Part shown: one piece after another, positions 1-41,353 of the stretch
Layout: every line of letters starts with the position of its first letter
Position numbering within the stretch: position 1 is the stretch's first letter
Assembly (NCBI GenBank): GCA_016869515.1
Contig: VGDZ01000024.1
Coordinates: forward strand, 1 to 41,353
DNA: 41,353 bases
Direction of reading: 5' to 3'
Source: Alphaproteobacteria bacterium
Lineage (GTDB): Bacteria > Pseudomonadota > Alphaproteobacteria > VGDZ01
Translations under genes and position numbers: made by a program
Notes under the pieces: generated by a model
The model's database searches: none
What the model was told of the DNA's origin: nothing
The model's input: the letters and a program-made list of their open reading frames with translations, nothing else

Positions 1-3000
1 CGCTCGTGAGCACCTCCAAGTCCTCGGCGGCGACCGTCGGCGCCGCCAGGTCCGGCGTCACCTCCTCGCGCGTCTTGCCGAGGAAGGCGTCGGCATCGAT
101 GCCGTGCACCAGCGCCACGCCGCGATTGACCAGGACAAAGCGCCGATCGCGGTCCTTGAGACTGACCATGCCCGGAAACAGGTCGATCACCGACCGCAAG
201 ATTGCGTTCGACGCCGCCAGCGCCGCCTCGGCGCGCTTGAAATCGGTGATGTCGTTGGCCGCGCCGCGATACCCCGTAAAGGTGCCGCTTTCGTCGAACA
301 CCGGAATCGCGCCGGTGCGGAACCACCGTAATTCGCCATTGGCCCGCCGACGCCGCAAGACCACGTTGCGATAGGGCTTGCGCGTCCTTTCGGCCTCGGT
401 GATTTCGCGCGGCAAGACGTCGGGATCGCCACCCGCGCTCAAGGCCAGTTCGCGCCGGGTCTTGCCGATGTGGAATTCGGGGCCGTCGCCGGTGATCTCG
501 CGCACCCGTTCGGACATGAAGCTGAAACGCAGATCCTTGTCCATTTCGAAGAACCAGTCGGACGCCGATTCGGCGAAGCCGCGGAAACGCTGCTCGCTGA
601 TCTGCAGCGCGGCTTCGGCGCGCTTGAGTTCGGAGATGTCGACGCTGACCGTGACCACGGCGGTGACGCGCCCGTCATTGTCCCGCACCGGGCGCTTGTT
701 GATCAGCCACACGCCTTTGCCGCCGATCGGAGTCGAAAGCGCCTGCTCGACGTTGACAAGCGTCACGCCGCCGTCGAGCACCCGCCGATCCTGCGCCATG
801 ATGATCTCGGCCGAACCCAAGTCGCGCACTTCGTGGGGCAATCGTCCCAGCACCTCGGCCGAGGTCAGTCCCAGCACTTCGAGCTGGCCGCGATTGACCA
901 TGATGTAGCGGCCCTCGCGGTCCTTGACGTTGACCACGCCCGGCATCGCGTCCATCACCGCCGCCTGCAAGCGGCGGCTTTCGATCAGTTCGCGCTCCTG
1001 CGCCTTGCGGTCGGTGACGTCGAGCTGGACCGAAAGCACGCCTGTGACTCGCCCTTCGGCGTCCAAAAGCGGCCGTTTCCACCCCAGCCAATCGCGCTTG
1101 CCGAAGGGCGTTACGCTGGTGAAGTCGTAGGGCGGCAAGGCTTGACCGGTTTCCAACACCATGCGGTCGCGGCCCTCGATCAGTGACGCTAATTCGGCCG
1201 TGGCGAAATCGGACAATCGCCGCCCGATCAGATCGTCGCGTTCGACGCCGCGATTGCGCGCCATCTGGCGATTGGCCAAGACGTAACGCAGATCGCGGTC
1301 CTTTACCGTGACCGCGGCCGGCAACTCGTCGATCACGTCCTGAAGCAGCCTGCGGCTTTCGGCGATCTCCTGCGCCGCCCGCCGCACCTCGGAAACGTCG
1401 GCCACCGAGACCAGAACCGCCGGCTGGCCGTCCCATTCGAACGACCGCAACTGGACGTTGATGGTGAAGCGCCGGCCATGGCGATCCATGCCGACGGTAT
1501 CGAAGCTTTCGGGCGTGGCCTCGCCGGCGGCGCGCCGCCTGGCGCGCGCCAGCGATTCCTCCCGCGCCTCGGGCGCCAGGGTCAGAAGGAAACTGTCGAG
1601 TTTCAGCACCTCTTCGGCCGTGTCGTAGCCCAGCATCCGTGCGTAGGCGGTATTGCAGAACACCGGCTTGGCCCCCACCACCACCAGGATGCCCAGCACG
1701 TTGTTTTCGATCAGCGACCGCGCGCGGGCCTCGCTGCGCCGCACCGCCTCCAACTGCGCCTCGCTTTCGGTGATGTCGGCGTAGAGGCCGACCACGCCGC
1801 CGTCGGCGGTGCGATGATCGCCGATCAGCAGCACGCTGCCGTCGCCGAGATGGATCTTGCGCGGCCGGCCGGGGTTCTGCCGGCTGCGCACGCGTTCGGC
1901 GACGAAGGCCTCGATGTCGTCGACCTGCGGCGCCCTGGGCGAGCGCATCATGGCCCGGGTCAGGTCTTCGTAACTCACCCCCGGCACCGCCAACTGGCGG
2001 ATCGACGGATCGAGCATGTCGATGAACCGCTCATTCGCGATCACCAGGCGGTCGCTCGCATCCCACAGCACAAAGCCTTCGGATATCGCCTTGACGGCAT
2101 CGACCAGGCGGCTTTCCATCTGCCGCGCCCGATGCTCGGCTTCGAGTTCGGCGGTGATTTCGCGGCTGACTCCGGAAAACGCGACGAACTTGCCTCCGGC
2201 ATCGAAGATCGGCCGGCCCGAGGCGGTGTAATAGCGCGGCCGGCCATCCCGACCCATGCCGCGCAGGGTGACGTCGCGGACCGGGCGCCCGGCGTCGATC
2301 GCCGCGCGAAAAGCCGCCAGGGCCTCGTGATTGAGGCCGTGCGGATCGAGCATCTGGTATTCCTGCCCGACCGCCTGCTCGAAAATCTTTCCGCGTCGCC
2401 GCCCTTCGACGTAGCGGAATTTGAGGTCCGGCCCGACCTCCCACGCCACGTCGGCGACGCTGCCGACCGCCTGGTACCAGCGCGCTTCGCGATCGGCGAG
2501 GTCGCGCTCGGCGCGCTCGCGCCGGCGGATTTGGAGCAGCAGCACCGCGGTCAGCACGCCGATCGCCGCCAGCGCCGCGGCTCCGACCGCGATTTCGTCG
2601 ATGCTGCGCCGCAGCCAAGGCCCGATGACCGCGCCAAGGTCGAACGACACCCGCACTTGGAGCGGATATTCGCCCAGGTGCAACACCGCCTCGGTCGTCG
2701 CCCAATTCCTGACATAAGCGCCGATCGCATTCCCGACTCGGCTCGATCCCGAGGGCAGGCCGGTCGTCTCCGCCCGGTGGCCGACCAATTGTGTCCCATC
2801 GCGCCGCGCCAACTCGAAACCATCGCCCGGACGCTGCGCCAAGCCGGAAAAAAAGCGCTCGAAGTAAAGCGGCTCGACAAACGCGGCCACCACGCCGAGG
2901 AACCGCCCATCCTGGGCTTCGAGCCGCCGGCTGACGAAAATCGCCGGCGTGCCCGCGGCGCGACTGATCAGCGGCGCACCGATATGGAGGCCGACATCGC

Positions 3001-3475
3001 GCCGCTCGCGATGGACCGCGAAGTATTCCCGATCCGCGGCGCTCAACGGCAGCATTTCGGTGCTACCCGTCCGACCCAGAGGCGCGCCCGTCGCGTCGAC
3101 CACGAACAGCCCTCTGACCGGGGCGCCGGACTGGATCAACGGATTGAGCGAGCGGTAGATCGATTCCGGATCGGGCCTGCGCGCGGCCATGACGTCCTGA
3201 AACTCGCGGCCGGCAAAACGCAAGGACAGATCGACCGTCTCGAAAGCCCGCGCCGCATGCTGCTGGACCGCCAAGGACAGCCGACGGGTTTCGTTGGATG
3301 CCGCCTCCAATTCCTGACGCAAGGAACTCGCCAGCATGTAGCCGCCGCCCGATCCGACCAGCAGCACCGCCACCACGCCCAATGCCGCGACCCGCCGCTT
3401 CAGGCCGAACGATAGAGTCCGGCCATCGCCGCCTGGAAGCGGATTCGCGATCATGGGCGGCGGCGAAGCACTCAT
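1..3475 (-). CDS. Multi-PAS membrane sensor protein, 3' end outside window
   Basis: The reading frame stays open from an ATG at 3475-3473 to the left edge, at least 1158 residues with no stop. A ribosome site (GGGGG) lies about 6 bases before the ATG. Visible order: short cytoplasmic N-terminus, membrane segment (about residues 27-46), a periplasmic sensor-like region (about 50-290), a second membrane segment (about 293-311), then PAS domains starting near residues 332, 459, 586, 709, 832, 962 and 1090; the last is cut by the edge. PAS 4, 5 and 7 share the pattern KDRxxRY/F...VNR or ANR. PAS units end in D(I/V)(T/S)-type linkers typical of PAS/PAC. The output domain (histidine kinase or GGDEF/EAL) is not in the window, so the mode of signalling is unknown. 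Role inferred: integrates several signals at the inner membrane. Confidence 0.85.
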   Translation of the reverse strand, partial: MSASPPPMIANPLPGGDGRTLSFGLKRRVAALGVVAVLLVGSGGGYMLASSLRQELEAASNETRRLSLAVQQHAARAFETVDLSLRFAGREFQDVMAARRPDPESIYRSLNPLIQSGAPVRGLFVVDATGAPLGRTGSTEMLPLSAADREYFAVHRERRDVGLHIGAPLISRAAGTPAIFVSRRLEAQDGRFLGVVAAFVEPLYFERFFSGLAQRPGDGFELARRDGTQLVGHRAETTGLPSGSSRVGNAIGAYVRNWATTEAVLHLGEYPLQVRVSFDLGAVIGPWLRRSIDEIAVGAAALAAIGVLTAVLLLQIRRRERAERDLADREARWYQAVGSVADVAWEVGPDLKFRYVEGRRRGKIFEQAVGQEYQMLDPHGLNHEALAAFRAAIDAGRPVRDVTLRGMGRDGRPRYYTASGRPIFDAGGKFVAFSGVSREITAELEAEHRARQMESRLVDAVKAISEGFVLWDASDRLVIANERFIDMLDPSIRQLAVPGVSYEDLTRAMMRSPRAPQVDDIEAFVAERVRSRQNPGRPRKIHLGDGSVLLIGDHRTADGGVVGLYADITESEAQLEAVRRSEARARSLIENNVLGILVVVGAKPVFCNTAYARMLGYDTAEEVLKLDSFLLTLAPEAREESLARARRRAAGEATPESFDTVGMDRHGRRFTINVQLRSFEWDGQPAVLVSVADVSEVRRAAQEIAESRRLLQDVIDELPAAVTVKDRDLRYVLANRQMARNRGVERDDLIGRRLSDFATAELASLIEGRDRMVLETGQALPPYDFTSVTPFGKRDWLGWKRPLLDAEGRVTGVLSVQLDVTDRKAQERELIESRRLQAAVMDAMPGVVNVKDREGRYIMVNRGQLEVLGLTSAEVLGRLPHEVRDLGSAEIIMAQDRRVLDGGVTLVNVEQALSTPIGGKGVWLINKRPVRDNDGRVTAVVTVSVDISELKRAEAALQISEQRFRGFAESASDWFFEMDKDLRFSFMSERVREITGDGPEFHIGKTRRELALSAGGDPDVLPREITEAERTRKPYRNVVLRRRRANGELRWFRTGAIPVFDESGTFTGYRGAANDITDFKRAEAALAASNAILRSVIDLFPGMVSLKDRDRRFVLVNRGVALVHGIDADAFLGKTREEVTPDLAAPTVAAEDLEVLTS

Positions 3476-3497
3476 TCCCAACCCCCTGGGATCACGT

Positions 3498-3525
3498 ATT
3501 CTATCGGCTGGGCCGCGAGGCGCAA
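3498..3525 (-). promoter_or_regulatory. Candidate promoter of the PAS sensor gene
   Basis: On the minus strand TTGCGC (3525-3520) is followed after 16 bases by TAGAAT (3503-3498), giving a predicted start of transcription near 3491 and a short leader with a ribosome site. It lies in the 69-bp gap divergent from the crotonase gene. On the plus strand TATTCT (3497-3502) overlaps it and could serve the crotonase gene, but I see no good partner -35 box. Confidence 0.4.
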
Positions 3526-3544
3526 ATCGGAGGGAGTTTAGGCG

Positions 3545-4312
3545 ATGTCGCTACGAGTTGAAAAAGCCGGCCCGGTCACGACCGTGATTCTCGATCGGCC
3601 GGCGGCGCGCAATGCGGTCGACCGGCCGACGGCCGATGCGCTGGTCGCCGCTTTCAAGGCCTTCGATACCGATGCCGAAGCCAAAGTCGCGGTGCTGTTC
3701 GGCGATCATGGCACGTTCTGCGCCGGAGCCGATCTCAAGGCCTTCGCGTCGGGTCGCGGCAGCCGGCTCGAACCCGATGGCGACGGGCCGATGGGACCGA
3801 GCCGGATGCTGCTGTCCAAGCCCGTGATCGCGGCGATTTCCGGCTATGCGGTCGCCGGCGGCATCGAACTCGCCTTGTGGTGCGACCTGCGTGTCGCCGA
3901 GGAGGACGCCGTGCTGGGCGTATTCTGCCGGCGCTTCGGCGTGCCGTTGATCGACGGCGGCACCATTCGCCTGCCGCGGCTGATCGGCATGAGCCGGGCG
4001 CTGGACCTGATCCTGACCGGCCGGTCGGTCAAGGCCGAGGAAGCGCTGGCGATGGGCCTGGTCAATCGCGTCGTGCCCAAGGGCCAGTCCCGCGCCGCGG
4101 CCGAGGCGCTGGCGGCCGAAATCGCCCGTCATCCCGAACTCTGCATGCGCTCGGATCGGCTGTCGGCTTATCAGCAATGGAATCTCGATTTTCCGGCCGC
4201 CCTGGCCAACGAGTTCCGCCTCGGCATTCCTTCGCTGATGGCCGAGGGTCGCGCCGGCGCCGCGCGCTTCGCCCTGGGCGCCGGGCGGCACGGGAAACCG
4301 GCACAGCCATAA
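3545..4312 (+). CDS. Enoyl-CoA hydratase/isomerase (crotonase) family protein
   Basis: A 255-residue crotonase-fold protein. The oxyanion-hole segments are present: FCAGADLK (residues 58-65) and AGGIELAL (104-111). The first acid of classical hydratases is kept (Glu108), but the position of the second catalytic Glu is Cys128, in the stretch VFCRRFGVPLIDGG. This replacement belongs to a recognisable crotonase subgroup, and classical 2-enoyl-CoA hydration should not be assumed. The start is supported by a strong ribosome site (GGAGGGAG, 3529-3536). The gene precedes the acyl-CoA ligase/ABC importer cluster in the same direction, but that cluster has its own promoter in the 63-bp gap, so a shared pathway is only suggested. 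Acts in the cytoplasm on an unknown acyl-CoA. Confidence 0.88.
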   Translation: MSLRVEKAGPVTTVILDRPAARNAVDRPTADALVAAFKAFDTDAEAKVAVLFGDHGTFCAGADLKAFASGRGSRLEPDGDGPMGPSRMLLSKPVIAAISGYAVAGGIELALWCDLRVAEEDAVLGVFCRRFGVPLIDGGTIRLPRLIGMSRALDLILTGRSVKAEEALAMGLVNRVVPKGQSRAAAEALAAEIARHPELCMRSDRLSAYQQWNLDFPAALANEFRLGIPSLMAEGRAGAARFALGAGRHGKPAQP

Positions 4313-4317
4313 GCGGC

Positions 4318-4346
4318 TTGACCGCGACAAAGCTTTTTCCTAATAC
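4318..4346 (+). promoter_or_regulatory. Sigma-70-type promoter of the liv/acyl-CoA ligase cluster
   Basis: TTGACC (4318-4323), a 17-base spacer, and TAATAC (4341-4346) form a near-consensus promoter in the short gap between the crotonase and acyl-CoA ligase genes. The predicted transcript begins near 4353 and carries GGAGG (4361-4365) ten bases before the ATG at 4376. Confidence 0.6.
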
Positions 4347-4375
4347 CGCCCGGGGCTTCGGGAGGCACGCGACGG

Positions 4376-6343
4376 ATGGATCAGGCGGCGGTGGGCGCGA
4401 GTTTGGCGCGCCTCGACACCTTTCCCAAATTGCTGATCCGCAATGCCCGGGAGCGCGGCGAGCGCCCGGCCTATCGCGAAAAGGAATTCGGCATCTGGCA
4501 GGCCTATAGCTGGGCCGATTCCTTGCGTCAGGTCCGCGCCTTGGCCTGCGGGTTGCACCGTCTCGGCGTCAAGCGCGGCGACAAGCTGTCGATCGTCGGC
4601 GACAACCGGCCGCGGCTCTACTGGGCGATCGCCGCCGCGCAAAGCCTTGGCTGCACCGTGGTGCCGGCCTATCAGGACGCGGTCGCCGACGAGTTCCAAT
4701 ACGTCCTCGACCATGCCGAAGTCTCGTTCGTCGTCGCCGAGGACCAGGAGCAAGTCGACAAGATACTGGCGGTGCGCGACCGCCTGCCCAAGCTGCGCCA
4801 CGTCGTGTTCGTCAACCCGCGCGGCATGCGCAATTACGTTCACGACTGGCTGACCGCCTTCGATCAAGTGCTGGAACACGGCCGTACCTTCGATGCCGGC
4901 CATCCCGGCTTTTTCGAGGCCGAGGTCGCCAAGGGCCAGCCCGACGACATCGGCGTCATCGCCTATACCTCGGGCACCACCGGACGGCCCAAGGGCGTGA
5001 TGCTGTCCTTCGCCAATCTGGTGCCCTCGGCCCAGGCCAGCGCCAAGTTCGAGGGCCTGCGCGAGGACGAGGACGTGCTGGCCTATCTGCCGATGGCCTG
5101 GATCGGCGATCACTTTTTCTCTTATGCCCAGTCGATCGTGGTCGGTTTCACCGTCAACTGCCCGGAATCGGCCGCCACGGTGACGATCGATCTCAAGGAA
5201 CTGGCGCCGACCTACTTTTTCGCCCCGCCCCGCATCTTCGAGACCCTGCTGACCCAGACCATGGTGCGGATGGAGGACGCCAACGCCGTCAAGCGTTGGC
5301 TGTTCAAGTATTTCATGGCGCTGGCGCGACGCTCGGGCGTGCGGATTTTGGAAGGCAAGCCGGTTTCGGCGTTGGATCGCCTGCTCTACGTTCTTGGCGG
5401 CGCCCTGGTCTACGGCCCGCTCAAGAACGCGCTCGGCCTGTCGCGCATCCGCCTGGCCTACACCGCCGGCGAGGCGATCGGCCCCGACATCTTCGATTTC
5501 TTCCGCTCGCTCGGCATCAATCTCAAGCAGCTCTACGGCCAGACCGAATCCTCGGTCATGGTCTGCATCCAGCGCAACGACGACGTGCGCGCCGATACCG
5601 TCGGCCCGCCGGCGCCGGGGGTCGAAGTGCGCATCGACGACCGCGGCGAGGTGCTTTATCGCAGCCCAGGCGTGTTCGTCGGCTACTTCAAGAACCCCGA
5701 GGCCACCGCCGAAACCAAGACCAAGGACGGCTGGGTCAAGACCGGCGATGCCGGCATCTTCACCCAGGACGGCCATCTCCGCATCATCGACCGCGCCAAG
5801 GACGTCGGCCGGCTCAAGGACGGCTCGCTGTTCGCGCCCAAATACATCGAGAACAAGCTCAAGTTCTTCCCCTCGATCATGGAGGCGGTGACCCACGGTT
5901 CCGATCGCGACTTCGTCGCCGCCTTCATCAACATCGACCTGCGCGCGGTCGGCAATTGGGCCGAGCGCAACGGACTGGCCTATACCAGCTATTCCGACCT
6001 GGCTTCGCGGCCCGAGGTCTACGCCATGATCAAGGGCCAGATCGAACAGGTGAACCGCGATCTGGCGGCCGATCCGCAACTGGCGGGATCGCAGATCCGG
6101 CGGTTCCTGATCCTGCACAAGGAACTCGACGCCGACGACGGCGAGCTGACCCGCACCCGCAAGGTGCGCCGCAACACCGTGGCCGAGCGCTATGCGCCGC
6201 TGATCGATGCGCTCTATTCCGATCGCGACGAGGTCGAGATCGAGAGCAAGGTGGCGTTCGAGGACGGACGCGTCGGCACCATGAAGGCGCGGCTCAAGAT
6301 CGCGGGCGCCGACGCCGTCCACGCCCTCAAGCAGGCAGGGTAG
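4376..6343 (+). CDS. Long-chain-type acyl-CoA synthetase (AMP-forming)
   Basis: A 655-residue ANL-superfamily ligase expected to activate a carboxylic acid through an acyl-adenylate to the CoA thioester. The P-loop-like A3 motif YTSGTTGRPKG begins at Tyr197. Further conserved motifs are AYTAGEAIG, LKQLYGQTE, and the hinge region GWVKTGDAG...IIDRAKD. The length fits the FadD15-like bacterial long-chain group, which has a long insert before the C-terminal domain. It is the first gene of the importer cluster, with only 7 bp to the next ATPase gene, and lies at the start of a transcript with its own promoter. Such ligases are commonly found beside LivGHMKF-type importers in alpha- and betaproteobacteria. 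The substrate is not readable from sequence: a fatty acid or an aromatic/hydrophobic acid are both possible. Confidence 0.9.
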   Translation: MDQAAVGASLARLDTFPKLLIRNARERGERPAYREKEFGIWQAYSWADSLRQVRALACGLHRLGVKRGDKLSIVGDNRPRLYWAIAAAQSLGCTVVPAYQDAVADEFQYVLDHAEVSFVVAEDQEQVDKILAVRDRLPKLRHVVFVNPRGMRNYVHDWLTAFDQVLEHGRTFDAGHPGFFEAEVAKGQPDDIGVIAYTSGTTGRPKGVMLSFANLVPSAQASAKFEGLREDEDVLAYLPMAWIGDHFFSYAQSIVVGFTVNCPESAATVTIDLKELAPTYFFAPPRIFETLLTQTMVRMEDANAVKRWLFKYFMALARRSGVRILEGKPVSALDRLLYVLGGALVYGPLKNALGLSRIRLAYTAGEAIGPDIFDFFRSLGINLKQLYGQTESSVMVCIQRNDDVRADTVGPPAPGVEVRIDDRGEVLYRSPGVFVGYFKNPEATAETKTKDGWVKTGDAGIFTQDGHLRIIDRAKDVGRLKDGSLFAPKYIENKLKFFPSIMEAVTHGSDRDFVAAFINIDLRAVGNWAERNGLAYTSYSDLASRPEVYAMIKGQIEQVNRDLAADPQLAGSQIRRFLILHKELDADDGELTRTRKVRRNTVAERYAPLIDALYSDRDEVEIESKVAFEDGRVGTMKARLKIAGADAVHALKQAG

Positions 6344-6350
6344 ATCGGCG

Positions 6351-7142
<792 letters not shown>

Positions 7143-7151
7143 GAAACCGCG

Positions 7152-8138
7152 ATGTCCCAAGCCGCTTGGCGCAATATTTCGATCGGGGTTTCCGGCTTCA
7201 TCGTGCTGGGGCTGGGGGCGCTTGTGATCGCCAATCCCGGCAAGATTTTCTTTTCTTGGACGTTTTTCTTCGAGGTGCTGATCGGCGGGCTGCTGGCCGG
7301 CACGCTCTATTCGCTGGTGGCGCTCGGTTTCGTGCTGATCTTCAAGGCCTCGGGCGTGTTCAACTTTGCCCAAGGCGCCATGACCCTGTTCGCCGCCTTG
7401 TCGCTGGTGCGGCTGATCGAGATCACCAATTCGATCCTGCTGTCGATGGCGCTGACCGTCGTCATCATGATGGCGCTGGCCTACGTCATCGAGCGCCTGG
7501 TGCTGCGGCCGCTGGTCAATCAGGACGTGATCATCATGTTCATGGCCACCATCGGCATGACCTTCCTCATCGATGGCTTCGGCCAATTGGTGTGGGGCTC
7601 GGACGTCTACCCGCTCAATCTCGGCATCCCGCAGGACCCGTTCGAGGTCCAGGGCGTGCTGCTCAACCAGTTCGATCTGGTCGCGGGCGCGGTGGCGGCG
7701 CTGCTGGTGGCGGTGCTGGCGGTCTTCTTCCAGAAGACCCGCATCGGTCGCGCGCTGCGGGCGGTAGCCGACGACAACCAGGCCGCGCTGTCGGTGGGCA
7801 TCCCCTTGCGCCACATCTGGTTCATCGTCTGGACGGTATCGGGCCTGGTGGCGCTGGTCGCCGGCATCATGTGGGGGACCAAGTCGGGGGTGCAGTTCTC
7901 GCTCGCGCTGATCGCGCTCAAGGCGTTGCCGGTGCTGATCCTGGGCGGGTTGACCTCGATCCCGGGCGCGATCATTGGCGGGCTGATCGTCGGCGCCGGC
8001 GAGAAGCTGGCCGAGGTGTTCATCGGTCCCCTGTTCGGCGGCGCGATCGAGAACTGGTTCGCCTATGTGCTGGCGCTGCTGTTCCTGCTGTTCCGGCCGC
8101 AAGGCCTGTTCGGCGAAAAGATCATCGAGCGGGTCTGA
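7152..8138 (+). CDS. Branched-chain-type ABC importer permease (LivH-like)
   Basis: A 328-residue polytopic inner-membrane protein of the LivH family. It contains the characteristic segment LIGGLLAGTLYSLVALGFVLIFKASGVFN (here described, residues about 44-72), the coupling region with KTRIGRALRAVADD, and the C-terminal GALIGGLIVG-like turn before the last membrane segments. It forms the translocation pore with the LivM-like partner. The gene sits 9 bp after the ATPase gene and 3 bp before the next permease. Confidence 0.93.
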   Translation: MSQAAWRNISIGVSGFIVLGLGALVIANPGKIFFSWTFFFEVLIGGLLAGTLYSLVALGFVLIFKASGVFNFAQGAMTLFAALSLVRLIEITNSILLSMALTVVIMMALAYVIERLVLRPLVNQDVIIMFMATIGMTFLIDGFGQLVWGSDVYPLNLGIPQDPFEVQGVLLNQFDLVAGAVAALLVAVLAVFFQKTRIGRALRAVADDNQAALSVGIPLRHIWFIVWTVSGLVALVAGIMWGTKSGVQFSLALIALKALPVLILGGLTSIPGAIIGGLIVGAGEKLAEVFIGPLFGGAIENWFAYVLALLFLLFRPQGLFGEKIIERV

Positions 8139-8141
8139 GCC

Positions 8142-9206
8142 ATGCTGTATCGCGATTCCGGCCAGTTCAAGTCGACCTACGAGGACGACCGCGCCATCTT
8201 CCCGATCGCGCAGGACCGCTACGCCATGCTGGCGCTGCTGGCGGTGGCGTTCGTCGCGGTTCCGATCCTGGGCAACGACTATTGGCTGCGTTCGATCTTC
8301 ACGCCCTTCCTGATCTATTCGCTGGCGGCGATCGGCCTCAACATCCTGACCGGCTATGCCGGGCAGGTTTCGCTCGGCGCCGGCGGCTTCATGGCGGTGG
8401 GCGCGTTCTCGGTCTACAACCTCCTGGTCCGCGTGCCCGAGATCAATTTCATCCTGGCGCTGGTCTTCGGCGGGCTGGTGGCCGCGGCGGTCGGCGCGCT
8501 GTTCGGCATTCCCTCGCTGCGCATCAAGGGTCTCTATTTGATGGTGGCGACGCTGGCGGCGCAGTTCTTCATCGAGTGGAGCTTCACCAAGTTTCCCTGG
8601 TTCACCAACTATGCGCCCTCGGGCGTGATTTCGGCCACCCCGATCGACATGTTCGGCTGGAAAGTCGAGGAATCCTGGGAGCGCTACGTCCTGGCGCTGG
8701 CGGTGGTGACGGCGATGGCGCTGGTGGCCAAGAACCTGGTGCGCGGCAGCATCGGCCGGTCGTGGATGGCGATCCGCGACATGGACGTGGCGGCGGAGAT
8801 CATCGGCATCCAGCCGATGCAGACCAAGCTTCTGGCGTTCGCGGTCAGCTCGTTCTATTGCGGCGTCGCCGGCGCCTTGTGGGCCTATCTCTATCTCGGC
8901 ACGGTCGAGCCGGTGGCGTTCGGCATCAACACTTCGTTCCAGATCCTGTTCATGATCATCATCGGCGGGTTGGGATCGATTCTCGGCTCGTTTCTGGGCG
9001 CCGGTTTCATCATTCTCTTGCCGATCTTCATCAACATCGCCGGCACCGGCCTTGGCCTCAATCTCTCGACCGCGTTCATCTCGCACATGGAATTCATCAT
9101 TTTCGGCAGCCTGATCATTCTTTTCCTGATCGTCGAGCCGCACGGGCTGGCGCGGCTATGGCAGATCGCCAAGGAAAAGCTCAGGCTGTGGCCCTTCCCC
9201 TATTGA
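8142..9206 (+). CDS. Branched-chain-type ABC importer permease (LivM-like)
   Basis: A 354-residue polytopic protein of the LivM family. Typical features include YSLAAIGLNILTGYAGQVSLG (about residues 65-85), the coupling helix GRSWMAIRDMDVAAEIIGI, and the IIGGLGSILGSFLGAGFI region near the end. It has a long hydrophilic N-terminus (about 28 residues) before the first membrane segment. It starts 3 bp after the LivH-like gene and is followed by a 69-bp spacer with a hairpin before the binding-protein gene. Confidence 0.93.
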   Translation: MLYRDSGQFKSTYEDDRAIFPIAQDRYAMLALLAVAFVAVPILGNDYWLRSIFTPFLIYSLAAIGLNILTGYAGQVSLGAGGFMAVGAFSVYNLLVRVPEINFILALVFGGLVAAAVGALFGIPSLRIKGLYLMVATLAAQFFIEWSFTKFPWFTNYAPSGVISATPIDMFGWKVEESWERYVLALAVVTAMALVAKNLVRGSIGRSWMAIRDMDVAAEIIGIQPMQTKLLAFAVSSFYCGVAGALWAYLYLGTVEPVAFGINTSFQILFMIIIGGLGSILGSFLGAGFIILLPIFINIAGTGLGLNLSTAFISHMEFIIFGSLIILFLIVEPHGLARLWQIAKEKLRLWPFPY

Positions 9207-9239
9207 GGGCGGGGCGGTAATCTCGGGGCAAGTCTGACG

Positions 9240-9257
9240 GGCGCCCGGCAGGGCGCC
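9240..9257 (+). promoter_or_regulatory. Intergenic hairpin upstream of the binding-protein gene
   Basis: A perfect 7-bp stem (GGCGCCC / GGGCGCC) with a four-base loop (ggca) lies between the LivM-like and binding-protein genes, just before the strong ribosome site GGGAGGA. No T-run follows, so it is not an obvious terminator. A 5' mRNA-stabilising or processing stem that sets a higher level of the binding protein is plausible but inferred. Confidence 0.5.
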
Positions 9258-9275
9258 TCACAAAGGGAGGAAGGC

Positions 9276-10604
9276 ATGACGGTTCGACGTTTTGGCTTGG
9301 GCGTGGTGGCGGCGACGGTCGCCGCGACCGGGCTATGGGCGGCTTCGGCTGCGGCGCAGGAGCAATTCATTCCGCTCCTGACCTACCGCTCGGGTCCCTT
9401 CGCCCCCAGCGGCATCCCCTCGGCCAACGGCTTCGCCGACTATCTGGCGCTGCTGAACGAGCGCGATGGCGGCATCAACGGCATCAAGGTCACCTGGGAA
9501 GAGTGCGAGACCCAGTACAACAACGACCGCGGCGTCGAGTGCTACGAGCGCCTCAAGAACAAGGGCCCGACCGGCGCCAGCCTCGTCAATCCCTACTCGA
9601 CCGGCATCACCTACGCCATTCTCGAGCGCGCCCAGCGCGACAAGATTCCCATCCTGTCGCTGGGCTATGGCCGCACCGATGCGGCCGACGGCCGGGTGTG
9701 GCCCTATGCCTTCCCGGCGCTGGCGACCTATTGGTCGAATGCGTCGGCGATCGTCAACTTCATCGCCCAGAAGGAAGGCGGCCACGACAAGCTCAAGGGC
9801 AAGAAGATCGGCCATTTATTCCTCGAGAGCGCCTATGGCCGCGAGCCGATCCCGGTGCTGCAGGCCCTGGCCCAGCGCCACGGCTTCGAATTGCACACCT
9901 TCCCGGTCAGCCCGCCGGGCAACGAGCAGAAGGCGGTCTGGCTGCAGATCGGCCGCCAAGTGCGCCCGGATTGGCTGCTGATGTGGGGATGGGGCGTGAT
10001 GAACGCCACCGCCGTCAAGGAAGCGGCCGCGGTCGGCTATCCGCGCAACAAGTTCATCGGCGTGTGGTGGTCGGGCGACGAGACCACGGTGATCCCCGCC
10101 GGCGACGCCGCCAAGGGCTACATCGCCACCACCTTCGGATCGCCGGGCGCGCTCTACCCGGTGCATCGCGACATCGGCCGCTATGTCTACGACAAGGGCA
10201 AGGGCCATGGCCCGCGCGAACGCATCGGCGAGGTGCTCTACAACAACGCCATGGTCGCGGCGGTGGTCTCGACCGAGGCCATCCGCACCGCCCAGGGCAA
10301 GTACGGCGTCAAGTCGCTGCGCGGCGAGGAAGTGCGTTGGGGCCTCGAAAACCTGACCCTCAACGCCGCGCGCATCAACGCGCTCGGCCTCGAGGGCGTG
10401 CTGCCCGAGATCAAGCTGTCCTGCCTCGATCACGAGGGCGGCGGCTGGGTCCGGTTGCAGCAGTGGGACGGCAAGCAGTGGAAACTGATCTCGGACTGGA
10501 TCGCGCCCGACCGGGCCTTGGTCCGCGGCCAGATCGAGGCGTCGGCCGCCAAGTACGCGGCGGAAAAGCAGATCACGCCGCGCGACTGCTCGAAGGAAGG
10601 GTAA
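9276..10604 (+). CDS. Periplasmic substrate-binding protein of the LivK family
   Basis: A 442-residue ABC-type solute-binding protein (periplasmic binding protein type 1 fold). A Sec signal peptide is visible, with probable cleavage after ASAAA (about residue 27). The mature part has the usual opening with YRSGPFAPSGIPSANGFADY and the ligand-domain text GASLVNPYSTGITYAILERA. It is longer than amino-acid-binding LivK (about 345 mature residues) and resembles the group found with acyl-CoA ligases. It captures the ligand in the periplasm and delivers it to the LivHM-like permeases. The ribosome site GGGAGGA stands about 8 bases before the ATG. The flanking hairpins on both sides suggest separate control of its mRNA level. 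Confidence 0.9.
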   Translation: MTVRRFGLGVVAATVAATGLWAASAAAQEQFIPLLTYRSGPFAPSGIPSANGFADYLALLNERDGGINGIKVTWEECETQYNNDRGVECYERLKNKGPTGASLVNPYSTGITYAILERAQRDKIPILSLGYGRTDAADGRVWPYAFPALATYWSNASAIVNFIAQKEGGHDKLKGKKIGHLFLESAYGREPIPVLQALAQRHGFELHTFPVSPPGNEQKAVWLQIGRQVRPDWLLMWGWGVMNATAVKEAAAVGYPRNKFIGVWWSGDETTVIPAGDAAKGYIATTFGSPGALYPVHRDIGRYVYDKGKGHGPRERIGEVLYNNAMVAAVVSTEAIRTAQGKYGVKSLRGEEVRWGLENLTLNAARINALGLEGVLPEIKLSCLDHEGGGWVRLQQWDGKQWKLISDWIAPDRALVRGQIEASAAKYAAEKQITPRDCSKEG

Positions 10605-10616
10605 GGTTGGTGGACT

Positions 10617-10649
10617 CCCCCGCCCCGCCCCATCCGGCGCGGGCGGGGG
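10617..10649 (+). promoter_or_regulatory. Strong GC hairpin after the binding-protein gene
   Basis: CCCCCGCCC (10617-10625) pairs with GGGCGGGGG (10641-10649); a further two pairs continue inside after a one-base bulge. It starts 12 bp after the stop codon and lacks a T-run. It could protect the 3' end of a processed binding-protein mRNA. Confidence 0.5.
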
Positions 10650-10666
10650 CTGGTCCCGCGATTGGG

Positions 10667-10694
10667 CGGCCCGCGATTCGGGCCGTCTTGTTTT
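10667..10694 (+). terminator. Terminator-like hairpin (probably partial) before livF-like gene
   Basis: A perfect 7-bp stem CGGCCCG / CGGGCCG (10667-10673 with 10679-10685) with a five-base loop is followed by TCTTGTTTT. This matches the layout of an intrinsic terminator. Because two more cluster genes follow at once on the same strand, it is best read as an attenuating terminator that lowers expression of the downstream ATPase and ligase relative to the binding protein. Confidence 0.5.
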
Positions 10695-10710
10695 GTCCTG
10701 GAGTTGACGG

Positions 10711-11523
10711 ATGACGCAAGCCGCGCCCCTGCTGTCGATTCAGAACATCGAGGTGATCTACGATCACGTCATCCTCGTGCTCAAGGGCGTGTCGTTGGAC
10801 GTGCCTGCCGGCGGAATCGTCGCAATTCTGGGCGCCAACGGCGCCGGCAAGTCGACCACGCTCAAGTCGATTTCCAACCTGCTGCAGTCCGAGCGTGGCG
10901 ACGTCACCAAAGGCGATATCCGCTTTCGCGGCGAGCGCATCAACGGCCTGTCGCCCTCCGAGCTGGTGGTCAAGGGCGTGATCCAGGTGATGGAGGGTCG
11001 CCACTGCTTCCCCCATCTCACCGTCGAGGAGAATCTCCTGGCCGGGGCCTACACCCGCACCGACGGCGCGGCTGCCATCGCCACCGACATCGAACTGGTC
11101 TATCGCTATTTCCCGCGCCTCAAGGAACGGCGCGAATCGCTCACCGGCTACATCTCGGGCGGCGAGCAGCAGATGTGCGCCATCGGCCGCGCGCTGATGG
11201 CGCGGCCCAAGCTGATCCTGCTCGACGAACCCTCGATGGGGCTGGCGCCGCAGTTGGTCGAGGAGATCTTCGAGATCGTCAAGCGCCTCAACCGCGAGGA
11301 AGGCGTCAGCTTCCTCTTGGCCGAGCAGAACACCACCATGGCGCTGAAATATGCCACCTACGGCTACATCCTCGAGAACGGCCGGGTGGTGATGGACGGC
11401 GACGCCGCCACGCTGCGCGAGAACGAGGACGTCAAGGAATTCTATCTCGGCCTCTCGGCCGGAGGCCGCAAGAGCTATCGCGACACCAAGCATTATCGCC
11501 GCCGCAAGCGCTGGCTGGCATGA
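10711..11523 (+). CDS. Branched-chain-type ABC importer ATPase (LivF-like)
   Basis: A 270-residue ABC ATPase, partner of the LivG-like protein. Walker A GANGAGKST is at residues 41-49, the signature ISGGEQQMCAIGRAL near 147-161, and Walker B LILLDEPSMGLAPQ follows. LivF proteins usually have about 235 residues; this one carries a basic C-terminal tail of some 30 residues rich in Arg and Lys, as seen in the group linked to acyl-CoA ligases. Its TGA overlaps the next gene's ATG by four bases (ATGA, 11520-11523), indicating translational coupling. Confidence 0.92.
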   Translation: MTQAAPLLSIQNIEVIYDHVILVLKGVSLDVPAGGIVAILGANGAGKSTTLKSISNLLQSERGDVTKGDIRFRGERINGLSPSELVVKGVIQVMEGRHCFPHLTVEENLLAGAYTRTDGAAAIATDIELVYRYFPRLKERRESLTGYISGGEQQMCAIGRALMARPKLILLDEPSMGLAPQLVEEIFEIVKRLNREEGVSFLLAEQNTTMALKYATYGYILENGRVVMDGDAATLRENEDVKEFYLGLSAGGRKSYRDTKHYRRRKRWLA

Positions 11524-12755
11524 GCGGGCATTACGACGTCCTCGAAACCCGCGATGCCGAGGCGCGCGAAACTGCGCTGATGGCGGCGCTGCCCGGCCAG
11601 GTGGCGCATGCCAAGTCCGCAACCGACCACTATGCCGAAGTGCTGGCCGCGGTCGATCCGCACGCCGTCACCAGCCGCGCCGCCCTGGCCAAGCTGCCAG
11701 TCACGCGCAAGTCCTCTGTTCCCGCCATGCAGAAAGCTCGGCCGCCCTTCGGCGGGCTCTTGCCGCGCCACGCGCGACTGGTGCGGATCTTCCAATCCCC
11801 CGGACCGATCTACGAACCCGAGACCGACCAGGCCGATTTCTGGGGCTATGGGCGCGGCTTCTATGCCGCTGGATTTCGCGAAGGCGACCTGATCCACAAC
11901 ACCTTCGCCTACCACCTGACGCCAGCCGGGCGCATGGTCGAATCCGGCGCCCGTGCCGTCGGCTGCCCGGTGATCCCGGCCGGAACCGGCAATACCGAGC
12001 AGCAGCTCAAGGTCATCGCCGATCTGCGGCCCTCGGGCTATTGCGGCACGCCCTCCTTCCTCAAGATCCTGCTCGAGCGCGCGCGCGAGACGGGTGCGGA
12101 CACTTCCAGCCTCGAACACGCCTCGGTCGGCGGCGAGGCCCTGCCGCCGGCCTTGCGCAAAGTGCTGGGCGAGCTCGGCATGAAGACCGTGCTGCAGGGC
12201 TATGCCACGGCCGAGCTCGGACTGATCGCCTATGAAAGCCCGGCCCTCGAGGGCATGATCGTCAACGAAAACATCGTCGTCGAAATCCTGCATCCGGCCA
12301 CCGGCGATCCGGTGACGGCGGGAGAGGTCGGCGAGGTCGTGGTCACGCTGCTCAAACCCGACTATCCGCTGCTGCGTTTCGCCACCGGCGATCTCTCCGC
12401 CGTGCTGCCGGGCACGAGCCCCTGTGGGCGCACCAATATGCGCCTGCGCGGCTGGATGGGACGGGCCGATCAGACCACCAAGGTCAAGGGCATGTTCGTC
12501 ATGCCGACCATGATCGCCGAGATCCAGCGCCGCCATCCCGAAATCCTCAAGGCGCGGTTGGTGGTGACCACGGTCGACAATCTCGACGCCATGACCCTGA
12601 GATGCGAAGTCGCACCGGGAACCGCCGGCATCGAGCATCGCATCGGCGACAGCCTGCAATCGGTGTGCAAGCTGCGCGGCAAGATTGAACTGGTGGCGCC
12701 GGGCAGCCTGCCCAACGATTTCAAGGCGATCGAGGACGCCCGCAAATACGACTGA
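11520..12755 (+). CDS. PaaK-like phenylacetate-CoA ligase family protein with degenerate P-loop
   Basis: A 411-residue protein of the phenylacetate-CoA ligase (PaaK) family, which adenylates aryl carboxylic acids and transfers them to CoA. Recognisable parts are the GDLIHNTFAYHL region, the segment GYCGTPSFLKILLE, SVGGEALPPALR, the adenine-binding QGYATAELGLIAYE, and the C-terminal RFATGD / GRADQTTKVKGMFV region. The A3 loop, SSGTTGKPT in PaaK, is replaced here by a stretch beginning FQSPGPIYEPE, so the phosphate-binding motif is not canonical. The gene overlaps the LivF-like gene by 4 bp. With the first ligase at 4376, the importer is bracketed by two CoA ligases. Whether this one is catalytically active on an aromatic acid is open. 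Confidence 0.82.
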   Translation: MSGHYDVLETRDAEARETALMAALPGQVAHAKSATDHYAEVLAAVDPHAVTSRAALAKLPVTRKSSVPAMQKARPPFGGLLPRHARLVRIFQSPGPIYEPETDQADFWGYGRGFYAAGFREGDLIHNTFAYHLTPAGRMVESGARAVGCPVIPAGTGNTEQQLKVIADLRPSGYCGTPSFLKILLERARETGADTSSLEHASVGGEALPPALRKVLGELGMKTVLQGYATAELGLIAYESPALEGMIVNENIVVEILHPATGDPVTAGEVGEVVVTLLKPDYPLLRFATGDLSAVLPGTSPCGRTNMRLRGWMGRADQTTKVKGMFVMPTMIAEIQRRHPEILKARLVVTTVDNLDAMTLRCEVAPGTAGIEHRIGDSLQSVCKLRGKIELVAPGSLPNDFKAIEDARKYD

Positions 12756-12775
12756 GCGGGCTTTGCCATGCCCGC
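12756..12775 (+). terminator. Hairpin at the end of the liv/ligase cluster
   Basis: Immediately after the PaaK-like stop codon GCGGGC (12756-12761) pairs with GCCCGC (12770-12775) around an eight-base loop. Only a short GGCTTTG follows, so termination is weakly supported. It is nonetheless placed where the cluster should end, just before a new promoter. Confidence 0.35.
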
Positions 12776-12792
12776 GGCTTTGCCGCTATCAT
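12763..12792 (+). promoter_or_regulatory. Candidate promoter of the MBL-fold hydrolase gene
   Basis: TTGCCA (12763-12768), an 18-base spacer and TATCAT (12787-12792) precede the hydrolase gene. The transcript would begin near 12799, ahead of the ribosome site GGAAGGAG. The -35 box overlaps the loop and 3' arm of the preceding hairpin. Confidence 0.4.
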
Positions 12793-12835
12793 GGCGTCGC
12801 GCTCCGGGGGCTCTGCAAAGGGAAGGAGCGGTACG

Positions 12836-14254
12836 ATGTCACGCATTGGGACGGGCGCGCCGGCGATCGGGCTGGCGGCGATGATGGCGTTCGGCGCCGT
12901 CCAAGCGGCGACGCTGGACGACGTCGCCAAGGCGATGGGGGCGGCCAGCCTCGAGCGCATCGAATTCTCCGGCACGGGGTCGTTTTTCGCCATCGGCCAG
13001 AGCCACCGACCTGGGGTCGATTGGCCGCGGATGAACCTGCAGAGCTATCGTCGCACGGCCGATTACGCCAATGCGGCGACTTCGGTCGATTTCGGCGTCA
13101 CCCAGGCGCTCGACCCGCCGCGCGGCGGCGGCACCCAGCCGATTTCGGGCCTACAGCGCCGCGGCGGCGGCGTGGTCGGGGACGCGGCCTGGAACGTCGC
13201 CGGGCCGATCATGGTCGCATCCGGCCCGGCCGCGCACCTGCACGATCTGTGGACCACGCCCCACGGCATGGTCAAGGCGGCGCTGGCCAACAAGGCCGCG
13301 ATCAGCGGCAACAGCTTCGAGGTCGCGCAGGCCGGGCGCTTCAAGGCGCGCGCCACGCTCGACGCCCAGAACCGCGTCGCCAAGGTCGAATCCTGGATGG
13401 ACAATCCGGTGCTGGGCGACATGGCGGTGGTGACCGAATACTCCGACTGGAAGGATCATGGCGGCGTCGCCTTCCCCGCCCGCATCAAGCAAAGCATGGG
13501 CGGGCATCCGGTGCTGGACATGGCCGTGACCGAGGTCAAGGTCAACGGCGCTGCTGTCGCCAAGCCCGAGCGCATCGTCCAGACCCCGATCCAGGTCGCG
13601 GTCGACAAGGTGGCCGAGGGCGTGTGGTTCATCCATGGCGGCAGCCACAACTCGGCCGCGATCGAGATGCGCGACCACGTCGTGATGTACGAAGCGCCGC
13701 TGGGCGACGCCCGGACCAACGCCGTGATCGAGGTCATCCAGAAGACCATCCCTGGCAAGCCGATCCGCTATGTCGTCAACTCGCATCACCATTTCGACCA
13801 CTCCGGCGGCCTGCGCGCCGCGGCCGCGGCCGGGGCCACCATCGTCACCCAGGCGATGAACAAGACCTATTTCGAGGCCGCCTACGCCGCGCCGCGGACG
13901 ATCGCGCCGGATACGCTCGCCAAATCGGGCAAGCAGGCTCAGTTCCTCTCGTTCGAGGACAAGCACGTCCTGACCGACGGCGAGCGGACGATCGAGATCC
14001 ACCGGCTGCAGGGCAATCTGCACAACGACGCCCTGACCGTGGCCTACCTGCCGAAGGAAAAAATCATGATCCTGGCCGACGGCTACAGCCCGCGCGATCC
14101 GATCACGGCGGTGGCCACCAATCCCAACCCGTTCATCGTCAACCAGTGGCACGAGTTCCGTCGGCTCGGGCTGGCGATCGACAAGATCCTGCCGATGCAT
14201 GGCCGGGTCACCGGGCTGGACGAATTGCGGATGTCGGCCGGCATCGCCAATTGA
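12836..14254 (+). CDS. Exported metallo-beta-lactamase-fold hydrolase
   Basis: A 472-residue protein. The ATG at 12836 is chosen over an in-frame ATG at 12791 because GGAAGGAG lies directly before it and because it yields a clean signal peptide ending AVQA (about residue 24). Residues of about 25-250 form an N-terminal region I cannot assign. The C-terminal half is a metallo-beta-lactamase fold, with the metal-binding HHHFDH at residues 317-322, a later His in GNLHNDAL, Asp in ADGY and His in MHGRV. This metal ligand set fits a dinuclear zinc hydrolase working in the periplasm. The substrate is unknown; nothing identifies it as an antibiotic resistance enzyme. It follows the importer cluster in the same direction but behind a hairpin and its own promoter. 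Confidence 0.85.
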   Translation: MSRIGTGAPAIGLAAMMAFGAVQAATLDDVAKAMGAASLERIEFSGTGSFFAIGQSHRPGVDWPRMNLQSYRRTADYANAATSVDFGVTQALDPPRGGGTQPISGLQRRGGGVVGDAAWNVAGPIMVASGPAAHLHDLWTTPHGMVKAALANKAAISGNSFEVAQAGRFKARATLDAQNRVAKVESWMDNPVLGDMAVVTEYSDWKDHGGVAFPARIKQSMGGHPVLDMAVTEVKVNGAAVAKPERIVQTPIQVAVDKVAEGVWFIHGGSHNSAAIEMRDHVVMYEAPLGDARTNAVIEVIQKTIPGKPIRYVVNSHHHFDHSGGLRAAAAAGATIVTQAMNKTYFEAAYAAPRTIAPDTLAKSGKQAQFLSFEDKHVLTDGERTIEIHRLQGNLHNDALTVAYLPKEKIMILADGYSPRDPITAVATNPNPFIVNQWHEFRRLGLAIDKILPMHGRVTGLDELRMSAGIAN

Positions 14255-14303
14255 TCGCGCGTTTCGGATAGCGTTCGTTCCAAAACAGGGCTAGGACGCG
14301 GGC

Positions 14304-15212
14304 ATGAGCGCCCGCGCCTGGCTCCTGTTGCTGTTGCTGTCCGTGGTCTGGGGCGGCTCCTTCATCTGCATCAAGATCGCGGTGGTCGAATTGCCGCCGC
14401 TGACCGTGGTCCTGCTGCGGGTGGCGCTGGCCGCCTTCGCCATGCTGGCGGTCCTGCCGGCGGTCGGCTTGGCCATGCCGCGCCAACCTGGGGTGTGGCG
14501 GGATTTCCTGGTTCTTGGCCTGATCAACAATCTGATCCCGTTCGGCTTGATGTTCTGGGCGCTGACCCATATCGAGGCCGGGCTGGCGGCGATCCTGAAC
14601 GCGGCGACGCCGCTGTTTACGATCCTGCTGGCGCATCTTCTGACCGAGGACGAAAGAGCGGGCCCGCGCAAGTTCGCAGGCGTGGCGCTGGGCATGAGCG
14701 GAGTCGCGGTGATGGTCGGCATCGAGGCCCTGGCCGGGCTGGGCACGGCGGTGCTGGCGCAGCTGGCGATGCTGGCCGGGACCTGCAGCTACGCATTCGC
14801 CGGGCTGTTCGGGCGGCGATTCGCCGGCCGCCCGGCGCTGGTCACCGCCACCGGCCAGATGGTCGGTTCCTCGCTGTTGACCTTGCCGCTGGTGCTGGCG
14901 ATCGACCGGCCGTGGACGTTGGCGTGGCCCAGCGCCGAAGTCTGGATCGCGCTCGGCGTGCTGGCGGTGATCTGCACCGCCTTCGGCTACTGGCTCTATT
15001 TCCTCGTGCTGCAACTGGCCGGCGCAACCAATTTGCTGCTGGTCACTTTGCTGATCCCGGTCAGCTCGCTGCTGCTGTCGGCCGCGATCCTGGACGAGCA
15101 GCCGGCGCCCACCGCCTATGCCGGCATGGCGCTGATCGCCTGCGGCCTGGCGGTGATCGACGGCCGGCTGCTGGCGCGCCTTACTTCAAGTGCTGCGAAA
15201 GGTGACGCTTGA
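14304..15212 (+). CDS. DMT-superfamily transporter (EamA family)
   Basis: A 302-residue inner-membrane protein with about ten hydrophobic segments and two EamA repeats. The first opens with LLLLLSVVWGGSFICIKIAV and the second contains the TAFGYWLYFLVLQLAGAT-type segment. Members export metabolites or amino acids, but the substrate cannot be read from the sequence. The start codon follows AGGACGCGGGC, a modest ribosome site. Its last 32 bases overlap the 3' end of the convergent lipoprotein gene. Confidence 0.9.
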   Translation: MSARAWLLLLLLSVVWGGSFICIKIAVVELPPLTVVLLRVALAAFAMLAVLPAVGLAMPRQPGVWRDFLVLGLINNLIPFGLMFWALTHIEAGLAAILNAATPLFTILLAHLLTEDERAGPRKFAGVALGMSGVAVMVGIEALAGLGTAVLAQLAMLAGTCSYAFAGLFGRRFAGRPALVTATGQMVGSSLLTLPLVLAIDRPWTLAWPSAEVWIALGVLAVICTAFGYWLYFLVLQLAGATNLLLVTLLIPVSSLLLSAAILDEQPAPTAYAGMALIACGLAVIDGRLLARLTSSAAKGDA

Positions 15213-15750
15213 TCTCGGCGTCGAGGAAAGCGTCGAGCTCCCGCATCACGTCGCGCACCAGTTCGTAGCGCTTCTTCTCGCGCTCGTTGATGCTGTCGTC
15301 CTCGTGCCCGGTGCGATAGGCCGCCGAACGCGCCTGGGCGGTGGTCGAAAAACCCGAGGGATCGCGATAGACCACGGCGACGTCGATGGCGGCGTCGTAG
15401 CGTTCGATCGGCTGCGCGGTCATGCGATCGCGCAGCGCCTCGGTCTTCTTGGCAAGCTCGGTCTCCTTGGCCGAGGCCTCGCGAATGACGAAGCGCAGGC
15501 TGCCGTCGCCGCCGCCGGCCTGCAGGCGATCGCGTGCCCAACGCTGGGCGGCGTCGATCGGCGCTACCGGGAACACCGCCTCGGCCTTGGCCGCCTCGTT
15601 GACCACCTCGATGTTGGCGACCGTGAAGCGGAAGGGCGGCTGGTGGGCGAAGCTGATGTCGGGAAAAGTCGGCCGCGGCGGAGCCTGGGTACAGGCAGCG
15701 CCCAGCGCGCTTAGGGCCAGGGCTAGCAACAGCGTGCGACGACGGGTCAT
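15181..15750 (-). CDS. Predicted lipoprotein of unknown function
   Basis: A 189-residue protein. The start at 15750 is preceded by GGAGG (complement of 15757-15761), and the N-terminus is a lipoprotein signal: two or three Arg, a hydrophobic stretch, then a lipobox with Cys (ALGAAC, about residue 20). The mature part has no motif I recognise. It is mostly soluble, with a charged helical region at the C-terminus. It is anchored to a membrane facing the periplasm. It lies 53 bp downstream of hslO on the same strand and may be the last gene of the argD-argF-hslO transcript. The convergent DMT gene overlaps its end by 32 bp. Confidence 0.8.
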   Translation of the reverse strand: MTRRRTLLLALALSALGAACTQAPPRPTFPDISFAHQPPFRFTVANIEVVNEAAKAEAVFPVAPIDAAQRWARDRLQAGGGDGSLRFVIREASAKETELAKKTEALRDRMTAQPIERYDAAIDVAVVYRDPSGFSTTAQARSAAYRTGHEDDSINEREKKRYELVRDVMRELDAFLDAEIKRHLSQHLK

Positions 15751-15803
15751 GCGCGGCCTCCGCTTGGAATCGGGCGGGATGATGAGCGGCGATTGCGGCG
15801 AAT

Positions 15804-16681
15804 TCAAGGCGCCAGAACGGCCGCCGGGTCGAGCCGATAGCCCTGGCCGCAGAACTCGCAGGTCGCGCCGATGCGGCCATCGGCCTCGGCCATGGCGCGC
15901 AAATCCTCGGCCGGAAATCCGCGCAGCGCGTCGCGGATGCGGCCTTCGCTGCAGCGGCAGCCGAACTCCAGCGCCCGCGTCTCGTGCAGCCGCGGCGCAT
16001 GCGTGCCGTAAAGCCGCCACACCAGCTCGGTCGAGGTCAGGCCGTCGGCGGTCAGTTCTTCCGCCGCCACGCTGCCGCCCAGCGCACGGGCCTCGCGCCA
16101 GGGCTCGCCCGCCTCGCTCGCATCCCCCGGCGCCCGCGGCTCGCGTTCGACGATCAGAGCGCCCGCCCGCCAGACCCCGTCCTCGCCCCGCCGCGCCGCC
16201 GCCCGCACCATCGCGTCCATTTGCTGCGAGCGCCGGAAATAGATGTCGAGGCACTCGGCCAGCGTCTTGCCTTCGAGCGGCACCACGCCCTGATAGCGCT
16301 CGGTTTCGGGCCCCTGGTCGAGGGTATAGACCAGCGTGCCGCGACCGAACTGCGCCATCGGCAGGTCGTCGGCCAAGCGCGCCACCGCAGCCGCATCGAA
16401 CCGCGCATAGCCGCGCAGCCGACCCGGCACGGCGTAATCCGCCACCATCAGCCGCACCGGCCCGTCGCCGCGAATCTGCAAGGTGAAGGTGCCGACCACT
16501 TTCAGCCGGCTGGACAAGGCCGCGGCCAGCGCCAGCAGCTCGGCCAAGAGTCGCTCGACCGGTTGGGGATAGCGGTGATGGCCCAGCGCCTCGGCAGTCA
16601 CGCCGCGCATCCGCGCCAGCCGCCCGAACACGCCCAGCGCCGGCACGTCGAACGGCAGCACGCCGTCGAACTGGGCCGCGC

Positions 16682-16685
<4 letters not shown>
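15804..16685 (-). CDS. hslO: Hsp33 redox-regulated chaperone
   Basis: A 293-residue Hsp33 protein, a cytoplasmic holdase that turns on when oxidants release zinc from its C-terminal cysteines. All four cysteines are present as CxC (Cys243, Cys245) and CxxC (Cys276, Cys279). The N-terminal part has the expected [20 protein letters not shown]-like core and the [10 protein letters not shown] segment. The ATG at 16685 overlaps the argF stop by 4 bp (ATGA), so translation is likely coupled to argF. Upstream in-frame extension into argF is a frame shadow and is not counted. Confidence 0.93.
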
Positions 16686-17607
<922 letters not shown>

Positions 17608-17611
<4 letters not shown>

Positions 17612-18780
17612 GGCGCCAGGCCGGCGCAGGCGCGTCCCAGCTTGTCGATCGCCTCGGCGATGTGGGTACGCTCGATGACCAAGGGCGGCATGATCCGGGC
17701 GACATTGTCGCCGCCGGGAATGCCGATCAGCCCCTCGCGCCGCATCGCCGCCAGCAGATCGCCCACCGGCACCTTGGCCTTGAGGCCGAGATGCAGGCCG
17801 ATGCCGCGCACCTCCTCGATCACCTTGGGATGCTGCTCGGCCACCATCGCCAGCTGCTGCTTGAGGTGCTGGCCCATGGCGACGACGTGTTCGAGGAAAC
17901 CGTCGGCCAGGACAATGTCCAGCACCGCATTGCCGACCGCGGTGCCGAGCGGATTGCCGCCGAAGGTCGAGCCGTGCGTGCCGACCACCATGCCGGCGGC
18001 GGCGCGTTCGGTACCCAGGCAGGCGCCGAGCGGGAAACCGCCGCCGATGGCCTTGGCCACCGACATGATGTCGGGCTTGGCGCCCCACCATTCGTGGGCC
18101 ATGAACTTGCCGGTGCGGCCGACGCCGGTCTGGATCTCGTCGTAGATCAGCAGCAGACCGTATTTGTCGGCCAGCGAGCGCAAGCCGTTAAGGAAATCGG
18201 GCGGCGCGACGCGGATGCCGCTTTCGCCCTGGATCGGCTCGATCATCAGCGCGCAGGTCGCCGGCCCGATGGCCTTTTCGGTCGCCTCCAAGTCGCCGAA
18301 CGGCACTTGATCGAAGCCTTCGGCCTTGGGACCGAATCCCTCCAGGTACTTGGCCTGGCCGCCGGCCGCGAGCGTGGCCAGGGTGCGGCCGTGGAAGGCG
18401 CCCTCGAAGGTAATGATGCGGAAGCGCTCGGGCTGGCCCGCGGCGTAGAAATGCTTGCGCGCCATCTTGATGGCGCATTCGTTGGCCTCGGCGCCCGAAT
18501 TGCAGAAGAACACGCTGTCGGCAAAGGTGGCCGCGGTCAGCCGCTTGGCCAGCCGCTCCTGGTTCTCGATCTGATAGAGATTCGAGACGTGCCAGACCTT
18601 GTCGACCTGGTCCTTCAGCGCCTTGACCAGCTTGGGATGCGCGTGGCCGAGCGAGGTCACCGCCACGCCGCAGCCGAAATCGAGGTAGCGTCGGCCGTCC
18701 GTGCCCCACAGATAGGGACCTTCGCCGCGCACGAAACCGATATCGGCCCGTGCATAGGTTGGCAGGACGGCAGGGATCAC
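17608..18780 (-). CDS. argD: Acetylornithine aminotransferase
   Basis: A 390-residue class-III PLP aminotransferase of arginine (and probably lysine) synthesis. The pyridoxal-binding Lys is at about residue 243 in [14 protein letters not shown], with [14 protein letters not shown] and [12 protein letters not shown] nearby. Start choice: a longer frame begins with GTG at 18795, but no ribosome site precedes it. GTG at 18780 is preceded by GGAGCGAGG and gives the family-typical opening [13 protein letters not shown], so it is preferred. The stop overlaps argF by 4 bp (GTGA), giving an argD-argF-hslO unit. Confidence 0.95.
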
Positions 18781-18943
18781 GACACCTCGCTCCACATGGG
18801 GGTTGACGACAATGGACGAAAAAGGCGCCGCCCGGAATCCGCAGCGACGCGTGCCGGCTCCTTACCAAGCGCCCGGAGGGGGTGTCAAATTGCCGGTTCC
18901 CGCCCCTTGCGCGCGGGCCGGGCTTTGTGCCACTGATCGCCGC

Positions 18944-19038
18944 GGGAGGTCGGTCGCGGACGGACCGCTCGCCAACCCGGTCAGGTCCGGAAGGAAGCAG
19001 CCGTAACGAACCCGGTCCGGGTCGTTGGCCGGCCTCTC
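18944..19038 (+). ncRNA. ffs: Signal recognition particle 4.5S-type RNA
   Basis: The region holds the near-invariant SRP RNA apical domain: GGTCAGGTCCGGAAGGAAGC begins at 18979, followed by AGCC. Flanking bases fold into a long hairpin: GAGGTCGG (18946-18953) pairs with CCGGCCTC (19029-19036) with one G-U, and CCAAC pairs with GTTGG further in. The length (about 95 nt) fits the small bacterial form. It partners with Ffh, and its receptor FtsY is encoded in this window (24121). It sits 60 bp before dnaX, a common position. The ends are estimated from the stem. Confidence 0.93.
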
Positions 19039-19086
19039 ACTCGCCTCTCGCCGCCCCCTCGCCCCTTTTCCCCCGGCCGATCCCGC

Positions 19087-19092
19087 TATAAT
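19087..19092 (+). promoter_or_regulatory. -10 box at dnaX, predicting a leaderless transcript
   Basis: A perfect TATAAT stands six bases before the dnaX ATG (19099). Transcription would start at or beside the A of ATG, and no ribosome site is visible upstream. I see no convincing -35 box in the C-rich stretch before it. Alternatively dnaX is read through from ffs. Confidence 0.45.
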
Positions 19093-19098
19093 GGGCCG

Positions 19099-20835
19099 AT
19101 GAGCGAAGCCCCCGCCCCCTATCGCGTGCTGGCGCGCAAATACCGGCCGACGCGGTTCGAGGAACTGATCGGCCAGGACGCGATGGTGCGCACGCTCGGC
19201 AACGCCATCGCCCAGGGCCGCATCGCGCATGCCTTCGTCATGACCGGCGTGCGCGGGGTCGGAAAGACCTCGACCGCGCGCCTGATCGCCCGCGCCCTCA
19301 ACTGCGTCGGCCCCGACGGCAAGGGCCGTCCGACGCTCGATCCCTGCGGCGCCTGCGAGCACTGCCGCGCCATCGCCGAGGACCGCCATGTCGACGTGCT
19401 GGAGATGGACGCCGCCTCGCGCACCGGGGTCGAGGACATCCGCGATCTGATCGACGGCGTGCGCTACCGCCCGGTCAGCGCGCGCCACAAGGTCTACATC
19501 GTCGACGAAGTCCACATGCTGTCGGAAAAGGCCTTCAACGCCCTGCTCAAGACGCTGGAGGAACCGCCGCCGCAGGTGATCTTCGTCTTCGCCACCACCG
19601 AGATCCGCAAGGTGCCGGTGACGGTGCTGTCGCGCTGCCAGCGCTTCGACCTGCGGCGCATCGACGCCGCCACGCTGATCGCGCACCTGACCGCGATCTG
19701 CGGCAAGGAGAAGGTGACGGCCGAGCCCGAGGCGCTGGCGCTGATCGCGCGCGCCGCGGAAGGTTCGGTGCGCGATGCGCTGTCGCTGCTGGACCAGGCC
19801 ATCGCCCACGGCAACGCCGCCGTCGCCGCCAAGCCGGTGCGCGACATGCTGGGCCTGGCCGATCGCGAGCGCGTGATCGACCTTTACGAGGCCGTCATGG
19901 CCGGCAAGGTCGAGGCGGCGCTCGGCCTGCTGCGCGCGCAATACGATCTCGGAGTGGAGCCGGGCGTGGTGCTGCAGGACATGCTCGACTTCACCCATTT
20001 CCTGACCCGGCTCAAGCTGGTGCAGGAGGTCGCGACCGACGTCACCCTGTCCGAGGGCGAACGCACCCGCGGCGCCGAGCTGGCGCGCAAGCTGGGCGTG
20101 CCGGTGCTGAGCCGCGCCTGGCAGATGCTGCTCAAGGGCCTGGGCGAGGCGCGCATCGCGCCCTCGGCGCTGGCCGCGGCCGAGATGACCCTGGTGCGGC
20201 TGTGCCATGTCGCCGAACTGCCGACCCCGGGCGAGTTGGTGCGGCGGATCGAATCCCAGCCGCATTCGACCGCCGCACCGCCGGCGACGATGCCTCAAAC
20301 TCCGCCGGCTTCGCGCGGCTCGGTCGCCATCCAGGCGACGCCGGCGGTGCAGCCTCGGCCGCAGCCTTCCGTTCAGCCCCAAACCCAAGCCCGCGCCTTG
20401 CCTGGTCCCGCCAGCTTCGAGGCGATGGTCGCCCTGGCCGAGCAGAGGAAGGAATTGCGCCTGGTCACCGAGCTGAAATACGGCGTGCATCTGGTGGCGT
20501 TCGAGCCGGGCAAGATCGAATTGCGGCTCGCCGATCGCGCGCCGGCCGATCTGCCGGGCCGGCTCATGACCAGGTTGCAGGACTGGACCGGCCAGCGCTG
20601 GACGGTGGTGATCTCGGACGAGGACGGCCAGCCGACGCTGGCCGACGCCGAGATGAGTCACAAGGCCGGCGCGCTGACCCATCCTTTGGTGCTGTCGCTG
20701 TTGGAGCATTTTCCTGACGCCCAGCTGCGCGAGGTCAAGCTCGACAAGGCCACGGCGCCGGAAGACGAGGCCGCGCTCGAGGAGCCGAGCGCCGAGGACC
20801 TGGCGGCACAGTTCTTCGGAGACGACGAGTCGTGA
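19099..20835 (+). CDS. dnaX: DNA polymerase III subunit gamma/tau
   Basis: A 578-residue clamp-loader ATPase of the replisome. Walker A GVRGVGKT is at residues 50-57, the zinc site uses Cys69, Cys83, Cys86 and Cys89, and the Walker B region has VDEVHMLS followed by the SRC motif (LSRCQRFDLR). After the three clamp-loader domains comes a Pro/Ala/Gln-rich linker (about 375-435) and a C-terminal tau-specific domain. I see no A-rich slippery site of the E. coli type, so a short gamma form by frameshifting is not supported. It overlaps ybaB by 4 bp (GTGA). Confidence 0.96.
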   Translation: MSEAPAPYRVLARKYRPTRFEELIGQDAMVRTLGNAIAQGRIAHAFVMTGVRGVGKTSTARLIARALNCVGPDGKGRPTLDPCGACEHCRAIAEDRHVDVLEMDAASRTGVEDIRDLIDGVRYRPVSARHKVYIVDEVHMLSEKAFNALLKTLEEPPPQVIFVFATTEIRKVPVTVLSRCQRFDLRRIDAATLIAHLTAICGKEKVTAEPEALALIARAAEGSVRDALSLLDQAIAHGNAAVAAKPVRDMLGLADRERVIDLYEAVMAGKVEAALGLLRAQYDLGVEPGVVLQDMLDFTHFLTRLKLVQEVATDVTLSEGERTRGAELARKLGVPVLSRAWQMLLKGLGEARIAPSALAAAEMTLVRLCHVAELPTPGELVRRIESQPHSTAAPPATMPQTPPASRGSVAIQATPAVQPRPQPSVQPQTQARALPGPASFEAMVALAEQRKELRLVTELKYGVHLVAFEPGKIELRLADRAPADLPGRLMTRLQDWTGQRWTVVISDEDGQPTLADAEMSHKAGALTHPLVLSLLEHFPDAQLREVKLDKATAPEDEAALEEPSAEDLAAQFFGDDES

Positions 20836-21152
20836 ACCCGCTCGACATGTTCAAGCAGGTCCAGGCACTGCAGGAGAAGATGGGCGCGATGCAGGCCGAA
20901 CTGGCGGCAATGGAGATCGAAGGCCGCTCGGGCGGCGGCCTGGTCAAGGTGGTGGTCAACGGCAAGCACGAGACCAAGCGGGTGACGATCGATCCCTCGT
21001 TGCTCAAGCCCGAGGATGCCGGCGTGGTCCAGGACCTGATCGTCGCCGCCGCCAACGACGCCCGCGCCAAGCTCGAACTGCGGGTCGGCGAGCGCGCCCA
21101 GGCCATGCTGGGCGGCATGGGCCTGCCGGCCGGCTTCAAGCTGCCGTTTTGA
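20832..21152 (+). CDS. YbaB/EbfC family nucleoid-associated protein
   Basis: A 106-residue DNA-binding protein of the YbaB/EbfC family, acting as a dimer on the nucleoid. Family hallmarks are the opening [12 protein letters not shown], the middle [14 protein letters not shown]...V.IDPSLL, and the D-L-I-V-AA-NDA stretch. The start is GTG, its bases overlapping the dnaX stop. The order dnaX-ybaB-recR is conserved in many proteobacteria. Confidence 0.95.
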
Positions 21153-21156
21153 TTCG

Positions 21157-21759
21157 ATGGCCGAAGGACCCGCGCTCGAGGAACTGATCCGGCTGCTGGC
21201 GCGGCTGCCGGGGCTGGGTCCGCGTTCGGCCCGGCGCGCGGTGCTGCAATTGATGAAGCGCCGCGACCATCTGCTGGAACCGCTGATCGCGCGCTTGCGC
21301 GAGGTGGCCGACACGGTCAAAAGTTGCGCAACTTGCGGCAATTTCGACACCGCCGATCCCTGCGCGGTGTGCGCCGATCCGCGGCGCGATCCCGGCCTGG
21401 TTTGCGTGGTCGAGGACGTGGCCGATCTGTGGGCGATGGAGCGTGCCCAGGTCTTCCGCGGCCGCTATCACGTCCTCGGCGGGGCGCTGTCGGCGCTGGA
21501 CGGCATCGGCCCCGACGATCTGGCGATTCCGGGACTGGTGGCGCGCATCGCCTCGGGCGGCGTCGCCGAGGTCATCCTTGCCACCAACGCCACGGTCGAC
21601 GGCCAGACCACGGCGCATTATATCTCGGAGCGGCTGCGACCCTATCGGGTGGCGGTGACGCGGCTGGCGCGCGGCGTGCCGGTGGGAGGCGAGTTGGACT
21701 ACATGGACGACGGCACCATCGCCACCGCGCTGCGCGCGCGCAAGCCGGTCGAGGCCTGA
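21157..21759 (+). CDS. recR: Recombination mediator RecR
   Basis: A 200-residue RecR. An N-terminal helix-hairpin-helix ([14 protein letters not shown]) is followed by the zinc finger Cys57, Cys60, Cys69, Cys72, then a Toprim domain ([12 protein letters not shown]...YHVLGG) and the C-terminal Walker-B-like [15 protein letters not shown]. It works with RecF and RecO to load RecA at gaps. It starts 4 bp after ybaB. The stop at 21759 abuts an ATG that begins the disrupted sensor remnant. Confidence 0.97.
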
Positions 21760-22665
21760 ATGACGAGCTCGATCCGCATCGCCCGGGCCTTCTCCCTGGT
21801 CCGCGGCTTCCGCTTGCCGGTGCCGCGCGCGGCGGCGCGCTGGCCGCGCTGGCGGCGTTGATCGGGCTCGACATCGCCCAGATGCGGCGCGAGGCGGCGG
21901 ACGCCGCGCGCTGGGAGGCCGAGTTGGCGACCGATGCCGTCGCCGCGCAATTGGCCCAGGCCCTGGCCGGCGCCGATCTCGGCCTGCGCTTCGTGCTCGA
22001 CGCCGTCGCCGCCGAAGACTAAGGAAGCGGTCGAACGCGGCCTGGCGCGAGTCGCCTCGATCCTGCCCGACGTGCTGACCGCGGTCGCGGTCGGCGCCGA
22101 GGGCGAGGTCATCGCCGAAATCGGCGAGCACGAACTGCCGCCGCCGGCGATGGAGGCGGCGCTGGCCGCGCTGCGCCATCGGCCGCGCGACGCGCTAACC
22201 GTCGAGGTAGCGTCGCGGCTGACCTTCGGCAACCCCTCCGACATCCTGCTGGCGCGGGTCTTGGTGCGCGAGGACGGCGGGTTCGGGGGTTTGGCGGCGG
22301 CGACGCTGCATCCGGAATCGCTGCTCGGCCTGCAGGCTTTCCGCGATCTCGGCCAAAGCCGGCTCTTGGTGCTGCGCGAGGACGGCACGGTGCTGGTCTC
22401 GGTGCCGGACGAGGATCGCGAGCCGCCCTATCGCGGCTGGGCACCGACCGTCCTCGGCGGCGCGGGCGACGACGCGGTATGGACCGCGAGCCGTCCCGTC
22501 GCCGGCACCTCGTTGGCGGTGATCGCCGAATTGCGCGATCGCGACGCCATGTTCCTGTGGCGGGCGCGGATCAGCTATTGGCTGTCCGCCGGCGCCGTGA
22601 TCGCGGCGCTGATGCTGCTGGCGCTGGTGTTCGGCCGGCCCGATCAGGAGCGTTCGATCAGATAG
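21760..22665 (+). pseudogene. Frame-disrupted, C-terminally truncated membrane sensor remnant
   Basis: Directly after recR an ATG (21760) opens a frame that stops at 21859-21861. Coding character continues in another frame (about 21800-22019: AALIGLDIAQ...AQALAGADLGLRFVLDAVAAE) up to TAA at 22020-22022. It then resumes in the first frame (TKEAVERGLARVASILPDV...) to 22665. The two shifts compensate. Joined, the parts look like a membrane segment, a periplasmic sensor domain of about 220 residues, and a second membrane segment (LSAGAVIAALMLLALVF). The protein ends nine residues after that, where a kinase or diguanylate-cyclase domain would be expected. Decay is the simplest reading. Two single-base sequencing errors would restore the frame but not the missing output domain. 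Confidence 0.7.
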
Positions 22666-23207
22666 CGCTTGATCAGGGGAATATTGGCGAAGGCGAAGAC
22701 CAGGGTCAGCGGCAGCACGCCGAAGGTCTTGAACGCGACCCAAGCATCGGTGGTCTGGGTGCGCCACACCGCCTCGTTGACCAGGGCCAGAAAGACGAAA
22801 TAGACCGCCCAACGCCGCGTCAGGATGAACCAGGCCTCCTCGCGCAAGGGCGGAAACGCGTGACCCAAGAGCGGCTTCAGCAGCGGCCGGCCGAAGGCCA
22901 GGCCGCCGAACAGGATCGCCGCGAACAGCCCATTGACCACGGTCGGCTTCATCTTGATGAACAGATCGTCCTCCAGCGCCAGTGTCAGCCCGCCGAAGAT
23001 CAGCACGAAGATCCCGGTCACCAGGGCGATGGTCGGCAGCCGCCGCTCGATCGTCCAGGCGATCGCCAGCGCGGCCGTCATCGCCGCCATGAACGCCGCC
23101 GTGCCGGCGAAAATGCCGGCGCGGGCGTTGACCAGAAAGAACACCAACAGCGGCCCGAGATCGAGCCCGAGCCGCAGCAGCGGTCCGATCTTGGCGCGCC
23201 GGCTCAT
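22644..23207 (-). CDS. ispZ: Inner-membrane septation protein A (YciB/IspZ family)
   Basis: A 187-residue polytopic membrane protein of the IspZ/YciB family, implicated in septation and envelope maintenance. Recognised by the opening DLGPLLVFFLVNAR, the segment FGGLTLALEDDLFIKMKPTVVNGLFA (about residues 68-95), and WAVYFVFLALVNEAVWR. The ATG overlaps the ftsY stop by 4 bp. Its 3' end overlaps the sensor remnant by 22 bp. Confidence 0.93.
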   Translation of the reverse strand: MSRRAKIGPLLRLGLDLGPLLVFFLVNARAGIFAGTAAFMAAMTAALAIAWTIERRLPTIALVTGIFVLIFGGLTLALEDDLFIKMKPTVVNGLFAAILFGGLAFGRPLLKPLLGHAFPPLREEAWFILTRRWAVYFVFLALVNEAVWRTQTTDAWVAFKTFGVLPLTLVFAFANIPLIKRYLIERS

Positions 23208-24121
23208 GGCTCCAACCCGACCAAAGCGCGGGCGAAGTCGCGGGCGACGAAGGGCTGCAGATCGTCGATCCCTTCGCCGACGCCGATGAAATGCACCGGC
23301 AGGCCGAAGCGCTCGGCCAGCGCCACCAGCACGCCCCCCTTGGCGGTGCCGTCCAGCTTGGTCATCGCCAAGCCGCTGACCTTGACCGTCTGCAGGAAGA
23401 CCTCGACCTGGCTGAGCGCGTTCTGGCCGACGGTGGCATCCAGCACCAGCAGCACCGCGTGCGGTGCCGCGGGGTCGAGCTTGGCCAGCACGCGCGGCAG
23501 CTTTTCCAGTTCGGCCATCAGCACCGCCTTGTTCTGCAGCCGGCCGGCGGTGTCGATCGCCAGAATGTCGTCGCCGCGCGCTCGCGCCGCCGTCAGCGCC
23601 TCGTAGGCGATGCCGGCGGCGTCGCCGCCGACTGCGCCGCGCACCACCGGCACCTCGGCGCGGCGGCCCCAGACCTCAAGCTGCTCGATGGCCGCGGCGC
23701 GGAAGGTGTCGCAAGCCGCCAACGTCACCCGCTTGCCCTCGCGCCGCCAGCGCGCCGCCAGCTTGCCGATGGTGGTGGTCTTGCCGGTGCCGTTGACGCC
23801 GCAGACCAGCACCACTGCCGGCCGCGCTGCGGCATCGGGCGCCAGCACCCGCTCGCACGGCGCCAGCAGGGACGCGATCGATTCGGCCAGCGCCTCGCGC
23901 ACCGCATCCCCGCCGGCATCCTGGTCGAAGCGTCGCTTGGCCAGCGCCGCGCGCAGCTTGCCGGAAGCGGCCACGCCCATGTCGGATGCGATCAGCAGCT
24001 CCTCGAGTTCGCCCAGCGTGGCGGCATCGACCGCGCGCTGGGTGAAGATGCCGGCGATGCCCTCGCCCAGCCTGCCGGCCGAACGCTTGAGGCCCTGGGA
24101 CAGGCGCTTGAGCCAACTCAC
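23204..24121 (-). CDS. ftsY: Signal recognition particle receptor FtsY
   Basis: A 305-residue SRP-receptor GTPase. The G1 loop GVNGTGKT is at about residues 108-115, followed by DTFRAAAIEQL, DTAGRLQN and TKLDGTAKGG (G4). The N-domain is short and lacks the acidic A-domain of E. coli FtsY, as is usual in alphaproteobacteria. The start is GTG at 24121, overlapping the mtaB stop (GTGA). It docks the Ffh-4.5S RNA complex at the membrane; the RNA gene is also in this window. Confidence 0.96.
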   Translation of the reverse strand: MSWLKRLSQGLKRSAGRLGEGIAGIFTQRAVDAATLGELEELLIASDMGVAASGKLRAALAKRRFDQDAGGDAVREALAESIASLLAPCERVLAPDAAARPAVVLVCGVNGTGKTTTIGKLAARWRREGKRVTLAACDTFRAAAIEQLEVWGRRAEVPVVRGAVGGDAAGIAYEALTAARARGDDILAIDTAGRLQNKAVLMAELEKLPRVLAKLDPAAPHAVLLVLDATVGQNALSQVEVFLQTVKVSGLAMTKLDGTAKGGVLVALAERFGLPVHFIGVGEGIDDLQPFVARDFARALVGLEP

Positions 24122-25284
24122 GCCATCACGCTCCCGAGCAGCCGGTCTCCGGCTCGGGCCGAGATTCTCACGCGCAGCAGCGCGCCGATCTCGGCCGGGC
24201 GGTCGACCAGCACCGGCACGTAATCGGGCGCGCGCCCGATGTTGGCATTTTCCATCACCAGCTCGACTTCGCGGCCGACGACGCGGTCGAGATGGCGTCC
24301 GATCGCTGCATGCCCCGCTGCCCGCAACCGCGCCGCGCGGTCATGCGCGACGCCGGGCTCGGGCGCCGGCATGCGCGCAGCCGGCGTCCCTGGGCGCGGC
24401 GAAAACGGAAAGACATGCAGCCAGGTCAGATCGCAGTCCGCGATCAGCCGCAGCGTGTTGTCAAATGCCGCCTCGTCCTCGGTCGGAAAGCCCGCGATCA
24501 GGTCGGCGCCCAGCGCGATTTCGGGCCGCGCCGCCTTGATGCGGCGGCAGAACGCGACGGCTTGCGCGCGGTCATGGCGGCGCTTCATGCGCTTGAGGAT
24601 CAGATCGTCGCCCGATTGCAGCGACAGATGCAGATGCGGCATCAGCCGCGGCGCCGAGACGATCAGGGATTCGAGTGCCGGATCGATCTCGGCCACGTCC
24701 AGGCTGGAAAGCCGCAGCCGGGGCAGGTCCCTGACTCGATCCAACAGCGCCGCCACCAGATCACCGAGGCGCGGTCGTCCCTCAAGATCCTCGCCCCAGG
24801 CGGTCAGGTCGACCCCGGTCAAGACCAGCTCGTTGGCGCCCTCGGCGACTAGGCGCCGGGCCTCGGCGACGGCGCTCTCCAGCGACAGGCTGCGCGAGGG
24901 TCCGCGCGCGGCGGCGATGGCGCAGAAGGTGCAGGCGTGATCGCAGCCGTTCTGGATTTCGAGATAGGCCCGCGCCAAAAGGCGCGCGCCGCGCTGCGAC
25001 GCCCCGGCCAATTTGCGCGCGTTCGGCACCACCGCACGCACCCCCGGTAGGTCGCGCCATGCCTCGGGCCTGAGCGTCGCCGCGCAGCCGGTGACGACGA
25101 TCTCGCTGTCCGGCCGCTCGCGGGCGAGGCGGCGGATGGCTTGGCGTGCCTGGGCTTCGGCCTCGGCGGTGACGGCGCAGGTGTTGACCACCACCTTGCC
25201 GGCATATTCGGGCGCGCGCGCCAGCAGCGCTGCCTCCAGCGCGTTCAGCCGACAGCCGAAGGACAGGCTCTCGACCGCGCTCAT
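24118..25284 (-). CDS. mtaB: tRNA t6A37 methylthiotransferase MtaB
   Basis: A 388-residue radical-SAM methylthiotransferase that converts t6A37 to ms2t6A in tRNAs. The N-terminal cluster ligands are Cys11, Cys36 and Cys67, and the radical-SAM CxxxCxxC is Cys114, Cys118, Cys121. A TRAM-like domain ends the protein. The ATG at 25284, overlapping the dapF stop by 4 bp, is preferred to an upstream in-frame ATG inside dapF, because it gives the usual MtaB N-terminus. Confidence 0.94.
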
Positions 25285-26117
25285 GCCAAAGCCAGCAGGT
25301 TGGAATCCAGCCGGCCCTCGAAACTGGTCGCGGTTGGGCCGGTCATCAGCACATGGCCGTCGGCGCGCCATTCGATCTCAAGCGGCCCACCGTCCATGAC
25401 CACGCGCGCGCGGCGTTCGCTCAGCCCGCGCCGCGCCGCCGCCACCAGTGCCGCACAGGCGCCCGACCCGCAAGCCAAGGTGATGCCGGCGCCGCGCTCC
25501 CACACCCGGACTCGCAGCGCATCGCGCGCCAGCACCTGGACGATGCCGATATTGGCGCGCTCGGGAAACAGCGGATCGCGTTCGAGCCGCGGACCGAGCC
25601 GCGCCAGATCGACCCGCTCGGCATCGGCGACGAAAAAACTGGCATGCGGGTTGCCCATCGAGGTGCAGACCGGATCGCGCAAATCCTCGGCCGCCAGGTC
25701 GACATGCAGCGTGTCCATGGCGCGGGCCAGGGGAATATCGCGCCAGTCGGTCCGCGCCGGACCCATGTCGACCGCGACCCTTCCATCGGCCGCAGCTTGG
25801 GCATCCAGCAACCCGGCCACGGTCGCGATCTTGAGCGACCTCGCGCCGCTTTCGGCCATCGCCAGCGCCGCCACGCAGCGCGTGCCGTTGCCGCAGGCGC
25901 CGGCCTCGGAGCCGTCGGGATTGTGGATGCGCAGGAACAGGTCGGCTCCCGGCGGCGGCGGCTCCAGCGTCAAAAGCTGGTCGAAACCGACCCCGCGGCG
26001 GCGATCGCCGATGGCGCGGATCTGCGCCGGCGTCAGCGCCAGCCGCTGGCGACGAGCGTCCAGCACCACGAAATCGTTGCCGAGCCCGTGCATCTTGCGG
26101 AAGGGCAATCCGTTCAT
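25281..26117 (-). CDS. dapF: Diaminopimelate epimerase
   Basis: A 278-residue enzyme that converts LL- to meso-diaminopimelate for lysine and peptidoglycan. The two catalytic cysteines are Cys75 in GACGNGTRC and Cys216 in LACGSGACA. The ATG at 26117 gives the family start ([16 protein letters not shown]); a longer frame upstream is not needed. A promoter ends seven bases before the ATG and no ribosome site is visible, so the mRNA may be leaderless. First gene of dapF-mtaB-ftsY-ispZ. Confidence 0.96.
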
Positions 26118-26124
26118 GGCCGGC

Positions 26125-26153
26125 GTTATAGGGGCCGGCCGAGGCCCATGCAA
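26125..26153 (-). promoter_or_regulatory. Promoter of dapF, predicting a leaderless transcript
   Basis: On the minus strand TTGCAT (26153-26148), 17 bases, then TATAAC (26130-26125). The ATG of dapF follows after seven bases, so the predicted transcription start coincides with the start codon. Confidence 0.55.
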
Positions 26154-26169
26154 ACCCCGCGCGCCGAAG

Positions 26170-26634
26170 TCAGAACCAGCGCCGCGTCCGCGCGACAAAG
26201 TCCAGATAAGGCCGGCCGAACTTGGCTGCGAGATAGCGTTCCTCGCGCGCCACCACGCCCCAGTTCAGCACCGCCCAGGTCGCGGCCAGCAGCGCCGCGA
26301 TCCAGGCGATGTCGGCGAACAGCGCGATCGCCAGCTGCAGCAGGCACAGACCGACATAGATCGGATTGCGGGTCAGGCGGTATGGCCCTTCGATCACCAG
26401 CGCCGTGCTGGGACGATTGGTCGGCACGTTGGTGCCGGCGCGGCGGAACAGCCTTATGGCCGGGACCGCGAAACCGAGGCCGACCGCCAGCACGACCACC
26501 CCAAACCCGATGCGCCACTCCGTCGTCAGCCCGAATCCCCAGGGCCACAGCGCATCCAGTCCCCACCCCAGTGCCAGCGCGATCGCCACCAGGATCGGCG
26601 GGCGAATCGCGACTCCGGCATTGTCCTGGCTCAA
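26170..26634 (-). CDS. ICMT/PEMT-like membrane methyltransferase
   Basis: A 154-residue polytopic protein of the isoprenylcysteine carboxyl methyltransferase / phospholipid methyltransferase type. Diagnostic segments are [13 protein letters not shown] (SAM-binding region) and the C-terminal [16 protein letters not shown]. About four hydrophobic segments are visible. Start choice: an ATG at 26667 exists, but TTG at 26634 has a textbook ribosome site (GGAGG, five bases upstream) and overlaps the preceding stop as TTGA, like many pairs here. The substrate is unknown. Co-transcribed with the Spy-like gene. Confidence 0.82.
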
Positions 26635-27035
26635 CCGCGCCTCCGCTGCCCCATTCCATCCAACCACTGGCGCTGTTCGCCGTCGAGCACGCCATAAAGC
26701 GCATCCAACGCCGGCCGTACTTTGTCCAATGCTGCCGCGGTCGCAGCCAACTTGTCCGGCAAGCTATGCGCGGCGCCACAGACCGTTTCAAGCTCGGCCC
26801 GCGCGGTCTTCGCCGCAGCGGCAAAGGCCTCCCACGCCGCGCGCTGCCCTGCGGTCGGACGCAGCACGGCCTCTGTCATGGTCAGCATGCCGTCGAGCCG
26901 CGCCGCGGCCTGGGGACCGCACCAGTCGGCGGCACCGCGGCCGTGGCGGCCATGAAACCAGGATTGATCGGCCGCAGCTGACGCTACGGCGGCGGACGAC
27001 AACACGGCTGCGAGCAGCAAACGCGATCCCCACAT
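26631..27035 (-). CDS. Small periplasmic Spy/LTXXQ-like protein
   Basis: A 134-residue exported protein. The ATG at 27035 is preceded by GGAGG and opens a signal peptide ending near ASAAA (about residue 22). The mature part is helical, with two LTXXQ-like repeats, LRPTAGQRAAWEAF and LDGEQRQWL, and two Cys that could form a disulphide. This resembles Spy/CpxP periplasmic stress chaperones, but the match is by pattern only. It lies between the MarR regulator and the methyltransferase, with an inverted-repeat site directly upstream. Confidence 0.7.
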   Translation of the reverse strand: MWGSRLLLAAVLSSAAVASAAADQSWFHGRHGRGAADWCGPQAAARLDGMLTMTEAVLRPTAGQRAAWEAFAAAAKTARAELETVCGAAHSLPDKLAATAAALDKVRPALDALYGVLDGEQRQWLDGMGQRRRG

Positions 27036-27074
27036 GGCGACCTCCATCGATGTCCATTCGGATATCGCAACGAA

Positions 27075-27101
27075 GTTGCCATAATGACAACTATATTGTC
27101 A
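27075..27101 (-). promoter_or_regulatory. Overlapping inverted repeats between marR and the Spy-like gene
   Basis: TGACAA-ctata-TTGTCA (27085-27101) is a perfect inverted repeat. Its left half is shared with a second one, GTTGCCA-taa-TGACAAC (27075-27091), with one mismatch. Read on the minus strand a consensus TTGACA (27102-27097) overlaps the repeat and CATTAT (27086-27081) could act as a -10 box. The site overlaps the marR stop codon. A MarR-dimer operator controlling the Spy-like/methyltransferase pair is inferred. Confidence 0.5.
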
Positions 27102-27566
27102 ATCTGTCTCGGAGGCCGCTCCTCCCGCCTTGCCGATCGCCGCCGACAGCCGCACCAACACCCGCCGTGCGGTAGCGACGTCCGACGGCCGGAAGGTCGC
27201 CGCCAACCCCGCCAATTGGCGATCGATTTTGGCCGACATGGCGCGATAGCGGCGTTCGCCCTTGGCCGTCAGCCGCACCAGCTTGGACCGCTTGTGACCG
27301 GGATTGGCCACGAACTCGACCAGCCCGGCCGCGGCCGCTTCGTCCGCCAGCCGCTGGATGCGCTGGCGCGCGACCGGACGAAGACGGGCGATGTGCGGCA
27401 CCGTCATCGCTCCTCCCAGCGCCAACGAACGGAGAAACCCCCACATGCCTCCGCCCCAGCCGGTGACCGCACCCGAACGCTTGCCCGCGGCGCGCATGCG
27501 GAAAAATACCCGCGCTGCCGCCAGCAGCAGTTCGGTCAGAGCCCCAGTGTCGGCGCCGCGCGTCAT
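27099..27566 (-). CDS. MarR-family transcriptional regulator
   Basis: A 155-residue winged-helix regulator. The N-terminal dimerisation helix is followed by the helix-turn-helix (MTVPHIARLRPVARQRIQRLADE), then the wing containing LVEFVANPGHKRSKLVRLTAKG, and a C-terminal helix. The ATG at 27566 lies seven bases after a TATATG -10 box, with no ribosome site. It faces an RND efflux pair across an 82-bp gap holding a perfect inverted repeat, so control of that pump is the natural inference; the downstream Spy-like and methyltransferase genes may be in the same regulon. Confidence 0.85.
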   Translation of the reverse strand: MTRGADTGALTELLLAAARVFFRMRAAGKRSGAVTGWGGGMWGFLRSLALGGAMTVPHIARLRPVARQRIQRLADEAAAAGLVEFVANPGHKRSKLVRLTAKGERRYRAMSAKIDRQLAGLAATFRPSDVATARRVLVRLSAAIGKAGGAASETD

Positions 27567-27575
27567 GCCGCGACA

Positions 27576-27612
27576 TATAGCGGTTTGCCGGCTCCGACGC
27601 CAAACCGCTATA
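27576..27612. promoter_or_regulatory. Interlocked divergent promoters in a perfect 12-bp inverted repeat
   Basis: TATAGCGGTTTG (27576-27587) and CAAACCGCTATA (27601-27612) are exact inverted copies with a 13-base spacer. Plus strand: TTGCCG (27585-27590), 18 bases, TATAAG (27609-27614) toward the RND genes. Minus strand: TTGGCG (27603-27598), 18 bases, TATATG (27579-27574) toward marR. Each arm therefore carries the -10 box of one promoter and the first -35 bases of the other, so one bound regulator would block both. Confidence 0.65.
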
Positions 27613-27622
27613 AGGTTCGGCC

Positions 27623-27661
27623 ATGAAGCTCGAAGCGGGACTCCATCCATGCGGCGGCTGA
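27623..27661 (+). CDS. Possible 12-codon upstream reading frame of the RND operon
   Basis: An ATG at 27623, eight bases after the TATAAG box, opens MKLEAGLHPCGG and stops at 27659-27661, overlapping the true adaptor start (27649) in another frame. As the first AUG of a nearly leaderless mRNA it could be translated and couple or limit adaptor translation. It could equally be chance. Confidence 0.25.
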   Translation: MKLEAGLHPCGG

Positions 27662-28896
27662 TCGGCATCGGCCTGCCGGCGCTGGTGCTGTTGGCGGCGC
27701 TGATGGCGACGGCGTGGCTGATCCAGACCCGGCCGCGGGTCGAGGCCAAGCCGCCCGAGGAAACGGTATGGCCGGTCGAGACCGTGGCGGTGCGCCCGGC
27801 CAGCCACCGGCCCGAAATCCTGCTGTTCGGCGAGATCGTCGCCAGCCGCGAGGCCGAGCTGCGCGCCCTGGTCGCGGGACAAGTGGTCGAAACCTCGCCC
27901 GCGCTGCTGGAAGGTGCCGCCGTCAAGGCCGATGCGCTGGTGGTGGCGATCGATCCGTTCGAATACCGCGCCACGCTCGAGGAACGCCGGGCGCAGCTGG
28001 TCGAAGCGCGCGCCCGCACGGCCGAGATCGAGGCCCGCCGCAAGGCCGAGGTCGATGCCCTGGCCTGGGACCGCCGCCAGCTCGAATTGAACGAGCGCGA
28101 CGCCAACCGCAAGACCGAACTGTTCGGCAAGGGTACCGGCACCGAAAAGGCGCTGGACGATGCACGGCTGGCGATGATGCGCCAACGCGTGGTGGTCGAG
28201 GGGCGCGCCAACGCCGTCACCGCGCTGGTCGCCCAGCTTGACCAGCAGCGCGCGGCGATCGAGCGCATGGCGGTGGGCGTGCGCCGCGCCGAGCGCGATC
28301 TCGAAAACACCCGCCTGACCGCGCCGTTCGACGGCATCCTGCGCGAGATCCAGGTCGCGGTCGGCAAGCGGCTTGCGATCGGCGACCGCGTCGCGATCCT
28401 GGCCGATCCCGCCGGCTACGAGGCGCGCGTCTTCCTGCCCGACGCCGATTACGGCCGCCTGACCGCGGCCGGCGATGCGCTGGAGGGCCGGTCGGCCAAG
28501 CTGGTCTGGCGCACGGGCGAACTGACCGAGGCGGTTTCGGCCGAGATCGCCCGCATCGGCCCGCGCATCTCGGCCGGCACCGGCGGCGTCAATCTCTATG
28601 CCCGCCTCGCCGCCGGGCCGGCGAGCCAGCGGCTGCGGCCAGGGGCCTTCGTCGAGCTGCGCCTGCCCGACCGCAAATACGACGCCGCCGTCCGCCTGCC
28701 GGCGGCGGCGCTCTATGCCGGCGGCACGGTCTATGTCGTCGCCGAGGGCCGGCTGCAGGCGCGCGCGGTCGAATTGCTGGCCCGCGACGGCGAGCACGTG
28801 CTGGTCAAGGGCGCGCTGGCCGAGGGCGAACGCGCCCTGGTCACCCGCCTGACGCGCATCGGCCCGGGCCTCAGGGTGCGCGAGCCGGCGACGTGA
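27649..28896 (+). CDS. RND efflux periplasmic adaptor (membrane fusion protein)
   Basis: A 415-residue HlyD/AcrA-type adaptor. An N-terminal membrane anchor (about residues 4-22) is followed by a lipoyl-like half motif (GEIVASREAELRALVAGQV), a long helical hairpin of alternating charged residues (about 105-210), the second half motif (LTAPFDGILREIQV) and the beta-barrel/membrane-proximal part. The ATG at 27649 gives a normal N-terminus; the ribosome site (GCGGGA) is weak. It links the pump to an outer-membrane channel in the periplasm. It overlaps the pump gene by 4 bp (GTGA). Confidence 0.92.
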   Translation: MRRLIGIGLPALVLLAALMATAWLIQTRPRVEAKPPEETVWPVETVAVRPASHRPEILLFGEIVASREAELRALVAGQVVETSPALLEGAAVKADALVVAIDPFEYRATLEERRAQLVEARARTAEIEARRKAEVDALAWDRRQLELNERDANRKTELFGKGTGTEKALDDARLAMMRQRVVVEGRANAVTALVAQLDQQRAAIERMAVGVRRAERDLENTRLTAPFDGILREIQVAVGKRLAIGDRVAILADPAGYEARVFLPDADYGRLTAAGDALEGRSAKLVWRTGELTEAVSAEIARIGPRISAGTGGVNLYARLAAGPASQRLRPGAFVELRLPDRKYDAAVRLPAAALYAGGTVYVVAEGRLQARAVELLARDGEHVLVKGALAEGERALVTRLTRIGPGLRVREPAT

Positions 28897-31800
28897 TCCA
28901 GCCCCTGATCGCGTGGTTCGTCCGCCATCCGACGGCGCACCACCTGCTGCTGGCGATCGTCGTGCTGATGGGCGCGATCGGCGTGACGCGGCTCAACGCC
29001 CAATTCTTCCCGACGCTGGGCTTCGATGTCGTCACCATACGCATGGAATGGCCCGGCGCCTCGGCCGCCGACGTCGAGACCAACATCGTCGAGGCGATCG
29101 AGCCCGAGGTGCGCTTCCTCGAAAACGTGCGCCGGGTCAGCGGCTTCGCGCTCGAGGGCGTCGGCGTGGTGGTGGTCGAATACAAGATCGGCTCCCGCAT
29201 GCCCAACGCCCAGAGCGACATCGAATCGGCGGTGGCGCGCATCACCACCTTCCCCAGCGACGCCGAGAAGGCGGTGATCCGCCGCACCTCGCTCGACGAG
29301 ACCATCAGCCGCATCGTCGTCACCGGCGACCAGCCGGAATCGACCTTGCGCCGCATCGCCCGCGATTTGCGCGACGGCCTGCTGGCTCGCGGCATCGACA
29401 AGGTCCAGCTCTACGGCCTGCGCGACGCCGAGATCCGGGTCGAGGTGCCGGCGGCGACGCTGCGGCGGCTCGACCTGACGCTGGCCGATGTGGCGCGGAC
29501 GATCGGCGAGTCCTCGCGCGACGTGCCGCTCGGCCGGCTCGACGGCGGGGTCGAGCGCCAATTGCGTGGCCTCGGCCAGGCTCAGGACGCCGACGGCGTC
29601 GGCGCCATCGTGCTGCGCGCGCGTTCGGACGGAGAGACCTTGCGCATCCGCGACGTCGCCGCCGCCACCGAATCCTACGACCGCGCCCAGCCGGCCGGGC
29701 GCCATCGCGGCCGTCCGGCGATCGAACTGCACGTGCTGCGCGCGCCCGCCGCCGATGCCTTGGTCGCCGCCAAGCGCACCAAGGAATTCTTCGACCAGGC
29801 GCGCGCGGCGCTGCCGCCCTCGGTCGAGCTGATCCATTACGACATCCAGGCCGATTTGATCGACGACCGCCTCAAGACCCTGATCGAGAACGGGCTGCAG
29901 GGCCTGACCTTGATCCTGATCTGCCTGTTCTTGTTCCTCAACGGCTGGCTGGCGCTGTGGGTGGCGGTCGGCCTGCCGGCGGCGATGCTGGCGACCTTCG
30001 CCATCATGTGGATGACCGGCCAGACCATCAACATGGTCAGCCTGTTCGCCCTGATCATGGCAGCGGGGATGATGGACGACGACGCCATCGTCGTCGCCGA
30101 GGAGATCGATTCCCGCTATGCCCGCGGCGAGGACCCGGTCGCGGCCGCGGTCGGCGGCGCCGGCCGCATGTTCGGGCCGGTGCTGGCCTCGTCCCTGACC
30201 GCGGTCTGCGCCTTCATTCCGATCGCCATGATCCGCGACATCCTCGGCCAGGTGCTGATCGCGATCCCGATCCTGGTCGCGACCATGATCGGCGCCAGCC
30301 TGCTGGAATGCTTCCTCATGCTGCCGGCGCATCTGCGCGCGGTGCTGCACCGCGTCCGCCGGCCGCCCGCCGGTTGGCGCCGCCATGTCGAGGCGGCGCT
30401 GGACCGCTTTCGGCGGGGACCGTTCGCGGCCGCCGTCGCCTGGGCGGTGCGCTGGCGCTACGTCACGATCGCGCTGTCGCTGGCGGCGCTTCTGCTGACC
30501 CTCGGCCTGGTGGGGGGTGGGCGGGTCGGCTTCGTCTTCTTCCCCGCGCCCGAGGCCGACGTGGTCTACGCCAATTTCGCCTTCGCGCCGGGCACGCCGC
30601 GGGCCAAGTCGGAAGCCATGCTGGCCGAACTCGATCGCGCGCTGGATGCGGTCGAGGCGCGCCACGGCAACGGCAGGTCGCTGGTCGTCGGCCGCTTCGG
30701 CCGCCTGGGCGAGACCCAGGGCCGGCAGTTCGAGACCATCGTCGGCGAGCATTTGGCCGGCATGATGGTCGAGCTGGCGCCCTCCGACGTCCGCAACCTG
30801 CGCACCCGCGTCTTCATGGAAGAGTGGCGCAAGGAGATCCGGCCGCTGCCAGGACTCGAACGCCTGACCATGCTGGAGCGCGAGGGCGGGCCGCCCGGCC
30901 GGCCGATCGATTTGCGGCTGTCCGGCGGGGCGCCCGACAAGCTCAAGGCCGCGGCCGAGGAGGCCAAGGCGCTGCTGGCGCGCTATCCCGGCATCGGCGA
31001 CGTCGAGGACGACCTGCCCGAGGGCCGGCCCGATCTCTCGCTGACGGTGACGCCGCGCGGGCGCAGCCTGGGCTTCACCACCGACAGCGTCGCCCGCCAG
31101 GTGCGCGGCGCCTTCGAGGGTCAGATCGCCACCCGCTTCACCCGCGGCGAGGACGAGATCGCGATCAAGGCGATGTATCCGCGCGCCGCCGCCGGCGAGG
31201 CCGCCTTGCGCGAACTGCGCCTGCGCGGCCCGACCGGCGCCGAGGTGGCGCTGACCGAGGCCGTGACCATTTCCGAAGCCGTCGGCTTCGCCCGCATCCG
31301 CCGCCAGGACGGCGTGCGCGAGGTCTCGATCACCGCCAACATCGACCTCGCCTTGGTCAAGCCCGACGCCATCCTGGCGCGCCTGCCGGGCGACGGGGTG
31401 ATCGAGATCGCCCGCCGCCACGGCCTCGACTGGCGCTTCGCCGGCAAGGCCGAGGAGCAGGCGCGCACGCTCGAGGATCTGCGGCTGGGCGTCGGCATCG
31501 CGCTGGTCGGCATCTACATCATCGTTGCCTGGATCCTGGGCCGGCTCGGCCGGCCGTTCTCGGTCATGCTGATCATCCCCTTCGGCCTGATCGGCGCGGT
31601 GCTGGGGCACAAGGTCATGGGCTACGACCTGACCATCCTGTCGCTGGTGGCGCTGATCGGGCTGTCGGGCATCGTCGTCAACAATTCGATCATCCTGGTC
31701 GACTTCATCGACGAGCATCTCGACCGCGGCGAACCGGTGTTCGAATCGCTGGTGGCGTCCTCGGTCGAGCGCTTCCGCGCCGTGCTGCTGTCCTCGATCA

Positions 31801-31994
31801 CCACCATCGGCGGCATGGCGCCGTTGATGTTCGAGACCAGCCTGCAGGCGCGGTTCCTGATTCCGATGGCGATCACCATTTCCTTCGGGCTGGCGGTGTC
31901 GATGACGCTGGTGGTGTTCGTGGTGCCGGCGATGGTGGCGATCGAAGAGGACATCAAGGCGCTGTGGCGCCGGCGCAGCCCGGCACACGCCTGA
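28893..31994 (+). CDS. RND-family efflux pump, inner-membrane permease
   Basis: A 1033-residue RND transporter with twelve predicted membrane segments and two large periplasmic loops. The proton-relay acids of segment 4 are Asp395-Asp397 in GMMDDDAIVV, where AcrB has two Asp. The N-terminus (IAWFVRHPTAHHLLLAIVV) is family-typical. The start is GTG overlapping the adaptor stop. No outer-membrane factor gene follows, so a TolC-like protein encoded elsewhere must complete the pump. Substrates are unknown; the MarR-type neighbour suggests induction by small toxic compounds. Confidence 0.95.
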   Translation: MIQPLIAWFVRHPTAHHLLLAIVVLMGAIGVTRLNAQFFPTLGFDVVTIRMEWPGASAADVETNIVEAIEPEVRFLENVRRVSGFALEGVGVVVVEYKIGSRMPNAQSDIESAVARITTFPSDAEKAVIRRTSLDETISRIVVTGDQPESTLRRIARDLRDGLLARGIDKVQLYGLRDAEIRVEVPAATLRRLDLTLADVARTIGESSRDVPLGRLDGGVERQLRGLGQAQDADGVGAIVLRARSDGETLRIRDVAAATESYDRAQPAGRHRGRPAIELHVLRAPAADALVAAKRTKEFFDQARAALPPSVELIHYDIQADLIDDRLKTLIENGLQGLTLILICLFLFLNGWLALWVAVGLPAAMLATFAIMWMTGQTINMVSLFALIMAAGMMDDDAIVVAEEIDSRYARGEDPVAAAVGGAGRMFGPVLASSLTAVCAFIPIAMIRDILGQVLIAIPILVATMIGASLLECFLMLPAHLRAVLHRVRRPPAGWRRHVEAALDRFRRGPFAAAVAWAVRWRYVTIALSLAALLLTLGLVGGGRVGFVFFPAPEADVVYANFAFAPGTPRAKSEAMLAELDRALDAVEARHGNGRSLVVGRFGRLGETQGRQFETIVGEHLAGMMVELAPSDVRNLRTRVFMEEWRKEIRPLPGLERLTMLEREGGPPGRPIDLRLSGGAPDKLKAAAEEAKALLARYPGIGDVEDDLPEGRPDLSLTVTPRGRSLGFTTDSVARQVRGAFEGQIATRFTRGEDEIAIKAMYPRAAAGEAALRELRLRGPTGAEVALTEAVTISEAVGFARIRRQDGVREVSITANIDLALVKPDAILARLPGDGVIEIARRHGLDWRFAGKAEEQARTLEDLRLGVGIALVGIYIIVAWILGRLGRPFSVMLIIPFGLIGAVLGHKVMGYDLTILSLVALIGLSGIVVNNSIILVDFIDEHLDRGEPVFESLVASSVERFRAVLLSSITTIGGMAPLMFETSLQARFLIPMAITISFGLAVSMTLVVFVVPAMVAIEEDIKALWRRRSPAHA

Positions 31995-32007
31995 AGCAGA
32001 GAACCAA

Positions 32008-33102
32008 ATGCCGAGCGCTTTGTTTTCCCCCATCGCCCTGCGCGGCCTGACCTTGCCCAATCGGCTGGTGGTCTCGCCGATGTGCCAATACGCCGCCGAG
32101 GACGGTGCCGCGACCGATTGGCATTTGATGCATCTCGGCAGCCTGGCCCTGGCCGAATGGCTGATCTGCATCGAAGCCACCGCGGTCTCGCCCGAGGGCC
32201 GCATCACGCCGGGCTGCCTCGGTCTTTACTCTGACCGCGACGAGGCCGCGCTCGGCCGCGTGCTGGCCTTCGCCCGCAGATACGGCGTCGCCAAATTCGG
32301 CATCCAACTGGCCCATTCCGGCCGCAAGGGCTCGGCGCTGACCCCGCTCGAAAGCGGCAAGCCGCTGCCGAAGGATCGCGCCTGGATGGCGCAGGCACCG
32401 TCCGCCTTGCCCTACGACGCCGATTGGCCCGCGCCGGCGGCACTGGACATGGACGGCATCGCCAAGCTCAAACGCGATTTCGCCTTGGCGACCGAGCGGG
32501 CGGCGCGGCTGGGCATCGATCTGGTCGAGCTGCACATGGGGCACGGCTACCTGATGCACCAGTTCCTGTCGCCGCTGAGCAATCGCCGCAACGACCGCTA
32601 TGGCGGCGATTTCGCCGGCCGCACCCGCCTGCCGCTGGAAACCTTCGACCTCGTCCGCGCCGCCTGGCCCGAGGCGCGGCCCTTGGGCGTTCGGCTGTCG
32701 GCGACGGATTGGGTCGAGGGCGGCTGGACGCCCGAGGAGACCGTCGCGCTCTCGGTCGAACTCAAAGCGCGCGGCTGCGATTTCGTCGACGTCACCACCG
32801 GCGGGCTCGATCCGCGCCAGAAGCTCGCGCCGGCGCCCGGTTTCCAAGTGCCGTTCGCCGCCCGGGTCAAGCGCGAGGCCGGCATCGCCGTCATGGCAGT
32901 CGGCCTGATCGCCGAGCCGCGCCAGGCCGAGACCATCGTCGCCGAGGGCCAGGCCGACATGGTGGCGCTGGCGCGCGGCGCCATGGACGATCCGCGCTGG
33001 CCTTGGCACGCGGCGCGGGCGCTGGGGGTCGAGACCGCCTATGCGCCGCAGATGATCCGCGCCCACCCCAAGACCTGGCCGCCCGGGCGGCCGGCGGCTT
33101 AA
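32008..33102 (+). CDS. NADH:flavin oxidoreductase of the Old Yellow Enzyme family (YqjM type)
   Basis: A 364-residue FMN-dependent ene-reductase. Cys26 in SPMCQYAAEDG corresponds to the redox-tuning Cys26 of YqjM. The substrate-binding pair of His appears in ELHMGHGYLMHQFLSPLSNRR, and the phosphate-binding region is VGLIAEPRQAE. This class reduces activated C=C bonds with NAD(P)H. It lies 13 bp after the RND pump gene and could share its transcript, hinting at a detoxification role, which is inference. Its last four bases overlap the convergent amidase gene. Confidence 0.93.
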   Translation: MPSALFSPIALRGLTLPNRLVVSPMCQYAAEDGAATDWHLMHLGSLALAEWLICIEATAVSPEGRITPGCLGLYSDRDEAALGRVLAFARRYGVAKFGIQLAHSGRKGSALTPLESGKPLPKDRAWMAQAPSALPYDADWPAPAALDMDGIAKLKRDFALATERAARLGIDLVELHMGHGYLMHQFLSPLSNRRNDRYGGDFAGRTRLPLETFDLVRAAWPEARPLGVRLSATDWVEGGWTPEETVALSVELKARGCDFVDVTTGGLDPRQKLAPAPGFQVPFAARVKREAGIAVMAVGLIAEPRQAETIVAEGQADMVALARGAMDDPRWPWHAARALGVETAYAPQMIRAHPKTWPPGRPAA

Positions 33103-34355
33103 CGCAGCAGCGCGGCGACGCCCGCGGCCGTCGCCAACACCGCGCCATCGCCGCCCAGCGGACCGACCAGGGTCAATCCCAGCGGCAGTCCGGTCGCGCC
33201 GCTGCCGTGCGGAATGTTGACGCAGGGCAGATGCAGCGCGGTCCACAGCCGGTTGAACACCGGATCGCCGGTGGCGCCAAGACCCTCGGGCGCTTCGTCG
33301 GGGGCGCTCGGCGCCAGCAGCGCATCGAAGCGCTGGAACAGCGGCGCGACCGCCGTCCGGCCATAGGCGATCAGGGCACGGGCGTCCTTTTCCATGCCCG
33401 GCGTCACGGTCTGACCTTGCTCGATCAGCGCCACCAGCCGCGCCCCCAGCCGCGGCTTGTGATCGGCATATTCCGGCGCATAGGCCCGCGCCGCCTCGGC
33501 CGCCATCACCACGCTTTGCGCGGCGTTGAGCGCGTTGCATTCGGTCGGCAGCCGCACTTCCTCGGCGCCCAGGCGCTCGGCGGCTTGTTCGATCGTGGCC
33601 CGCATCGCCGGCTTGGCCGCGCCCCAATAGGGCGTGCGGCAATAGCCCAGACGCGGCCGATCCTTGGGCGCGGGCGGCACCGTGACGCCCGGCAGCAGCA
33701 CTTCCGCCAATAGCGCCAGGTCGGCCACGTCGCGCGCGAACCAGCCGGGCGTGTCGAAGCTGTCGGCGAAGGGCTTGATGCCGGCGCGGTCGACGGCGCC
33801 GAACGAGGCCTTGAAGCCGAAGACGCCGCAATAGGACGCGGGTCGGATCACCGAGCCCGCGGTCTGGGTGCCGAGCGCAAGCGCCACCTGGCCGTCGGCC
33901 ACCGCCGCCGCCGAGCCCGAGGACGAACCGCCCGGGGTGTGCTTGGGGTGATGGGGATTGCGGGTCTTGCCGGGCGTGAAATAAGCGAACTCGGTCGACA
34001 CCGTCTTGCCCAGGATCACCGCACCTGCGGCCCGCAACCGCGCGACGCAAGCCGCATCCGCCTTGGGCCGGTGACCGGCATAGATCGCCGAGCCGTAGCC
34101 GGTCGGCATGTCGGCGGTATCGACGATATCCTTGATGCCGATCGGCACGCCATGCAGCCGACCTTTGTTGGGTTCGGCATCGCGCCGCTTGGCCGCAGCG
34201 CGTGCCTGTTCGGGATCGAGATGGATCCAGGCCCGCACCGCGTCGTCGCGTTCGGCGATGCGCGCCAGCAGCGTCTCGACCGCGGCGGCTGAACTGGTCC
34301 GGCCGGCGCGGATCGCGTTCGCCGTCTCGACCGCACTTTGATGCGCCTTGCTCAC
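33099..34355 (-). CDS. Amidase-signature family hydrolase
   Basis: A 418-residue amidase-signature enzyme. The Ser-cisSer-Lys triad is Lys75 (GIKDIVDT), Ser144 (first Ser of GGSSSGS) and Ser168 (TQTAGSVIRPA); the 24-residue spacing of the serines matches FAAH. It is shorter than GatA and lacks GatB/C neighbours, so a catabolic amidase is more likely than tRNA amidotransfer. The start is GTG, with GGAGG four bases before it. It is divergent from the thioesterase gene across a 64-bp gap. Confidence 0.92.
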   Translation of the reverse strand: MSKAHQSAVETANAIRAGRTSSAAAVETLLARIAERDDAVRAWIHLDPEQARAAAKRRDAEPNKGRLHGVPIGIKDIVDTADMPTGYGSAIYAGHRPKADAACVARLRAAGAVILGKTVSTEFAYFTPGKTRNPHHPKHTPGGSSSGSAAAVADGQVALALGTQTAGSVIRPASYCGVFGFKASFGAVDRAGIKPFADSFDTPGWFARDVADLALLAEVLLPGVTVPPAPKDRPRLGYCRTPYWGAAKPAMRATIEQAAERLGAEEVRLPTECNALNAAQSVVMAAEAARAYAPEYADHKPRLGARLVALIEQGQTVTPGMEKDARALIAYGRTAVAPLFQRFDALLAPSAPDEAPEGLGATGDPVFNRLWTALHLPCVNIPHGSGATGLPLGLTLVGPLGGDGAVLATAAGVAALLR

Positions 34356-34376
34356 TTCGCCTCCATCGCGCTATCG

Positions 34377-34387
34377 ACTAGTCTAGT
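34377..34387. promoter_or_regulatory. Short palindrome between amidase and thioesterase genes
   Basis: ACTAG-T-CTAGT is a perfect 11-bp palindrome in the 64-bp divergent gap. It could be an operator for either gene. It is too short to be sure, and no clear promoter boxes are visible. Confidence 0.25.
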
Positions 34388-34419
34388 TCCGAGTCCCAGG
34401 ATCGCAGAGCCCGAGGCCG

Positions 34420-34836
34420 ATGAAAACCCATATCCACCGCGTCTCGATCGAATGGGGGCATTGCGACCCCGCGCGCATCGTTTTCTATCCGCGCTATTTC
34501 GAATGGATCGACGAGGCGACGCGGCATTTGTTCGAAAGCGTCGGCCTGGCGTGGAAGACGCTGTTCGACCGCTATGGCGTGGTCGGCTGCCCGATCACCG
34601 AGGCCAAGTGCAATTTCCTCTCGCCCTCGCGCTTCGGCGACATCATCGAGATCGAGAGCGGCGTCAAGGAATGGCGCGACAAGGGCTTCACCGTCGGCCA
34701 TCGCATCGTCAATGCCGGCAAGCTGGCGGTCGAGGGCCACGAGCAGCGGGTTTGGGTGATCCAACATCCCGACGATCCCAAGCGCCTCAAGCCGGTGCCG
34801 GTGCCGGCCGAGGTCCGGGCGGCGCTGGCCGGCTGA
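34420..34836 (+). CDS. Acyl-CoA thioesterase, 4-hydroxybenzoyl-CoA thioesterase type
   Basis: A 138-residue hotdog-fold protein. The 4HBT signature is intact: EWGHCDPARIVFYPRYFEW with the catalytic-type Asp16, as in the Pseudomonas enzyme (Asp17). It should hydrolyse an acyl- or aryl-CoA in the cytoplasm. GAGG precedes the ATG. The next gene starts 13 bp downstream with a strong ribosome site, so the two are probably co-transcribed. Confidence 0.92.
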   Translation: MKTHIHRVSIEWGHCDPARIVFYPRYFEWIDEATRHLFESVGLAWKTLFDRYGVVGCPITEAKCNFLSPSRFGDIIEIESGVKEWRDKGFTVGHRIVNAGKLAVEGHEQRVWVIQHPDDPKRLKPVPVPAEVRAALAG

Positions 34837-34849
34837 GCGGAGGCCTGCC

Positions 34850-37213
34850 ATGAACGCCGGAGCACCCGCCGTCCAGGCCGGCACCAATCTGGTGCCGCCG
34901 CGCGATCTGGCCATGCTGCAGGCGCTGGAAAAGAAGCTGCTTTGGCTTTCGACCTGGACCATCCATCACGCCAACCACCTGCGCCCCAATCGCGACGGCC
35001 TCAAGGTCGGCGGCCACCAGGCGAGTTGCGCCTCGGCCGTGACCCTGCTGACCGCGCTTTATTTCCGCCAGCTGCGGCCCGAGGACCGCATCGCGGTCAA
35101 GCCGCACGCCAGCCCGGTGCTGCACGCTGCGCACTACGTCATGCGCCGCCAAAGCCGCGCCGCGCTGGAAGCCTTTCGCGCCTTCGGCGGCGCCCAATCC
35201 TATCCCTCGCGGGTCAAGGACAAGACCGACGTCGATTTCTCGACCGGCTCGGTCGGGCTGGGCGTGGGGGCGACGCTGTTCGCCTCGCTGGTGCAGGATT
35301 TCATCCGCCTGCGCGGCCTGGCACCGGCGCAGCGTACGCCCGGGCGGCTGATCGCGCTGCTGGGCGACGCCGAATTGGACGAGGGCAACGTCTACGAGGC
35401 GCTGCTGGAGGGCTGGAAGCACGACGTCCGCAATCTGTGGTGGATCGTCGACTACAATCGCCAGTCGCTCGACGGCGTGGTGTCGGACGCGCTGTTCCGC
35501 AAGATCCAGTCCTTCTTCGACACCGTCGGCTGGAAGGTGGTGCTGCTGAAATACGGCACGCTGCTGCAGGCCGCCTTCCGGCGGCCGGGCGGCGAGCGGC
35601 TGCGGCAGTGGATCGATGACTGCCCCAACGATCTCTACGCCGCGCTGACCTTCCAGGGCGGCGAAGCTTGGCGCAAGCGGATCGGCGGCGATCTTTCCGG
35701 CGTGCCCGGCATCGCCGAGCTGCTGGCCGAGCACGACGACGCGGCGCTGGCGCGGCTGATGACCAATCTGGCGGGCCACGACATGGCCTCGATCCTGGCC
35801 GCCTTCGCCGAGGCCGAGGGCGACGACACTCCGCGCTGCTTCGTCGCCTATACCATCAAGGGCTACAACCTGCCGCTGGCCGGGCACAAGGACAACCACG
35901 CCGGCCTGCTCGGTCCCGAACAGTTGACGGCCTACAAGCGCGCCGCCGGCGTGCCCGACGGCGCCGAATGGGAGCGCTTCGCTCACGTCGACGCCGACCC
36001 CGCGACCTTGGAGCGCTTCGTCGCCGAAGCGCCCTATCTGCGCCGGCCGCCGGCGAAATGGGATTTCGCCCCCGTCCTGGCCATGCCCGAGATCCGGCTT
36101 CCGGCCGCGCCCAAGCAATCGACCCAGGAAGGCTTCGGCCGCATCATGACCGAGCTTGGCCGGGCCGAAAGCGAGTTCGCGCGCCGCATCCTGACCACCT
36201 CGCCCGACGTCACGGTCTCGACCAATCTCGGCGGCTGGGTCAATCACCGCAACCTGTTCGGCCGCAAGGAGCGCGACGACGTCTTCCGCCAGCAGAAGGT
36301 CGGCTCGACCTTCAAATGGATTCGCAGCCATGACGGCCAGCATGTCGAACTCGGCATCGCCGAGAACAATCTCTTTCTACTGCTGACCGCGGCGGGATTG
36401 GCCGAGCCGCTGTTGGGCACGCGGCTGATTCCGATCGGCACGGTCTACGACCCCTTCATCGCCCGCGGCCTCGATGCGCTCAACTACGGCTGCTATCAGA
36501 ACGCGCGCTTCATGCTGGTGGGCACGCCTTCGGGCCTGGCGCTGGCGCCCGAGGGCGGCGCGCACCAGTCCTTCGCCACGCCCCTGATCGGCCTCAGCCA
36601 GCCCGGCCTGACCAGCTTCGAGCCGGCCTTCGTCGACGAATTGCTGGCGATCATGCGCTGGGGCTTCGACTGGATGCAGCGGCCCGAGGGCAATGCGGTC
36701 TATTTGCGGCTTTCGACCCGGACCGTCGTCCAGCCCGTGCGGACGATGGATCGCGCGCTGGCCGAGGCGGTGGTGGCCGGCGGCTATTGGCTGGTCGAGC
36801 CGCGCGCCGGCGCCGAGCTGGCCATCGTCGCCATGGGCGCGGTGCTGCCCGAGGCCCAGGCGGCGCTGGCCGAGCTGGCCGAGGACCTGCCGGGCGCCGG
36901 GCTGATGGTGGCGACCTCGCCCGAGCTGTTGCACTTGGACTGGCGCCGGCGCGGCCGCGATTCGACCGTGGCCCGGCTGCTGTCGCGGCTTTCTCCCGAC
37001 GCGGCGCTGGTCACGGTCCAGGACGGCCACGCCGCCACCTTGTCGTGGCTGGGCGCGGTCGCGGGCCATGCCATCCGCGCGCTTGGGGTCGAAGGCTTCG
37101 GCCAGTCGGGCGACATCCCGGCGCTGTTCCGGGCCTATGGGCTGGACGCGCCGGCGATCGTCGATGCCGCGGCGGCGGCGCTGCTCGACCGCTTGCACCG
37201 CGCCAAGACCTGA
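34850..37213 (+). CDS. Transketolase-like / homodimeric 2-oxoacid dehydrogenase E1-type enzyme
   Basis: A 787-residue thiamine-diphosphate enzyme of the AceE/transketolase group. The TPP motif is GDAELDEGN (172-180) with Asn203 in DYN closing it; the usual third Gly is Ala174. The conserved activating Glu lies in VELGIAENNL. The C-terminal third resembles the transketolase C-domain. It is shorter than AceE (about 890). P. putida MdeB, an E1-like alpha-ketobutyrate dehydrogenase, is a plausible relative by character. No E2 or E3 gene is nearby. GGAGG (34839-34843) precedes the ATG. The true substrate is unknown. Confidence 0.85.
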   Translation: MNAGAPAVQAGTNLVPPRDLAMLQALEKKLLWLSTWTIHHANHLRPNRDGLKVGGHQASCASAVTLLTALYFRQLRPEDRIAVKPHASPVLHAAHYVMRRQSRAALEAFRAFGGAQSYPSRVKDKTDVDFSTGSVGLGVGATLFASLVQDFIRLRGLAPAQRTPGRLIALLGDAELDEGNVYEALLEGWKHDVRNLWWIVDYNRQSLDGVVSDALFRKIQSFFDTVGWKVVLLKYGTLLQAAFRRPGGERLRQWIDDCPNDLYAALTFQGGEAWRKRIGGDLSGVPGIAELLAEHDDAALARLMTNLAGHDMASILAAFAEAEGDDTPRCFVAYTIKGYNLPLAGHKDNHAGLLGPEQLTAYKRAAGVPDGAEWERFAHVDADPATLERFVAEAPYLRRPPAKWDFAPVLAMPEIRLPAAPKQSTQEGFGRIMTELGRAESEFARRILTTSPDVTVSTNLGGWVNHRNLFGRKERDDVFRQQKVGSTFKWIRSHDGQHVELGIAENNLFLLLTAAGLAEPLLGTRLIPIGTVYDPFIARGLDALNYGCYQNARFMLVGTPSGLALAPEGGAHQSFATPLIGLSQPGLTSFEPAFVDELLAIMRWGFDWMQRPEGNAVYLRLSTRTVVQPVRTMDRALAEAVVAGGYWLVEPRAGAELAIVAMGAVLPEAQAALAELAEDLPGAGLMVATSPELLHLDWRRRGRDSTVARLLSRLSPDAALVTVQDGHAATLSWLGAVAGHAIRALGVEGFGQSGDIPALFRAYGLDAPAIVDAAAAALLDRLHRAKT

Positions 37214-37215
37214 GC

Positions 37216-37902
37216 GTGCTGCGTCCGGCCGAGCTGGCGGCGCGGGTGCTCTACCGCGACCCCAATGTCCTGATCCTCGACAAGCCGCACGGATTGCCGG
37301 TCCATGCCGGACCCAAGGGCGGGCCGCATCTCGGCCACTATCTTTCGGCGCTGACCTTCGGCCTGCCCAAGCCGCCGGCCCTGGCGCACCGGCTCGATCG
37401 CGAGACCTCGGGCTGCCTGGTGCTGGGGCGGCACAAACAGGCGCTGGTGCGGCTGCATGCGCTGTTCGAGGCCGGGCGGGTCGAAAAGACCTATTGGGCG
37501 ATCACCGTGGGCGCGCCGGCCGAAGATGCGGGCACGATCGATCTCAAACTGGCGAAAAAGAGTCCCGAGCGCGGCTGGCACATGAAGGTCGATGCCGCCG
37601 GCCAGGAAGCGGTGACGCGCTTTCGCGTGCTTGGCCGCGGCGACGGCATCGCCTGGCTGGAACTGATGCCCAAGACCGGCCGCACCCATCAGTTGCGGGT
37701 GCATTGCGCGGGGATGGGCTGGCCGATCCTGGGCGATCGCATCTACGGCAAGGGCAGCGCGGCCGAAGCCGGCGGCAAGCTACACCTTCTCGCCCGCGCC
37801 ATCGCCCTGCCTTATTTCCCGGCGCGCCCGCGGATCGAGGCTCAGGCGCCCGTGCCCGAGCACATGAAGGCCATGCTCGCGGCCTGCGGCGCGATGATTT
37901 AG
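37216..37902 (+). CDS. RluA-family pseudouridine synthase
   Basis: A 228-residue RNA pseudouridine synthase. The catalytic Asp61 lies in HRLDRETSGCLVLG, with KTYWAI, the KTGRTHQLRVH motif and LGDRIYG following. No S4 domain is present, which places it with small RluA/TruC-like members; the target uridine (rRNA or tRNA) is not readable. The start is taken as GTG at 37216, 3 bp after the preceding stop; the ribosome site is weak, so coupling to the E1-like gene is likely. The 3' end overlaps the HxlR gene by 4 bp. Confidence 0.88.
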   Translation: MLRPAELAARVLYRDPNVLILDKPHGLPVHAGPKGGPHLGHYLSALTFGLPKPPALAHRLDRETSGCLVLGRHKQALVRLHALFEAGRVEKTYWAITVGAPAEDAGTIDLKLAKKSPERGWHMKVDAAGQEAVTRFRVLGRGDGIAWLELMPKTGRTHQLRVHCAGMGWPILGDRIYGKGSAAEAGGKLHLLARAIALPYFPARPRIEAQAPVPEHMKAMLAACGAMI

Positions 37903-38273
37903 GCGCGGCGGCCCGGCCTTCGGCTCTGGCCGGTCGCCGGATCGAAGCGACCGCCGCCAAGGCGCTCATGGCCCCAGGCCATGATCTGCAGCAGCACCGG
38001 TTCCAGCGCCTTACCGGCATCGGTCAGGCGATAGGCATGGCGCAGCGGCCTTTGCTGATAGGGCTCGCGGCGGACCAAGCCCCAGCGCTCCAGCCGCTTC
38101 AGCCGTTCGGACAGGATGTTGGTCGGCACCCGCTCGGCGCTGCGTTGCAGGGCTTGGAAGCCGTGCTTGCCGTGCCACATCAGGTCGCGCACCAGCAGCA
38201 GGGTCCACTTGTCGCCGACGATTTCCAAGGTCCGCGCGATCGAGCATGCGGAACGGAATCGGTGCCTTGGCAT
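37899..38273 (-). CDS. HxlR-family transcriptional regulator
   Basis: A 124-residue winged-helix regulator. The N-terminal Cys (RSACSIARTLEIVGDKWTLLLVRDL) is typical of the redox- or aldehyde-sensing HxlR group, followed by RVPTNILSERLKRLERWGLV (recognition helix) and the wing. The ATG at 38273 is preferred over upstream GTG/ATG codons because GGGAGG stands five bases before it. It is divergent from a DMT transporter with repeat sites between, so it probably controls that gene and itself. Confidence 0.9.
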   Translation of the reverse strand: MPRHRFRSACSIARTLEIVGDKWTLLLVRDLMWHGKHGFQALQRSAERVPTNILSERLKRLERWGLVRREPYQQRPLRHAYRLTDAGKALEPVLLQIMAWGHERLGGGRFDPATGQSRRPGRRA

Positions 38274-38392
38274 GCGCGCCTCCCTCATCGTCGCCTCGCT
38301 CTCCGCCACCTTCACAACCTGCCAAGACTGCTCTCGCCGACCCCAGCCGCTCTCACCCGCCCCGACAGTTCTCGCGCCACCAAGATAACCCA

Positions 38393-38444
38393 GTCACTTG
38401 CATAATGAAAGCTTCCGGCCTATCGTCACTTGCGTTTTGCAAGT
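38393..38444. promoter_or_regulatory. Repeated operator-like sites between hxlR and DMT transporter
   Basis: GTCACTTGC occurs at 38393-38401 and again at 38425-38433 (32 bp apart, three helical turns). The second copy continues into ACTTGC-gtttt-GCAAGT (38428-38444), a perfect inverted repeat, and another CACT follows. These AT-richer repeats stand out in the GC-rich gap and fit a cooperative HxlR operator. CATAAT (38401-38406) may be a -10 box for the transporter side. Confidence 0.55.
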
Positions 38445-38481
38445 CACTGGATATGGCGCAATCGCGCGCCGGAAGGACGTC

Positions 38482-39387
38482 ATGAACCGGACCCTCCTCG
38501 CCCACGCCGCCGCCGCTGCGGCGGCGCTCAGCGCCGGCACGGCGGTGGTGGCGACGCGCTTCGCGATCGGCGAGACCGATCCGCTGTCGCTGGTGTTCTT
38601 TCGTTACCTGATCTCGGTGTTGTGTTTCGCGCCGTTCCTGCCGATGCTATGGCCACGCCAGGGGCTGAGCCTGCCCGAGGCCGCCAAGATCGCGCTGTTC
38701 GGGATCCTGTTCTTCGTGCTGTTTCCCTGGGGCTTCAACGCCTCGCTCGAGATCGTGCCGGCGGCGCGCGGCGCGGTCGGGCTGGCGACGGTGCCGATCC
38801 AGACCCTGCTGGTGGCGGCGGCCTTCGGGCGCGAGAGCCTGACCGTCGCCAAGATCGGCGGCGTGCTGCTGGCCTTCGGCGGCATCGCCGTCGCCTTCGG
38901 GGCGGCGGCCCTCGGGCAGGTCGGGGCCGACTATCTCTTGGGCGACGTACTGATGCTGCTGGGCGTTCTCTGTGCCGCGGTCTATTCGGTCTTCAGCCGA
39001 CCGACGTTGATGCGTCACGGGCCGTTGTTCGTCACCGCCATGGGCATGGCGGTTTCGGTCGTGACCCTGGCCCCGGTGGTTGCCGTCGGCGGCGGCATGG
39101 CGCTTCCGGCCTTCAGCTTCGGCGGCTGGCTGGCGCTGCTGTTCCTCGGCAGTTTCGCCGGCGCCTTGCAGTTCTCGCTCTACATGTGGGCGTTGCGTTG
39201 GCTGCCGCCGACCACGACCGCTCTCTATCTGACGCTCAATCCGATCGCGGCCATGGCGCTGGGAACCATCCTCTTGGGCGAGGCCCTGACGGCCGAGCTG
39301 GTCGCGGGCCTGGTGCTGATCCTAGGCGGCATCCTGGTTGGCGCCGGCCTATTCAAGCTCAAAGTCCGCGCGGCTCAGTCGCCGTAA
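38482..39387 (+). CDS. DMT-superfamily transporter (EamA family)
   Basis: A 301-residue polytopic transporter with two EamA repeats (RFAIGETDPLSLVFFRYLIS in the first, YLTLNPIAAMALGTILLGE in the second). ATG at 38482 is chosen because GGAAGGA precedes it; the frame is open further upstream through the operator region. Pairing with a divergent HxlR gene suggests export of a compound sensed by that regulator. Unrelated in position to the other EamA gene at 14304. Its end overlaps the convergent peptidase gene by 13 bp. Confidence 0.91.
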   Translation: MNRTLLAHAAAAAAALSAGTAVVATRFAIGETDPLSLVFFRYLISVLCFAPFLPMLWPRQGLSLPEAAKIALFGILFFVLFPWGFNASLEIVPAARGAVGLATVPIQTLLVAAAFGRESLTVAKIGGVLLAFGGIAVAFGAAALGQVGADYLLGDVLMLLGVLCAAVYSVFSRPTLMRHGPLFVTAMGMAVSVVTLAPVVAVGGGMALPAFSFGGWLALLFLGSFAGALQFSLYMWALRWLPPTTTALYLTLNPIAAMALGTILLGEALTAELVAGLVLILGGILVGAGLFKLKVRAAQSP

Positions 39388-40313
39388 ATCGCGACGCTCA
39401 AGGCCCGATCCGAGCCGACCGCGCCGCGATACATGCCCTCGGTGTTGTAGGGCATGGCGATCGCGCCCTTGGCGTCGACCGCCACCAGGCCCGCGCCCGA
39501 GAACCAGCCCGGCCGCCTGAGTTCGCCCTGAACCAGCGCGTCGCACGCCGCCGCCAGAGTCTCGCCGCGATACTTGATCCGCGCGGCGATGTCGTAGGCC
39601 AGCAGCTTGCGCATGAAGAACTCGCCCTTGCCGGTGGCCGAGACCGCGCACACCCCGTCCTCGGCATAGGTGCCGGCGCCGAGGATCGGGCTGTCGCCGA
39701 CCCGGCCGAGACGCTTGTTGGTATAGCCGCCGGTCGAGGTGGCGGCGGCGAGATGGCCCCGCGCGTCCAGCGCCACCGCGCCGACCGTGCCGTGCTTCTG
39801 GGCTTCGGTGGCGGCCTTCTGCGTGCCGTCCTTTTCCATCACCTTCATCCGCACCAGCGCGCGACGCCGCCATTCGGTCGAAAAATAGTCCTGCTCGACC
39901 ACTTCCAGCCCGTGCTGCTTGGCGAAGGCATCGGCGCCTTCGCCTGCCAGCAGGGCGCAATCGGTGTGCTCCATCACCGCGCGCGCCGCCCGGATCGGAT
40001 TGCGGATCGCGCGCGCCGCCGCCACCGCGCCCGCGCGCAGATCGGCTCCGTCCATGATCGCGGCGTCGAGTTCGTGGCCGAACTCGGCATTGAACACCGC
40101 GCCATGGCCGGCGTTGAACAGCGGCAGGTCCTCCATCACCAGCACCGCCGCCTCGACCGCGTCCAGCGCCGGGCCGCCCTTTTCCAGGATCGCCCAGCCG
40201 GCGCGCAGCGACTGTTCGAGGCCCTGGCGGAAATCGGCTGCCATGGAAACGGTCATCTCGGCGCGCGGCAGCACGCCGCAGCCACCATGGATCGCCAGCA
40301 CCGTCCGGCTCAC
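39375..40313 (-). CDS. Isoaspartyl peptidase / plant-type L-asparaginase
   Basis: A 312-residue N-terminal nucleophile hydrolase of the IaaA (EcAIII) type. The autocleavage/nucleophile Thr176 sits in HGTVGAVALD, with NAGHGAVF in the first half and GDSPILGAGTYA plus STGG(Y) in the second. The precursor would split into alpha (about 1-175) and beta (176-312) chains. The start is GTG at 40313, overlapping the ATPase stop (GTGA). In E. coli iaaA precedes the gsiABCD glutathione importer; here the enzyme gene follows peptide-importer ATPase genes, so degradation of imported peptides is a fair inference. Confidence 0.93.
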   Translation of the reverse strand: MSRTVLAIHGGCGVLPRAEMTVSMAADFRQGLEQSLRAGWAILEKGGPALDAVEAAVLVMEDLPLFNAGHGAVFNAEFGHELDAAIMDGADLRAGAVAAARAIRNPIRAARAVMEHTDCALLAGEGADAFAKQHGLEVVEQDYFSTEWRRRALVRMKVMEKDGTQKAATEAQKHGTVGAVALDARGHLAAATSTGGYTNKRLGRVGDSPILGAGTYAEDGVCAVSATGKGEFFMRKLLAYDIAARIKYRGETLAAACDALVQGELRRPGWFSGAGLVAVDAKGAIAMPYNTEGMYRGAVGSDRALSVAIYGD

Positions 40314-41317
40314 GTCGCATGCTCCTCGCGCAGGCAGGCGGAATGCCGGCCTGCGCCGATGATTGCCAGATTCGGCCGCTCGGCGCGACAGCGCGCGAAA
40401 GCATGCGGGCAGCGCGGATGGAAATGGCAGCCCGCCGGCGGATCCAGCGGCGAGGGAATCTCGCCCGCGATCGGCTTGAAGGCGGCGCGCCCGCTGCCCG
40501 CGCGCACCAGCTTCGGCACGCTGTCGAGCAGCGCCTTGGTGTAGGGATGGTGCGGCCGCGCCAGCACCTCCGCCGTCGACCCCAGCTCGACCACGCGGCC
40601 GAGATACATGATGGCGATGCGCTCGCTGAGATGGCGCACCACGCCCAAATCGTGGCTGATGAACAGCATGGTCAGGCCGAGCTCGCGCTTGAGGTCGAGG
40701 AACAGGTTGACGATCTGGGCCTGGATCGAGACGTCGAGCGAGGCCACCGGCTCGTCGCACACCAGCACGTCGGGCCGCATCGCCAGCGCGCGCGCGATCG
40801 CCACCCGTTGGCGCTGGCCGCCCGAGAACTGGTGGGGATAGCGCGCGGCGTGATCCGGCTCCAGGCCGACCCGCGCCAGCCACTCGGCGACATAAGCCGG
40901 GGCCGCGGCCGGCGTGACGAAACCATGCGCGATCGGGCCTTCGGCGACGATGTCGCCGATCTTCATGCGCGGATCGAGCGAGGCGAACGGGTCCTGGAAC
41001 ACCGTCTGGATGCGGGTGGTGCGCTTGACCGGACGCGGACCGCCTTCCATCACGCGCTGACCGTCGATCAGGGCCTCGCCGGCATCGGGCGCCAGGATGC
41101 CGACGGCGATGCGGCCGAGGGTCGACTTGCCGCAACCCGACTCGCCGACCAGGCCGAGAGTCTCGCCGCGCGCAATCTCCAGGCTGACCGCCTCGACCGC
41201 GCGCACGGCGCGGTTCTCGACGCCGGCCCCCAGCCTGGCGGCGATGCGATCGCCCAAGGACAAGCGCAGTGCAAAGCGCTTGCTGACGGCATCGAGGCTG
41301 ACCAGCGCCGCGCTCAT
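40310..41317 (-). CDS. Peptide ABC importer ATPase (OppF/DppF family)
   Basis: A 335-residue ABC ATPase. Walker [10 protein letters not shown] is at residues 58-66, the Q-loop [12 protein letters not shown], the signature [17 protein letters not shown], Walker [13 protein letters not shown], and the C-terminal oligopeptide/dipeptide extension contains [14 protein letters not shown] with four-residue-spaced Cys. It pairs with the DppD-type ATPase encoded just upstream, whose stop overlaps its ATG (ATGA). Confidence 0.95.
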
Positions 41318-41353
41318 GCCGCGCCCGCCAGCGGGAAGTGGCAGCGCGCGGCC
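41314..41353 (-). CDS. C-terminal end of a peptide ABC importer ATPase (OppD/DppD-like), 5' part outside window
   Basis: Reading from the right edge on the minus strand, [12 protein letters not shown] ends in TGA at 41316-41314, overlapping the start of the OppF/DppF gene. A terminal xCH(F/L)P motif is typical of the last residues of OppD/DppD proteins, which commonly precede OppF/DppF. Only 12 residues are visible. Confidence 0.6.

Follow-up and report, generated by a model that had tools for sequence, protein, structure and literature searches.

A perfect 12-bp inverted repeat in the gap between a MarR-family regulator gene (marR) and a divergent RND efflux operon is interpreted here, with confidence only slightly above even, as a lineage-specific shared divergent promoter region that is probably also the operator of an unlinked repressor, with MarR acting elsewhere, at 27085-27101, on the LTXXQ-PEMT genes. 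The repeat would serve two divergent units, marR(-LTXXQ-PEMT) and the RND adaptor-permease operon. Almost the same 41 bp would carry two weak sigma-70-like promoters that face opposite ways. Polymerase there could take up only one of the two orientations at any moment, and, judging from the geometry, both promoters would be blocked by any protein sitting on the dyad. The repressor that probably reads the dyad would be encoded elsewhere in the genome. MarR would instead work through a 17-bp operator and a weaker copy beside it (27065-27081). As a shared promoter region the element is rather unexceptional, and the arrangement is ordinary in kind. The features are listed in Table 1.

Table 1. Features at and around the inverted repeat in the window (the whole stretch of DNA analysed, 41,353 nt)
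Feature	Position	Strand	Sequence or basis
Left arm of perfect inverted repeat	27576-27587	.	TATAGCGGTTTG
Right arm of perfect inverted repeat	27601-27612	.	CAAACCGCTATA
Putative RND operon promoter	27585-27614	+	TTGCCG-18-TATAAG, 9/12 consensus bases; consensus match only
Putative marR promoter	27574-27603	-	TTGGCG-18-TATATG, 8/12 consensus bases; consensus match only
marR, MarR-family regulator, 155 aa	27099-27566	-	Pfam MarR_2, E 2.9e-8; homologue alignment
RND efflux periplasmic adaptor gene	27649-28896	+	HlyD_3; TIGR01730 RND_mfp above cut-off
RND efflux permease gene	28893-31994	+	ACR_tran, E 1.7e-138
LTXXQ-family gene, likely MarR target	26631-27047	-	Pfam LTXXQ; linked to marR homologues
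PEMT-family methyltransferase-like gene, likely MarR target	26170-26667	-	Pfam PEMT; linked to marR homologues
Predicted operator of the MarR clade	27085-27101	-	TGACAATATAGTTGTCA; overlaps marR stop codon, upstream of LTXXQ gene
Predicted weaker second operator copy	27065-27081	-	TGGCAACTTCGTTGCGA; 20 bp from first, second-best matrix score in window

The inverted repeat and the putative promoters

The arms of the repeat are exact reverse complements separated by a 13-nt spacer, giving an element of 37 bp with its dyad centre at 27594. It lies in an 82-nt gap between marR (minus strand, ATG at 27566) and the RND adaptor-permease operon (plus strand, ATG at 27649), and the earlier note's description of a perfect 12-bp repeat at this place was confirmed. 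A weaker dyad reaches arms of 24 nt with 79% complementarity. Each arm alone is a poor palindrome, and the arms are 25 bp apart from centre to centre. The 41-kb window contains no other perfect 12-bp inverted repeat whose arms are 30 nt or less apart. Whole-window shuffles contained a mean of 0.58 such repeats, and one per 41 kb is unremarkable. Its position inside the marR-RND gap is notable, and when the gap was dinucleotide-shuffled 20,000 times, a perfect 12-bp inverted repeat (loop up to 30 nt) arose in 0.015% of the shuffles. The repeat is single-copy in the 3.69-Mb genome, even with up to 3 mismatches allowed, and only one other AACCGCTATA was found there, without a second arm.

Overlapping sigma-70-like -35 and -10 boxes were present on each strand: TTGCCG (27585-27590) and TATAAG (27609-27614) on the plus strand, and TTGGCG (27603-27598) and TATATG (27579-27574) on the minus strand. 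Both pairs match the consensus weakly, and a stricter promoter scan, which required the final T in the -10 box, listed none in the marR-RND gap. A promoter pair of equal quality occurred in 0.5% of gap shuffles. The hexamers are those from which two interlocked promoters had been proposed, and the sequence can be read as two antiparallel putative promoters that overlap almost completely. The equal 18-nt spacers, also named in the earlier note, are forced by the mirror symmetry and hence provide no independent evidence. The predicted starts, near 27621 (plus) and 27567 (minus), are about 55 bp apart, and each adjoins an ATG (27623 and 27566, respectively) at 28 to 29 nt from the dyad centre, indicating that both transcripts could be leaderless or nearly leaderless.

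A 12-codon ORF (27623-27661, plus strand, MKLEAGLHPCGG) begins with the ATG at the predicted plus-strand start and runs across the adaptor start codon at 27649. One possibility is a leaderless leader peptide that is translationally coupled; another is chance. On the marR side, the CATG at 27564-27567 contains both the marR start codon (minus strand) and an in-frame upstream ATG of the adaptor frame (27565, plus strand). If the ATG at 27565 were used, the repeat would fall within coding sequence; adaptor homologues align from the start at 27649.

Promoter-box bases make up 7 of the 12 bases in each arm. The middle of each arm (ACCGC/GCGGT) is outside either promoter box, yet it matches, and the chance of five extra matching bases per arm was estimated from base composition at about 1 in 500 to 1000. 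The dyad is more symmetrical than the promoter boxes require, which suggests that it is probably also an operator for a repressor encoded elsewhere.

The predicted operator of the MarR clade and its gene neighbourhood

MarR homologues were sought in 385 genomes of the class Alphaproteobacteria, and the 15 closest were 40 to 63% identical to the MarR of the window. The source genome is the sole member of its family and order in the comparison set, and the comparisons are therefore at class level. The DNA-recognition segment (TVPxIARxRPVARQRIQ) is nearly identical between the window MarR and its closest homologues. The homologue loci share a conserved 17-bp palindrome, TGACAA-N5-TTGTCA, which lies ahead of marR, in the space separating marR from its partner genes, or in both places. 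With up to one mismatch, it was found at 13 of the 15 closest MarR loci, whereas all 29 RND-adaptor loci from this class lacked it. The site at 27085-27101 is the only match to this motif in the 3.69-Mb genome at the same stringency; the motif adjoins marR homologues and is rare elsewhere. A matrix built from the homologue loci gave its two best scores in the window to this site (32.2) and to the copy at 27065-27081 (7.1), and the 20-bp tandem offset between the two was also seen at loci L005, L008 and L020. In the marR-RND gap the best score was -15.7, a value reached by two thirds of random stretches of equal length. A literature search returned nothing specific on the operator of this MarR.

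On its other side, marR adjoins the LTXXQ and PEMT genes, and 8 of the 10 nearest homologues likewise adjoin PEMT and/or LTXXQ genes. The neighbourhood of marR, an LTXXQ-family gene and a PEMT-family methyltransferase gene is kept in several orders of the class (L005-L014); a literature search found no description of it. These observations indicate that the neighbouring MarR probably controls the LTXXQ-PEMT genes through the site at 27085-27101 and the weaker one next to it; repression at 27085 is the mode of control that we infer.

At the homologue loci examined, no RND adaptor gene lay within 1.5 kb on either side of marR, and none carried the 12-bp repeat. The relatives of the RND adaptor were up to 48% identical, and at the 29 loci examined neither this MarR beside them nor a similar inverted repeat upstream was found. 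Often a TetR-like gene lies upstream of them, or an argE-like gene is in divergent orientation to them, these names being read from translations and not from a family search. Among the genomes compared, the marR-RND arrangement was seen only in this one. The repeat, with up to two mismatches, was found in the 385 class genomes only here and in one chance-like match. The core of the repeat, sought as AGCGGTTTG-N12-14-CAAACCGCT in 84,980 species genomes, gave at least 117 stretches and is common across bacteria. Among the matches listed, these are largely terminator-like hairpins followed by T runs, and none has a MarR of this type nearby. A search of other genomes for the arm next to this regulator family had been suggested in the earlier note; no copy beside this family was found in the other class genomes or among the matches listed. 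A peptide-word search for this MarR in GTDB contigs found nothing. The palindrome TAAAGCGGTTTGCGCTTAATCTGGCGCAAACCGCTTTA was seen on at least four contigs of one uncultured Rhodospirillaceae MAG, CAIULK01 (L102, L108, L141 and L143), and looks like a dispersed REP-type repeat or a small mobile element.

Alternative readings of the repeat

In the model of the earlier note, MarR itself occupies the repeat and shuts off marR and the RND operon at once; an inducer would then derepress both. The gene order makes this a natural guess: marR and its presumed pump target point away from each other on either side of a short gap, no other regulator turned up in those window genes that were scanned, and divergent MarR/efflux pairs run from a shared gap are common, e.g., pecS-pecM (PMC6391409). 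The evidence on binding points the other way. The conserved operator for this MarR is a different sequence, about 500 bases from the repeat, and the marR-RND gap has no match to it. MarR sites are reported as palindromes of 16 to 20 bp (PMC6018408, PMC6391409), which the repeat, with its 12-bp arms and 37-bp length, does not resemble in size or spacing. No MarR homologue locus examined has either the repeat or the pump. MarR as the binder of the repeat is accordingly improbable, and simultaneous derepression of regulator and pump by MarR is unlikely, since its predicted operator is elsewhere and its homologues neighbour LTXXQ and PEMT genes and not a pump. The idea that one bound protein would shut both promoters survives in part, as the geometry fits occlusion by a single protein or polymerase, although the neighbouring MarR does not fit as that protein.

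The repeat may also represent two overlapping divergent promoters and nothing more, with perfect symmetry arising by chance or from box constraint, no dedicated repressor, and any regulation coming from polymerase competition. This is somewhat unlikely but has several points in its favor. More than half of each arm consists of promoter-box bases, a 12-bp repeat somewhere in such a window is expected by chance at the shuffled frequency given above, no linked repressor besides MarR was found, and E. coli acrR/acrAB provides a documented case of opposed promoters with competing polymerases (PMC12825309). Against it, the ACCGC bases match between the arms without a promoter reason, and it is because of this match that we read the dyad as the operator of an unlinked repressor. 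The promoter activity and this repressor are both predictions from the DNA sequence. The preferred reading has its own difficulties: a unique operator usually adjoins the gene of its regulator, the only regulator found nearby is this MarR, and the promoter matches are weak, with one scan listing none. The genome gave no match to a TetR-like protein taken from the RND locus of one relative, a negative result of little weight.

It is very improbable that the repeat is a transcription terminator, an RNA hairpin or a mobile-element remnant. The RNA of the region folds well (-40.3 kcal/mol, z -2.5), and the terminator-like context of the core in other genomes would agree with a hairpin. However, the repeat is located between divergent genes, where no terminator is needed, it is flanked by a T run on neither side (ATAAGG, ATATGT), and it is single-copy in the genome.

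How the element came about can be suggested only speculatively, by a doubtful scenario in which the RND operon became a neighbour of marR, whatever MarR autoregulatory site had existed there disappeared, and a new element with self-symmetry took its place. Each arm would then combine one promoter's -10 box with the first bases of the other's -35 box, forming a minimal, mutually exclusive regulator/pump switch that responds to an unlinked repressor or only to competition between polymerases.

A palindrome adjoining a regulator gene need not be the operator of that regulator, and here the plausible guess is probably wrong. The comparison yields a concrete candidate operator for an uncharacterised MarR clade, together with the LTXXQ and PEMT-like genes as its likely targets. 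The compact overlapping divergent promoter pair at an RND pump may be a modest test case for polymerase competition.

Comparison with known systems

The locus resembles the marR-LTXXQ-PEMT loci L005-L014 in its homologous MarR, in the mostly LTXXQ and/or PEMT neighbours and in the TGACAA-N5-TTGTCA motif. Unlike the locus studied here, none of these has an RND operon within 1.5 kb on each side, and none has the 12-bp repeat. Like pecS-pecM (PMC6391409), the locus has a MarR-family gene and an efflux gene that are transcribed away from each other, with a short palindrome-containing gap between them. The PecS sites are AT-rich 18-bp palindromes within the gap, whereas the clade operator is outside the gap here, and the pump is of the RND type and not PecM.

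In E. coli, PacrA/acrR is a bidirectional promoter at which polymerases compete for the DNA that two opposed promoters have in common (Warman et al. 2026, PMC12825309). The starts there are 10 to 23 bp apart with a shared -10 element, and AcrR is a TetR-family repressor, unlike the MarR of this locus. In contrast, the starts predicted here are about 55 bp apart, and there are two separate -10 boxes, each facing the -35 box of the other promoter, so that the locus falls outside the bidirectional promoters defined by Warman et al. (shared -10, starts about 10 to 23 bp apart). As in PacrA/acrR (PMC12825309), the opposed putative promoters overlap in the space that separates a regulator gene from an RND pump operon, and mutual polymerase exclusion would apply.
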